Origin: Trissonchulus latispiculum
Lineage: Eukaryota; Nematoda; Enoplea; Enoplida; Ironidae
Direction of reading: 5' to 3'
Length of the DNA: 64,000 bases
Assembly: GCA_030248195.1 (NCBI GenBank)
Contig: JASAND010023977.1
Coordinates: 1-64,000 of the forward strand
Made by a program: the position numbers and the translations under genes. Of this stretch, positions 1-64,000 are shown one piece after another; position 1 is the stretch's first letter, and every line of letters begins with the position of its first letter. The notes beneath the pieces were generated by a model. That model saw only the letters and a list, made by a program, of their open reading frames with translations, was not told the origin of the DNA and made no database searches.

Positions 1-1471
1 TGTCAGGGTTATGGCACAAACGGTAAAGGGGGTATAGGACATCCGGTGAGGTGCTCGTTCCTGCTCTTCGGGGGTTATGGGAATCCAGTCGGGAAAGACT
101 CGTCCAGCACTACATTGCAGTTTTTCCAGGGCGGTATTCGACTTCGTAGTCGAATTCCATAAGGCCGAGGGCATACTTGGCGACCTCCCCTTGACCTTGC
201 TGCTTATAATTATTCAGGATATACTGGACGGCCTGGTTATCCGTACGTATAAGGAACTTTTGGATGGTAAGGTAGTGCCGGAATTTGCGACGGGCCCACA
301 AGGCGCCTGTCCCTTCCAGCTTATTGATATCGTAGTTCTTTTCGGCGGGGGAAGGGCGCGGCTAGCATAAGCCACGGGGCGTTCCTTTAACGTACGGGGG
401 CCGTTGGGGTTTTTAGCGGACCGGGGGACGGAGACTCGTTGTTCTAGTACAGCGCCTAGCCCACTGTAACTAGCGTCAACGGATACGATAAACTGCCTTT
501 CAAAATCGGGGAACGCCAGGACAGGGCTTGGGGGGGTTGGGTCTTAAGGGTCTCGAAGGCTTCTTCCTCTCCTCTAAACACCACAAAGGGGCGTTCTTCT
601 TGAGAGGTTGGGGGGGGGTGTGGGTAAGGGGGAAAAATTCGAAAGAAAACGGGCAGTGGTGCCCGCCACCCCAGGAAAGGACTTCACTCCTGTGACGTCC
701 TGGGGGGGTTGGAGTTTGGTGACGGCGGACACCTTGTCGGGATCGACGCTAACGCCGTTGCGTCCGACGTGTCGTGCAAGGGAGGGGATGGGAGTGGGGG
801 CTAGCACTGCTCTTTTTTCTATGTAGGGCGTTTTCCCTTTTCTCGCAGTTGTGGTCTGAAGGGTGTGGATATTGGACATGGGGTCAGTGGAGGGGATGAG
901 AACGTCGTCAATATAGACGGGGAGGTCGGTGAGGACTTTCTCCATAATCCTCTGGAAGGTAGCCGGGGCGTTACATAATCCGAAGGGCATAACATTCATA
1001 TGGAACGGGCCCATATGAGGAAACAAAAGGCGGTTTTTTCGCGGTGTTCGGGGTAGACCTCCACCTGCCAGTACCCGGCGGCTAGGTCAATGGTGGAAAA
1101 GATATTCGCACCCTGCAATTGGTCGAGAATTTCATCGATTTTGGGGAGGGGGTAATTATCTTTCTTCGTGATTTTATTGAGGCGGCGGTAATCGATGACA
1201 AGACGGGTAGACCCGTCCTTTTCCCGACCAAAATGCAGGGTGAGGACCAGGGGGAAGTGGAGGGGGGAGCACACGCCCTCGTCGAGCATGGCTTTAATGT
1301 GTTTCTCAATCTCGGCCTTGTCCTTCGGATTATTTCGGTACGCCCGGCTTTTGGTGGGGCCCTCCTTGCCGGTATCTATGATGGGCTGGTCCCTTTCGTC
1401 CGGGGGGGTTTGGGGGGGGGGTAAAATATCAAAATACTCGAGAGGGGGGCGTTTAAGGGCGTTTATAATGT
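1..1471 (-). pseudogene. pol: pol fragment: reverse transcriptase and RNase H, frameshifted
   Basis: Conserved Gypsy pol blocks are readable on the minus strand but scattered over several frames. About 1300-1030 encodes the RT start, with KDGSTRLVIDYRRLNKIT and the STIDLAAGYWQ block. About 1020-890 encodes MPFGLCNAPATFQ and the catalytic YIDD. About 520-450 encodes the RNase H start, IVSVDASYSGLGAVL. About 260-100 encodes RTDNQAVQYIL and FDYEVEYRPGK. RT copies the element RNA and RNase H removes the template. Frame changes fall around 1470-1510, 1200-1250, 1020 and 850-560, several next to G or T homopolymers. Either the copy is decayed or the assembly has homopolymer errors. Integrase is not present in the window. 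Confidence 0.8.
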
Positions 1472-4400
1472 TTATTGGGGGGGTACGGGGGAACCAATTT
1501 TTTTTTGGATGAATTGGCTTGTTCCTTTTTTGAGGAGGGGTTGGGGAAGCATAGTGTCTGCCGAGTAATGCAGGTCATTAAACCCGCGCAGACCCTGCTC
1601 TGAGGGGAGAGGGGCTGGATCCAATTGTTCAGAGGTACTGGGTTGGGGTGGGTTTGCCTCCAACTGTTCCTGGGAAGGGGCATCCGGCAGGAAAAATTCG
1701 TCTGCCGGGGGTTCCGAGGCATCTGCAAAGAGGACCTCGGCTCCCGTCATCTCCTCGAGGTGGCAAGTCAGGGGGTCAGTATTCAGGGAAGGGGTAGTGG
1801 GGACAACTTCGGCTTCCGAAGTTGTCTGGGGAAGTTGCAGGCAATAGATAGTGGGGTCAACCCACTTTACCGGGGAATGATCGGGTTCCATCATATCCGT
1901 GGGGTCCGGTGTACCTCCGGGCAAAAATCTGTCCTTTTCACTGGGGTAGGGTAGGGGAGAGGGAGGGCTACACTGGGCTGCCCGTATAGCCGGATGGTCT
2001 GTCCAGGATTGCAGACTGTCCTGGAGTTGGAGTAGGTTCACCCCCCATTCCGTCGCATACTGACGTCCGTCAGCCTCCTGAATGGGGGTGATGGGCTCGG
2101 CCTCGCCGAGGGACAGATTTTTAGGGAGGTCAACCAGACAGTCGTGGGGGTTATAGACACGGATATAGGTGACCTTGTCCGACGTTTCGAGGACACCAGG
2201 GACAGGGTAGACCTCATACCGCTCCATAAGTTCCGGGTCGGGTTCAAAAAGAACTGCTTGGTAGCAGTTGGGTTGCTTTGCGCCGTCGACAAGACAGCGC
2301 ACGGGGACCATAGCTTCAGACCGGGGTTGTAGGGTTTTCTTCTCCCTCATACAGAAGAAAACGCTAAGGGCGGTCTGAATGCTAAACTTGTTAGCCAGGG
2401 CCTGTAGTTCTTCCGGGGTCAGGAGGGGCGTCTCCCAGTAAGGAGTTCGGAGGGAGTGGGTTTTTGGGATAATGGACCAGTCGGCTCTTTCCAGGAAGTC
2501 ATAACCAATTATGACGTCCTGGTGTAACCCTTGGGTTACATGGAAGGTGAAACTGAATTTATGGTTATTGCAAACAAAAGGGAGTTCGCAAGAGCCGACT
2601 ATTTGGAGGGTGGACCCCGCTGCGGCAGTGGACACTTTGGCCACCGTCGCAGTGTCCAGGGAAAGGGAAAGGATACCCGAGGCATTTACGCGGTCGAAAA
2701 ATGCCTTGGATATGAGGCAAATATTGGCCCCGGAGTCTACAAGGGCAATGGCTTTGACCCCGGACACACTCACCAGGATTAGGGGGCTTTTCCGCAGAGC
2801 AATACGGGAGCATTGCGACGCGAAAAAGGACGTATTGCCCATCAAAACGGCTTGGACCGCTTCTCTGATGGGATTAGGGGGCGGGCTTTTGGGTGGTGAG
2901 GCGTCCAAGGTTTGCGCCTCCTCCTCCAAACATTGCGTTGGGTCCGGAGGAAGCGAAGGGGGCGGGGTTTTTTCGGGGGATCTGGGTTGGGTAGGAGAAA
3001 TGGGTTTTTCGGATTGAGAGGGGGCTTCCCCCTCAGAAAGGGACCGTTTATGGGTAGGGGACCGGGTTTTCTTCGATTTTGGAGCGGTCTTATTGGTCGT
3101 GGGGTCGGACTGAGGGCGCTGAGGTTGAGGTAGAGGGTCAGCCCAAATGGACATATTGGGGAGACGGAGTTGGCCAGATGCTTCCAGCTCCTCCGTCCGG
3201 CGGCGGTCCATGGCCATGAAGTCGAAGAGCAAGTTCTCGAACTCGTCGACTTTCCTGCGGACCTGGGTCATGGTGGTGTGGAAGTCTTCGTTAGCCTTTC
3301 TAATGGCGTGGCCAACGGAGGTTAACACTTCATTTTGAGCTGCCTCAACCTCATTCAGCTCCTCGCGGACTTCCTGGAACATGTCACCCAATTCGAAATA
3401 GGGTGCCCACTGTTCCGGGGTAAAGGGGTTGGCCGAGGTTGCGGTTGGGGGGACAGAATCGTGACGGGCGCTTTTGGAATGGCGGGGGGCGAGCCGCCAC
3501 GAATTGTCCCCTTTATTCCGCAAGAGGCGGATGGGGTCAGGGTTTGTTCCAGAGGGGGCGTCGTCAAGGTTACGTAGGTTACGTAACCGGGAGGCAAGGG
3601 TATCATTATCCAGGGAAGTAGGTACGTCCTGGTGCTGCGAAGCGCTGGGGGGGTTTTGCCGACCGGAAGTGGACGGCAAGATCTCCCCAGGGCTTTGTTG
3701 GAAGTTAGGGGGGGAATGGGTACGTACGTCATCGGATATACGTACGTTTTTCCGGTTTTGTCTGGAAAGGGGTGGGGTAGTCAGCAGTGGATCCTTTAGG
3801 GGAGGGACGTTGTCGATGAGATCCACTTGGATCTTCTTCGTCGCTTTCTGAGGTTTATAGGAATGCCGGGCGGGTTTCCACTGCCGACTTTTAACCCGCT
3901 TATCACTCAACAGCACCAGATTTGCCCCGGTAAGAGGCGGGTGAAAGGTCGAGGGAGAATAGGAATCATGATGGAAATCATGATTCTCTTGCTGGGGTGG
4001 GGTTAGAGGGAGTCTGGCATGGTCCAAGACTGAGGTCGGCAGGGGGTTTGAGGGAGTTTTGGCGTGGTCCAAAACTGGGATCGGCGGGTCAGTTTGGGTG
4101 GGGGCGGACGAAGGTGGCCTTTTGCGAGACTGGTCTCCCCCGTCTCCAAAAGGTTTCACCTGTTTCCGCCACCGATTCCAAAACTTATAGGGACGGGTAT
4201 TACCTTCCTTATCCCTGATAAGGTTCCCGCCGCCGGGGTACCCACCATTGGCCATGACCAAATCGTGGGAGGGAAACCAGACCTGACGACGCTTCTTCTG
4301 ACGCTTCCTTCGGATGCAATATTTGCAACTGGGGTTGTTGCAAATCTCCTGGTATTGGGCGGACACAGCCTGAAGGCCCATGGTCTGTTTCCATTCAGAC

Positions 4401-4750
4401 CAGAACCAGTTGGGGCGGAGCAGGCCATTACCGTATCGGACGGAATCCCCGCCGCCGGGGAATCCTCCGTACATGTTGACCAGCTCCTCTGTGGGCCTCC
4501 ACTGACAAACCCTGACCTGCTTGGGTTCCAGAAAGGAAAGGCTACGTCGGACAGGGTAGGGGGGTTCAGCAATATGGTCGAACAGACTAGGCAGTCCGCT
4601 CTTGGGGGGAGGGGACGGGGTATAATCCGTTGAACAAGAGGATCCAGATAGGGAGTCTGTTCGGTAAAATTCAGGGGGAGGGGCTGAGGGGTTAGGTTCA
4701 TGGGCGTTTGGGTTAGATGAGGGGGGATTATTAGTAAAGGCGAGGACCAT
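1472..4750 (-). CDS. retrotransposon ORF2: retroviral-type aspartic protease with novel N-terminal region
   Basis: 1092 codons from ATG at 4750. Residues 1-75 are proline/serine-rich. Residues about 82-122 and 156-196 are two copies of an unrecognised motif (W-x-P, then GG[FY]PGGG, then RP..FW..W[KR]KQ), separated by a CNNPSCKYC cysteine cluster and a basic patch. Residues about 445-520 look like a coiled coil (EVREELNEVEAAQNEV). A basic, proline-rich stretch follows. Around residue 670 is the aspartic protease active site ALVDSGANICLIS, followed by the family's usual hydrophobic strands and DVIIGYDFLE. The frame closes just before RT, so RT would be reached by frameshift or has been separated by an indel at the T/G runs near 1470-1510. 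ORF2 is in a different frame from gag and its ATG lies 41 bases past the gag stop; the frame stays open for some codons upstream of that ATG, so entry by frameshift is possible. Confidence 0.8.
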   Translation of the reverse strand: MVLAFTNNPPSSNPNAHEPNPSAPPPEFYRTDSLSGSSCSTDYTPSPPPKSGLPSLFDHIAEPPYPVRRSLSFLEPKQVRVCQWRPTEELVNMYGGFPGGGDSVRYGNGLLRPNWFWSEWKQTMGLQAVSAQYQEICNNPSCKYCIRRKRQKKRRQVWFPSHDLVMANGGYPGGGNLIRDKEGNTRPYKFWNRWRKQVKPFGDGGDQSRKRPPSSAPTQTDPPIPVLDHAKTPSNPLPTSVLDHARLPLTPPQQENHDFHHDSYSPSTFHPPLTGANLVLLSDKRVKSRQWKPARHSYKPQKATKKIQVDLIDNVPPLKDPLLTTPPLSRQNRKNVRISDDVRTHSPPNFQQSPGEILPSTSGRQNPPSASQHQDVPTSLDNDTLASRLRNLRNLDDAPSGTNPDPIRLLRNKGDNSWRLAPRHSKSARHDSVPPTATSANPFTPEQWAPYFELGDMFQEVREELNEVEAAQNEVLTSVGHAIRKANEDFHTTMTQVRRKVDEFENLLFDFMAMDRRRTEELEASGQLRLPNMSIWADPLPQPQRPQSDPTTNKTAPKSKKTRSPTHKRSLSEGEAPSQSEKPISPTQPRSPEKTPPPSLPPDPTQCLEEEAQTLDASPPKSPPPNPIREAVQAVLMGNTSFFASQCSRIALRKSPLILVSVSGVKAIALVDSGANICLISKAFFDRVNASGILSLSLDTATVAKVSTAAAGSTLQIVGSCELPFVCNNHKFSFTFHVTQGLHQDVIIGYDFLERADWSIIPKTHSLRTPYWETPLLTPEELQALANKFSIQTALSVFFCMREKKTLQPRSEAMVPVRCLVDGAKQPNCYQAVLFEPDPELMERYEVYPVPGVLETSDKVTYIRVYNPHDCLVDLPKNLSLGEAEPITPIQEADGRQYATEWGVNLLQLQDSLQSWTDHPAIRAAQCSPPSPLPYPSEKDRFLPGGTPDPTDMMEPDHSPVKWVDPTIYCLQLPQTTSEAEVVPTTPSLNTDPLTCHLEEMTGAEVLFADASEPPADEFFLPDAPSQEQLEANPPQPSTSEQLDPAPLPSEQGLRGFNDLHYSADTMLPQPLLKKGTSQFIQKKIGSPVPPQ

Positions 4751-4791
4751 ATTTACAGCATAGGAGGGTTGCCGGGGGCGCCCTCCTGGGT

Positions 4792-7053
4792 TTACTGAGG
4801 ACGCCCCTGGTTGGCGTTTCCCTGGTTCTGAAAAAGGCCAGGGGGTCTCTGGCTCCTGGGTGGGGGTGGGAGGTCGTTCTGGGCACCTCCTTGTTGGTCA
4901 GGGGGTTGGGACGGGTTCAGCGGCTGATCCGTGACAGCCACCTTAGGGTTACTCAACATACGTAAAAAGCCGGGGTGGTTTGGACCCAGGTTCTGGACTG
5001 CTCGGATCCGGTCAGGGCATTGCATCCAGCCATGCCCTTCCTTAACACACCAGAAGCACAATCTAGGTCCGTATGGCCTCTGGTTGGGGTTATTGGGCCG
5101 GGGACCAGAGTTGGAGGGATAATTATAGCCAGACCTATAATTAGAGTTGGGACGAGGGTTCTGAGATCGGGGAAAGCGGGGCTGTTGGTATTGGGCTCGA
5201 GCTTGAGGGGGGTAGGGCGGTGCCATACGCATTTCTGCTGCATAGGCCTCTCGCTCCGGGGAATTTGGGGGGTAATCAAGGTAATCGGGGTCTTCAAAAG
5301 GGTCGTCATAAGCTCGAGCCACAAAGGCTAGGGGCGGGGTTTCTTCCTCCATGGCCCGCTCGACGGACTGGACAATAAGCAGAGCTCGGTCAATCATGGA
5401 ACTCTGCTCATTTTGGGGCCAATAGGACATTTCGGCTAGCTGACCAGCCACCCGGACCCTGAGGGCTTCCCTCAGACCGGATTTGAACTGTTCAGCCATT
5501 TTCCGGTCACGTTCCCGGATACCAGCGGAGGGGAAGGCTTTTACCGCCAAAAGTCGGAGGGCCGTTACGTACTGGTGGGCTTTTTCCGAGGGTTGTTGCC
5601 TTCGGCGGTAAAATTGGTCGGCATACTGCTCGACCGTTGTGGGGATGGGCTCGTACAATTGTTTCAAAATGTCCACCAGTTTCTCGAAGGAATCGGGTAG
5701 GTTCGGGCCATGGAGGGCTTCCTTGACGGAATCGTCAAGGAACTGCCACAGAATTCGGTGGAGGAGGTGGGGAGGGACTTCATGGACACGAGCCGTGTCC
5801 TTGAAGTTAGAAATCCAGGTCGTGAACTTGATCTGGCTCTGGGGGCCTAGGAATGGTTTCGTTCCCTTAAAGGCCTTTAGGTACTCAGCCACGTGTCGCG
5901 CCGTGGACAGGTTGGACTGCTCCACCTGGGCTTCCCTGGTGTGCAGTCGGGGGTCAGGGCGTCTCCGGGAAAAGGGAGGGCGGGTAGGTCGGTTAGCCCG
6001 AGTATCGCTTTGGGCCCGGGGGCGAAATGGGAATGTGGGGCCATCGTCACCGGATTCCGAGTCGGATGACGGCGGAGAATCGCCGTGGGGAGGGGTTGGA
6101 CGGCTAGGGGGCTGCCCCCTCGTCCTTGGTTCGGGTGGGGGTTTCACGTCGGAATCCTCTTCGATGGCCGCCACAATCTCGAGGAATTCTGTATAAACCC
6201 TGGGATGGTTTTGATACAGAAAAACCCACATTTCCCGGGTCATATGGCGTACCTGCTGGGCCAGGACCGACTTACCAATCTGGTCGTCGAGGTCTTCATA
6301 AGGGGTTCTATGCGTAGGTGGGGCCCAGCCAGGACACGCCGGAACTTTGGGACAAAAACCCAGAGCGGGTTTTTTCTTGGGTTGGGGCTTTCCGGACGGC
6401 TGTTCCAGGGGAGTGGGATTGGGGGGTGGGGCTGAATCTGCTGAATTTCCGGAGGTAGAGGGGTAGGACCCCTGTGAGGCCAGGGGGGGCGTCCCATCGT
6501 CATAATTCTGACGGTTCCGTAGATCACCCGACTTGTCCCACATCAAGCCGGATGAGGGAGAGGCCAGGCCCCAGTGCTGGCTAGACCGGCGATTTTGGGA
6601 TTTTTGAGCTCCCTCCGAGGTAGCTCTGGGTCGGGTAAGGGTGGGCATGGATTTTCTCACTCGTGATTGGGCGGGGCCCGAATCAGTGAGACGATCAAAA
6701 ATGGGGTTTTTAGGGTTAGGGGCGTCGCCGATCAGCCGGGCCAGCTGCTCTTGGTATTTTTTCCACTGGCTTCGGGTACGCAATTTATCTTCTTCACTGG
6801 GGTCGGAACCGTCCAGATGGACCGTGGAATCGTGACGGGAGGGGCTTCCTCTACCTCCGTCCTGGGGGGAGTCCGACGAGGGGTGTAGATCGTCCTCGGG
6901 ACTCAGTCCTGACCCGAGGCGGATGCGAACAGAAGATCCGTGCTGCCCAGAACTTCCGCCCACGGCCCCAAGATCAGGAGGGGGAGGGTCAGGAGATCGG
7001 GCCACTCTGGGTTTACTGTCAAAGGGGTCATCGTCAGGGAGGTGATTATCCAT
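4792..7053 (-). CDS. gag: retrotransposon Gag polyprotein (capsid and nucleocapsid)
   Basis: About 753 codons from the first ATG, at 7053 (MDNHLPDDDPFD); the frame is also open three codons upstream but starts there with TTG. The N-terminal half is acidic, then serine/proline-rich and disordered. The central part (start LSTARHVAEYLKAFKG) is a retrotransposon Gag capsid-like helical domain with W-x-F and L-x-x-LYEP type positions. Near the C-terminus is one CCHC zinc knuckle, CFWCVKEGHGWMQC, expected to bind the element RNA. A QRPPGLFQNQGN tail ends the protein. Gag forms the particle in which reverse transcription takes place. The ORF is uninterrupted, unlike pol. Assignment is by domain layout and position upstream of protease and RT. 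Confidence 0.85.
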   Translation of the reverse strand: MDNHLPDDDPFDSKPRVARSPDPPPPDLGAVGGSSGQHGSSVRIRLGSGLSPEDDLHPSSDSPQDGGRGSPSRHDSTVHLDGSDPSEEDKLRTRSQWKKYQEQLARLIGDAPNPKNPIFDRLTDSGPAQSRVRKSMPTLTRPRATSEGAQKSQNRRSSQHWGLASPSSGLMWDKSGDLRNRQNYDDGTPPLASQGSYPSTSGNSADSAPPPNPTPLEQPSGKPQPKKKPALGFCPKVPACPGWAPPTHRTPYEDLDDQIGKSVLAQQVRHMTREMWVFLYQNHPRVYTEFLEIVAAIEEDSDVKPPPEPRTRGQPPSRPTPPHGDSPPSSDSESGDDGPTFPFRPRAQSDTRANRPTRPPFSRRRPDPRLHTREAQVEQSNLSTARHVAEYLKAFKGTKPFLGPQSQIKFTTWISNFKDTARVHEVPPHLLHRILWQFLDDSVKEALHGPNLPDSFEKLVDILKQLYEPIPTTVEQYADQFYRRRQQPSEKAHQYVTALRLLAVKAFPSAGIRERDRKMAEQFKSGLREALRVRVAGQLAEMSYWPQNEQSSMIDRALLIVQSVERAMEEETPPLAFVARAYDDPFEDPDYLDYPPNSPEREAYAAEMRMAPPYPPQARAQYQQPRFPRSQNPRPNSNYRSGYNYPSNSGPRPNNPNQRPYGPRLCFWCVKEGHGWMQCPDRIRAVQNLGPNHPGFLRMLSNPKVAVTDQPLNPSQPPDQQGGAQNDLPPPPRSQRPPGLFQNQGNANQGRPQ

Positions 7054-7097
7054 TATTAACAAAACACAAGAAAAAAAAACAAAACACTTACCGAGTT

Positions 7098-7175
7098 AGT
7101 TATATACGTATATCAAAAATTTGGGCAGAACTTGGGGACAAAAAGGGGCTTTTGAGACGATATACGTATATAACT
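7098..7175. repeat. perfect 17-bp inverted repeat upstream of gag
   Basis: AGTTATATACGTATATC at 7098-7114 is repeated in exact inverse at 7159-7175 with a 44-base loop. Each arm is nearly self-palindromic around TATACGTATA. It sits 45 bases upstream of the gag ATG of the minus-strand element, so it could fold in the genomic RNA. Confidence 0.85.
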
Positions 7176-7487
7176 AGGGCGGGTCAGGGGTTTCCAGGCC
7201 AAGGGAACGAAACTCCAATAATACGTACGTATTTCAGGCCAAAATTCGGGGGTTGGGTCGGTCTCCGGATCGACCTGGATTTTCGGGGAATCCGTCCAAG
7301 GGATAGCAGCAATCCACCAATTGGGGCTGACAAGGGCCAACAATACCGGGTTAGATTCCTGGGCGGGTCCTGGAATCTGACCAAATTTTACAAAATTTTA
7401 TAGTTCCCTCCCAAAAATTTTTGGGGTGGGGAGGGGCACTTTGGTATAAATTTAGGGCGGGTAGGGAGTTGCTGGTATAAGTAGGGG

Positions 7488-7523
7488 TAGATTATCACCT
7501 GGCGTGGTCCTGGTGATAATCTA
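7488..7523. repeat. 12-bp perfect inverted repeat in element leader
   Basis: TAGATTATCACC at 7488-7499 pairs with GGTGATAATCTA at 7512-7523 across a 12-base loop. It lies in the non-coding leader/LTR part of the minus-strand element. Confidence 0.8.
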
Positions 7524-7796
7524 AGGGAAAAGTTGGTCTGCCCAACTATAATAAATAAATTTCCAACAGGTAGGAAAAAAATAACACGACACAAAATTAG
7601 GCACGAGAATAAAATAAACACACCACTCGTCCGCAGAAAGGAAAACGGGACTAATAAAATTCACGGGGGATTGACAGGAAGTCAGGCGTCTGACTGGGAC
7701 TTTAAGCGATGCGTGGGCGGACCTTCAAAGGACCCAAGCAAAGTCAGGCGCCTGATAAGGACTCAAGCGGTGCGGGGGCGGGCCAAAAAAGTTAAC

Positions 7797-7842
7797 ACAA
7801 AGGTTTGCAATTGGGAATGACGTCAATTGCAGACCTTTGTGA
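7797..7842. promoter_or_regulatory. 18-bp inverted repeat enclosing a CRE-like TGACGTCA
   Basis: CACAAAGGTTTGCAATTG (7797-7814) and CAATTGCAGACCTTTGTG (7825-7842) are inverse copies with one mismatch. The spacer overlaps TGACGTCA at 7819-7826, the palindrome bound by CREB/ATF-type bZIP proteins. Position in the presumed LTR suggests an enhancer or promoter element; this is inference. Confidence 0.55.
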
Positions 7843-9299
7843 ATCCACACGGGGGGAATGGGTATATGAGACCGGCGAATCCAGTCAATATTAGGGAAAA
7901 TGGATAGGGGGGGAAACTTTACAGGTAGTAGGCAGAGGGAAAAAATAATTTGGGGCTCTAAAAAAAAATTTTTGGACTAGGGGGGGCCTAGAAAAAATTA
8001 ATTTAGGGGGGGAAATAGGAAAAAATATTTCAGGGGGAAAAAAAATAAAAAGGGGAGAGCCTAGAGCTGGCAGCCTAATGTAAAATATGGGGGAGCTAGG
8101 GATTTTAACCGCTGAGCTCAAGCCCCAATTTTACAAGTGGAACCGTGCGCAAGACGCTGACCTGCGACTGCGGGTGGAGATATTTAGTCCAGGCGGCTCT
8201 CTACCACCGACTTGCCTCGCCAAGGGGGAACGGGATAATTTTTGGGGGACGCCAACGGGGCGCCTAGCAAAATTCGGGGACACACACACGCACAAAAAGG
8301 GCTCAGTTATAATACAGCTCCGGGCTACTCCCAGAGCTCTACTTAGCTAATTAAAGAGATCAAGACCTAGTAAAAATTAATAATAAAAGGTTATTAAACA
8401 AGACAACTGGCAGTTTAATGGGTCAATATGGGACAAGGTTACAACAGGAGAGTCCGTCCGGCGGTATCCGGACAAGACAGACAAGGTACAGCGGACTTCC
8501 CGCACAATAACAGAAATAGGGGGCAAGAAAGGGAACAGAGACCAAGGGAAGGGGGACCAGCAACAAATAGGGCGCAGCAACAAATACAATAAAATAGGGG
8601 GAGGGGAAGTTAGCTAAAGGAAGTTAGACCCAAGGAAGGGAAACGGGGGCAACCCCGCTAGTAGGTGGAAAGAGGGAAAGGGGGGTGGTTAGGAGTTAAC
8701 TTTGAAAGAGTAAGCAAAAAGGAAGGGGGGTTAGATCAGGAAAACAATTAGAAAAGGAATTAGAAAAGGGTTTTTAAAGGAAAAAATCAAAGACTGGAAC
8801 TTACTCTTTAGGTGTAGAAAAATGGGGGTGGGGCCCCGATCTCAAAATGAACCGACCGCTCTGTAACTATGAAAACTCCCAACTGACTAAAAGGTGATGT
8901 AATCATTCAAGGAGAATTTTGATATGCGTTGGGAACGGGAGGGTCTATCTTCGCTAAGCCAACACAAAAGGGAAAATATGTGCAATGTTAAGTTTACGCT
9001 CAAAAATAGGTGGTTTTAAATAATTTTCAAGAAGTGAGCATAAAGTTAGCACTGCACAATATTTAGGGGAGGGGTTTACACACAAAATAATACATAATTA
9101 TCGGGCTTCCCAACAATTATAAAATTACAATATTCACGGGGAATTTGGGGGATTTTGGGGGAGTTTTAGGAAAAATAGCGAAAGTGGGAAATAGGAAAGG
9201 ACTTGGAAGGGGGGTGATAACGGGGACGTTATTACCCACATTACACAAGGACCTAATCAAGCACTAAAACTAAAGGAGTATTGAATGTAAAGAACTACA

Positions 9300-11643
9300 A
9301 CAAGTCGACCCCTAAAAGGGATGAAGTTCTGCAACCGAGACTTCAAATTCAATACTTTATTGAAAAGCAAACATTAATGATTCAGACACAGCGACACCGG
9401 ATATTGGTTCTTACTCCGTTAAGCAGTTATAGGTCCTCTCATTTTGCGTGAATTTTGATCTAACTTCTTTTGCAAAACTGCACAAACTTTTCCGATTATT
9501 TAGCTACTTTTAGAGATCACCTGCCTGTTTTCAGATCTACCATACAAAATTTGCAAAATACAAATTATTTTTATTTGTAACAGTTAGTCAAAACTACAAA
9601 CCGCAACTCAAAGGAAGATGTTCTGTACAGAAAAACGAAATAGGATTTTTTACAGTAGTTTTGGCCGAAAGCAGTTTCCAAATTAATTTTCCCGAATCTA
9701 CAGTATTACATCAATGATGGTCAATATTGTATTAATTGCTGGTCTTTCTAAGTCAATAATAATACGTCTGGATTTATCTACTTTGTATCCTAACTTATGT
9801 TTTATTGTCAGAGCTAGCTTTCTTTCTAGTGTAGATCTGGTCAGATACTTAACTAATTTAGTTTTCAGCTATTACAACATGGTAATCTTATGTGATAAGG
9901 TGATAATTTTATCGAGGCAAACATTGTCCTTTTGCTTCAGTCAGTCATAACGATATTAACAGCGAACAGCATTTGTAAGATACAGCCAGTTTGCTAGACG
10001 GCTGCTTGTCAAATGTTCGCAAAATCTACATATCTCATTTGCATAAATGCTAGATACTCTTCAAAACTGTTTTGAGAATTGAAATTTTAAGGGGGGGGCG
10101 ATAAAAATATCCGTGCAATACAAATTCTGGCTCAAGGGGGAGGATGGTGGACGGGCGATAAAATATTACAAGAACGAGATGTATAATAAGGGTTAACACA
10201 AGCACACAAAAATCAAGAATTAAAATTAATCCAAAAAGGCCAAAATTCGCCATTACGACATGCTTGGCCCCCTTTGGTTAAAAAAAATGAGCTCAACAGT
10301 ATACGAGACCAGTGTTGAATATAGGGAAAACTTGAATTGAGAATCGTTTCATAGTGCAATCCCTATCAATTTTCCCTGTAAATAGTTCTGCCTCCAGGCA
10401 GAACAAAAATCCAAACTGATTCTGAAGAGAATATAATCTTACACGTCCCAACAGAAGCACTGTATTTGCACAGGTCAAGCTCTACACTTTTGCTTGTTTG
10501 ACAAATATATCAGAAAATAAGATTACAAGGGTTTAATAAAAACAACCTTTATCGCAAAATGCAACCTATGCAAGTGTCTATCAAACTTTTTTACGTGCTA
10601 GGAAATATTTCTTGCAGTGCATTTTATAGACGAAATGCAATAAAACGACGATTTTATCAGCAAAACTGGGGGGCATTTTTTGTGCTCCCAAAAGGCGAGA
10701 TTTCCAGTTGTTGTTGATTGAGAGAGCTAAAATGTTAAAACTTTAACATTATGTTTAACTACACAACGCACACTGTGATTAACATGTAGTAGTGCAATTC
10801 CAACAGCGTTGCTACACTCACACAAATGACGCTGCAACCAGCGTGCAATCGCTACTAATAATTCGCTTTCTGCAGAAGGCAAAACTTGTATCTAATTTGA
10901 AGTTTGTGCGGTTGTTAAAAATTCGCCAATTCTATAGGGATGGGGAACTGGTTATGCAAGTTCTAGCGTTTCGAAGCTACGCAGTGTCCCTGCAAACAAA
11001 TGTTTTGCCAGAAGGGTGCCAAAAAACGTTTTTGCAAATAAAGATGCACCAACAACGAGTTTAAGCCTCTCAGAAACTGTTGGTGTTTCTGTCACTCAAA
11101 AGTCCACCACATAGTGAGAATTGTTTGATAAAGTTAATTTATTAACAACTGTGAAACTTTTGAAATCAGAAATGAAAGAGAATAAAGAAACCAGAAGACA
11201 GGCACTTGAATTGATGCAGTTTTTAATGAAATCGATTGAAGTAAATAAACATTGCCAGTTGTTCTTTAAAGTAGCATTTTGTTTGGAAACTGTTCTGGAA
11301 ATTCCTGCCCTGGGATAGAAAACCGAAAGGTGATGTAACAGCATATAGTTCTATTATTATAACCTGAAAGCAGCATACGCTATAACTGGAATGATACCAA
11401 CAGTTCCAGCTTGCTATGCCGCGAGACTGAATAAACCTTGAGCAGAGCAGAGCCAGAAAGAGCTATTAATCTCAGCTTTTACGGCAGTAGTATTTTTTGC
11501 TTTAAATCGTGAAGGCTTTAAATATCATGTTTTGATGAATACGCACTTGTTCGGTATTCGCAGACATGTGGTATTAGTACTAATGCAAAGTGCATGCTAG
11601 TAGCTGTAGCATGAGTGCAAAGGGTAGATAAGAGTAAGAAACT
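9300..11643. other. AT-rich host DNA, no gene recognised
   Basis: Composition changes sharply from the G-skewed element to AT-rich sequence. Only short, unconserved open frames occur. No RNA gene, repeat array or splice-bounded exon was recognised. Confidence 0.5.
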
Positions 11644-12635
11644 CTTAAGGTGGTGATTCCTTTTGGAGACATCAACTTTGAACCATTATTACTCAAACAT
11701 TACTTGGAGTTAATAAGCCATGTTTATATCAAAATGCAGCTTAACGTTTGCTCTTTCTAATGAATACAAGGAAACTAACTTTAGTTCTTGGAAGTTATTT
11801 TACTGCATTTTCGAAGTAAATTAATTTTCCAGATTTTTCGCAGACTAAAGTAAATTTTTTCGTGAGGCATCGGCCACATCGTTCGATTCCACTATCAAAT
11901 AGCTGGGGACCCTTTTTTAGTTATTATGATACCGCTCTTCGTTATAAAGAAATTAGCTAAAGTGTATGCGCAACCTGGATTTTGCCTACTTTTCCCAACT
12001 TTGGCAAGCGACCACTTTAGCTAGAAACCAGCAATCGAGACAACTAAAAAAGGGTCCCTGGGTATTTTAGTGTAAAACACGTCCAGTAAGTGGCAACCAT
12101 CTAGCTTGTATAGTAAATGCTCCACAACCGCTGGAAAAAATTTGGTCATGTTCTTGCAAAAACTACATTTTCTATAATAGCAGCGTACGGGGTAGCCGTT
12201 AGAAGATTATAATGTTACGGATAATCGGACTCGACGAGACCTTCAAATTGACACCCGTAGTTTAATTTTACGGCTTATGTAGCTCAAGAAATGGCGCATT
12301 ATTTGATTTCTGCAAAAATGACAAGTTTTCAAAGCCAAAATAGGAAAATCGACTATATCTCACGATAGCGAAAAGCTAGAAAGGTACTTCAAAAAGCAAA
12401 AATGTAGAGCTCGACAAGATCTTTCGAATGAATATAATCATAGCTGTGCAGCAACTGCCTGACTGTCAAAAATTGACAAAAACCACCCTGAACGGAGACG
12501 TCGAATTTTTGAAGCGGGATTGCGCGGAGGGTGTTAGAATGCTAAAAGAACTTATTTTGGAAAGTTTCATCAAATTTCATCTTGATTTGAACCGTCAATC
12601 AACAATATGTGCCCAAAAGGAATCACCACCTTAAG
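11644..12635. mobile_element. non-autonomous DNA transposon with 18-23-bp perfect TIRs flanked by TTAA
   Basis: The left end CTTAAGGTGGTGATTCC... (11644-11666) is repeated in perfect inverse at 12613-12635. Counting TTAA as the target duplication, the element proper is 11649-12630 with 18-bp ends GGTGGTGATTCCTTTTGG. TTAA targets are used by piggyBac and Kolobok; the GG start fits Kolobok-type ends better, but no transposase is present. About 1 kb, non-coding inside. Confidence 0.65.
11906..12058. repeat. 17-bp inverted repeat nested in the TTAA element
   Basis: GGGACCCTTTTTTAGTT at 11906-11922 is exactly inverted at 12042-12058 with 119 bases between. Possibly a second small foldback element inserted in the larger one. 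Confidence 0.6.
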
Positions 12636-12727
12636 CTATCATGCTGAAATCATGTAAGGTACGCTCGGTGCATGAACTCGGAACCCTCCCCCGGTAACTT
12701 CCGGGGTTACACTTTGTACTAAATTCA

Positions 12728-13047
12728 CGCTTTCATACAAGCGTGTGTCTGCTTCCTGATTGGCCCATCAGCCTAAGGCATTGTATAAAATTATTGCATA
12801 ATACAAAAAAATCGAAGGAATGTAATCGGCAACAATTAACAACAACAACGACAACAACAACAACAATTGCATCAACAATATCATTGAAAAGAGCAGAAAA
12901 ATGCTATAAAGTTGTAGAATTAGTTTTTTAATTGCATTAACCTAATTAAAGTCATAATTAATTAATAAAGATTACTAATAAATTACCTGCCGTAAGCCTT
13001 AGGCTAATGGGCCAATCAGCGAACAGACACACGTTTATATGATAGCG
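12728..13047. mobile_element. MITE with about 55-bp imperfect terminal inverted repeats
   Basis: The left end from CGCTTTCATACAAGCGTGTG and the right end, inverse of a string ending GATAGCG at 13047, match over about 55 bases, including the shared core TGATTGGCCCAT and AGCCTAAGGC. The 320-bp unit has no ORF of note. A CAA-rich microsatellite lies at about 12836-12872. No clear target duplication was seen. Confidence 0.65.
12836..12872. repeat. (CAA)n microsatellite
   Basis: CAACAACAACGACAACAAC-type trinucleotide run inside the MITE at 12728-13047. Confidence 0.85.
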
Positions 13048-13704
13048 TATATTTATGTAGTGCGTAGTAGTTGCAGTGCAGCAGCGTCAAGTGTATATAA
13101 AATGGCGGTTCTGGCGAAAACCTGTCTCCAATTCTGGAACAAATCTCCTCACAGGCGGCAAGTCAAAAGTGGGTCCTCTAAATTAGGTGGTTTACGTGCA
13201 AATCGAGGTTTATTACAACCAAACCTAGCAGGTCACTTGGTAACTAAAAAGAAAAACTGGACTTGGAATACAAACAAAAATAAATATCGCTATTCATTTT
13301 CTATTCATTTTTCAATTGTATTTTATTATTGTACCTACAATCTGCTAGTGTTTCAGGAAGGCCTGTCTGAGTCGCTTTCGCTCGCCGATAGGACGCCGGC
13401 TATCGGCGGGATGCAAATCAACAGTCAGAAATTTACAATTTAGAGCAACTAACTTTAAAATGAACTCCAAATCTAACTATGCTAAAAAGCAGAAGCTAAT
13501 ACTACTAAACTACGCCTCGCGAAACTGCTTAGGTATACCCAGTACAGTCAAAATTAAATTTTTCTTCGTCTTTCTTTTGCAGTAATCCACCAACGCACGA
13601 AACAATTCTTTAGTAATCCACTACTACAAGACTAATAGGGCAGTACTCGATGGCGCTTCCAGCCAAAATTTTAGTAATCCAAAATCCAGAATTGAATCCA
13701 AAAC

Positions 13705-13857
13705 TTCAATAATCCTCAAACAGTAAGCTACTAATGGATCGTGGAAACTGGTAAATTTACAGGCGATTCTGAGTAAATAAATGCCTCAGAATCGCCTGTA
13801 AATTTACCAGTTTCCACCATCCATTAGTACGTAGCTTACTGTTTGAGGATTATTGAA
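13705..13857. repeat. long near-perfect hairpin (foldback MITE), about 65-70 bp arms
   Basis: The sequence from TTCAATAATCCTC (13705) through GGCGATTCTGA reads back in inverse from TCAGAATCGCC to GAGGATTATTGAA (13857) with only a few mismatches and one short insertion; the loop is about 13 bases. Transcription through it would give a long double-stranded stem. A small MITE is the simplest reading. Confidence 0.85.
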
Positions 13858-16226
13858 ATTAATTTAATTAATTTACAAAATACTCAAACACGTAGTATTT
13901 GACTGAGTTGTAATATTATGTTCTTCTGTTTCGCCTTGTTTTTCTAAAAATCCAGCGTCGTTTTTCGTTCCATCTGTATCGATTATCCAAGGTATAAATA
14001 GCTTCAATTCTGTCCTTGTACTGTTCGATAAGTATCCATGATGCTTAGGCATTTTTTGAGTAATTCTTTTTATTTTCTAATGCTTGTTAGAACATTTAAA
14101 TGCGTTTTCTTGTTGAGAGAGAGAGAGAGCTATAGTTATCATCCCTGGCCTACGTGATTGCCAGTAGTAATAGACGTAATGCACAGTGGAGGGAAAATGT
14201 ATCCTTCTTACCTAATTGCACATGCTTGTACTGGCAATAGGTTCTAAGCAAACGCAATCCTCATAAAACAACCAAAGGAAGTTACTTCTTAATATTTCAA
14301 AATTTCGAAAATAGGGACTGGTTGAATACGTCTCTGGGCAAACCGATCCAAAAAAGTTAAGCTTCACCGATTTTCAAGATCAGGACGTAGACTTTATGGG
14401 TTTTCTGCATTTCCTTTTGGTTAATAAGCACTGCTCAGTTTAGATTATTTTGACAGAGTTGTAGTCATATAAATTACGTTGTGAACAGTGAACGAACATG
14501 TAGGTAGTGACTTACTCTATATGGTTTGTAAATGCTCGGAAAAGCATTATATAATTAATTTCTGGGAGGTCAATCTTGTTAATCGCTATGGCAAAATCAT
14601 GATCACTATGTAGTACTTTTGTGAGTGCGCATAAAAGCATTTAACTGTGTGTTGACAAACTGAACCTCGAGCAACTGAAAGTTGACCAATTGAGCGTAAT
14701 CCGCCCCCAGTGCCGCGTTTAGGCTAATTTTGTTTGTCAAATAGGTCAGCCACTGCTTCCCCCCAGTCACGAAAGGACCGGATCTTGTTATCTGATTTTT
14801 GGAATTTGATTCTCAGTGTAGCATTTCGTGAATGGCTCAAGCCTTAATAACATCACCATGTAGTTTGTTTCCAACTTCCAGTGTGTCTCAAGATACGGGG
14901 AGAAAGCTAGCTTCTTGTTAAAACTTCCTGGTGCCTAATGAGCTCTGCACTCGGTTTCCGACAAACTCTGGGGCCTAATTCAGTTTCTCAGTTATTTTTT
15001 CGTCACGGCGAGCTAATTCTGGATGCTAATCGAATTTCTAACCTGTAGACAGTTAGAAGCCGCTTTGTAATTTTCCGGTGGTTCCAAACCGGTTAGGAGT
15101 AGTGTCAGCCCAGAATTTGTTTTTAAAGTTTGACTGGGGTACAGCTGACACCGAATAGTTATCTTTAACACTTACCCGAGGCGTTGAAAAGCCGTTGATT
15201 TGTCCATCACCGACTATGCGATGAACGCACCTCTTCAGCTCCACCCTGAGGCGGCCGCCCCTTAACTCTCGTTAAATTGTGGTCAAAAGGGGGGGAAGGA
15301 ATGAGCTAATTTTGGCGCCGGCAGGTGCCAGAGATGAACAGCAAAAGTAGGGAGCTGATCCTGCTAAACCGATATGGATGTCCGCATATACTTATAAACA
15401 AACATTACGATCAGAAGACAAAACACAGACTATGGATATTCAAGCAAGTTACGATTTAAGATTTTACTTTTGTTGAGTTCTTAGCTTGAGTGGCCAGAGA
15501 CCAGAGTGAGATGTCGCGATGTTGCAGCCTGATGTGTCATTGTAATAAACAGGAAGCAGATTCATAGTCTAGAAAAGTAATATTGTATGTAAGCTCTTTT
15601 ATAACTGAAAAATTGAGATTCATTTGGAAAACTTTTCTATATTGCTCCCCGTTAAAGCATTATATCTGGCTAACGATTACGAAGAAGCAGTCATGCAGAG
15701 TGCCGAATTCAACAATAACGTAACGTAAACTACCGCTCCAAAATATTACTACAGTGCAACTGACAGTGGTCCAATGGCTGGACCTAAATTAATTTGTTAA
15801 CTATTAATTAACTCAATCCTGGAAAGTACATTATTTTTTGAAAAGTATATGCATTTTCGAACTGAAACTGAATTTTCACCAATAGCTCTGCGAAATTTAG
15901 TACACCACACGCTAGTTTTGCCGAACAAATCTACATTAGATTCAGTACAGCACATAAAGTTTATGCCACGAATGACACACTTTATAGCTAGAATGAAATA
16001 TCCAGAGTGAAACTAGGTTCTTAGCTAATTTTTCCTCGGAAAATTGACTGGGTGGTAAAATTCAAGGGACATTGATGTATTAATTCTCCTTCTATTGTGA
16101 GAGGGTCTTCCCTTGTCAAAAACTTGGACAGTCATTTTTCAAGAGGTCTTAAAGAGGGAACGCGACCGACTTTCGTGACCAACAAATTTGGGGGCACTTT
16201 TTCGCCAGTTAGTTAGGTTGGAAAAG
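13858..16226. other. AT-rich host DNA, no gene recognised
   Basis: A short (GA)n run lies near 14116-14130. Open frames are short and look random. Nothing else was supported. Confidence 0.45.
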
Positions 16227-16231
16227 GAAAG
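16227..16231. repeat. target-site duplication GAAAG, left copy
   Basis: GAAAG directly precedes the 5' LTR and recurs at 21142-21146 directly after the 3' LTR. Five bases is typical for Ty3/Gypsy and related integrases. Confidence 0.9.
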
Positions 16232-16380
16232 TGTAGTGTCTGAGCCATGTAATGACATTCACGTGTTAATCTTTAATGACAATCTGCTGTATTGACTAAT
16301 ATGCAAATTAACTTTGTTGCTATTTAACCCGTTGCTTTTGTGCAATAAATCAGTCGGCTTGTTTCCTCTTGAATACTACA
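16232..16380 (+). repeat. 5' LTR (149 bp)
   Basis: Begins TGTAGTGTC and ends GAATACTACA, so the ends form a 6-bp inverted repeat TGTAGT/ACTACA. Contains an octamer ATGCAAAT at 16301-16308, a TATTTAA box near 16321 and AATAAA at 16344-16349. Very short for a Gypsy LTR. Confidence 0.95.
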
Positions 16381-16381
16381 T

Positions 16382-16398
16382 TGGCGCACTGGGTAGCG
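16382..16398 (+). other. primer-binding-site position of the Gypsy element
   Basis: TGGCGCACTGGGTAGCG begins one base after the LTR, where a tRNA 3' end should anneal (TGG complements CCA). I do not recognise the matching tRNA species. Confidence 0.6.
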
Positions 16399-16968
16399 CT
16401 TTGATCACCTGCAGATCAAGCGAAAGCCGACGAACCGTCTATAGCTTTGACCGCTTCCAGGTCAAAGCAGGAGAAGATTGCTGATCAGCGTTGGCCGCTT
16501 CAAGGCTTTGACGCAAGAAGAACTTTTCTGCAGTTCTGACCGCTTCCAGGTCAGAACAAGAAGAAGACGTGCTCATTGCTTTGACCGCTTCCTGGTCAAA
16601 GCAAACGAAGAGCAACCGATTGGCTTTGACCGTTTCCAGGTCAAAGCAGAAGCAGACGAGTCAACAGCTTTGACTGCTTTGCAGGTCAAGCAGAAGAATA
16701 CACAGCAGCTTAGACCGTCCCCAGGTCAAAGCAGAAGAAGACGATCGGGTCAGCGCACTCCGCTGCCAGACCAAACCACAAGAAGACGATCGGGTCAGCG
16801 CACTCCGCTGCCAGGTCTGGGCTCAAAACAGAAGCCGGACAGATCCGCTTTGGCCACATCCAGGTCAAGGACGCAGAATCCATTGGGTTTGACCGCAGCC
16901 AGGTCAAACCAAGAACTAGACGGAGGCCGTTCCAAGGCTGAAACTTCCTATCGGGCCGTCTCCAGGCC
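16397..16968 (+). repeat. tandem array of covarying hairpins in the retrotransposon leader
   Basis: A hairpin with a 9-bp stem and 7-base loop (loop type GCTTCCA) recurs about every 41-45 bases. Perfect copies are at 16444-16468, 16578-16602 and 16623-16647 (stem GCTTTGACC/GGTCAAAGC), 16533-16557 (GTTCTGACC/GGTCAGAAC) and 16886-16910 (GGTTTGACC/GGTCAAACC). Weaker copies are at 16397-16422, 16667-16691, 16708-16732 (one mismatch), 16848-16870 (with G-U pairs) and 16954-16968 (4-bp stem). A related duplicated unit (AGACGATCGGGTCAGCG...) lies at about 16738-16823. Base changes in one arm are matched in the other. Spacers are purine-rich (AGAAGAAGAC). The array lies between the primer site and the gag ATG, where packaging, dimerisation or translation signals sit in retroelements. 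Confidence 0.9.
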
Positions 16969-17013
16969 AAGTCAAATCAGCAGCCACAACAGGCGAAGCC
17001 AGGGAGCAGTTCC

Positions 17014-20000
17014 ATGGACCATCTGCCGCCTCCACCGGTCTTCCTTTCCCAACCGGGGGAACCACCAGTCCCTTGGAAAGAATGGATCAGGGCTTTCAAT
17101 ACATATGTGGAAGCCACCACAGGGGCCCACGGGGAACAACCAGGTGCGGTGGTTCCTGATCGTAGGCGTGTTGCCATCCTCTTGCACTGCCTTGGTGCAG
17201 AGGGGCAGCGCATCTACTATGCCATACACCCCGAGGAGGAAGCCGAGGTCACATACCAGGTGGTGGTCGACAGGTTGGCCAGCCAGTTTGGTCCCCGAGA
17301 GAACGTGGTAACCGCCAGGGTCCGTTTCCGGGAATGCTGTCAGGGTTCCAGGAAGGTGGACGAGTGGGTAGCTGAATTGCGGCGCCTGGTGGTCCCCTGT
17401 AAATACAGGGACCTAGAAGAAGAACTGATCCGGGACCAGATTGTGGAGAAGACTGCCAGCCCGAGAACACGGGAAAGGCTACTGATGGAAGGAGATCTCA
17501 CTTTGGAGAAGGCGATATCCGTGGCCCGCCAGGTACAGCAGGCCAGTTTGGATTCCAAGGCGATCACCAGTGGTCAGCCAACTCCTGCAGTGAATATGGC
17601 TGCAACTTCCAGGGCATCCCAGTGGAAGAAGAAACCAAATCAGCCAGCATCGGCCTGTTCTCGGTGTGGCAAGTCAGGACATCACGGCAACGATCCGAAG
17701 TGTCCAGCTACAGGCAAGAAGTGCAACGCCTGTGGAAAGCTGGGCCATTTCTCGAAGGTTTGCAGGTCTTCCGCCAGCAAGCCATCAGGGAAGAAGCCTC
17801 CGCCGAAGAGCAGTTCCAAGCCATCGACTGCTTCACCAGTGGAGATTCTGAAAACCGAAGTCAACAGATGTGCTGCCTCCGGCGATCTCATCGTGCCAAA
17901 CTTTGAGGTCGAAATCGCTGGAGACAGACGATCGATCCCAATGGTGGTGGACACGGGATGTACGAGATCAATCATCCCTTTGACAGTGGTGAAGACGGAA
18001 TTTCCAGAAGCAGACGTAAAGCCATGCTTGCTATCCGCGAATGGATACGGGCGCAATTCCCTGCCAGTAGCAGGAACCGTGGACGCTGTGGTCCGTTTCA
18101 AGGACCGTACAGCGAAAATCAGCTTGATAGTGGTCGACGTCAAGGATAGGCCATTATTTGGATTGGATCTGTTCAGGGCGCTCAGAATACAGCTGAACGC
18201 CAGCAAGCCTGTTCAGGTGAATGCCATCAGTGGAAAGACGGACATCCAAGCCAGGTTCCCGAGCCTGTTCAAAGAACAGCTTGGACCGTTGAAGGGATTC
18301 GTACACAGAATCCGACTGAAGGAGGGGACGAAGCCGATTGCCACGAAACTTCGACGACCTCCACTTGCATTGGTGGACTCAGCGATAGCCGAACTGAAGA
18401 AGATGGAATCCGCCGGCATCATTGAAAAGATAGAAGCAGCCGAGTGGGTTCATCCCATGGTAGTAGTACCAAAGAAAAATGGAGAAGTCAGGGTTTGCTG
18501 CGACATGCGGAACCTGAACCAGTCAGTGGTTGCCGATCAATATCCGCTGCCAACAAACGAAGAAATCCTGTCGGAAGTTGGGCAAGCGAAGATCTTCAGC
18601 AAAGTGGATCTACGCAAAGCCTATTTCCAGTTGCCGTTGGCAGAGGAGAGCCGTCAGCTCACGGCTTTCCTTACTCCAATTGGCTTATTCCAGTACTGCA
18701 GGCTGCCGATGGGATACAAAAGCTCCGCCAGCATATTCCAGAAGGCGATGGAGCAAATTCTATCAGGAATTCCAGGAGTGGTTCCATTGATTGATGACAT
18801 CCTCATCTATGGGCACTCACGCGAAGTCCATGATGAACGATTGTTCAGCGTGCTGAAGCGACTGGACGAAGTGGGCGCCACTCTGGAACCGAGGAAGATG
18901 GATCTTCATCAAAGGAAGATTGATTTTTGTGGCCACACTCTATCAGATCAGGGTGTTCAGCCACTAAATGATAATGTGGAAGCCATCTCTCGGATGCCTA
19001 AGCCGAAGACCATCAAGGAACTGAAGTCGTTTTTGGGAGCCGCCAATTACTACCTCAGATTCCTGCCGCATTTCTCTACCAGAGTAGAACCTCTGAGAAA
19101 TGCCGAAAGAAGTGATTCAACTCACCTCAACTGGAATGCTGAGATGGATGCTGCCTATCAGGACATCATCAAGGCTCTGTGTAGTAAACCCGTTTTGGGT
19201 TTCTACAGAAAGGGCTGCCAGACATATGTAACGACGGACGCCTCAACTGTGGGAGTTGGAGGTGCCCTCTCTCAAATCCAGGATGGACAAGAAGTTGTCA
19301 TCGCATATGCCTCCAGGAGTTTGTCTCCCACCGAACGACGATATTCGGTGACCGAGCTAGAAGCCTATGCAGTCGTATGGGCGTGCGAAAAATGGAAGTA
19401 CCTCCTATGGGGAAAGCCATTCATCATCCGCACCGATCAACAAGCTTTGGTGTCCTTGTTCAACACACCCATTGGTGCCAAAGGCCATAAGCCTCTACGG
19501 ATCGGAAGATGGTATCTCCGCCTCGCCGAGTTCGACTACAAGGTCGAATATAAGCCTGGAAAGGAGAATGCCTTGGCAGATATCCTCTCTAGATTGCCAC
19601 TGCCGCCGAAGAAATCAGAAGATATCCCAGAAGCTTGGTGTGATGCTTACGTGTCAGCTGTCGCCACAGTAACAGCACTCACGCCGGAGGAGTTGAAGAA
19701 TGAAACTGCAGCCGATCCAGTGTTGGGACGACTGATGTCAACGTTCCGACGCCAGTGGACCAAAGAGGAGCAAGAAGATCCAGAACTGAAGGCTTATTTT
19801 CCAATCCGGAACGATTTGACCTCGATGAACGGTGGAATCTTCAAGGGACCTGCACTGGTGGTTCCAGGTTCTTTGAGGGAGCGAGTTCTTTCGCTCGCCC
19901 ACGAAGGCCATCCAGGCGTGGTCAGAACCAAGCAGCGTCTGAGGGATGCCTATTGGTGGCCTCACATGCAAAACGATGCCGAAGAATGGGTGAAGCGATG

Positions 20001-20958
20001 CGGGCCTTGCCAGCTCGCCGACAAATCAGCCAAACCATTGCCGTCAGGGGTCCAGCCAACGGAAGTTCCGAAGGATCCATGGACTCGCCTAGCTTTGGAC
20101 ATCGCCGGTCCATTTGCCACAGCTCCACATCACCAGCGATGCCTATTGGTCCTCCAGGATTATTCATCAAAATGGCCGGAAGTTGGATGCCGATCCAGCT
20201 ATTCAACGAAGGACGTGATCGATTTCTTGGAGCAGGTCTTCGCCAGACACGGGTATCCGTCCGAAATCGTTACGGACAATGGTCCTCAATTCATCTCCGA
20301 TGAATTCGAGGCTTACCTCAAGGGAAGGAACATTACCCATCTGAAGACCGCTGTCTACAACCCAATGGCAAATGGGATGGTGGAACGGTACAACCGGGTG
20401 CTCAAGGAAGGGCTGCAGATTGGGTATCTGGAAGGCACATCATGGGAAGTCTCGATCAGGAAACTGCTTTTTTCCTATCGAAGTACTCCCCACTCGATCA
20501 CAGGGAAATCCCCCTTCGAGGCCCTACACGGAGGGAGGAAGATGAGGACTATGCTAACCCCACCGGACCTCAGGAGATTGACAAGGTCTGGTACGAATGC
20601 TGGAGGCGGACCACTTTTCCCAGGAGATTGGGTCCGCCATAAGCTGTCCTGGGTGCCTAAGGGTAAACCATCTTGGTCCAAGCCACTACGGATCAGGAAA
20701 CAGCGAGGACAATTCACCTTTGAGCTCGAAAATGGCCAAGTTTGGAATTCTCGTAAGCTGGCCAGGGCTCGCTACAACGACAACGACGAATCGGCGGAAG
20801 GTCCAATCTTCCCGGTGCCAGAAACCGCGGATGTCGAACAGCCGGCACCGCCGGAAGAAAATCCTCCTCCTCCGCATCCTCAACAACTTGGAGAAGAAAA
20901 TCAGCGACCGCAGAGGACGAGAAGAGTTCCTGATTATTTCCAAGCAGGGTTCACTTAA
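17014..20958 (+). CDS. gag-pol: Gag-Pol polyprotein of Ty3/Gypsy element, intact
   Basis: 1314 codons in one frame with no gag-pol frameshift. Residues 1-200 form a Gag capsid-like region. Zinc knuckles lie at about 215-231 (CSRCGKSGHHGNDPKC) and 236-249 (CNACGKLGHFSKVC). The aspartic protease site is VVDTGCTRSIIP at about 311. RT has VCCDMRNLN, KVDLRKAYFQLP and catalytic LIDDILIYG at about 592; the usual Y of YxDD is L. RNase H has VTTDAS at about 742 and RTDQQALVSL. Integrase has the HHCC finger HEGH...CGPC at about 962-1000, and D, D and E at DIAGPF (about 1028), TDNGPQF (about 1087) and GMVERYN (about 1123). The C-terminus has no recognisable chromodomain. It makes the particle, the DNA copy and the insertion. 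The stop is 34 bases before the 3' LTR. Confidence 0.97.
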   Translation: MDHLPPPPVFLSQPGEPPVPWKEWIRAFNTYVEATTGAHGEQPGAVVPDRRRVAILLHCLGAEGQRIYYAIHPEEEAEVTYQVVVDRLASQFGPRENVVTARVRFRECCQGSRKVDEWVAELRRLVVPCKYRDLEEELIRDQIVEKTASPRTRERLLMEGDLTLEKAISVARQVQQASLDSKAITSGQPTPAVNMAATSRASQWKKKPNQPASACSRCGKSGHHGNDPKCPATGKKCNACGKLGHFSKVCRSSASKPSGKKPPPKSSSKPSTASPVEILKTEVNRCAASGDLIVPNFEVEIAGDRRSIPMVVDTGCTRSIIPLTVVKTEFPEADVKPCLLSANGYGRNSLPVAGTVDAVVRFKDRTAKISLIVVDVKDRPLFGLDLFRALRIQLNASKPVQVNAISGKTDIQARFPSLFKEQLGPLKGFVHRIRLKEGTKPIATKLRRPPLALVDSAIAELKKMESAGIIEKIEAAEWVHPMVVVPKKNGEVRVCCDMRNLNQSVVADQYPLPTNEEILSEVGQAKIFSKVDLRKAYFQLPLAEESRQLTAFLTPIGLFQYCRLPMGYKSSASIFQKAMEQILSGIPGVVPLIDDILIYGHSREVHDERLFSVLKRLDEVGATLEPRKMDLHQRKIDFCGHTLSDQGVQPLNDNVEAISRMPKPKTIKELKSFLGAANYYLRFLPHFSTRVEPLRNAERSDSTHLNWNAEMDAAYQDIIKALCSKPVLGFYRKGCQTYVTTDASTVGVGGALSQIQDGQEVVIAYASRSLSPTERRYSVTELEAYAVVWACEKWKYLLWGKPFIIRTDQQALVSLFNTPIGAKGHKPLRIGRWYLRLAEFDYKVEYKPGKENALADILSRLPLPPKKSEDIPEAWCDAYVSAVATVTALTPEELKNETAADPVLGRLMSTFRRQWTKEEQEDPELKAYFPIRNDLTSMNGGIFKGPALVVPGSLRERVLSLAHEGHPGVVRTKQRLRDAYWWPHMQNDAEEWVKRCGPCQLADKSAKPLPSGVQPTEVPKDPWTRLALDIAGPFATAPHHQRCLLVLQDYSSKWPEVGCRSSYSTKDVIDFLEQVFARHGYPSEIVTDNGPQFISDEFEAYLKGRNITHLKTAVYNPMANGMVERYNRVLKEGLQIGYLEGTSWEVSIRKLLFSYRSTPHSITGKSPFEALHGGRKMRTMLTPPDLRRLTRSGTNAGGGPLFPGDWVRHKLSWVPKGKPSWSKPLRIRKQRGQFTFELENGQVWNSRKLARARYNDNDESAEGPIFPVPETADVEQPAPPEENPPPPHPQQLGEENQRPQRTRRVPDYFQAGFT

Positions 20959-20976
20959 CCAGGGTTTCCAACCCTC

Positions 20977-20992
20977 GGGAGAAGAAGGGTAA
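20977..20992 (+). other. polypurine tract before the 3' LTR
   Basis: GGGAGAAGAAGGGTAA lies directly against the TG of the 3' LTR; such purine tracts prime plus-strand DNA synthesis. Confidence 0.85.
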
Positions 20993-21141
20993 TGTAGTGT
21001 CTGAGCCATGTAATGACATTCACGTGTTAATCTTTAATGACAATCTGCTGTATTGACTAATATGCAAATTAACTTTGTTGCTATTTAACCCGTTGCTTTT
21101 GTGCAATAAATCAGTCGGCTTGTTTCCTCTTGAATACTACA
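20993..21141 (+). repeat. 3' LTR (149 bp)
   Basis: Same length and, on reading, same sequence as the 5' LTR at 16232-16380. Followed by the GAAAG target duplication at 21142-21146. Confidence 0.95.
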
Positions 21142-21146
21142 GAAAG

Positions 21147-23480
21147 GCATTGGAAGGTTAGCATAGGAAAAAAAGTTTTTGAAATATTACTTTTCAGAAA
21201 GTTTTCAGTTTCAAGTTATTGGACCAAGGGGAAAACGCTTGGTTCACATTTAGCCGCACTGATTTTGAGACTTAGCTTGTTCACTACTTTTCAGAGCTCA
21301 TCATTTTGAAGTAGTTTATGGTTATTGCTTTAACAGTAAGGATTGATAAAAGCCAGTCAGGAGTTTTTACCACAATAATCAGCTTCCAGCGGGATAAGCC
21401 TACATTAATGCTCTCGCATTTCACTGTGTTGCTTGGTTTGACTCAACTTCTTATTTTATTTTTATTTTATCCTATTTCCAAAGTTTATTTTCTTCTGTGT
21501 AAGTCATTTCGCAGCACATAATCGGCCGGTTGCACCGAATCCAACTAAAATATAATAAGACTAATTAGCAATGAAGTTATTAAGACCATTTTCCTTTGCA
21601 CCAATTAAAGCGTTAGTTTAGTTTTTAATTCTAGTCTGGGGTAAAATTAACAGTTGACTAATTTTGGACACTTTCTTTTGAATGATTAACATTAAAAATA
21701 ACTAAAATCTCACTAATGTCAACATGTGACACAAGCCCTTTGCCGTTCCTGATTTGCTAGTGCGCATCGGGAAAAACTTTTTTCGTGATAGTGCGACGGA
21801 GAATCAGACCAAAACTATATAGATTAAGACGAGCTAATAGCATTTCAGTTATAAGTTAATCATATTACACTGTGCGCTAACAAGTAATGACACTCAAAGA
21901 ACATTTTCTTTATACATTTCTCTGCAACTTCGATTAATCGCGCCAAGAGTATATACACAGTCTTATGTCTTATGAATGACATTTGAACTGAAGAATAAAT
22001 GACATAATCACTTTTTACACCTTTTGGTGCTCTGTGTACTTTGACCCCTTCCCTTAAAACAGTACTTGTTGCCTAGAATTTACGTTTGGTAACCTAAAAA
22101 TCTTAACTATGTCAGTCAATTTGTGGCAGAAGTGCGTAAGGATAAACCAAAACGTACGGTATTACGTATGATTGGGAAATAACCCCAAAAAATACCTCAC
22201 CCGCGCCAGAGCTGTCTCTCACTGGTTCACTTAAAACTCGATTTTTCTCGGTAATTAATACAAATTACCTTGGAATAAACCGGAAAACCCGGATTTTCAG
22301 CGGTGACCAGAACACATCAAATACAACTTCTTCATGTATTGTACTATATACTAAATAAAATTCGTTTAAACTCCCCATATATCCGAATTCTGAAACGAAA
22401 TTGAAGAAATGTTTGTCCACTGGCTAGTGGGAAGCTATGTACAAGTTATGTAGGGACGCGATAGCGCCCCTACATAATATGGGTTATATAATCGATGTGT
22501 CTGAAAGGCGGAACTACTTCGAAACAGTTGCTTTCGTTGCTTTTGACATGATTAACCACTTCTGGCCCACAAATATATTTAGGTTTTAGGAGAAAATTTG
22601 GAGTTCAAATTCTGTTGATAAATTTGAAAGGCTTACAGGGTAAAGAGGACTGCCGGGAACCGGAGGAGAGCCAAATGAAAGTACTACACAAAAGCTGGGC
22701 AGCAGATTTAAGAGCAGCATTAATCAGATGGACTTTAAAGGATTCTAAAAAGGCTTTGAACTAGCGGAGAGAAGCCTACTTTAAGAGGGTTGTTAAGGGG
22801 GCAAAAAGTTTTGTCAAAACCAACTTTTGGACCAACTTTCTGTCCAGTAGAGTATTGGCACAGTCAGAGCTTTTCGGATTTGCTCTCTCTACCTATTTTA
22901 TCCCCACTGACCTGCTTTCTTTCAGCTGTTGCTTTCAGGCTTAATTAGAACTCACTTTATATATGTTTCTAGCAGCTGACAGCCTTTCTGTCAAATTCTA
23001 GTTGAACTTAATTTACTTTTTTAATCTCAGCAGTTTTTGTCTAAAATTGGCTCTCTGAAAAGATGCTTCAAACGGTAAAATAGAGTGGCAAGCTTCTCAG
23101 AACATGATAATTGTAATGAAATTACTATTTTTGTCGCTGTAATTGTTGTTTTATTCAGAAAAAGGGTGTTTTGCGTCCTTACAGCCTCACCTAGCAACCA
23201 GGAATAGGTTACCTAAATTAGTATAGGCCTGCCTAATTAAAGGAGAATCTAAGCCTTACTAGGAAATTAACTAAAAGAGGGAACTCAGCGAGTTATCTGT
23301 TGTTTCTTACTGAAGATCTCATGGCCAGTCCAGCGTATATGCCAGGTAATTACGTGTAAAAAAGGATTAGTATCTGCAACTGTCAAGTATAACCTGTACT
23401 TGTATTATATGTCTGTCAGAACTGCCAGAATTGTCTTTAGAACCTCAACAATTCCATTATCTAACAGGGCTTAGTCAGTG
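21147..23480. other. AT-rich host DNA with one short palindrome
   Basis: No gene recognised. At about 22447-22483 ATTATGTAGGG-type arms (TTATGTAGGG ... CCCTACATAA) form a hairpin with a GC-rich loop (ACGCGATAGCGC). Otherwise only random-looking short frames. Confidence 0.45.
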
Positions 23481-24161
23481 TGTAGTAACCATATTCATGC
23501 GGCCGTATTGAGGCCCTTGAACTACATTAATCTGTGAGCTTAATAGGTGCTAAAGTCACTCAAATTGTGTGTAATTAACTAGGTTATCTCAACTCTTAGT
23601 GCAAGGATTCGAACCTTTGACCTTTTGTCCTTACTATAAGTGTGTGGGATGGCCGTATTGAGGCCTCCCACGATTACATAAACCCCTATTACATCAGCCT
23701 TGTGCAAGGGCGGTCGTATTTGAGACCCCCTTAACCTCCCCGCTTTTGTCCCTTTTACGTCAGCGTTGTATAACGGCCAATTTTGGCATAATCCCACCTT
23801 AAATAACAAGAAAACACACGTTATTTCGCTTTATTATTACAATTACTCAACAAATAAGAACATTTACACAATATCAAAGTCTCTTCTTCTTCTCTAATCC
23901 TTGAAATAACAAAAAGTACAAATTAAATTACACATTTTAGCTCCTACGTATTAGTTTTAATTCCATTTATTAAGGGAGTTTTTAACTCCTCCCTTTTCTC
24001 TTTTCCTTTTACGGGTCGGCCTCTCATCTTTGACCGCCCGTCTGTTTGTCTGGAGAGCGTGGAAAGCTCCCAGACCTTACGTGAACGAATGCCATTCATG
24101 CATTCATTTACGTAAGTCACACAATAGTGACCTCTCAAGGGTCACCGCTGACCCCCACCCA

Positions 24162-24194
24162 TATAAGGCCGAATTTAGCCCTGCACTACTCAGT
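24162..24194 (+). promoter_or_regulatory. candidate core promoter (TATA box plus initiator)
   Basis: TATAAGG at 24162 is followed 28 bases later by TCAGT at 24190-24194, which matches an arthropod-style initiator. Spacing is right for a Pol II core promoter; the transcript is not known. Confidence 0.35.
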
Positions 24195-26379
24195 ATAAAA
24201 CATAGGTAGACAAATATACATACAATTATAACAATAATAGTAGATACATAGGTACTTAAATTGTTAGTTCGTAGGTAATTGTTAGTAGTTCTAGGTAAGT
24301 CAAAAGTATTAGCTTTAAGTTAGTTTTAAACTAGGTACCTATGTGTCTTACGTAATTTGTTTTCGTCTTTTTCTTTCTTTTGGGTCCCTGATGGACCAAG
24401 CAGGTGTGGCTCCCTTGCTTTCTAATAAGCAGGTGTGGCCCCCTTTTGTGTCGGCCGCTGGAGGACTAAGTTTTGAAATAATTGGGGCGTCTGTTTACTG
24501 CAGATTTATGAGCCCCAGCAGTGACCCCTAAAACTTGATACTAAAAATCCGGCCTTTGGCCGTCTATCTGTCTGGGTTAGGGGTCATCTGTTCCCATTAA
24601 TTTTGGGGTCCTCCAGCCGCCGGACGCGCCTGTGGGCTACCGTAGGTCACGACTCGGTAGCCCAATAGAAGAAGCGTGATCATCCAAAGCAGCCAATCAG
24701 CTGCTAGAAGCTGAAAGGCCAGCCCCCTGATGGGGTCTCGACTGGAATTAGTAATTTCCAGTCAGTGCTTGGCTGGCAGTCGGGGAAAAAGGTTGGTCTC
24801 TCTCCCCTAATAACATTAGCATTATTTTTCTCCCCCTTATCGTCCGTATGTCTCCGGGAGAGGTGTGTCTTGCGCCAATTATACGGAGGCCTGGACTATA
24901 GCACCTCTCCCCTTCCCCCCATTTCCCCGTAGGGTTTTTCTTTCAGGTTCTGCCAGCCAGGCACTCACGATCTGGCCGCCCCCGTGAGCCCATATGTCTT
25001 CGGACGGCTCACGGCGTGCACTGCTTCTGACCCGGGGACCCTTATGCCTGAGAGGCGGTCCCCGGGTCCCAACACTTCTGCTATTTCCCGGGGTCTTCGG
25101 ACCCCGGATGACCATTTTTGCTACATTTTTGGGCCTAGTGCCCTTTTGTTTTTCTGTAGTTGTACTTGCGAGGGTGTGGGCCTTTCGCCCCACCCTCTGG
25201 GGTATGTTTTGATGGGTTTCTTGTGCTCTCCTTCTAGTGGTTTGCGAGCAGTTGAACCTCGCAAACCACACTTATTAAAAAGGTTTTTCTCTACTCACTT
25301 GGCCCGTTTTCCATACCTTTCTTAAAAAGCCCCTTTTTGGCCCTATTTCTGGGCAAACATTTTTAAGTTCGCATTTCTCAAACCACCTTAAAACTGTCGT
25401 TCTTTCACCCTTTTTAACCTTCTCAGTTTTCACCCTAAAACCCAATTTTATACCCTAAAATCAACATAAACTTGGGTAGTTAGTTTTAAGGGGGAGGACC
25501 CTTGCCTACCAACCTTGAGGAAGGGGAGTTAGGCCACTCCCCGGGAGTAGGTCTTTTAGGTTAGGAACCACCTTATCCCCACAGCCGGCAACTAGAGTTG
25601 CCGGCCATGTTTTTTTTCACTGCATTTCCAAAAGCCACTGTTATAACCTTGTATTGTTTTTAATCATTGCCGGGTAAAACATGACGCTTCTTAAAACAAT
25701 TTAAAACAGAAAACCAACCTTTTAAATACTGTTCAACTCATTAATTATTAAGACGTTAACTGGGGAGTACCGGCTCCCCTTAATTAAAGCTATCCTTAGC
25801 GTACGCCTTTGTAATAATTGCTATAACAGCAATTATTGTCCCCGTTGGCTTTTACATAACGAAAAGAAAACACACACGGGTGATCACGTGGGAATGGCCA
25901 TTTCTGGGCCATCCCCGAACTATAACGCACTCTCACGCAACCGTAGCTAGTAATGCGAGTTAGTTAGGTTAGTAGTTTGGGAATTAGCCCCATTGTAGCA
26001 TTGTTAGGATCATGATTTGTATTGTGTTGTATAAATGCGGCTCCTCACGTAAACTCCTCCAGTTGAGGTTGTGAGCGAAGTCAAGTCTGCGTGAGGTGTG
26101 AATGTTGCGTGAATGTGTCTGCATATTGGGTGAGTAACTGTGAATGTATGACTGAAGTAGTATGCGTGAAATAATGTAGGTACGATTGTATTGAATGTTT
26201 GTTGTCTAGATGAGCGTGTGAAAGTGGCATGTGTGAATCTGTATGAATGAAATTACGTTTGCTGTGTGATTATAACTGTATGAATGGGACTGCTCATGTA
26301 AACCCCTGGCGGAGGTCTTGAGTGTAGTCCGTAGGGCAACAGCCAGTTAGGCTATAATATTAGGTAGTAGTTAGGCATA

Positions 26380-26487
26380 ATAATTAGAACATATATTGTA
26401 AGTAGTTAGGTCAAGTATAGGCTAAACGGTTAGATAATTAGAACATATATTGTAAGTAGTTAGGTCAAGTATAGGCTAAACGGTTAG
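26380..26487. repeat. two tandem copies of a 54-bp unit
   Basis: Units 26380-26433 and 26434-26487, starting ATAATTAGAACATATATTG and ending CTAAACGGTTAG, are identical by eye. Confidence 0.95.
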
Positions 26488-27915
26488 TCTCGTGTCAGTC
26501 AGTTTTAGTAGTTATAGTTAGCATTAGTAATTATAGTCAGTATTAATAATTGCGGTTAATACTAGAATGTTAGTTAGGATTGTTAGTAACTGTTAATATT
26601 TGTTAGTATGTGATGTCCGGTTATAGATTGACCCCCAGAGGCCCGCGTAAGTCACCTGATTCAAGGTGCGGGTCCTCTGCAAGGAAGGGGCAATCTACCA
26701 TTATTTAGTTAGATCTCTAGGCCCAGGTTAGGAGCAGTGGTAACCTCATTTGCATAATTGCGGTAATATGGTTTAGGAACCAAATAGTAGGTTACCTGCC
26801 CAGGTTAGGGTTATAATTATCGTTATTAAGTCCGGTTAGGCCTGTAGTATGCGAAATAGGCCTCGGTTAGCATCAAGTTGCCTGTAATAAGTAGTAGTAA
26901 GTAATAATCTGTAGTAATCAACGTTATCCTGTTCAGTGGTCAGGTTTTGGGCCCTAATTAAGTGTTATCCGTCAATTGTAGCAAGTAGGTTACACATTAT
27001 ATACCGGACAATACGTAGTAGTTAGAGTAGGTCAGTTTAGCTGTAGTTCTAGGTCTATAGTAAATACTGAGTGGTGCACACGTGACTTTATGCCCATGAG
27101 AGGCTCGGCCAGAGCCTCATTTGCTTACTCAGCCAAGTAGGCCGGAACGTCCCCAGGCTTGGCCCTTTTCGTCCGTTTGGTTCTCAAAACGTCAGTTTTC
27201 AACCTAAAAACACAAATGAACACATTACACAATACGCAATGCACAATTCGGGTCTCAAACCCGCACGTGAAAGCCAATCGGTCCGGACAATAGTTGCTGG
27301 GGTTTTAATCCCCACCATCTCTGTTTCTAATGGGTTTTAACCCATTTGATTCAGGTAGCCGCTCTGTCTCTCCGCTCGAAGCGCGTCCGTTGCTACTGGA
27401 ATCAGCCTATCAGTTTGTCTAGTTGGAGAAGCTCATTGTGGTCTATTTGTCAGTATCCGCCCTGTAGCAGTCTTGCCCTCTTGCAGTCAGTAGCTCAATG
27501 GATCCGGAAGGAGATCCCGGTTCTGTGTTTGTTGGAGATCTGTCCAGTCAGCCCAGTTGTGATATCTGATTAGGTACTTGTTGGATGCATTTTGGTGCAG
27601 TCTGAGGCAGCGTATAGCGGAGACGAAGAAAGCTGTCTGTATCACTGTTGGATCATCGTTTTAAAACCAAAACACTTACACTACATTTGAACTTTAAAAG
27701 AAACATGCTCAGTGAAAGTGGCACAGCTTATGTCCTGATTCTCACCACTGAAGCCTCTCTTTAAACCGATTGACAGTCTAGTTCTGTATCTTGTATTAAT
27801 CTTGAGATAACTATCTGAGTAAGCCGATCCGACCTTTCCGACAATAACCGACACTCTCCCAGCCTGTAATTGTCATTAGCCATTTCAGAGACGGAACTCT
27901 TCTCGAAATTCAGTT

Positions 27916-27923
27916 ATTCTGGG
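27916..27923. repeat. 8-bp target-site duplication ATTCTGGG, left copy
   Basis: ATTCTGGG recurs at 29592-29599 at the other end of the hAT-like element. Confidence 0.85.
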
Positions 27924-29591
27924 CAGAGTTGGAAGTGGACAAGAATTTCAGTGTCCACGTCCACGCTTGTCCACACAGGTCTTGTCCACGTCCGCCCGCA
28001 CATGTCCACATGTCCACGCTCTAAAATTTTGTCCACCAGTGCCCACGTTTTAAAACCGATGTTCTTTGTTGATTTTTTAAAATTTCACCTTTGCTTTTTA
28101 GTATGTTTTAACAGGTCATAAAATGGTGTATTATTAGGGGGGTTATGAGGTGGTGGAGGTGGACCCCTTTTTGAGGTGGTATGTGGACCTCTATGTGTGG
28201 TATGTGGACCCTCTTTTGAGGTTGTGGCCCTCTGTGGACCCCTGTGGACCCTACCATTGGGGTTGTGGACCCCTGTGGACCCATGTCCGGAACCATAGTC
28301 GACCCAAGGTCAAATTTTAAACTTGGCCATTTTCGCCAGGAAAACTTTATCCAGTGGTAATTTTGAGTAGCTGAATCTAGAAAAATTACCTTAGTTTTGA
28401 ACTAAGAGCTTCCTAAAGCTTTCTGGACTGAGCCAGTTAGTTACATTCACTATTTTTACTTACTTTTGAGTCGCCGAATCTAAAAATGACCTTAGTTTTA
28501 AACTAAGATCTTCTTAACGCTTTCTGGACTGAGCCAGTTAGTTACATTCACTATTTTTTACTTACTTTTGAGTCGCCGAATCTAAATGACCTTAGTTTTA
28601 AACTAAGATCTTCTTAACGCTTTCTGGACTGAGCCAGTTAGTTACATTCACTATTTGTACTTACTACATATAAACCATTAAAGTTTTGACTTCGTCGCAC
28701 TAATGCGAACAACTGCGCATAATCTACAAATTAGCAAACTTAGATGGTCTAAATTCACATTTTGGGAGATGGTCTAAAAAATTTAGGTGTTTTCTAGGGC
28801 GCTGACCACAAATCTGGAATTCTTTTTCGGGTTAATGCTTAATTGTAAGCTTATTTTGAGCTAATAAAAAGCTTAATTAAGAAGGATTTCATATTCGCGC
28901 TCAGCGCCCCAGAGAAACCGCTCTTTGAATTTTCAAGCAAAATCGGGGACAAAAAATTAATAAGCGCATGATTCCTATCGTCTTGGTACTTTTTGGTTGA
29001 TTTATCAATTTGATGCAATTGAGTTATGACTAGGACAATAATAAGAGCAGCGGTGTGCATATTGAATTTGGAGTGAAGATAAGAATGTTGTTACAAACTG
29101 TCGGCACGATATATCGCATCTAACGCTTGAAGGGGATGGCTGCAAAATTTTGCAGTCATCCTGCAAAAATCGAATCATTTCAAATCATCTTTGCAGCCAT
29201 CGGATGGCCGCGTTCCGGGTGGAGCTATCACGGTGCCTCCATTACGCTGAAAGTGATGGACGTACTGATAGCCTTGGAGAACACCACGGATAATTGCTAA
29301 TGCAGTTAATCAGTGTCAGCACTCCCCTACCCGAGACAAAATTGGAAAACGTGCTGGCACTACCCCTAACCGGAATACCAACTGGGGTGAGGTTGCCAAA
29401 AAACCGTCGGCACAAAAATAAGTTTGAAAAATTATATATGAAATTTCAAAATATTTTTATAAAAAAGCAGGGCAAGATTTTGTCCACATTTGTCCACGTT
29501 TGTCCACGTGGACAAACTTCCTGTCCATGTCCACGTGGACATCCGGGTACCCGCGGGCGGTGCGGGTACCCGCGTCCACCTTCCAACTCTG
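27924..29591. mobile_element. non-autonomous hAT-like transposon, 1668 bp
   Basis: Ends are CAGAGTTGGAAGTGGAC (left) and the inverse of CAGAGTTGGAAGGTGGAC (right), one base apart. They are flanked by an 8-bp direct repeat ATTCTGGG. CAGAG-type ends and 8-bp duplications are hallmarks of the hAT superfamily. Both subterminal regions are crowded with GTCCAC/GTGGAC hexamers (27930-28040, 28150-28300, 29485-29580), the kind of repeated site hAT transposases bind. No transposase ORF is present, so movement would depend on another copy. Confidence 0.85.
28361..28665. repeat. three tandem copies of a ~102-bp unit inside the hAT-like element
   Basis: Units start at 28361, 28464 and 28566 with TTTTGAGT[AC]GC and contain CTTTCTGGACTGAGCCAG. 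Copies 2 and 3 are nearly identical, copy 1 more diverged. Each contains a small palindrome CTTAGTTTTAAACTAAG. Confidence 0.9.
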
Positions 29592-29839
29592 ATTCTGGGC
29601 AGTCAATTATACGGAGACGCCAGAGCAAAGCCAACCTCGCTCCTACTCGATTCGGATTATAAAAGGTGTTAATTAGTGTACCTTGTGTGTGTGGTCCCAA
29701 CAGTTACTGTAAGGGACAGAGTCACAGTAGAGGCTAGCAAAGAGGCTAAGAGTTGAGTTGAGCTAAAGCATATAGGATACCGGTTTATTTAGCCCATATC
29801 AGCACTAGAGTGGGTACAAACCTGAAGATAGTACTGTAC

Positions 29840-30180
29840 ACAAGTGGACAAGGGGGGGGGGGGAAAGGGGGGGGGGAAATTTCCCCCCCCCTCGGCGAAG
29901 TCGCCCACAAGGGGTCGCGAAATTGCTCCCACAAGGGGTAAGAAAATTGGCCACAAGGGGTCAGAAAGTTGCCCAAAAATTAGGTTTTACGACTAAAATT
30001 TCCAAAAATTTTCCGGCTTCGCCGGAATTTTTCACTTAAAATTACTATTTTTAGCTAAAAAACGTCGAAAAAACGCGCTTTGGCTAAAAAATCGCTGTTT
30101 TTTGTTTAAAAATTGCTTTAAAAAGTACCCTTAAGAAAAATCGCTCTCACAAGGGGTACCCAAATTTGCTTCCACAAGGG
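29840..30180. repeat. poly-G/C and CACAAGGGGT repeat cluster
   Basis: Runs of G and C near 29851-29893, then CACAAGGGGT repeated at about 29909, 29933, 29953 and again near 30150-30180. Between them lies a hairpin TTCCGGCTTCGCCGGAA and TTTTTAGC words also seen in the poly-G MITEs of the PDS5 introns. Likely an old member of that repeat group. Confidence 0.55.
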
Positions 30181-30215
30181 TCAGTGAAATTTGACCTCCC
30201 GTTCAGGTATGGTAC

Positions 30216-30598
30216 TGTAGCGACCCCGAAACCGGATAACCAGCCCTAATCGCGAAAGTACCAGTCAAATCGAGTAAAAAGGCAATTCTGGCAGACAGTA
30301 TCCTGTATTATCGTAATTGTAAAACTATAACTGCAGTAATTCATTGTCTGCTGGAATTTGGTAAAAACTGTGTGTGTATCTTGTAATAATAAATAATTAT
30401 CCTTTTAGCTGCTTCGGCTTTCGCGTACATTTCAGAGATCCCCAACTCTATCCATATTGAGGTTAGAGTTGAAACGACAGTCGCCCATTGAGACTATAAA
30501 TCACTGTTCCCCCGCCTAAAGCGAACTCACCCCATTAGACCCCATTTTAGGTCAGCTATTGAGCCCTGGTTGTCAGAACACCACTACAGCCGGCGCAT
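30216..30598. repeat. candidate solo or orphan LTR, 383 bp
   Basis: Begins TGTAGCGACCCC and ends CACCACTACA, the same TGTAG...CTACA end type as the LTRs at 16 kb and 42 kb, with AATAAATAA near 30390. The flanks (GGTAC and GCCGG) do not match, so no target duplication supports it and no second copy is in the window. Confidence 0.4.
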
Positions 30599-31622
30599 CA
30601 ATCTAAGCAAAGATCCCTCTTTGCGTGCCGACCTTGACTCGTGTCTTGGATCCTGATCAGATCTAGTCTAGCCTAGTCTATTCTAGCCCTAACCAACTAC
30701 ATACGACCCCGAACCAGAACGAAGATTTATTGGAAATCACGACCCACATCAAACCTAAGGAAATCCAGTATAGATCTGACAGAGTCTATTACATAATTTC
30801 AGTTTTTCATTTATGCCTTAGAAAACAAATGATTCCTTGTACTATACCTGTTTGGATACCATGCGATCTGGGACCGATATTATAAAAGGCTCAAACCCTT
30901 CAAACGAAACCCGGGTTAAAAATGGGTTATCAACACAAACCCGATGGAATCTAGCTAAAATCGGGTCAATCAGGGCATTTGTCTTACAAGACTCTTCCCG
31001 GTACTTTGTGTGGTCCTTCTTAGCAAGTTGTTGAACAGCGGTCTGCCTGCAGTTTGGCGTTTTCTTGTCACGGGTGCTATTTAATTTTGGGTCTTGACAT
31101 CTCACCTATCTTGAAACATTTTCGCCCATGCCCATAGGACATGATGGACAAAAAGTCGCTACCAAAAATTTAAGGCACAGTCCCAATCATCTACCCGAAC
31201 AGAGCCTTTTCCAAATTCTGCAGGAGTATGAACCTTCGTTATCAGAAAGCAAATCTTCAGATCATTTAATAATAATAATTTAGATAATTTAATTTAGATA
31301 ATTTAGATTGGCTAGCCTTTAGATTAGTCTGGATAAACGTTGAAATAGAGATAATTTAATTTAGATAATTTAAATTTAGTTTAAGTCTGGATAAACGTTT
31401 AATAGTTGTGCGCTAGCTGAAAAGTATAAGAAGACTCCACAAAACTACAATAATAAATTCTATTTTTCAGGTTTTTCCTTACCTGTCTCCTGAAGACCAG
31501 CATTAATAAAATTTCTTTTCCTCAACGACTATTACAGATTACAAATAACAGATTAGTAAAATCAGATCTGATCAAATCAGAAGAGGTTGATATTAACATG
31601 CAAAAGGTGATGTGGTTTGTAA

Positions 31623-31626
31623 GCAG
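31623..31626. repeat. target-site duplication GCAG, left copy
   Basis: GCAG precedes the 5' LTR and recurs at 34807-34810 after the 3' LTR. Confidence 0.85.
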
Positions 31627-32099
31627 TGTGAAATATTCGTTAGAAACAATATTAATTTTGTAAATTATTTTATGAATGATGATACTAAATTCAAATCTTA
31701 GCTACGTCAGTAGTTTTTCAAAATGGAGTCACTTTTATGAGAAGTTGGGGTGTTCAGTGGCTTGGTTGTGTTCAAAGCGTTACCGGTTGGGTTTTTTGGG
31801 TCCCCTTGTATTTCGGCAGCTGAGACTTTGCATCATTGTGGTACAGTTTTGTAGTTGAGTTTTGGATATTGGTTGTAGCTAATTTCATATGTTTTAATGG
31901 AAAATGTTGTCTTATAGTTTGGTGTAAATTCTTAGATTAAAGTATCGTGTTAATTCTGCTATTTTTAATTAGGTTCTACTAGATAGGCACGAGGAGGAGC
32001 GGTAGGCATACACTACCGATTGTGAACCTGCATAGTCATTAGTCAAGTCTCGTTTATTAGTCATGAAGCACCAGTACAGACAGTAACTTTCTTTTTACA
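31627..32099 (+). repeat. 5' LTR (473 bp)
   Basis: Begins TGTGAAATATTCG and ends CTTTTTACA. Identical by eye to 34334-34806. A 60-codon open frame inside is repeated in both LTRs and is not evidence of a gene. Confidence 0.95.
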
Positions 32100-32102
32100 A
32101 AT

Positions 32103-32115
32103 TGGCGACCGTGAG
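32103..32115 (+). other. primer-binding site, tRNA-Arg type
   Basis: TGGCGACCGTGAG starts three bases after the LTR. TGGCGACCGTGA is the primer site I associate with mdg1-like elements that use tRNA-Arg; the tRNA assignment rests on recall. Confidence 0.7.
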
Positions 32116-32124
32116 ATGCGGTAA

Positions 32125-33210
32125 ATGCCTATTTTTTCGCCTCCTCATACTCGTGCCAGATCAAAATTATTAGCAGATAAAGTTTCTCTTTTTAATAATT
32201 TGCCTGCTTTTCAGGCACCTGAAATTGACGACAACCTTGCTATGTCTCAGTCTGCCGCTGGCCCCAGCAATTTGGGGGTTGGGGGGGATCTCCCCCAACC
32301 AACTACGAGGTTGGGGGGTGGGGGGACACCGCGTCCAACGTTATCTGGGTTGGGTCGGGGCTTGCCTCGTCCCTCCCCAGTGGCCCCAACACCCAGTGCC
32401 GCTGCTGTAAGTGTACAAAATTCATATAGTTCGGGGGTGGGCCGGGGGAAGTCTCCCGGTTCCCACTACTCGGCTCAGTTGGGTCAGGCCTCACCGGGGG
32501 TGGCCCCAAATTCAAATATTCAGTCTGTAGGTGCGGGGGGTTATACGGCTATGTTGCATCAAACTTTTGGGGGGCCAATGGTTGCAGTCACAGAGCAGTC
32601 CCCTATGCCGGTTGGGGGGGTTGTTTCCCCCACGGGTGTGGTTCCTCCCCCTCAAATTTCAGCTGATCTCGCTCCGGAGGTTCAGGCCCAGTGGGCTGGA
32701 GTTGACCCTACAACTCTCCGGATTGTACGTGAAACGACTGTTCAAGATGTTGAGGGGGCAGGTCCCCATTTGGTTTCGCGTTATGGTGTGTCGGTCCCGT
32801 CCGAAATTCGGGTCCGTACAGTAAGAACTATCTCGGCTGAAAATTCTTCAGAAACTTCAGTTCAAGCTGGATCGGTGGTCCCTGCCCGGCTGTTCCTTTG
32901 GACGGATGGCACGCCGGAGGTTTGGGGTGACTGGCGTTGTGTGGGCCCTGCCTTGTTGGGCATGGTTTTACGGTTATCCGGTTGTCCGGGTCTATGGTCC
33001 TACGGTTATCCGGTTGTCCGGGTCTATGGTCCTATGGTTATCCGGTTCTACGGTTCTGGTCCCTGGGTGCTCTCTAGTTCTTGGAGAGTTCTAGCCTCAT
33101 GGGGGGCGGCTCTCCAGGAACACTGGCGGGACGGGTTGGTTGTTATCTGTGACATCGTACCGGTGATTGCGGGTTTTTGTGTGGTTAGCTCGGTGGTACG
33201 AGCTTCTTAG
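32125..33210 (+). CDS. gag-like N-terminal protein of the non-autonomous LTR element
   Basis: 361 codons from ATG at 32125, only 25 bases past the LTR. Residues 1-40 (TRARSKLLADK...) resemble Gag N-termini of LTR elements. Residues about 45-170 are glycine/proline-rich. Residues about 180-250 (LAPEVQAQWAGVDPTTLRIV, then SEIRVRTVRT) are better ordered. From about 290 the frame runs through a minisatellite (GCPGLWSYGYPVVRVYGP), which looks like non-coding repeat read through rather than protein. There is no zinc knuckle or protease. A two-codon upstream frame, ATG-CGG-TAA, precedes the start by 10 bases. Function is not known beyond the position of gag. Confidence 0.55.
   Translation: MPIFSPPHTRARSKLLADKVSLFNNLPAFQAPEIDDNLAMSQSAAGPSNLGVGGDLPQPTTRLGGGGTPRPTLSGLGRGLPRPSPVAPTPSAAAVSVQNSYSSGVGRGKSPGSHYSAQLGQASPGVAPNSNIQSVGAGGYTAMLHQTFGGPMVAVTEQSPMPVGGVVSPTGVVPPPQISADLAPEVQAQWAGVDPTTLRIVRETTVQDVEGAGPHLVSRYGVSVPSEIRVRTVRTISAENSSETSVQAGSVVPARLFLWTDGTPEVWGDWRCVGPALLGMVLRLSGCPGLWSYGYPVVRVYGPMVIRFYGSGPWVLSSSWRVLASWGAALQEHWRDGLVVICDIVPVIAGFCVVSSVVRAS
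32962..33065 (+). repeat. short minisatellite in the element interior
   Basis: GGTTATCCGGTTGTCCGGG and TCTATGGTCCTA-type words are repeated about three times in tandem (unit near 33 bp). Confidence 0.75.
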
Positions 33211-34333
33211 AACTTTTGTATGGGTTGTGTGGTTGCTTGGCATCGTGCCTTGAAGGTGTTGTCGGTGGTTCCCGGTGATAGTGACGTTGGGTGGACTGTG
33301 TGCGGGTACATCAGCGGTTGGCTGTGGGCGTGTTTTGCCCATATTTGACTGTTTATTCGCCTGAACTATCCTTTCCTGGGACTAGGCTCGCTGTTGATTG
33401 TCCTCTGTTCCCCATATATATATGTTGTCTTTTGCTGATATCTTCAATGTGGTGGGGGGAGGATCTTTGTATTTAGGGATATGTGTGGGTTGGGGGGAGC
33501 TTTGGGGTGAAACTTATTTTAAATTCTGTTAAACTTTGCTGTTCTTCTTACTTTCTTTGAACGTCGGAGGTTTCGGATTATTTTTATTAGGGGCGCGCTA
33601 CCTTGGCTGGGCCATTGTACTGTTTTGAATTCTTTTTCTTTTCTTCGTTGTTCTACTACCAGCTATAATCATGTTGTATTTTACTCATTTTTTGTTCTTT
33701 TTCGGGTTCTAACTGTCTGGTTTGTGTTTCACTTTTCTGTCCTAAAATGAACACGGTACTTTTTTCTTTCAAAATTCTTTCTTCTAAAATTCTTGCCATC
33801 TTGTTACTGCCATGATGTTGCCAGCATGACGATTCGGTGCTCCTTTATATCTTGTGCTTTATTACCATTGTGCTTTATCCATAGAATCTACCTTTATCTG
33901 GCATTGTTCATAGTCTATATTGTCCGGTTAGTCTGTATAGTGGGGTGAATCATTAGGTTACTTCTGTCTGAGGTTTGGGAAATTTTTGTTTTTTCATCGT
34001 AGTTGGCCTGTGTATATATTTGTCTGTCGTCGCCGTCCGGGTATGTTTGTCGTCTGTGTGTGTTGTATGTTGTCTGTCGTCAGTTGTGTTGTTTGTCTTT
34101 GTTTTTTCTTTATCGGGGCAAGCACCGGTAGTGGGCCCGTGTGTGTGTTGTGGTGCTTTGTTCTCATTGTCAGCCTCTGGAGAGGTTCTCCAGTGTAGTT
34201 TTACGGTGTCTTTCGAAATTCTCACACGCGTTTTATCAAACTAGTACCTAAGATTTGTTTTCTAACCTAAATTTTATCCTACTAATAATACGCGTACCGC
34301 GGCGAGGGCGCGCGGGCCAAAGAGGGGGTAATT
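33211..34333 (+). other. non-coding interior of the LTR element with 3' purine tract
   Basis: T/G-rich sequence with no polymerase motifs in any frame. It ends in AAAGAGGGGGTAATT, a purine tract directly before the 3' LTR. Confidence 0.7.
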
Positions 34334-34806
34334 TGTGAAATATTCGTTAGAAACAATATTAATTTTGTAAATTATTTTATGAATGATGATACTAAATTCA
34401 AATCTTAGCTACGTCAGTAGTTTTTCAAAATGGAGTCACTTTTATGAGAAGTTGGGGTGTTCAGTGGCTTGGTTGTGTTCAAAGCGTTACCGGTTGGGTT
34501 TTTTGGGTCCCCTTGTATTTCGGCAGCTGAGACTTTGCATCATTGTGGTACAGTTTTGTAGTTGAGTTTTGGATATTGGTTGTAGCTAATTTCATATGTT
34601 TTAATGGAAAATGTTGTCTTATAGTTTGGTGTAAATTCTTAGATTAAAGTATCGTGTTAATTCTGCTATTTTTAATTAGGTTCTACTAGATAGGCACGAG
34701 GAGGAGCGGTAGGCATACACTACCGATTGTGAACCTGCATAGTCATTAGTCAAGTCTCGTTTATTAGTCATGAAGCACCAGTACAGACAGTAACTTTCTT
34801 TTTACA
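34334..34806 (+). repeat. 3' LTR (473 bp)
   Basis: Same length and sequence as 31627-32099; followed by GCAG at 34807-34810. Confidence 0.95.
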
Positions 34807-34810
34807 GCAG

Positions 34811-37800
34811 AGATAAGCTTGTGGAGATAAGCATGTGTTAAAATTTTATGTTTCATATAACCTCTAATAGCTGCCACAAACTGAAACTGCAAACGTAAGG
34901 TATTAGTTTTCCGAATTCTCTTCTAAATTAATTGGACCTCCTAACTTCAAGGAACCCGCAAAAAGCAAACTGTATTTACATTGACTGAGCGTTTTGTGAC
35001 ATTGTTAGGAGCTGTAATGGCACACATTTTGTGAACAAATACTACCAATTTTTGTGAATTTGACAATTAGGTTGACGTAATCGCTACATAAGCAACCAAT
35101 TCTCGATTTCATGGCTAGTTTTGTATCCATTAATATTTAATACTGCGCTATATTTAGCAGATTCAAACGTCTAGCCCAATCCCAATTTCAAAAACATCTG
35201 CTTCTCCTTTTGTTCTGACTACGCATTTTAGCCTTTCTTTCTAGTTTGGAAAATCAGAATCCTACACACCGTTGTTTTGCCTATTTTTTTTCTATTTAGT
35301 GTGATACAGTAATGTTGGTCAGATATATTATACATATGTAGTAACAGTCCTGTTTTCCAGCCGTACAACTTGTCGGCTCTGACCGACCACTTGCACATGA
35401 ATCTCTACCAATTCCGCTAGATCTTCTGTCGGGGCTTCACTACCTGTGGTCTGCAACTACGAACTTTAACCTTAATCCTAACCCGACTAAACGGAAAGAT
35501 TGAGCGAGAGAGCGTTCTGCGAGATCACTGAGGTTCAACACTTACAAACAGCGTGTACAGGCATGTAATGAGACTTAAACTTTGTTTCTGATTTTAGTTA
35601 CAAACTTCTCATTACTTGGTCACTGAGGAAAAGTAAAAGTAAATTCGGGTAAAGACCTGTTTTCTAAGCAGCTTGCAGTTTGCTAAGCAGCGATATTAGC
35701 CATTTTCTGTCATCATAAAACTCGAACAATCGTTGACAAGCATTTGCAGAATGTTCTTCAAAATTGGTTTTAGTCAGCACTTAGCACTTATCATTAAAAG
35801 TTACCTAGCTTCTTCGACTCATATGAAGCTTTTATCAGCTTATTGCCTTGTATTTTCTAACTTGTTTTTATTTCCCTCCGTTTTGAAATAAATACATTGT
35901 GTTTGGCTTATGCCTGCTTCCTACATTCTTGTATTGACGGAAAATGTCCCTGTTCTATTGGTCGATTCTAGTTTGCAGGCGTTTATCCGAAATGTACATT
36001 GGAGGCATATGGTTAAATTTTAACACTTTCGATTTTTAGTCGGTTCTTCTCAGTTGACCAAGATGCCGTCACATCTGATAAGGGAATTTGATTTTAGTTG
36101 AAAAACTTTTTCGTTTTCGTTTGCCTAATTTGCCAACTTTCCCTCTTCAATGTATGTCAAAACTTCAAGGGTGGAGGTCCCTTATCAAATCCTGGTGTCA
36201 CATTCGCAGGTAGTTAAGTTTTCTTTACTGACTCTGACTGTACTTAAATGGAATAATACATACTCTGCAAGGGTTGTAAATTGTAATAAAAGTAAAAATG
36301 TTAAAAAACATTTTTACAGTTATTAGCAGTATTAACAGTAGCAAATAAGCAGTTATTAACAGTAGCAAAATTTCGGAATTTTTAACTGGTTTTTACACTT
36401 TTACACTGGATTTTTTACATATTTTTAACACTTTTCAACACTACTTTTCGGCATTTTTTTACACTTTTTAGCAGCTATGTATACCGCCGATTGTGGAAAA
36501 TAGTGTTTCAAGTATAGTTAGTATACATTCCAGACAGGTTTTGTTTCAGTGAAAGTATTTTATGTCAACAAGTAAAAATGACATTAAAAGTAAAGATGGT
36601 TAGTTGGACCCTGTTGAGGATTTTGGTATTAATTTTCGATTAATAAGCTGCAGACTGTAACGCGGTTGCAATTAATTCCAGATAATCTTGACTCAAGCTA
36701 ATTGCGTTTCATCAGGCACTATGCAGTTCTAGTAATGATAATTGTCAGTACCAGTTTTTATGTGAAAGTTTCTTGGTTTACGTCATGACCTATTGATTGA
36801 ATCTGTCTTCGACTATTTGTAAAATTAGTTTCAAACGGTAATCTAATACGTTTTACGGCCTAGTAAGCTGTGCTTTTGATTCCATTTAGTTGGGTCTTTT
36901 CTTCCAAACATGGTGAAGGTAATTTCTGACGTCTAATATTGTTAGCTAAAGCTGATTTCGGATTATCATTACAGCTAATTTAATTAGCTATCCTCTCCAA
37001 CTTTCTCCCTTACGAGATCTCCATTGCCTGCGTCTCTAGTGACCTTCAGCCCACACTTTCAATCCATGAATAATTTTCTTCTGCTACTCTGGTCGGGTTG
37101 ATTTCTGCCTTGTTGAAATCTTCCTTTTAGAAGCCAGTCTTTTTCATTCACTTCCACTTCCAACAGCATTAGCATATTTTAGTAGTATATTTCTAGTGTT
37201 GTATTTATTATTTAGTATTACCCTACTTTGTGTAAGCATAGCGTACTATATATTTTTTTGCTGACATTATTTGACTAGACTCTTAGAAACCAATGGTTTC
37301 ATACATTGCATTTGATACTCATCACATTTACTTCCTCATATTTTTGTGTCTAATTGTGGGCCACTCCGATAATGAGACTCGTCAGCAATTAGCCAAATAA
37401 CTACCGGGGTCTGTCGAATTGTGTTTGTTTATTTTTGACTCAATTAGGTAATTAATTCGACTGAGGCGTTAATGTTTTAAATCAGAGACTGAGTTTATGC
37501 TAACGCTACTTTACGAATATGAGAATGGAAGGTAACCAAAGCTAGAAATCACTGGGTCGTATCGTCAAGGAAACTATTAAATCCGAAAGAATTGCCAATT
37601 TATTTATAATCGATGGCTCCTTGTTCAGAGTTCTAGTTATTACTGTCTGTGTGCAGGTGCCTGGTGCTTATGTTATACTCTTATTTTAGACGGTGTCCTA
37701 AGTTGAAGCACAAGGTGCAATGTCGTGAATTGGGAGTTTTGTAGTACAGCTTTTAATGTTTAAGACACCATGGCTTTCATGCTGCTCGAATCTACGATGC

Positions 37801-40198
37801 TACTGTATAAACGGAACAGTTTTAATGATATATAAATTAAGCTGAACTAATGTTTACTGCTTAGGTATGGCATGGTATGCATGTGGTTGTGTACAGAAAC
37901 TTTGTAATAATAATTAAATTATAATAATTATTACAAATAATTATAATTCTTCTTTACGCTTCTTTCTTCGGTTTCAAGCGTAAGTGTTGCAGTGTTGCTC
38001 AGCTTATTTCCTTTTCTATTCTTTCGCAAGATTACAGTAAGCGGAAGCAGGAAATCGGGAAAACATATACCTAACGAAATCCGTTGGTTACTTTATAAGA
38101 CGACTGAAAAGTGGACATAATCGGAATTTTTATCTTAGCTATGTGTCACAATGACATATATGTTTGACTAAAATATGGCATAGATTCAAATATTCTTGTC
38201 TTATTTTCTGTCATATGGGAATATATAATATTAAAGCTAAACTTTCAGCCTCTTGGTGAAAATTCACTTTAAGCTTTGTGGACAGGTGAAAAATACTGAA
38301 ATTACTCATATTTTAGCTTTTACTAGTGCTCTCTGTCAAGCTATTTCCTCCAATTACTTATAATTTATTGTTCCCATTGTCTTAACACGAGTAGCTGTGT
38401 AGAAACAATTCAGCCGTCTATGTACAGCGGTTCGGTAAAGCTCATAATGCTAAAATCTTTGTTAGAAATATTTTATATAAAATCATTTTTAAACTTTTAA
38501 TTGTTACAATTATGAAAGCAAATAAATTAGAGATTGATGTATTTATCAATGGATCTATTTGCCACATAACTTACTTTTGTGATGGATAAAAGCAATTAAA
38601 GCATTAAAACTGTAAACCATTCTCCTTTCATCACTTGTCATTAATAAATAATGAAAATTCCTACCCTACAGTCACCAAATCAAATATACCTTTGTCCGAA
38701 ACTGGTGAGAATCATTGGGCTTATTCAACATCAGAATTTTGAGCCGCCCTTCAAAGCTGTTATACAGATTTTCGCTTCCAGTACTAGTTTCAGCTACAAA
38801 TCATTAGGATTAAACTTTCTGAAGAAGCTCTTAAGCGCATCATCAGCTGGTCTGCTGAAGAAGAAAATATGAAAACTTTCCGAAAATTGGGCAAAATTTC
38901 ATAAGTTTAGCGAAAAGTATTCACTTAATGCTGTTATATTACATAAGCTTCAAGTGAGCTTCTCTAGTTTGTAGGCACATTGAATCTCTTTTTTTCCGAA
39001 ATTAGGTTTCAGGCCCAATTTTGGGCTAGACGACAAGTGTCTGTTTTCAAGAAAATTTTTTGACTTTATCCCAACTTTCATTCCTTCGACTGTGAAAATG
39101 TCTGAACATGAATAAATGCTAGACAAGCCCTTCAAAATTGATGCAGTAGTTTTGTCGAGTCAAATTTATAACATATTCCATAGTTTCAGTATTCCTTTCA
39201 TTCAACATCCAGCAAAAGCAGCTGACATTTCCAACTTTACAAATGATACATTTGGGTGCATCAGGCAAAAATTTCATTTTAATCCTGACCCGGTCAACCT
39301 ATTTTTGGCCACTTTGTCACAAAGATAGATCATGCTGTTTTTGAATATGAAGGTGGGGAGGTTCATGCTGTTACAATCGGAGCGGGTTCATTTTGGATAA
39401 TTGACAATCTAGCTTCAGCCTCACACGTTTTGGGTATCACTTAAAAGTTTTGACAGGGGAGATCTTGTCCGATTCCCTTTCCCCTATCCAATTAAACCTT
39501 TTTTGATACGAACTCCCCGATAAAAGTTCCACCTCTCCACATTTAAAGGACAGAATCAGCAGCTCTGTGAATTTTCTCACTCAGGCATGCTTTAGACCCT
39601 TCCCCTCGAATGCAACAAGTTTAACTGAAAGGTTCTCAGAACCTCTCTTTTTGGCACAAATTCTGGCGCTCCAGGCAATCTAGGGAAAGGAGGAAATGTG
39701 TCCAGAGTTCAACCGGAAACCTTTGCTCTAAAAGCTCAGGTGTGAGCTTTCTCCTACAGTTAAAACTGGAAATAGTTTCTCTCTTTCTCTGGGTTTTGCA
39801 AGATTGTTTGATGTCTGTGCTGCGTACCGGCATAGGTGCCCATTTCAAATCAGTCTGTGAAATGATACATAAAGAGTGGTTTTATCTTGCAGAAAAGTGT
39901 TGAGATTTTCTCCGCAAATTAAACTCTGGTATATCGCCTATAAATTTGCCCACTGCACAGTTTTTGATGAACAACACAAAGAACGTTTGTATTAAAATTG
40001 ATTTGCTCCATGGGTTTCACTGGAGTCCAAGCAGTGAAGGAGAGCAACCACGCAGACCATATTAAGGTTTTGCTCTGTCTAGATTAAATTAGATTAGAGT
40101 ACTGTTAGTGTAAGCAAGTACCTAGCCTCTGTTCTTCAATGTAAGTAGTGCTGTGCATAATGTTCTCATAATCGTAACTTGTCAGTCTACCCGTCGTC
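34811..40198. other. AT-rich host DNA, no gene recognised
   Basis: No conserved frame, RNA gene or exon was recognised. A TTTTACAC/TTAACAGTAGCA-rich low-complexity patch lies at about 36286-36475 and an AT palindrome of AATAATTA words at about 37906-37950. Confidence 0.45.
36286..36475. repeat. low-complexity patch with short direct repeats
   Basis: AGTTATTA(A/G)CAGTA and TTTTTACACTTTT words recur several times; GCAGTTATTAACAGTAGCAAA-like phrases are directly duplicated. Confidence 0.6.
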
Positions 40199-40206
40199 GT
40201 ATCATT

Positions 40207-42081
40207 CGTGTGCGTTCATTACCGAGAATTGCTTAATCGAGAATTGCTTTACCGAGAAAATGAGTAGCCGTTAATTTGAAATTTTGCTTTACCGAGAAAA
40301 ATCAAATGTACTCATTTCGCTTAACCGAGAATTGCTTTATCGAGAATTGCTCAAACGAGAAATGTACATTGTCAACAGTGGACTAAATGATGAATGGCTG
40401 AATATAATGTTATTTATATATAACTTTAGCAACTTAGTAAGTGTGCTTCTGTTTACTGACGTTTATATGTTTCATCAGTAAGATCTTAAACAAATTATAC
40501 CTACGATTTTACCTCATTTTTCTAATTAATCAAATTCAAACTCGTACATAACAATAGTGCAAAAATTAGATTTTAACTTGAATAAATAATGTAATTATTT
40601 GCCGGGTTCTGTATGCTAAACTATACATGTATAATAAACAGAAAGTTACTCAATTTATGACGCTTAATATAATTAAAATAAAATACATTACTTATTTAGC
40701 TAGTTAATAATTTTAACTCAATCCCGTTAAAAGAGGTCAATGGAGGTAAAGTCAAGCATGAGGGTAGTTAAACCAGTCAAACTCTACTTTACACTGCTCT
40801 CTTCTTTCGCGAAAAGACCCTCCACGATTTAGTGTTAGTTTGTATCGATTCCATATGATTCCACTTAACAATTAATCTAATAATCCGCTGTTTTTTGTTT
40901 TTAAATTTGCTATGCAAAAACATTAAATATAAAAATTCTAAGTCTTGAAATTTTTAAGACACTTAAGACTTCTTAAACTTCTTAAAACTTACAGACCAGA
41001 TTTATATACGATTTGCGCTGACAATGAATCTGAAATCCAATTTTCAATTTTAACATCAGTATTATTCAATATCAAAAATTCTTAGCTTAGCCAGTAACCA
41101 AGAATTTTTATGCCATTGGCCCCTGTGCTACCAATTTATGGTAGGCAAGTGTTTAACTGAGAATGCACAGAACAATAATTTTGGTTCAAAATCAAGGACA
41201 AGACTTCTGGTTCGCCTTTGTCTGTCGTTAGGTTTTATGTTTAAAACTTAAAGTTTTTAAATCTAGGGGCCTATTTCTTAAAGATTAAAATGGTCGGATT
41301 AAACGATTAAAAATTAGCCGGATTAAAATGTTAATGGCTGTTTCTTTAATGCAGGATTAATCGGATAAAAATTAACTCGGATTAAACGAGTTGACTTTAA
41401 TTTGTTTAATCAGCGATTAAAGAAACTGAGGTTAAGGACAGCACAAAATAATGGAATAATTCTTGGCGTCGGAAGGGCCAGTACCGAGATCGGGCTGAAA
41501 GCAGGTTTCGTTTTTCTATTCCACCCGTGCTTACATGCCTGTCTGGCCGTAAATTAGATTCAGCAATCTGTTTATGTAATTATATATTTAGCTTAATTTA
41601 ACATAGTTAAATAGGTTATTTAAGTATTAACTTAGAATTTACCTGGTTACGGTATTTTATTTTCTATTTGTATAACAGGAACAAAACTTAGCCGCATGCT
41701 ATTCCAGATTATTTTAGAAAAATTGCTTCAGGCAACATAACATTGTGAGAAAATTGATTTGTATGTTGGCAGGCCACACAAATTTATTCATGTTATCATA
41801 TTCTTCAGGTTCCAGGATTCTTGCATGCTTCGTGTTCCCACGTATTAGATATTAGATATTTTCTCGTTTAAGCAATTCTCGGTAAAGCAAATTCTCAGTT
41901 AAGCAAATTCTCGCTTTTGCAATTCTCGCTAAAGCAATTCTCGGTAAAGCAATTCTCGGTTAAGCAATTCTCGGTAAAGCAAATTCTCAGTTAAGCAAAT
42001 TCTCGCTTTTGCAATTCTCGCTTAAGCAATTCTCGGTAAAGCAATTCTCGGTTAAGCAATTCTCGGTAATGAATGTAAGCC
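40207..42081. mobile_element. foldback-type element with iterated inverted termini, 1.9 kb
   Basis: The left terminus (about 40215-40363) repeats CGAGAATTGCTT[TA]A-like units. The right terminus (about 41861-42074) carries the inverse, TTAAGCAATTCTCGGTAAAGC, in about 13 units of 14-17 bp with a higher-order repeat near 90 bp. The outermost shared string is TTCATTACCGAGAATTGC. GTATCATT (8 bp) flanks both ends (40199-40206, 42082-42089). Inverted termini built from short tandem subrepeats are typical of Foldback/Galileo-like elements; an 8-bp duplication would fit hAT or P. The interior has no transposase. Confidence 0.75.
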
Positions 42082-42227
42082 GTATCATTTAGTAAGCTAA
42101 TCTTATCTGCTAAGCGCTTTAATTTAATTAATTCATTTATTTGAGCATTTGCCTGTCTATTATTTGGTACAACCTTAAATGGCTTAGTGAAAATTTAATT
42201 CAGTTTTTTGAGAGACGAATAGACTAC

Positions 42228-42508
42228 TGTAGCGCTTCTACCAGGGCTGGCGGATCAGGAAGAAACCAAGGACAAGCCCGAACGGGAGGCGTCAGGCACC
42301 CTCGTACCCACGAAACCAGGACCTAGAAGAGAGAAGGGAAGAGGGAGGTTCAGCTTTTCACTCACCATTGAAAGTAAAGAATTGGTCCCGCCGGGGATCG
42401 AACCACGGCCCTTCTGCTCTAGAGTCAGACATGCTAAACCACTACACCACGGGACCATCAGCTCCCATTGCAGGCTTATCAATCTTTCCTATGCCTGCTT
42501 CCCTTACA
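42228..42508 (-). repeat. terminal repeat 1 of the miniature element (281 bp)
   Basis: On minus it starts TGTAAGGGAAGC and ends GCGCTACA. Near-identical to 42719-42999 (one visible difference, AGAGAGAAG against AGAGATAAG). Confidence 0.9.
42383..42456 (-). other. tRNA-Gln-like sequence inside terminal repeat 1
   Basis: 74 bases on minus. The acceptor arms GGTCCCG and CGGGACC pair perfectly. The D-arm GTGTAGTGGTTTAGCAT closely follows tRNA-Gln (A box). The anticodon arm has a 4-bp stem plus an A.G mismatch with loop CTCTAGA, and the T-arm contains GGTTCGATCCC (B box) with one bulge. The discriminator is A. The anticodon would read CTA. It is best seen as an RNA polymerase III promoter derived from tRNA-Gln, not as a working tRNA. 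Confidence 0.75.
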
Positions 42509-42718
42509 TCTCCCCCGGGTTTCAATTAAGACGCGTCCCGCGGCTTACTCAACTCGGAATCAAACCGAGAGCGCATCCAGCGCAGGGCATTCTGAGCCCA
42601 AGGGATCCGTGCTCCCCCGACACACGTTCCAGACCCCTTTAGATCCAACCAACCAGAAGCAACTACTGGGGGACCGGAGACAGGAGTCCAATCCGGGTCC
42701 TGAGGCAGCCTCGACACA
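42509..42718 (-). other. interior of the miniature element
   Basis: 210 bp, GC-richer, with no ORF. It contains a second B-box-like string on minus, CGGTTTGATTCCGAG (CGGTTCGATTCCGAG in the 48.8-kb copy), and a GAGGCTGCCTC palindrome next to the upstream repeat. Confidence 0.65.
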
Positions 42719-42999
42719 TGTAGCGCTTCTACCAGGGCTGGCGGATCAGGAAGAAACCAAGGACAAGCCCGAACGGGAGGCGTCAGGCACCCTCGTACCC
42801 ACGAAACCAGGACCTAGAAGAGATAAGGGAAGAGGGAGGTTCAGCTTTTCACTCACCATTGAAAGTAAAGAATTGGTCCCGCCGGGGATCGAACCACGGC
42901 CCTTCTGCTCTAGAGTCAGACATGCTAAACCACTACACCACGGGACCATCAGCTCCCATTGCAGGCTTATCAATCTTTCCTATGCCTGCTTCCCTTACA
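42719..42999 (-). repeat. terminal repeat 2 of the miniature element (281 bp)
   Basis: See 42228-42508. Followed by the CTAC duplication at 43000-43003. Confidence 0.9.
42874..42947 (-). other. tRNA-Gln-like sequence inside terminal repeat 2
   Basis: Same sequence as 42383-42456, offset by 491 bases. Confidence 0.75.
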
Positions 43000-43390
43000 C
43001 TACTACCAATCAGCCAACTGAAAGAAGTTTTATTGACTCAGGACTGATGTAATAATCTGGGTTGTAGAGCGGGTGTTCGCGATGCTCAGTTTTATTCAGA
43101 AGCAAGTTCAGAAACTAAGCAAGTGCTCTGTTATTAGGTACATATGAGTGTAACAACAAACTAAACTAGTGTCAGGCTGGAAGTTAATCCAGACCTCTGT
43201 AGCCGATCTCCTCATTAAGCTCAATCAAAGCTGGACACGTTGCCTACAACAAGGATAGAAAAAAGAACTTTGTTATCGTTAAGCCTCACACTCAAAGATT
43301 AAGTATCATAGGACAAACATCAAGAAATGAGGTAAACGTGCGCCAGCAGGCGGTTCCACGAAGGATACAAGGCATTAATCATAAATAAAT

Positions 43391-43540
43391 AATAAAAAAC
43401 ACCTGTCTGCAGTCACTAAGGCCGAAGCCTTAATCCGAACAGGAAAGAGCCAACACAGAGCGCTCACAGCTCCCATTGGCTCGCTCCGGTTCGGACTAAG
43501 GCTTCGGCCGTAGTACTGCAGGCAGTGGTTTTTCTTTATT
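43391..43540. mobile_element. MITE with ~50-bp inverted repeats, 150 bp
   Basis: The left arm AATAAAAAACACCTGTCTGC...GCCTTAATCCGAAC and the right arm (inverse) match at about 85%. Shared core words are CTGCAG, GGCCGAAGCCTTA and TCCGAAC; the loop is about 48 bases. Partial copies lie in PDS5 introns at 53869-53965 and 62655-62735. Confidence 0.8.
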
Positions 43541-43562
43541 TTATGTTATAGAACAAAGTTTG

Positions 43563-43566
<4 letters not shown>

Positions 43567-43629
<63 letters not shown>
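43567..43629. repeat. (AT)n microsatellite
   Basis: About 31 AT units. The YIYIYI frame through it is not a gene. Confidence 0.97.
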
Positions 43630-43630
<1 letters not shown>

Positions 43631-46561
43631 CTCTAAAGCTACGTGTGCATACCTCGACTTCAAGAGGTCAAGTCAAAATGCCAAAAGTGGTCCTTTTATT
43701 TTATTTCTAAACTTAATGATTTCTGCTCAAGCATCTCAGAATTTTCCTATTACACATCTGTAGTTATGCTTCTGTTTTTCCTGCTGCGCCTCAGCGCAGC
43801 AGGTCTCTTAATGTGTGCTCAGCCCGAGCTCTTGCACAAATTGCTTGATAAGAATGCATTTCACCATAAACGCGTGTACTTAGTGGTTTAACATAGGGCC
43901 AGCATAATTTGTGTGTGAATTCCAGTCTTTTCTTCTGTTTCCAAGTAAATATATTACATACGTATATGTACTCATGTCGAATTGGAAATTTCAAAACCGG
44001 AAATATAGATTCTTCCTTTTAATTGATGACTCACCATAGTTAAGGCTAACATCAACAGGCTAAAATTTTTCGAATGCATGAAACAAAATAAAAGAATTGT
44101 TGAATTTTTATTAGCAGGGTAGGGTAAATTCTTCAAGCAACACTATGTAGCAACTTTTACTCAATGTTTTGCAGGTAAATTTTCTTAAGTAAGCAAGCAA
44201 GAACTGCGTTATAAGAACAAATTTGCATTATGAAGATAAGCAAGGGTCAGTTGGCATGGGAACATTGAAAATTCTCTGAGTTTATTCTAGATACAGTAAC
44301 TGCAAATCAAATACTTGGTCAAGTTTGGACGGCTTTTGCTAAATCTCAGTTTCTTCAACTTAAAAATAATTCCGCTGCGCAGCAGGCCTACAATTTATGA
44401 AAATGTTCCCCTGGCAACATTTAATCTTTTGCAGACAATATTGCTTGTTTCCTTTTACTGTCGAGTCTGTTAAACCGTCTGTCTTAGCCGTTCGCTACAG
44501 GTTAGGTCAGATAACTTTCTCTCCCTACAATTAGGCTATATTTAGACACAAACTTTGAAAATTTGTTAAAATTAGAAATTTCCTTTTCTATTCTGGGAGT
44601 CCCACCGCCCGCCCACTCCACATATTATTCACCTGTTTTCACACTTGAACGACCCCCTCCGGCCCTGACCAATTAGAGGGAAAGTTTATACTACAGCTAT
44701 CAATTAATCTTTCCAATTTAGCAGGGGAGAGGGTAAATTTTTCCTCGAAGACGAATGAGTCCTTCAAAGTTGTCACCTTTTTGTCTTTTACCTAATTTGA
44801 TGCCAGTGCCGCCTAAGGTAACGCCTGTTGGCCAAACCGCTTACAATCTTTCAGACCCTTCTTAGAGAAAAATACTCCACTATCCCCAATTTACTTAATG
44901 AAACTTTCACTCACATTTCAGATAGTTGGGACAAAGGTTCAGTTTTGTTTTTCCCTTAAAACAATGTCTGTCTATTCTTTTCATGTGGTAGCGGTGCAAA
45001 CCCTGTTTGTAACCATTCGTTGTAGGTTTGGACAAATTTCTATCAGTTTTGTCGCGAATTAATAACTTTCTGCAATATTAAATATTAAATGCTGGATAAG
45101 TGATCACCGTTTTCTATACATATTCTTGTGTCAGACTTTTATCTTGGGTTAAAAAGTGCGCTAAAGCTTGACAAACTAACTAAATAAAGCCAACTACACG
45201 AATAGAAAAGTTAATAGAAAATGACCAAAAACATATTTACAGCCGATACTTATTCTTATCCATTTATGTCTTGCAAAATAAAATCTTGACTGCAAAATAA
45301 AATCTTGACCGGAAAGGCGATGCAAACTTTTTCCTATTACAAGTAGCAACCTTCACGACAAATTTATTTTATTTAGCTGAACTCTAATTTTATTTAGCTT
45401 TCTACTCTTATAATTGATGCACTAGTTGTCAAAAACAATTAACTTGCCGACTGCCTTGTTTACTGATTTTATTCTACCAGAAAATTGGAATCGAAACCGG
45501 TTTTAAGAGACTAACCACACCGATACATTTAACAGACTTGGAATTTAGGTTACGTAATTAGTGGTCCCGCTTTTCATAACCTTTCAACCTAAAGACAGCT
45601 AAGCTTCAGGAGCATTGACACCCCGGCTTTCGTTTGATGTAAAAATGCTTTTCCTTTTGACACTTTCCAATCTTTAACACTTTTTTAAAACCTCCAGGAT
45701 TATGATAGCTTTTGAGACCAAAACTTGCTTTTGTTTATGTCGGTTAAAGTATTAACTCGTGATCCTACAAAATGGAACAGCTGCGGGCTTGGAAAAACCG
45801 ATTGAATTGGTGATATAAGGGAAAATATGAACTTAATTATCATAGCTAAATTATCATAGATCATCATAGACCGAGTATTTCCATTTCCCAAACGTCCACC
45901 GATTAAATCTTTTAGAAATGTGTTAACTCTCCAAATGAAATTTGACAATCAGAAAACCAGAATTTCGACTTGGGAAATCATGTAGCATAAGGGAAAACAA
46001 CTGCGAGCAAGCAAAATTTGCAATTTGCATCTTTGCAATTTTAATTTCTGTTTTCTTTCATAATGCCCTGACTTGGCCACGAAACCGAATTTTGTGTCAA
46101 TTTCACGAATTTTGTGAGATTAATTCAAAATTAATTGGCGATTATCTGCACCGAGCATTGCACCGACTAAAGCTAGAGATAATCGTGAGGTCGAGATAAT
46201 CTTCAAGTACTGAAACTTCAATCCTACCTCCCAGTAAGATTAAGTAGGGATAATCTTAAGGTTTCTATTAAGAATGCCTGAATTTGAGCCGTTGATGTGT
46301 CTTCTTCTGTTTTGGCAACAAGTTTAGATCATTATGATACCTTGTAAACACCATAGCTTAAAACACTTGATTAAAGCAGCTTTTTACACCAATGTATTCA
46401 GAAAAATTTTATTTTTACAATCAAAAGATTGTTTATACACAAAATAATATGCACCAATTTTTTGTACTGATGTACATATCCTTACGTAAAAGCTAAAATC
46501 TAGAAATAATTTTCAAAATTTTGTAAAATTTGATTTTCCAAGCAATCCTTATATTTAAAAT
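43630..46561. other. AT-rich host DNA, no gene recognised
   Basis: No conserved frame or RNA gene recognised. A short direct repeat TGCAAAATAAAATCTTGAC occurs twice near 45275-45310. Confidence 0.45.
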
Positions 46562-48049
46562 GCTTAGGTGGGGTCGCTTTGGGTCAAAATCGATAGTCAC
46601 GGATTTCGCTCATTTTCGCACACAATATAGGTACATATGTTTTCAAAAAAGACAAAATATGAGAGTTCGAAACCAAACGATGACAGAAATATTCCGGTTT
46701 AAATTCGGAAAACGTAAAAATTGCTGTGATTTGCCTTCCAAGGTCATGTGGAGACAGTGCGGCAGCGAAATTGTGGTCGACTAATATGGCAAACTAATAC
46801 TGTTGGTTGGCTAATATTTAACCGCTATAACGACTCCAGCACAGCAACTCAGTCGTTCGCAAATCGCAATGCAATCTTCCATCGAGAACTGAACCTTTTT
46901 CAGCTAACTGCAAATCGCAGCTTGCTATAACTTGCAGATGCTACATTTTAGACACACAGTTCTATTCGAAAAGTTGTTCAGCTCGTCATTAGCTATTGAA
47001 TGATACCCAATTTGTCTATATTTTGGAAAGTTTTAAAATTGACTTTTGTGATCAGAGATCAAAGGAGCCGACATGGCAGACAAGTTCTACCTTGAAGTAT
47101 TTGCCTTTACCATAATGTCCGGCAGGCATATGTGCCAATTTTGGTGACTTTCGTGTGGGTAACAAGTGAGAAATTGTTAAAAGAACGTAAAAATTGTGCA
47201 AAATGATGATTATTGGCAAAATTCTAACGGCATACGGTAGTTAAGAATCAACCAATCAGAGAAGAGCTAAACGCTTTTACAAACTTGTACGTGTAAATGG
47301 GATCTCCCGAGATCTCGGGGGGGGGGCGCTTATACACGTAAACTTGACATAACATAAGGTAGGCGATTAGCCAATCAGATGAGTCTTACAAATTCAAACG
47401 CATATAAACATATGGTTAATAACGGTAAGTGGCACCCCCCCTGAGATTTCAGCCTTAATGTGCCGAGCATATTTCAAGCTTAAAACACTAGGGAGGGCCA
47501 AGTGTCAGTCATCCTTTATAGACTCTTGGCACTACATGGTAGAAATTTGTAACTACTGTCACAACATTTCTGTGTGTATGCGTAGAGTGCACCTATCTAT
47601 AAGCGATTTCAGTTGTTTTTACCAATGGAGCAGGAGAGGGCGAAAATGGTTTGCTGATCCTGTTTTTCCTGGTACAAAAACCACCAATTTTCCAAAATTT
47701 TGAAATTGAAAAATCGCCAAAAATCCTCAACTCAACAGAATTGTACCAGAATGGTTATTTGAACTCTCTGATATGTCCTTAACATGTACAACAAAGTTGT
47801 AGCGCTCTATCTTTTCATACAGCAAACATTTTTTTGCCACAAACATTTTAGCCTAACTTTTTCATTTTCCTGTGTTTAACACATGTCAAGGTCACCTTAG
47901 AAGGGCTCTACAGAACGATAGAAGCAATATTACGCAATTACGCAATTACGCTCTTGTCTTGTTTTGAGGAATATTGGGACTACATAATATGTGAAAATGA
48001 GCAATGACATGGTCGAAGAATCGGCCAAAAAGCGACCCCCCCCCTAAGC
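46562..48049. mobile_element. candidate non-autonomous DNA transposon, about 1.5 kb
   Basis: GCTTAGGTGGGGTCGCTTT at 46562 is mirrored by the inverse at the right end (AAAAAGCGACCCCCCCCC then CTAAGC, ending 48049). No transposase inside and no clear target duplication. A GATCTCCCGAGATCTCGGGG palindrome lies near 47301-47325. Confidence 0.5.
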
Positions 48050-48758
48050 ACATATTCCTGGCTGATACCGCCCAAGTAAATGTTATTTTGAAGTCGATAG
48101 TCGACAGTTAACCTTCAAATTTCCAATTATCGTGTTATAAAATAAACTAAAGCTTGTGTTATGATTGGTGAAACTACTCATCACATGAAACGAAAACATA
48201 GTTTGATTGGTTAATCCTTAACGGAGAAAATCTCGAGCTTAAGCTGATGATGATGATAATCTCGAGCTAATTTTGGTTGGTGAAGAAGAGTTAGAGATAA
48301 GCTACAGGTATATAATTCAATCTTGAACTTGAATATTAATATCTCTAGCATAAGCTTGAGATAATCTTGATGTTGGTGCAAACGGGCGACGGATACCAAT
48401 TTGAATTTCGCTGAAAAAGTGTGCTCCAAAAGTCCCCTTTTATAGGAAAAAAGTTGCTGCGATCAACCCATTTAGAAAAAGGCTGTTTATATTCGTTTCA
48501 TCATAGTTCAATTTTCCGACTTTAGTTCAGCTTTATAAAGGTATTCGTCACATCCTTGACTCCAACAGCAGGATGAATTAAGTTCATCCACCCAGTTCAA
48601 GTTCATTCAGGACATACGATGACTAATCAGATGACTTTGTAGTATATATGACAAATAAGATTACTTTAACTTTACCACTAGCCCAAACACAAGTTTTGCG
48701 TTGGTTCCTTGTTGGTTAGTTTTGTTTTTGTTAGCTAAGCCTCCGTGACAAACATTTG

Positions 48759-49256
48759 TGTAGCGCTTCAACCAGGGCTGGTGGACCAAGAAGAAACCGA
48801 GGACATGCCCGAGCGGGAGGCGTCAGGCACCCTTGTACCCACGAAACCACGACCTAGGAGAGAGAAGGAAAGAAGGAGGTTCAGCTTTTCACTCATCATT
48901 GAAAGTAAAGAATTGACCCAGCCGGGTTTTGAACTACGGCCCTTCTGACTCCGGAGCAGACATGCTAACCAACTACACGACAGGGCCATCAGCTGAACTC
49001 CCGTTACAGGCTTATTAATCTTTCCTATGCCTGCTTCCCTTACATCTCCCCCGGGTTTCATTAAGACGCGTCCCGCGGCTTACTCAACTCGGAATCGAAC
49101 CGAGAGCACACCCAGCGCAGGGCATTTTGAGCCCAAAAGGTCCGTGCTCCTCCCGACACACGTTCCTTGACCCCTGTTAGATCCAACCAACAAGAAGCAA
49201 CTACTGGGAGACCGGAGACAGGAGTTCAATCCGGGTCCTGAGGCAGCCTCGACACA
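48759..49256 (-). mobile_element. truncated copy of the tRNA-bearing miniature LTR element
   Basis: One terminal repeat (48759-49044, 286 bp) plus the interior (49045-49256) match the 42.2-kb element at perhaps 90%. The second repeat is missing: past the interior border GACACA the sequence switches to unrelated coding-like DNA. The interior's minus-strand B box is perfect here (GGTTCGATTCC). Confidence 0.75.
48914..48987 (-). other. diverged tRNA-like sequence in the truncated miniature element
   Basis: Corresponds to 42383-42456. The D-arm GTGTAGTTGGTTAGCATG is kept, the anticodon arm has changed to TCTGCTCCGGAGTCAGA and the acceptor stem no longer pairs fully. Confidence 0.55.
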
Positions 49257-49441
49257 TGTTCCTTGGTCCCGACATAGGCGTTTTCAAATTGTTTCACCGG
49301 CATATTGATGTACGGCGTATGTTTAACATGAAGGAGAAGTTCGTATTCCGGGCCCAGATAGAAGTTGAGGAAAAAGCCTTCATCGACGTTTGCGATGCCC
49401 TCGACGTCGGGCCGGTGATAACCAAGCATGGCCTTCCGCAT
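49257..49441 (-). pseudogene. unrecognised coding-like fragment, about 60 codons
   Basis: Reads GYHRPDVEGIANVDEG, then FFLNFYLGPEYELLLHV and INMPVKQFENAYVGTKE on minus. Composition looks like real protein rather than random frame. It breaks exactly at the border with the truncated miniature element. I do not recognise the family. It may be an exon of the same gene as 49885-50290, separated by the GGGGTCTGCC-repeat stretch. Confidence 0.35.
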
Positions 49442-49790
49442 ACATTAACACGGCGTCCGATTCTGGGGGGGTCTACCCCGACCTCGACCAGGGGTCTACC
49501 CCTGAAACATTAGGAAATTTTAGGGGGAGTCTGCCCCGAAATTAGCAAAAATTGCGAATTTTTAACGCTTTCGACCAAGTAAAAAAAGACAATTTTTAGC
49601 GATTTTTAAGAAATTTTTTGAAAAAATCGCTAAAATTTGCTAAACAATTTGCAATTTTTAGTAAAAATCGCTGAGGGTACTACCCTTTTTTCCTTTCTGG
49701 ACGAGAGGGTCTGCTCTTTTTTTCGCTGAGGGGGTCTGCCCGTTTTTGTCGGTCTGGGGGGTCTGCACCCTCCCCATTTCCCCCACGTTA
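49442..49790. repeat. GGGGTCTGCCC-type repeat stretch
   Basis: GGGTCTACCCC/GGGTCTGCCC phrases recur near both ends (49466-49540 and 49700-49785) around an AT-rich core with TTTTTAGCGATTTTTAAG words. Same general build as the poly-G MITEs of the PDS5 introns. Confidence 0.55.
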
Positions 49791-49884
49791 ATTTATGGCC
49801 TCCGGATGGTCATGCCTCGGGTGTGTGGCTGACGACGGCTGTGCATATGGCATGAGTAGAACTCTCGGAATTCGTGCCGTCGGA

Positions 49885-50290
49885 TCAGGTGAGGATACCA
49901 GAATAATTCCGGCACCAGAGCTGCAGTTGGCAGTCATACATACACCTGCCATACAGCTCGCCCATCGAGCAGTCGACGAAACCCGATTGGCGGGGAAACC
50001 TTTGAACAGTTTCCCATAATGATCGCGGTAATCCAGGATCTGCCATCTGGAGAACCAGTTTGTCTTCCCACCAGTCGTCACCGCGATAGGCTGAGCCTTC
50101 ATGTGATTTGTCAGTTGAGGATCGCAGTCCCACATTTTCTTCCAGATTTTGTCCAGAAAGTTCCCCGGGAACCATTGGGTATAGATGACGTTTTCTTCCA
50201 TCCACTTGAGGACCTCTTCACGGAACATGACCACCCACGGATGCAGGTTTTTCTCACGAGGGTGGCCCGGAATGTTATGGGGCTTCCACT
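49885..50290 (-). pseudogene. unrecognised coding-like fragment, about 110-130 codons
   Basis: The minus strand reads NIPGHPREKNLHPWVVMFRE, then EEVLKWMEENVIYTQWFPG, NFLDKIWKKMWDCDPQL, GGKTNWFSRWQILDYRDHYG and KLFKGFPAN. It is rich in W, H and Y as in a folded domain. A better frame near the end (GFVDCSMGELYGRCMYDCQL) is shifted, so a frameshift or splice is likely near 49970. The start may follow a splice acceptor CTCTAG near 50291. Family not recognised. Confidence 0.4.
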
Positions 50291-50399
50291 AGAGGTTATA
50301 TAGATGATAGGGTGGTCAGGCCAACGGTCCAGTTTAATGGCCGCGATCTCAGCCGGTGTTGGCTGTTCAATCTGATAGGTTACTGCAGGTTAACCAAAC

Positions 50400-52339
50400 A
50401 GATCTAGTAATGGTCCAGCGCTTTCACCCGTTACCCATCACTAAATAATTCCAACACAATATTTTCATTTATTGCGTAATTCTAAATTCCTGCAGATATA
50501 TAGGATTCTTGTTTTTCACAAAAGCTGGCAATTTAAAATTTATCTACATTGCTCAAATTTAAATTTAAACGGTAACTATACACTTTCGTTCTGTAAACCA
50601 GAGCAAACAAATTACCTTGAAATACCTATAGTTGTTTTCGCTTCTTAACAGGCGTTTCACGCCTTAAAAGGTTTTTACCTTCTTACATGTAAACCAACGA
50701 CCTATAGTCACAAATGCTTTCGGTAAATCACGCAACGGGATTAGCTCAATGGTATGATCCAAGTAAGTGGTTCATGGTCGGGTCTTATTCTTTTCTAATT
50801 AGGTGGAAAATTTCCTCGCTTAATTGACTTCGTTAAGGTTCGCACTCGAAAGTAAGCCAAAATGCAGATGTAAGGTAGGTATCAGGCACATTCTAGAGCT
50901 CTGTGGAGTGTGGGGAGATAAGAAAGGGTATCAATGCTTTAGCTATCAGTTTGATTTCTAAGCTCTCTCCCGCAGATGTGTTTCTAGTTTTCATATTTCT
51001 TCCGAACTTGAACTCCCTTGGCTCATGGAGCGGATAACTAGACCATAACAACTTTTTTCCTTGAATATTTCTGGAGACAAATTTATATAACATCTTTTTT
51101 CTGGCCCGTTTTTCAATGGAATTTTTATCCTATCTCCCGCTGTCTGAACTTTTGTCAGTTTCACAGTTTTTGTGACATGATTAATTATCTATTATTTTTA
51201 AATTACTTTGAGTTTGAACTCTTGTCCACTCTACTCTTCAAGTGAATTGATCTTCGAGACTCTAGAATTGCCCATGCTCTATGTCGCAATCCTGTGCAGT
51301 AAGGAAATTTTGAACTTGAGTAAAGTCTAATTTAAAATATTTAAAAAATTAGCTGTGCCAAATTATCCTCTCATAAATTTAATGGGTTAAGCCAACAGAA
51401 CCAGATCATATGTTTGCTTATTAATCTGTTTAATTGCAGCGGATTCTTTGTTTCAGTTTCAAACAGTTGCGAGTAAACAGTGATACCTGCATTTATCAAT
51501 ACAGTCGGCATCAGACATGTGCAGAAATGAAAGTTTTTGGGGGGAGGAGAGAGTGAGGGACCCTTCAGGTGGGGGGGGGCTGAGCTCCTGGTCTGAGGAG
51601 GGTGAAAACCCACTCAAACCCCCAAGTACATGTATGGTCGCCACTTACATTAGTAATTTTCCACTGCACAGTATTTATTTACACATAGTTTTGTAATAGA
51701 TGCGCAGGTGCAGTCTTGACCTTTTCAATTGCATCCCGCTTCAAGGACCTGATTAGGAGTAAACCTGGTTCTGCACTGAAGTGGCCTTTTGACACCCAGT
51801 GAAATAAGCAGTTAGGCTGTACCTAACTCGAGGCGTTTTCAAGCCAGCAAGGCTTAAACCCTTAGGAGTCAATTTAGTTACAGGAAATGGCTTCAAGAAC
51901 GAAACCATACACCTCTCTAACTCAAGCCTGAAATATATGTACTCTCGACAAAGTTTCTTAATTCATTTTCACCTGTAGTTTGTAACAGTCGCTTGCTGGG
52001 TTGGATACGGGAAAATATTTTTGAGACCATAGCTGTGACTCAAACTACAGCAATAGGCAGCTACTCCCATAGCTGAAACTGAATTTTTGGTTTTTGTTTT
52101 TCTGAAGTTTTGATTTTGAAGAATGCCGTTTCTTACTATAAATTCCAATTTTTTCTCTACTCAAGCAGGATTTGCTGATTTCTGTCATAGTTCACGGAAA
52201 ACATTTCAGAAACAAACTGAATTATCGTGATTCTGGTTGCAGCGTAGTCCCGAAATATATAATTGTCCATAGGTTCAATTATTGTGACCCAGAAAAATTT
52301 CCTCTCTGAAATTGTTTCCTTCTCTGGCTGCTTTTTCAG
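50400..52339. other. AT-rich DNA upstream of the first visible PDS5 exon
   Basis: Probably PDS5 intron or 5' flank. Earlier PDS5 exons must lie here or further left but none could be recognised. A tRNA-like A box (TAGCTCAATGG) occurs near 50747 without a good B box. Confidence 0.4.
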
Positions 52340-52540
52340 GCCATCATTCTGGAACTGAACGGTCTGGGTCAGGATCCGGACGTTGCGGCTGTCTATCGCA
52401 ACTTTGCCATCCACATTGCCTCGGGCGGTTTTCTGAATCATCCCTCGAAAGAGGTTAAGATTATGGTAGCCTGTGTCATAGCGGATATCCTGCGCCTGTT
52501 TGCGCCCGAAGCGCCCTATAATGATCCCGACATGCTGCGA
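52340..52540 (+). CDS. PDS5: PDS5 exon 1 of those visible
   Basis: 201 bases, phase 0-0. Acceptor TTTTTCAG, donor CGA|GTACGT. Encodes [14 protein letters not shown]... through [13 protein letters not shown], the first well-conserved HEAT region. Confidence 0.93.
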
Positions 52541-55500
52541 GTACGTAAATATTTGTTTTTTCGCAGACTTTTTGTTGATGCTGCTAATTTCTACATAGTT
52601 ACCTGGGCTTTTTCTAGGCGAAAAAAGTGGGGGTGGGGAGAGTGGGGGGGAGCCCCCCCCCCCCGAGGAGTGGGGGGGGGGGACCCAAAAGTGGGGGGGG
52701 GGGACTCCAAAGTGGTCTAATATCGCTAAAAATGCAGTAAAAATAGCCTGTTTTCTATCTATACTTGTATAACTATGCTAAAAAGTGCTCAAAAATCGAG
52801 TTTGAGTACCAAAATATACGATTTTTGAGAAAAAATTCCGGCGAAGCCGGAAAATTTTTGAAAATCTTGACCAAAAATCCTTAAAATTTGGCATTTTCTG
52901 AGCACCTTATGGTAAGTGGGGGGGGGGAAGCCCAAAAAAGTGGGGGTGGGGCCGAGTGGGGATGGAAGGGGTCGAGTGGGGGGGGGACCCAAAAAGTGGG
53001 GGGGGCGCCCCCCCCCCCACTAAAAAAAACCCAGGTTACCTACTGATAATGTATTTCAACTACACTAGCGTAGCCAGAAAAAATTTCGGGGGGGGGGGGC
53101 AAGGCAAAATGTGTGTGGCAGTTAAAAAGACACCGCAAGTAGTTAAATAGAAAATGCGAAAATTTGCCTTTGAATGATCTAACGCAACTGACACAAGTTG
53201 GGAGGTCTGGGAGTGCGGAGCCCCCCAGAAGTTGAATTTTTGTTTTTGCTGTTTGAAATGAATTTTTCTGAGCACATTTTTTGTCCTGAACCATAATCAG
53301 AAGTAGTAAGTAAGCCTATTCGGAATTTATCTGAAGGGAAGTGGGACAACTCTACTTTTGAGTTGTTTCTCTTTATGTGTGTGTAGGTTATATACATCTT
53401 ATGCATTTCTTTATTTCAGGATATTATCTTGTTTTTGGTGAAACAGCTGCGAGGTTTGGCCAATCCAAAGGATCCCATTTTCCGGCGATATTTCTATCTT
53501 TTAGAGGTGAGTGCGGGCGGGGCGCCTCTGCTTGATTGATTGTTTTATTTTGTTCTATCGTCGATGTTTTCAACTGAGCACCTTGAGCCCGGCTCCTCAA
53601 AACAATACTTTATCAACCGAATAATAGTAATATTGTTGTGTGATTCAGGCTTGTTAAAAATCCTTTGTTTCTCTTACGTACTTTTCCTGAATAAGTTGTT
53701 TCTAAATTCAACTTTGTTAGCGACTGAGTCCCTTTGTCGTTTTGCATGCATGATGAACTGAGTTATGTAGATTTGCTTGCAAACTAAAATTGGACAGTGT
53801 ATCGTTTTTTAAGAGGTAGCATTAGGTATATATATACAGTCTACTCATAATTGCATTCATTTATCATAAAGAAATAATGAAAAACGTCTGCCCTGCAGTC
53901 ACGCAGCATAACATAAAACAATGAGCCTTTAGTCCGAAACAGTAGAGAGCCAATGCCATCTCTCGTTTTGTTGTTCCAGAATCTAGCACTGGTCAAATCC
54001 CTCAACATTGCCCATGACCTAGAGGAAGCCGACGATATCTGGTACGATCTGTTCCGCCTGCTGTTTCATGTCGCTCAGGCCTATGACGATTCCGCCTCGT
54101 CGTCGTCGGTCGACCTGACCTCAGATCCGGGTCAGGTCCAGGATCAGTCGGCGGCCACCTCCGTCCTAAGCCTGATGTCGGATCTACTGGTTTCCGTGAT
54201 CATTGATCCGGGCTATGCCACCCCCCGGATTCTGGATGCCCTTTTGATCAATGTGGTTGAGCCCTACAAGGTTTGACTGGGGGGGGGGGGGGTTTGTTTG
54301 GGGACTTTAACTGAAAGATTCTGTAAATTTATAAAGTTTTACATTATCAAATCTGTATCAGCTTTATGATAACAGTCTGTTAGTATTAGTGATGGGCACC
54401 GGATATTTTTTCATATCCGAATATTCGCCTATTTTGCGTTAACGGATATCCGGATATCCGTTTGTTCCGCCTATTCCGAACTTAACTTCAAGAAAATTTT
54501 TCGATTTTGCAGTTAAATTTCTAATTTTTCTGCCAAATTTTCGGTACGCTGTGAATTTCTATCATAAAGCCAAGCCACAACCTTTTTTCAACAGTAATTT
54601 CAGAGAAATTTTTGAAAAATATTTAAAAATTTTTCAAATTTTTGTCAGAAATTTGCTAATTTTTCATTACTTTGCCTGAAATGTACACGGATATCCGGAT
54701 ATCCAGTGCCCATCACTAGCTGTTATTGTACGTAACTGCCATTTCTGAGTAAACGTTTCGTTTCATGGAGAAGCATATTGAGAAATGGTTTATAATTTGT
54801 TTTGGACGGGCAGAAATTGCTTGGAGTTTTTTAGCTTAACGGTTCAGTAAACTCATATGAGGAAGAATTGAAAATTTTTTTGATCATTTAATTCTGCCAT
54901 ACCTTTTGGATCAATCTAAATTTTAAATGGCTATAATTGAAGTTAAAATTGTAAAATTTGGACGATTTCTCCGTTACTGTAGAAGTTTTTTCCGAAAACC
55001 GTTGAAGAAGTTCCTGCTAATGATTGAAAAAAATAGAAATAATCAGAAAATATCGACTTATCCAATATTTTGAAAGTTGGGGATGGGGATCTCTTGGCAG
55101 TGGTGACGTGGTGGGTTCGGGAGACTTTTATAAATTTACGTATATATTTACGTACCATTAAAGTTAGCAACATTTTTATTTTAGTGCTCAAAAAATGGGC
55201 TGGATTCGTACATTCTGGACCCTTTCTTGGATTCAAGCCCTTTCGAAAAATCGCTTTATCTGTCCTGTTTATTATTCGGACACCTTTCTACCCGTCCCCC
55301 CCCCCGTGAAAAAATTGTATCCTATATATTTGTTTGCCTTTAACTTTTTTGATTTTTATTTTGTGATTTTAGACTCAGAATCGTGTCAGTTATCGCCTGG
55401 CTCGCGACGTCATTCTTCGCTGTACGACTCAGCTGGAGCAGTTTGTTCACAGTGTAAGTGTCCAATAGATTCGATTTTTTTGATAATTTTGATTTGAATT

Positions 55501-58500
55501 TTAAAGATATATACTTTTCTGGCATTTCTTAGGGCTTTGAAAGTGGGTGGGACTTCCGAAAAGTGGATGGGAGGCGAGCCCAAGGTATAAGTATACATAC
55601 ATTTTTAGCGAAAAATTAGCATTGTTAAGGTAAAAGCGCAAAAAATGGCTGTTTTTAAGCTGAAAATTGTGAAAATTTGACCTCAAATACTTCGTTTTTC
55701 GACACTTTTGGTTGACCCTCGAAAAAGTGGGTGGGGGCTTGCCGAAAAGTGGGGAGGGGAAGCTCAGAAGAGTGGAGGAGGGAACCGAAAAGTGAGGGAG
55801 GGCCCCCCTCCCACTAAAAATGCCAGCTTTTTGCGGCCATTTTTGTTTGCGTAAATGGTTGTGTAATGTTATGCTAGCTAGCATCCCTTTGTTTTTGATA
55901 TTTTTGCCGTCAAAATGATAGCTATTAGAGGGTCAAAGTTCCTTGGCAGATGTGTTCGTATGGGACTAGGTCTCGTATTATCAGTAAATTTTCAGCTGTT
56001 TAGTGCTTGCCAAGATGTGATTGAGTACTTTTTGATATTTTTTGAACCTTCTTGTCCTACAATCAGTTCTTTGTTCGCCATTAATAGGACGGCTTTTCGA
56101 TGGTCAATTTGTTGGTTGACTTTTCAATTTTTGAATTTTTTGCTTGCCTTTTCATTTCCTGTCTATATTTCAGCATTTCAATTCCATCCTATTTGATGGC
56201 CAGTCCGACTCAGATCTCTGCGATCATATCTATGATGCCATCTATGAACTGAACCTAATCTGCCCTTCCCTGCTCTACTCTGTTATGCCACAGTTGGAAT
56301 TTAAGATACAGGTTTGGGTTTGAGCGTCTGCCTGCCAGGATATTTTTAGGGATTTTTGGGGGGGGGAATTTGAAAATAAAAGTTGTGAAAAACCACGGGG
56401 AGGGGAAGGCTTCCGGGGTGGGCGGGCTAGAGGAGGATTTTCGCGGGGGGAGGGAGAGGTTTTTGCAGAAATGAGTCAAAAATTGCTATTTCAGGCGTGT
56501 TTTGCACCTAAGCTGAAAAATGCCAGAATAAGCTAAAAATAGCCATTTTTAGGAACAAATCTCCGGCGACGCCGGAAAATTTTTGAAAATTTGACTATTT
56601 TTAGCAAATATTTGGGCTCCCACAAAATCCGGGGGGGGGGAGAAGCAAAAATTCCGGGAGGTGGTGATTTCGGGGGGAAGGTCAATTTCGATGGTCGGCC
56701 CATCCGCCCACTCCCCCCCCTCCCGGTAGAAATATCCTGGCCTACCTAGAGCGAGTAAAGTAGAAGATTGTCAGCTATAACTGTCTATAATTATTTTTTC
56801 GGGTGCTTGGTGGTGTACATCATTCTTTAATTATTGAGCTGGGAGCTTTTACTGATGGTTTTATTGCACAGAGAAGTAGGGTGCCGTTTGTAAATTCTGG
56901 GGAATTTTTTACATGCTGTGTCTTGTTGTGGGAGAGGGCCTGTTAAGGAATTTAGCATGAAAATGGCAGAAATTTTTTCAAGTACCAAAATGATTGAAGT
57001 GTACATATGTACTCCATTAATTAAGTATTTCTGAGGTTATGTTTCTATTTTCTTTTCAGAGCTCTTCGGACAAGGAGCGAAAGCAGTGCGTTGCCATGCT
57101 GAACCGGCTGTTTTCGGCCAAGGATGTGGATTTTGCCGAGACTAATCCGGGCCTATGGAGTTGTCTACTGAAAAGGTACAACAGCCAACCACGAAATTTG
57201 TTGAACGGGGAGGGGGGGTGGGTGGAGGAAACCCAATTTGATTTGAAAATGGATACGGGTGACACCGGCGGATTCATCAGGATTTCGAGACCGGGGGGGG
57301 GTGCGCCACCCCTGGTTGCAACTGTTTACCTGCTTATTTTGCATAATTTTTATGCAAAATTTGTGATTTTATATAAGGAGGCACCCCCACCCTGGATTTC
57401 GCCTTAGGAGGGATCCCTCTCTTCCAGTTTAGGCGATGTTTTATCCAGTTTGTTGGCATTTGTCAATTAGTCAAATTCTACGGAATTAATCAATTAGCTT
57501 TTGGGGGGATTGGAGGGTTTATTTTCAGGAGACTAGCTTATAGTTTGAATTTTTTGAATATTTTTTCTGTTGCTTCCTGCTGGGTTTTTGTAACGATTGA
57601 CAGTTTTAATGCGGAAAACCAAAAAATTGTGAAAGTGCTATACATAGTTTGTTGTATTACTCCCCCAAAATACATAGTTCTGCCTGGAATCAGTGGCCTA
57701 ATAAGGGAAAATTTGAAGATATTAAAGTTGCAATAGACTTCAAGTAAAGAAAAATAAATCGTCTTCCCTATCTCTACTATAACGAAACTTGCTCTGTCTC
57801 ATATTTTTGTCATTTTATTGAGGAAACTTCACTCGGGTGTTTGTTCACTCAGAAAATTATCTGTATTTTTACATTTTTTACTTTATTTTTCTGTTATAGA
57901 TTTAATGATATTTTGGTCGACATTCGTCTAAACTGTGTCTCAGCCTCAACCAACTATTTGCTGTTCCATCCCAGACTACGCGATGAAGTGTCTGGTAAGC
58001 TGTTTTTTGAATTTTCCAAGGGTTTTTTGAAAATTTTATAAGGATTTTTCATGCTCCCGATGTTTTGATTTCTGGCTGTGTTATACAAACAGCTTCAATC
58101 AATAGTAGTGAATGATGTAGACATAGCGATAATTTTTATCAATCATTTTTAATTCCATATTAATGGCCATGTCTTAATGAACGTTGCAGGATAGGAGGTC
58201 CAACCAACAATTTCCAAAAATGGCTAAATTTGCATTAAAAGTAGCTAAAAATTTTAAAACATTTGCAAACGGGGGGTCCGGACCAGGGGCGGATCCAGGG
58301 TAGGTTTGCGATTCGAAGGTAGGAACAATTAAGGGGAAAGACGGGTAAAGGCAAAAAACCAAAAACTTCTAATTTTTAGCGGCATATTTATTGCATTTAT
58401 GGCGAAAAAGCTTGAAATGAATCCGATTTTTCGCCGATAACTACTATTTTTGCGTAAAATGTGTAGTATTTTAAAAAATTTCTCAGTTCTTTAAAATTAA

Positions 58501-60540
58501 AAGAATTAAGGATCCGAAGTCCGATTTTATTGCACAAACAAAAAATTTTTTCAACAAAACTGCCATAAATTGCTAAATATGACTAGTTGTTTTCGGTGTT
58601 TTTAGGCAAAAAATGGGAAAATTTCGTTAAACAATCCGTCGATGCCGGAATACTTTTTGAAAATTTAGGGTGAAAATATGGTAAACTTTGGCAATTTTTG
58701 GGGATAGGTAGGTCGGAATTTTTGGGGTAGGTCGCCGAATGGGGGACTTCCTCTGTAAAAATAAGCCAGTAGTTGTGATTATTGAGCCATTGTATTTTTG
58801 CTGTTTTTTTTCTGTTTTAGGTGCCCTGGTAAAGCGTGCCCATGATGTGGATGATAATGTTCGCTATGAAGTGATCATTGCCATCGTGTCCGCGGCCAAG
58901 AAAGATTTTGACGCTGTCGATCCCAGCCTAATCGGCTGTATCAAGGAGCGGGCCCTGGATAAAAAGGTATTTTATACCACCCCACCCACCATTACCGGGC
59001 CGTTTACGTGGTTATTGTCCGGTTAAGTTGGGGTGAGAGTTTATAGAGGTCGGGGAAGAAAAGCCAACCCGCAAGTGGTGGGGAAAAAAACCAACCCCCC
59101 GTTTGGGCGATGGGGATGAGCTAGCGGGCTCAAATTTTGCATGCAAGTTGGTAGGGCCCATCCCACCTACCACACCAAATTTGAGCTAAATCGGACCAAT
59201 TTTGAGCATATTGTGACATTTTGAAAATTTTGGCATTTTTGACCCCGCAAAAATTTAAAATTTGCCTATTTTTGAAGGCCTGTAAAAACTTTTCCATAGC
59301 AGTTAGATAATAGTTTCCATGAGAACAACATGTGCTCTTTCCAAAAATGTCGGTCTCGCCTTCCTGCGACGCTTGGCAAGCTGCCAGCAGAATTTTTACA
59401 AAATGGGAAAAAACCAAGGGGTGGGAAAAAACAATTTTTGCTTTGGCTGCCAAACTCCCAAAAATGGTTCTTAGTTGCTAAAAAGTCATCCACATAGCAA
59501 GTTTAATGCGTTCTTTCACGTGAACAGCTCAATATTGCATTTGGACTTGGCAATTTTGTGCTAGCCGGTAAAAACCTCATTTCGGCGGATCGGCTGTTTG
59601 GCTCAGCTAAAGCGGCCAAAAGTACTCTGGGACAAAGAAATACGCGAAAAAACACTGAAACAACGTTTATTTTAATTTATTTCATCGAATTTCGAAAGAT
59701 TTACAAATTTTTGCATTTTAACATAGAAACTGACAAATTTGATGAAACCTAGCCAGTTGATGCTGCAAATATTGATGTTTGATTTTCTCACTTATTATAC
59801 GGAATATCGCAAAAATAAGTGCAGATATGAAGTCAGCGACGCCGATTTAACCTGTTGCATGCATAAAATCGCTAATATGAGTTACCCTGACCGAATACTG
59901 GGGTTGGTTTTTTCCCCATCGGTTGGTTTTTTCCCGCCATTGGTTTTTGACCCCGGCTAATTAACCGTTAATTACTAATTAATGACAGGACCTAGAGAGG
60001 CGATTTATATACCAAAATGACAGTCTAGACAGGGCTTGATAAGAAAATAATTTATAGCCGGATTGCTCCACTGGGTAGTTCTGCAGAGTCCAAAAAGTGA
60101 CTACCTTGGTTTTTTCCCGACCTCTATACTTGCGTACACATAGTAACCACACTCACTCTAGTGTTCTGTGAAGTTGTGTGCATTCGTTGTATATACAGAG
60201 TCGTGGAAATATATACTTACATACCTAACCAGTTTAGACACCATATTGCACAAGAGAATAACCCATTTGTAAATGTTGCCATACCATAATTTTAAACAAT
60301 TTTCGCCCTGTGGCAGTTTGTTTATATTTTGGGTCTTTACTGGCTGCCGAAATCAAAGTTTTGAGTGTTTCCATCAAGGATTTTCATCAGTTTTGCAAAA
60401 TTTTCTCAGCTTCTGGGGGGCTCCCTACGTTTAAATTTTATATTCTTGTCAAAATTCTTGTCCTCTGGCTTGCGACGTCAACAAGAAAAGTGTGGCATCG
60501 GTGACCCTTGCAAATTGCTAGACAATTGCAAACAATAGAC

Positions 60541-60634
<94 letters not shown>

Positions 60635-63600
60635 GTATATAATTTATTCGCATAATAACAAATTTTATTCCTACACTAAAATAGCGCGTTAAATACCAAT
60701 TAATATATTAGATATTATATAATTATATGATATATTATATTAGCGCTGCGCGAAATTTTGTTTCTGGACACAACTTTTCTTAGCTGGACACAAATAAAAT
60801 TAGCTGGACCACAAGTTTGACACAGTCCCGGTTTTCAAAAAACCCTAGATAATTTGAGGATTGAAAATCAAAACATGGATGAATCCATGTTTTGATTTTC
60901 AATCTTCAATTTTTTATTTTCAATCTTCAAATTGTGATATCATTGTATGCGCACGGATCTATGGACTTGTGGCTGTTTTGACCCTATCTGTCCTGCTAAA
61001 ATGTGAAATGATGTCTTTTAGTAATTTATTAAATTATGAAAAATTCAGCAAAATTTAGGAATCCCGCAATTATACAAACTTGTTTGATTGTTGCAGTTTA
61101 AAGTGCGTAAAGAGGCCCTGCTAAGCGCCGGTACCCTGTACAGACGTGTCATACTAAATGCTGAGTCTACACCGGCTATGAAGCAAGCCGTGGAATGGAT
61201 ACCCAATAAGATTCTTCATATGTACTATCAGATTAGCCTAGAGGATAAGTAAGAGACTTTTGAACGATTTTGTCCAGATTTTGGCTGAGTAGATTGAAAT
61301 TTCGGCTGGCGCTTTTCATTATTTCTTTATGATTAATGCCTTGTATCCTTCGTGGATCCGCCTGCTAGCCCGCGTTTACTTAATTTTCGTAATGTAAAGG
61401 ATTTGAAAATGATTATAGTAAAAAAACCACAGGATAGAGAATTTTATCTAGTGCTGCAAAATATCTACGAAATCTAAACCTTTATTTTCGTAGCTTATTG
61501 TTCAGTCTTTTCGGAGGTTCACAAAGCTTCAAAAATTGTGTAAAAGAGCTGGGAAGTCACACAATCTTTATGTCAAATTTTATCCTTCTGTGCGAGTTTT
61601 TCCGGACCAAGTTTGGTATCAAAGGGCGTACTTTTGGAGAAGGATAAGGTTTGGGAATCCAATGAATAAAACCAGTGTATGTATTTAGGAAATGTTTTTG
61701 GGTTATTTTTTGCTAATTTTGTTCTCTGTCTATTTTTTAGACTGCATGCCGAAAAGCTGCTAAACACATGTCTAATTCCCTACTTCTTTGAGCCCGCTCG
61801 TCGTATGGAAATGCTCCACAACGTTTACTGTCTTGTGGATGAGCATGCCGTCAAGTACGTTCTAATTCACTGACTGATTAATTTGTAATTGATTAATTAA
61901 TTAATTAAGGATTAAGTTTTTCGTTACTACAGTGACAACAGTTTTTTCAGTTGAGTTTCGTGGAGGGCATTATCCTATTTCAATATTTTTTAATTTATAA
62001 ATTTTACAGTTTGTGTTTTCTGCAACTGTAAACAGTTTTGTCAAAATTATTCAGTTTTATTGAACCAGTTTTTTGATTTATTGATATTAATTTTGATTTT
62101 TTTCAGGGCATTTAATGAAATTATGAAGCAACAGTTGGCGTAAGTTTACGTTAATTTTGTTTTTGTTTTTAACTGATATTATTTTGCTGTACTCTGTGCA
62201 TACGTACTTTTCTTACAGCTACGTGCAGTTTTTGGGGTTTCGTTATTTTAGCTATTTTTGCTATTTTTTATCAGAATTAATTTACTGATGTAAAGATTTT
62301 TCGGTTGCAGAATTCGTATGCTACTGCGGCAGATTCTGGAACTGCATAAGGAGGAAGAGAATTCGCAACGCTCCAACAGTATTGCCACGAAAATTCGACG
62401 GCTGGCCGGTAGGATTTTGATTTATAGTTTAGAAGGTTGATTTTTGCAGATTCAAATTTCAGTTTTCAAATTTAAAATTCTAGAAATTTGTATTTAAAAA
62501 ATGATCGATCTGAAAGCACGGTGTTGGAGGACTTATCTAAGCAAAGCTTGCTCACAGAAGGAAAATTGGGGGAAAATGTCCGGTTTTTGAAGATTTTGGA
62601 TCTTGTCATCAGAACTTCTTTTGTTACTTTAATTTTAATTTTGTTTGCATGCTCCGGGTTTCGCTCTCTCCTGTTTCGGACTAAAAGGCCTGCCCTTTTA
62701 GTGACTGCCTGCAGGCGGTTTTTCTTAATTTGCTCAAAGTTTGTCATTTTAGATCGTTGTATGTTTAAAAACTATAGTTTTTTATTGAGTTGCTTTCTGT
62801 CTGTGTTTTTGTTTAGACTATTTTCTGGAGCCGACTAAAACTCATGAAAACTTCAAATCCTTCTATGAACTGATCTCAAAGGATAATCGTTGCCTGCAGT
62901 TGATCGATTTCATTGTCTCGGATAACTATGTCTGCAAAGAGATTGAGGATTCTGTGGTACGTACCTAGTTTTTTTGGGGGGGGGGATGCTGCATGCTGTT
63001 TAAACCTCGCCCCCCCCAGTTTTTTTTGGGGGGGGGCGGGTAAAGTGTTAGATTTTGAAAGAAAAATCCCATTCTCCGTCAAAGACTTTTCCAGATGGGA
63101 GACAGGCTTGTTTTTGAACAAAAATAAATTAGCATGCCCCCATTATGACTGAATGACCTGGCATTTTTAGGGTTTTCAAACCGGGGGGGGGGGGCGAGCC
63201 CAGAATAAAAATTTACATTCATTTTTAGCGAATTATTAGCGTTAAACTCTAAAAGTCGCTGTATCTAAGCTTAAAATGAACTTTTATGTCCATAAATTAG
63301 CTAAAAATTGAGAAAATTAAAATTAAATTAAGTAAATTAAAGCTAAAGCTAGAAAGCTAGAGCTAAAAATTAAAAAAACTTAATTTTTCGACACTTTTAG
63401 ACGATCCCCAAAAACGTGGGGGGGGCTTGCCGTAAAGTGGGGGGGGGGCGAAAAGTGCGGCCCCCACTCCCCCAATAAAAAATGGCCAGAGACTCTTGCC
63501 ATGCCACCATTGCCGGCTTCTAGATATCAGTCATCCTGTTTTTAGTTTTAAATTTTTTAAATTTTAAAGAATTAAAATTTCTAAGACTGAACTACTAGCC

Positions 63601-64000
63601 CCTGCAGCCAGTCAACTGACATTCCCCCCCTCTGAATTTGCTCTCCGAGATATTTCTTATGATCCTACTTTTTGGTCTTCCATCCTTGTATTCTATTTCA
63701 ACGATTTTTCATTTGCTGTTATTTTTATTATATTATATTATTGTTTTTATATTATATATATTGTATGTTATATTATTATTTCAGAAAAATCTCCTGGTCC
63801 GCATCGGGCCTACCAGCCCCATGTATCCGTCGGTTAAGTCGCTCCTAGAGCGAACAGCTCCGGTGATGATTGACCCTGAAGCGGTAGAGCTGTTGGCTGC
63901 TCGAGTCTATGATGCTCTAGAGGACCGGCTGGACTCTGTACCCTATCAGATACCCCGGCAGCGAATTGGAGAACGTAGCCTGGAACTGCTACATGTATGT
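52340..64000 (+). CDS. PDS5: sister chromatid cohesion protein PDS5 (14 exons, partial at both ends)
   Basis: Joined exons give about 636 codons that follow animal PDS5A/B from roughly residue 70 onward without gaps. Landmarks: [18 protein letters not shown] (exon 1), [15 protein letters not shown] (exons 2-3), SVMPQLEFK (exon 5), [15 protein letters not shown] (exons 6-7), [15 protein letters not shown] (exons 8-9), [16 protein letters not shown] (exons 9-10) and HAVKAFNEIM (exons 10-11). PDS5 is a nuclear HEAT-repeat protein that binds the cohesin kleisin with WAPL and sororin-type partners and controls cohesin release, cohesion maintenance and acetylation. Animal PDS5 is around 1,200-1,450 residues, so about half is here; the N-terminal exons were not found and the C-terminal part lies beyond 64000. 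All introns are GT..AG, 0.17-2.1 kb, and loaded with MITEs. A low-complexity insert [18 protein letters not shown] in exon 3 is unusual. Confidence 0.96.
52602..53035. mobile_element. poly-G MITE in PDS5 intron 1
   Basis: Ends are CCTGGGCTTTTTCTAG and the inverse (TAAAAAAAACCCAGG), flanked by TTA on both sides. Both arms carry repeated AAAGTGGGGGGG runs. The AT-rich core holds a perfect hairpin TTCCGGCGAAGCCGGAA. No ORF. Confidence 0.7.
53074..53235. mobile_element. possible MITE fragment with poly-G end
   Basis: GTAGCCAGAAAAAATTTCG followed by a G run; at the right a weak inverse GCCCCCCAGAAGTTGAATTTTTG. Too degenerate for firm borders. Confidence 0.35.
53420..53506 (+). CDS. PDS5: PDS5 exon 2
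   Basis: 87 bases, phase 0-0. TTTCAG|GATATT to TTAGAG|GTGAGT. Encodes [13 protein letters not shown]...YFYLLE. Confidence 0.95.
53869..53965. mobile_element. left-half copy of the 43.4-kb MITE, ending just before PDS5 exon 3
   Basis: AAAAACGTCTGCCCTGCAGTC and CCTTTAGTCCGAAACAG...GAGAGCCAATG match the left arm and loop of 43391-43540. It ends about 15-20 bases before the exon 3 acceptor. Confidence 0.65.
53980..54270 (+). CDS. PDS5: PDS5 exon 3
   Basis: 291 bases, phase 0-0. TTCCAG|AATCTA to TACAAG|GTTTGA (weak donor, then a long G run). Contains a serine/aspartate insert relative to vertebrate PDS5. Confidence 0.94.
54387..54718. mobile_element. MITE with TAGTGATGGGCAC ends in PDS5 intron 3
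   Basis: TAGTGATGGGCAC at 54387 and its inverse ending at 54718. Inside both ends ATATCCGGATATCC-type palindromic words repeat. 332 bp, non-coding. Confidence 0.8.
55373..55453 (+). CDS. PDS5: PDS5 exon 4
   Basis: 81 bases, phase 0-0. TTTTAG|ACTCAG to CACAGT|GTAAGT. Encodes [17 protein letters not shown] and [10 protein letters not shown]. Confidence 0.93.
55519..55826. mobile_element. poly-G MITE in PDS5 intron 4
   Basis: Ends CTGGCATTTCTTAGGG and inverse CCCACTAAAAATGCCAG. CTTTT flanks both sides (55514-55518, 55827-55831), a possible 5-bp duplication. Arms carry GAAAAGTGG[GA]-type repeats. Confidence 0.7.
56174..56311 (+). CDS. PDS5: PDS5 exon 5
   Basis: 138 bases, phase 0-0. TTTCAG|CATTTC to ATACAG|GTTTGG. 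Encodes [15 protein letters not shown] through [11 protein letters not shown]. Confidence 0.95.
56335..56740. mobile_element. poly-G MITE in PDS5 intron 5
   Basis: Ends CCAGGATATTTTTAGGG and inverse CGGTAGAAATATCCTGG. G-rich arms and an AT-rich core with hairpin TCCGGCGACGCCGGA, as in the intron 1 element. Confidence 0.7.
57060..57175 (+). CDS. PDS5: PDS5 exon 6
   Basis: 116 bases, phase 0-2. TTTCAG|AGCTCT to GAAAAG|GTACAA. The split arginine codon AG|A is completed in exon 7. Confidence 0.94.
57900..57994 (+). CDS. PDS5: PDS5 exon 7
   Basis: 95 bases, phase 2-1. TTATAG|ATTTAA to GTCTG|GTAAGC. Encodes (R)[16 protein letters not shown] through LRDEVS(G). Confidence 0.94.
58273..58742. mobile_element. 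candidate MITE in PDS5 intron 7
   Basis: Left CCAGGGGCGGATCCAGGG, a start seen in many invertebrate DNA transposon ends. The right end has GGATAGGTAGGTCGG and GGGGTAGGTCGCC words matching the left AGGGTAGGT only loosely. Core has CCGTCGATGCCGG. Confidence 0.4.
58821..58966 (+). CDS. PDS5: PDS5 exon 8
   Basis: 146 bases, phase 1-0. TTTTAG|GTGCCC to AAAAAG|GTATTT. Encodes (G)[16 protein letters not shown] through KERALDKK. Confidence 0.95.
59042..60128. mobile_element. non-autonomous DNA transposon in PDS5 intron 8, about 1.1 kb
   Basis: TATAGAGGTCGGGGAAGAAAA at the left and the inverse (TTTTTTCCCGACCTCTATA) at the right. Several internal GGTTGGTTTTTTCCCC-type subterminal words occur in both orientations (59090, 59405, 59903, 59921). 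Flanking TA could be the target duplication. No transposase. Confidence 0.7.
60544..60640. repeat. (AT)n microsatellite in PDS5 intron 8
   Basis: About 42 AT units with a few TG variants at the right end. Confidence 0.97.
61097..61248 (+). CDS. PDS5: PDS5 exon 9
   Basis: 152 bases, phase 0-2. TTGCAG|TTTAAA to GGATAA|GTAAGA. Encodes [12 protein letters not shown] through YYQISLED(K). Confidence 0.94.
61741..61854 (+). CDS. PDS5: PDS5 exon 10
   Basis: 114 bases, phase 2-2. TTTTAG|ACTGCA to GTCAA|GTACGT. Encodes (K)[15 protein letters not shown] through DEHAV(K). Confidence 0.93.
62107..62139 (+). CDS. PDS5: PDS5 exon 11 (33-base microexon)
   Basis: 33 bases, phase 2-2. TTTCAG|GGCATT to TTGGC|GTAAGT. 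Encodes (K)[10 protein letters not shown](A); position and sequence match the human NALNEM region. Confidence 0.9.
62311..62408 (+). CDS. PDS5: PDS5 exon 12
   Basis: 98 bases, phase 2-1. TTGCAG|AATTCG to GGCCG|GTAGGA. Encodes (A)[16 protein letters not shown] through KIRRLA(D). Confidence 0.93.
62655..62735. mobile_element. right-half copy of the 43.4-kb MITE in PDS5 intron 12
   Basis: CTCTCCTGTTTCGGACTAAAA and AGTGACTGCCTGCAGGCGG then TTTTTCTT match the right arm of 43391-43540. Confidence 0.65.
62817..62956 (+). CDS. PDS5: PDS5 exon 13
   Basis: 140 bases, phase 1-0. TTTTAG-type acceptor (TGTTTAG|ACTATT) to TCTGTG|GTACGT. Encodes (D)[14 protein letters not shown] through CKEIEDSV. Confidence 0.93.
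63158..63489. mobile_element. poly-G MITE in PDS5 intron 13
   Basis: Ends CTGGCATTTTTAGGG and inverse CAATAAAAAATGGCCAG. G-run arms (GTGGGGGGGGCTTGCCG) and core ATTTTTAGCGAATTATTAGCG, closely parallel to 55519-55826. Confidence 0.7.
63785..64000 (+). CDS. PDS5: PDS5 exon 14, reaching the window edge
   Basis: TTTCAG|AAAAAT, phase 0. Encodes [17 protein letters not shown] through [10 protein letters not shown] donor-like CAT|GTATGT falls on the last six bases (63995), so the exon may end there or continue beyond the window. Confidence 0.88.

What the first reader, a model, noticed from the sequence alone, without database searches (positions are those of the whole stretch)
16397..16968. Covarying hairpin array in the leader of a young Gypsy element
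At least five perfect hairpins (9-bp stem, 7-base loop) and several weaker ones recur with 41-45-base spacing between the primer site and gag. Stem variants GCTTTGACC/GGTCAAAGC, GTTCTGACC/GGTCAGAAC and GGTTTGACC/GGTCAAACC change both arms together, while loops (GCTTCCA, GCTTCCT, GTTTCCA, GCAGCCA) drift freely. That is the pattern of selection on RNA or cruciform structure, not simple tandem duplication. I know of no retrotransposon leader with such an array. Possible roles, all inference: multivalent Gag binding or packaging, genome dimerisation, ribosome handling, or binding sites for a host or element protein.
Basis: partly seen in the sequence, partly recalled or inferred. Interest (0 to 1): 0.9.

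Follow-up and report, generated by a model that had tools for sequence, protein, structure and literature searches.

The report
Retrotransposon leader with repeated RNA hairpins
The leader of this jumping gene carries a row of small hairpins whose stems differ between sister families yet stay paired while the loop stays nearly the same, so the row is likely a repeated RNA docking site for a protein, probably the element's own Gag.

Summary
The window carries a young Ty3/Gypsy element whose 633-nt leader holds five perfect 9-11-bp hairpins plus about six weaker units. Across 13 better-kept genomic copies, stems changed 37 times where about 112 changes were expected.

The decisive evidence came from sister families in the same genome. 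All 14 loci examined from three sister families carry an array with other repeat periods and largely other stem sequences, yet nearly the same loop: GYNNCCA, or GNNCCA in one family. With units picked by loop alone, double changes in stems exceeded all 500 tree-based simulations. Six loci of a nearby family (E) and 20 more distant relatives (two with truncated upstream sequence) show none, so the array looks like an invention of one clade.

Best reading: a multivalent RNA hairpin array, likely read through the loop, most plausibly by Gag for packaging. The partner is inferred. My literature searches found no printed precedent.

The parts
16227..16231 (.). 5' target-site duplication GAAAG (repeated at 21142-21146)
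   Evidence: read from flanks
16232..16380 (+). 5' LTR, 149 bp, TGTAGT...ACTACA
   Evidence: identical to 20993-21141
16382..16399 (+). putative primer-binding site TGGCGCACTGGG...; extent assumed, primer tRNA not identified
   Evidence: position and TGG start, sequence read; TGGCGC also stands upstream of gag in 19 of 20 sister-family loci
16381..17013 (+). untranslated leader, no ATG (about 3.8 expected)
16398..16421 (+). unit 0, GCTTTGATC/GATCAA-GC, one base missing in the 3' arm
16444..16468 (+). perfect hairpin, loop GCTTCCA
16488..16512 (+). degenerate unit, loop GCTTCAA
16533..16557 (+). perfect hairpin, GTTCTGACC/GGTCAGAAC
16576..16604 (+). perfect 11-bp hairpin, loop GCTTCCT
16623..16647 (+). 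perfect hairpin, loop GTTTCCA
16667..16691 (+). degenerate unit
   Evidence: alignment of copies
16708..16732 (+). hairpin, 8 of 9 pairs, loop GTCCCCA
16727..16814 (+). recent 45-bp tandem duplication holding degenerate units
16847..16871 (+). hairpin, 8 of 9 pairs with two G.U
16886..16910 (+). perfect hairpin, GGTTTGACC/GGTCAAACC, loop GCAGCCA
16920..16944 (+). short-stem unit, loop GTTCCAA, inner GGCC/GGCT
16949..16973 (+). short-stem unit, loop GTCTCCA, inner GGCC/GGCC
17014..20958 (+). single gag-pol frame, 1314 aa: zinc knuckle, RT, RNase H, integrase
20977..20992 (+). polypurine tract
   Evidence: read
20993..21141 (+). 3' LTR, identical to 5' LTR

Best explanation
The leader of this Ty3/Gypsy element carries a tandem array of hairpins with covarying stems and a conserved loop (GYNNCCA), which likely fold in the genomic RNA and would act as repeated docking sites for one protein, most plausibly the element's own Gag during packaging. 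Shown here: the array, the depletion of stem changes, the covariation across sister families, the shared loop, and the restriction of the array to one clade of the gag tree. Inferred: that the RNA, not the DNA, is the working form, and that the array arose once. On this reading each hairpin presents a loop of fixed shape; the stem only has to hold it; and many copies give avidity and tolerance to mutation, like the hairpin arrays used in laboratory RNA tagging (recalled). RT template switching and unequal exchange would renew the array, which would explain why each family has its own period.
For: Stems resist change: 37 changes in 1589 cells against 111.9 expected from spacer rates, while loops sit at expectation, 48 of 615 against 46.3 (13 copies). 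Inherited (shared) changes hit 4 of 126 stem columns, 10 of 49 loop columns and 56 of 427 other columns. Fourfold sites of gag differ from the window's by 10-15% in L002, L003, L007, L008 and L010-L012, whose stems differ by 0-6%. Sister families: with one rule, 14 of 14 loci of families B, C and D score 4-14 hairpins with the loop motif, 0 of 6 family-E loci and 0 of 20 more distant loci score any (two of the 20 hold under 1 kb); family membership of the loci outside the tree rests on gag alone. Loop-only selection: 26 of 57 (A), 22 of 38 (B) and 5 of 7 (D) units have at least 4 bp of stem against 0-0.6% in shuffles. Covariation: 137 double-change cells against 76.9 in within-family shuffles and 39.2 on a tree null with maximum 99. 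G.U exceeds A.C 24 to 6 in well-paired units, as expected for sense RNA. The leader has no ATG in 7 of 13 copies and one in 5; L015 has five. Gag scores as zinc knuckle, and two such motifs are read in the alignment.
Against: No binding data exist. Family E has open frames and the same Gag layout (58% identical over the aligned piece, both zinc-knuckle motifs) but no array, so packaging in this lineage does not seem to need one. The G.U excess vanishes at a looser cut (36 against 27) and reverses in family B there (10 against 22). Orthologous departures within the family give 17 G.U against 12 A.C, not significant. One measure is weak within the family: pairs with any double change, P 0.25 on the tree null and reached by 108 of 500 shuffles. 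The minus strand folds as well as the plus strand. In whole-leader folding the 16708 unit gets probability 0.04, and several units of the divergent copy L015 get low values. Leader spacers of L002 and L003 differ by only 4-5% where gag fourfold sites differ by 11-14%, so spacers are not a clean neutral yardstick there.
Confidence: 0.45

Rival explanations
1. The array controls translation: hairpins pace scanning ribosomes or bind a host RNA-binding protein so that the same RNA is held back from translation or loaded differently.
For: The leader has no ATG, nor has D (L045), nor have 6 of 9 B and C leaders tested; it lies directly before gag. A conserved loop suits any sequence-specific RNA-binding protein.
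Against: The ATG deficit is modest (P about 0.01 in the window's copy, and not below 0.05 in every copy; the B and C leaders expect only 0.9-3.2). No internal-entry element was recognised by Rfam.
Confidence: 0.2
2. The array is a DNA element: dyad sites for a host protein (enhancer or insulator), as the Drosophila gypsy leader carries 12 Su(Hw) sites.
For: Direct precedent at the same place in another Gypsy element (PMC2374998, passages). Stem sequence is well kept within this family.
Against: Stem sequences change between sister families while pairing and loop persist; a DNA dimer site predicts kept arms and a free middle. G.U exceeds A.C in well-paired units, though not at a looser cut.
Confidence: 0.12
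3. No function: tandem amplification plus template-switch correction of imperfect inverted repeats makes perfect hairpins and paired changes without selection.
For: Quasi-palindrome mutations extend identity between arms of imperfect inverted repeats (PMC3820800, start of abstract in the listing). Units clearly expand and contract; L009 carries a chimeric unit.
Against: It predicts stems that change about as often as spacers but in pairs; stems change three times less. It does not keep a loop motif across families with different repeat units.
Confidence: 0.13
4. The array drives RNA dimerisation: arms can pair with arms of a second genome, giving a zipper.
For: Arms are complementary between units of one leader (for example I8, I9, I12, I19-I21). 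Ty1 RNA is dimeric and has palindromic sequences (PMC4974528, passages).
Against: The loop motif is not self-complementary, so kissing has no handle; loop conservation is unexplained.
Confidence: 0.07

Closest known systems
Retroviral and Ty1/Ty3 packaging leaders
   Same: structured RNA between primer site and gag, expected to be read by Gag
   Different: those have a few distinct stem-loops (recalled); here one hairpin type is repeated about 4-14 times with a kept loop. Ty1/Ty3 Gag sites are called not precisely defined (PMC4974528, passages)
Drosophila gypsy insulator (12 Su(Hw) sites)
   Same: a cluster of about a dozen repeated sites in a Gypsy 5' leader (PMC2374998, passages)
   Different: DNA sites with a kept sequence; here stem sequence is replaced with pairing kept
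Sirevirus palindromic repeated motifs
   Same: high-copy palindromic motif in noncoding parts of an LTR element (PMC2829016, passages)
   Different: core CGG-CCG in LTRs and upstream of env of plant Ty1/copia elements; no conserved asymmetric loop reported in the passages I read
Bivalve TRIM and GalEa internal hairpins
   Same: inverted repeats near the primer site that could form a hairpin (PMC6934838, passages)
   Different: a single hairpin with a long loop, proposed to act as primer site; no array in the passages read
Steamer-like elements
   Same: short LTRs (185 bp), 4758-bp element, one gag-pol frame (MchSLE1; PMC11046912, passages)
   Different: no leader array mentioned in the passages read; relationship not tested
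Phage coat-protein hairpin arrays used as RNA tags (MS2 type; recalled, no call)
   Same: tandem hairpins with a fixed loop read by one protein
   Different: engineered, and the partner is known

Membership tests
Ty3/Gypsy LTR retrotransposon | gag, then RT, RNase H, integrase in that order | tested here: met
Ty3/Gypsy LTR retrotransposon | TG...CA LTRs, 5-bp target duplication, primer site, polypurine tract | tested here: met
   the primer site is putative, its tRNA was not identified
Steamer/mag-like lineage | placement in a pol phylogeny with named members | not tested
   no named reference sequences were aligned; gag relatives include Styela clava, Merluccius polli and Amphibalanus proteins
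Gag-read packaging signal | lies between primer site and gag, in the unspliced RNA | tested here: met
   coordinates; transcription and splicing not tested
Gag-read packaging signal | conserved RNA secondary structure | tested here: met
   (covariation; no probing)
Gag-read packaging signal | binds Gag and directs encapsidation | not testable with these tools
   needs biochemistry
Gypsy-type DNA insulator/enhancer array | sequence of the sites kept, not just their symmetry | tested here: not met
   stems differ between families A, B and D
Sirevirus repeated motif | CGG-CCG core, in LTR or upstream of env | tested here: not met
   array lies in the leader; the five perfect hairpins have no CGG...CCG dyad
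Coding repeat | one open frame kept across copies, third-position drift | tested here: not met
   the longest open frame differs between copies; no third-position excess in units (my reading of the profile)
Known RNA family | reaches an Rfam gathering score | tested here: not met
   one sub-threshold match only

The most novel reading that the evidence does not exclude
One clade of Gypsy elements invented a natural tandem aptamer array: many copies of one loop-coded RNA hairpin that a Gag protein reads multivalently to pick and condense its genome. Each family re-amplified its own version, with new stems and new repeat periods but the same loop.
Probability: 0.38. Interest if true: 0.85.

Novelty: new variant of a known kind. 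Interest (0 to 1): 0.74.

Why it matters
The Gag-binding sites of Ty1 and Ty3 RNA are described as not precisely defined (PMC4974528, passages). Here four sister families give a natural experiment: nearly the same loop on different stems, several to 14 scored hairpins per leader, and one close family with none. That makes the question of what selects a retrotransposon RNA directly testable with leader RNA alone, and it would show how a repeated RNA code arises and is kept.

Tried and rejected
Coding repeat: the TTG-start frame over the array shifts frame between copies and shows no third-position excess (my reading); its openness is likely due to composition. Rejected. Nuclear-receptor half-sites (AGGTCA, recalled): attractive within this family, but sister families have other stems with the same loop; rejected. 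Rfam: only a sub-threshold match. Viral contigs: the RT piece found no confirmed relative; the hairpin pattern found one lone hairpin in L022, with no array in the 350 bases read around it. Whole-genome pattern TTTGACC-N7-GGTCAAA: 61 places against 21 for the reversed control; of the 50 places listed, 38 lie in contigs of this family and 12 are singles elsewhere. An RT-protein search of the genome did not complete. Primer tRNA: not identified. Non-autonomous copies that kept the array: L020 looked like one, but its 3' LTR is partial and no clear target duplication was seen; not used. Array at the 3' end of family E: no hairpin of 6 bp or more with a 6-7-base loop in the two stretches fetched, L085 and L086. 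A Gag domain gained together with the array: none seen. Leader of L015 and array of L045 as further genome queries: not completed.

Rows dropped: decayed copies L013, L016, L019 from the 13-copy counts (they were kept in the 16-copy count, which gives 9 of 126, 11 of 49 and 88 of 427), and partial copies L014, L017, L018, L020, L021 from the leader alignment. In the gag tree, rows with stops or aligned over less than 191 residues were dropped (26 of 43 matched loci kept); the eight dropped sister-family loci used in the array count were placed by gag nucleotides afterwards (92-99% to their own family).

Full report
What is there. The window holds a complete Ty3/Gypsy element from 16232 to 21141. 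Its two 149-bp LTRs are identical and are flanked by GAAAG on both sides. One frame of 1314 codons encodes a zinc-knuckle Gag, reverse transcriptase, RNase H and integrase. Between the LTR and gag lies a 633-nt leader, 16381-17013. The genome is 734 Mb in 21732 contigs and unnamed. The named gag relatives found are proteins of a tunicate, a hake, a barnacle and an eel, so the host is probably an aquatic animal; that is inference.

The hairpins. Five perfect hairpins of 9-11 bp with 7-base loops were confirmed, far above shuffled expectation. Two units have 8 of 9 pairs, and a looser caller finds 11 units. RNA folding of the leader is 4.6 SD below shuffles (only 20 shuffles), but the complementary strand folds as well (z -8.0), so folding energy does not choose the strand. 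In the window's leader six units are predicted paired with probability 0.98 or more, while the 8-of-9 unit at 16708 gets 0.04; in L015 several units have low probability. These last are results against a simple picture.

Other copies. The leader has 25 matches in the genome, lying in 21 loci that I hold. In 13 better-kept copies the stems of seven units changed 37 times in 1589 cells, where spacer rates predict 111.9; loops changed 48 times in 615 where 46.3 are predicted. Shared, hence inherited, changes fall on 4 of 126 stem columns, 10 of 49 loop columns and 56 of 427 others; with the three decayed copies included the figures are 9, 11 and 88. The seven units were chosen because they pair well in the window's copy, which may bias this a little. 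Gag shows purifying selection: copy L002 differs at 8, 9 and 35 of 400 sites at codon positions 1, 2 and 3. Fourfold sites differ by 11-15% in L002, L003, L007 and L008, whose stems differ from the window's by 0-4%; but the spacers of L002 and L003 differ by only 4-5%, so in those two the whole leader is younger or more constrained than gag. Within the family, covariation is moderate: 17 double-change cells against 4.3 in shuffles, but pairs with any double change only 4 against 2.8. On a tree-based null of 1000 simulations P was 0.002 for paired cells, 0.028 for double-change cells, and 0.25 for pairs with any double change. So the family alone shows constraint on stems but only modest compensation.

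Sister families. A gag search of the genome (153 matches, 150 of 1495 candidates scored) opened the wider picture. Of its 30 returned loci I examined the leaders of 20 (the other ten are family-A places), and I fetched the upstream regions of 20 more distant relatives (L065 holds only 328 bases and L069 930). Family B (gag identity to the window 62-82%; ten loci: L029-L033, L042, L043, L046, L050, L052) has hairpins such as TTTCAAGCC-gcctcca-GGCTTGAAA, GTTGGAGTC-gcttcca-GACTCCGTG and CAGAGCT-gcttcca-AGCTCTG, with a 56-nt period. Family C (67-68%; L034-L036) has GACC-gttcca-GGTC with a 6-base loop and composite 96-nt repeats; its inner stem is the same as in family A. Family D (59%; L045 only) has CAGCC-gctacca-GGCTG in a 64-nt period with 14.4 copies. 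Family E (60-65%; L038-L041, L044 and the broken L049) has a leader of about 100 nt, purine-rich, with no hairpins of this kind. With one rule for all 40 loci (loop motif plus at least 4 Watson-Crick pairs, in up to 1500-1600 bases upstream of gag), 14 of 14 loci of B, C and D score 4 to 14 units, 0 of 6 of family E score any, and 0 of 20 outgroups score any. The 13 family-A leaders score 2 to 6 by the same rule. Loci outside the tree were assigned to families by gag nucleotides alone, at 92-99% identity to their own family.

Covariation across families. To avoid choosing units because they pair, I chose them by the 7-base loop alone: 57 distinct units in family A (13 copies), 38 in B (9 copies; L052 left out), 7 in D. 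Stems of at least 4 bp flank 26, 22 and 5 of these; in shuffled leaders 0-0.6% do. Family C has no 7-base motif and is not in this count. At the fifth and sixth pairs from the loop, T-A, A-T, G-C and C-G all occur; at the third and fourth mainly G-C and A-T. Watson-Crick double-change cells number 137 of 612, against 76.9 when 3' arms are shuffled within families and 39.2 (maximum 99 in 500) when each column evolves alone along a tree; a third measure, the number of pair types, is weaker (19 against 13.2, P 0.006). Family B alone gives 38 against 10.2 (maximum 36). These are my own scripts, not R-scape. The units are related by descent and duplication, so the numbers are strong but not exact probabilities. 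The loop search fixes the loop by construction; its conservation rests (family A, units chosen by position: G1 in 81 of 88, C5 in 85 of 88, C6 in 84 of 88) and on the fact that the same motif marks hairpins with different stems in B and D.

RNA or DNA. Among units with at least 5 of 7 Watson-Crick pairs there are 24 G.U against 6 A.C cells (P 0.0014), which favours pairing of the sense RNA. At a looser cut it is 36 against 27, and family B alone is 10 against 22. I take the first as supportive, not decisive. The change of stem sequence with pairing kept, around a kept asymmetric loop, argues more strongly against a duplex DNA site.

Origin. The gag tree (26 rows) puts A, B, C and D in one clade (96/95) and E as its sister (99/94 for the whole), with all outgroups outside. 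The simplest history is one gain of the array after the split from E, then repeated re-amplification with different units. If L045 were misplaced, loss in E would become as likely as a late gain.

How it likely works. A loop kept while stems are replaced is what one expects of a hairpin whose loop is read by a protein and whose stem only presents it. Repetition gives avidity. The place, between primer site and gag, is where retroviral packaging signals lie (established knowledge, recalled). Gag of this clade has two zinc-knuckle motifs. I therefore commit to Gag-read packaging as most likely, at 0.45. Against it: family E has the same Gag layout and no array, so a host protein or a role in translation stays open (0.2). 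ATG is absent from the window's leader (0 seen, 3.8 expected, P 0.009) and from D, which fits a scanned leader, but the B and C leaders expect few ATGs anyway.

Novelty. Searches of the held library for retrotransposon leaders with hairpin arrays, tandem hairpins, palindromic leaders and repeated stem-loops showed no such array in the titles and abstract starts listed. The library lacks most subscription papers. The nearest printed relatives are the gypsy insulator and the Sirevirus palindromic motifs, of which I read passages only.

Noticed in passing
window 16260-16265 and 16301-16308; L030, L034, L083: The LTR carries CACGTG and the octamer ATGCAAAT, and both recur in the LTRs of these copies of sister families B and C; perhaps a shared promoter signature.
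   Followed up: no
L038-L041, L044: A close family with long open frames in some copies (1278, 995 and 748 codons) has a 100-nt purine-rich leader (GAAGAAGA runs) and no hairpins; the purine-rich spacer of the arrays may be the older part.
   Followed up: partly
L083: A family-B copy in which the array runs straight into mid-gag: an internal deletion at the edge of the array.
   Followed up: no
L049 about 1060-1540: Gag of a family-E copy is interrupted by sequence rich in CCGGCCGG-type palindromes.
   Followed up: no
L004 2173-3116; L010 925-1681: Insertions of roughly 0.9 and 0.8 kb break gag and the leader in two copies.
   Followed up: no
window 41861-42069 and 28361-28665: A 15-bp tandem array (13.5 copies) and three 100-bp repeats, outside the element.
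   Followed up: no
L009 812-836: A chimeric unit with the 5' arm of one hairpin and the 3' arm of the next: unit loss by exchange within the array.
   Followed up: partly
L002, L003 leaders: Leader spacers are closer to the window's copy (4-5%) than gag fourfold sites are (11-14%); recombination between copies or constraint on spacers.
   Followed up: no
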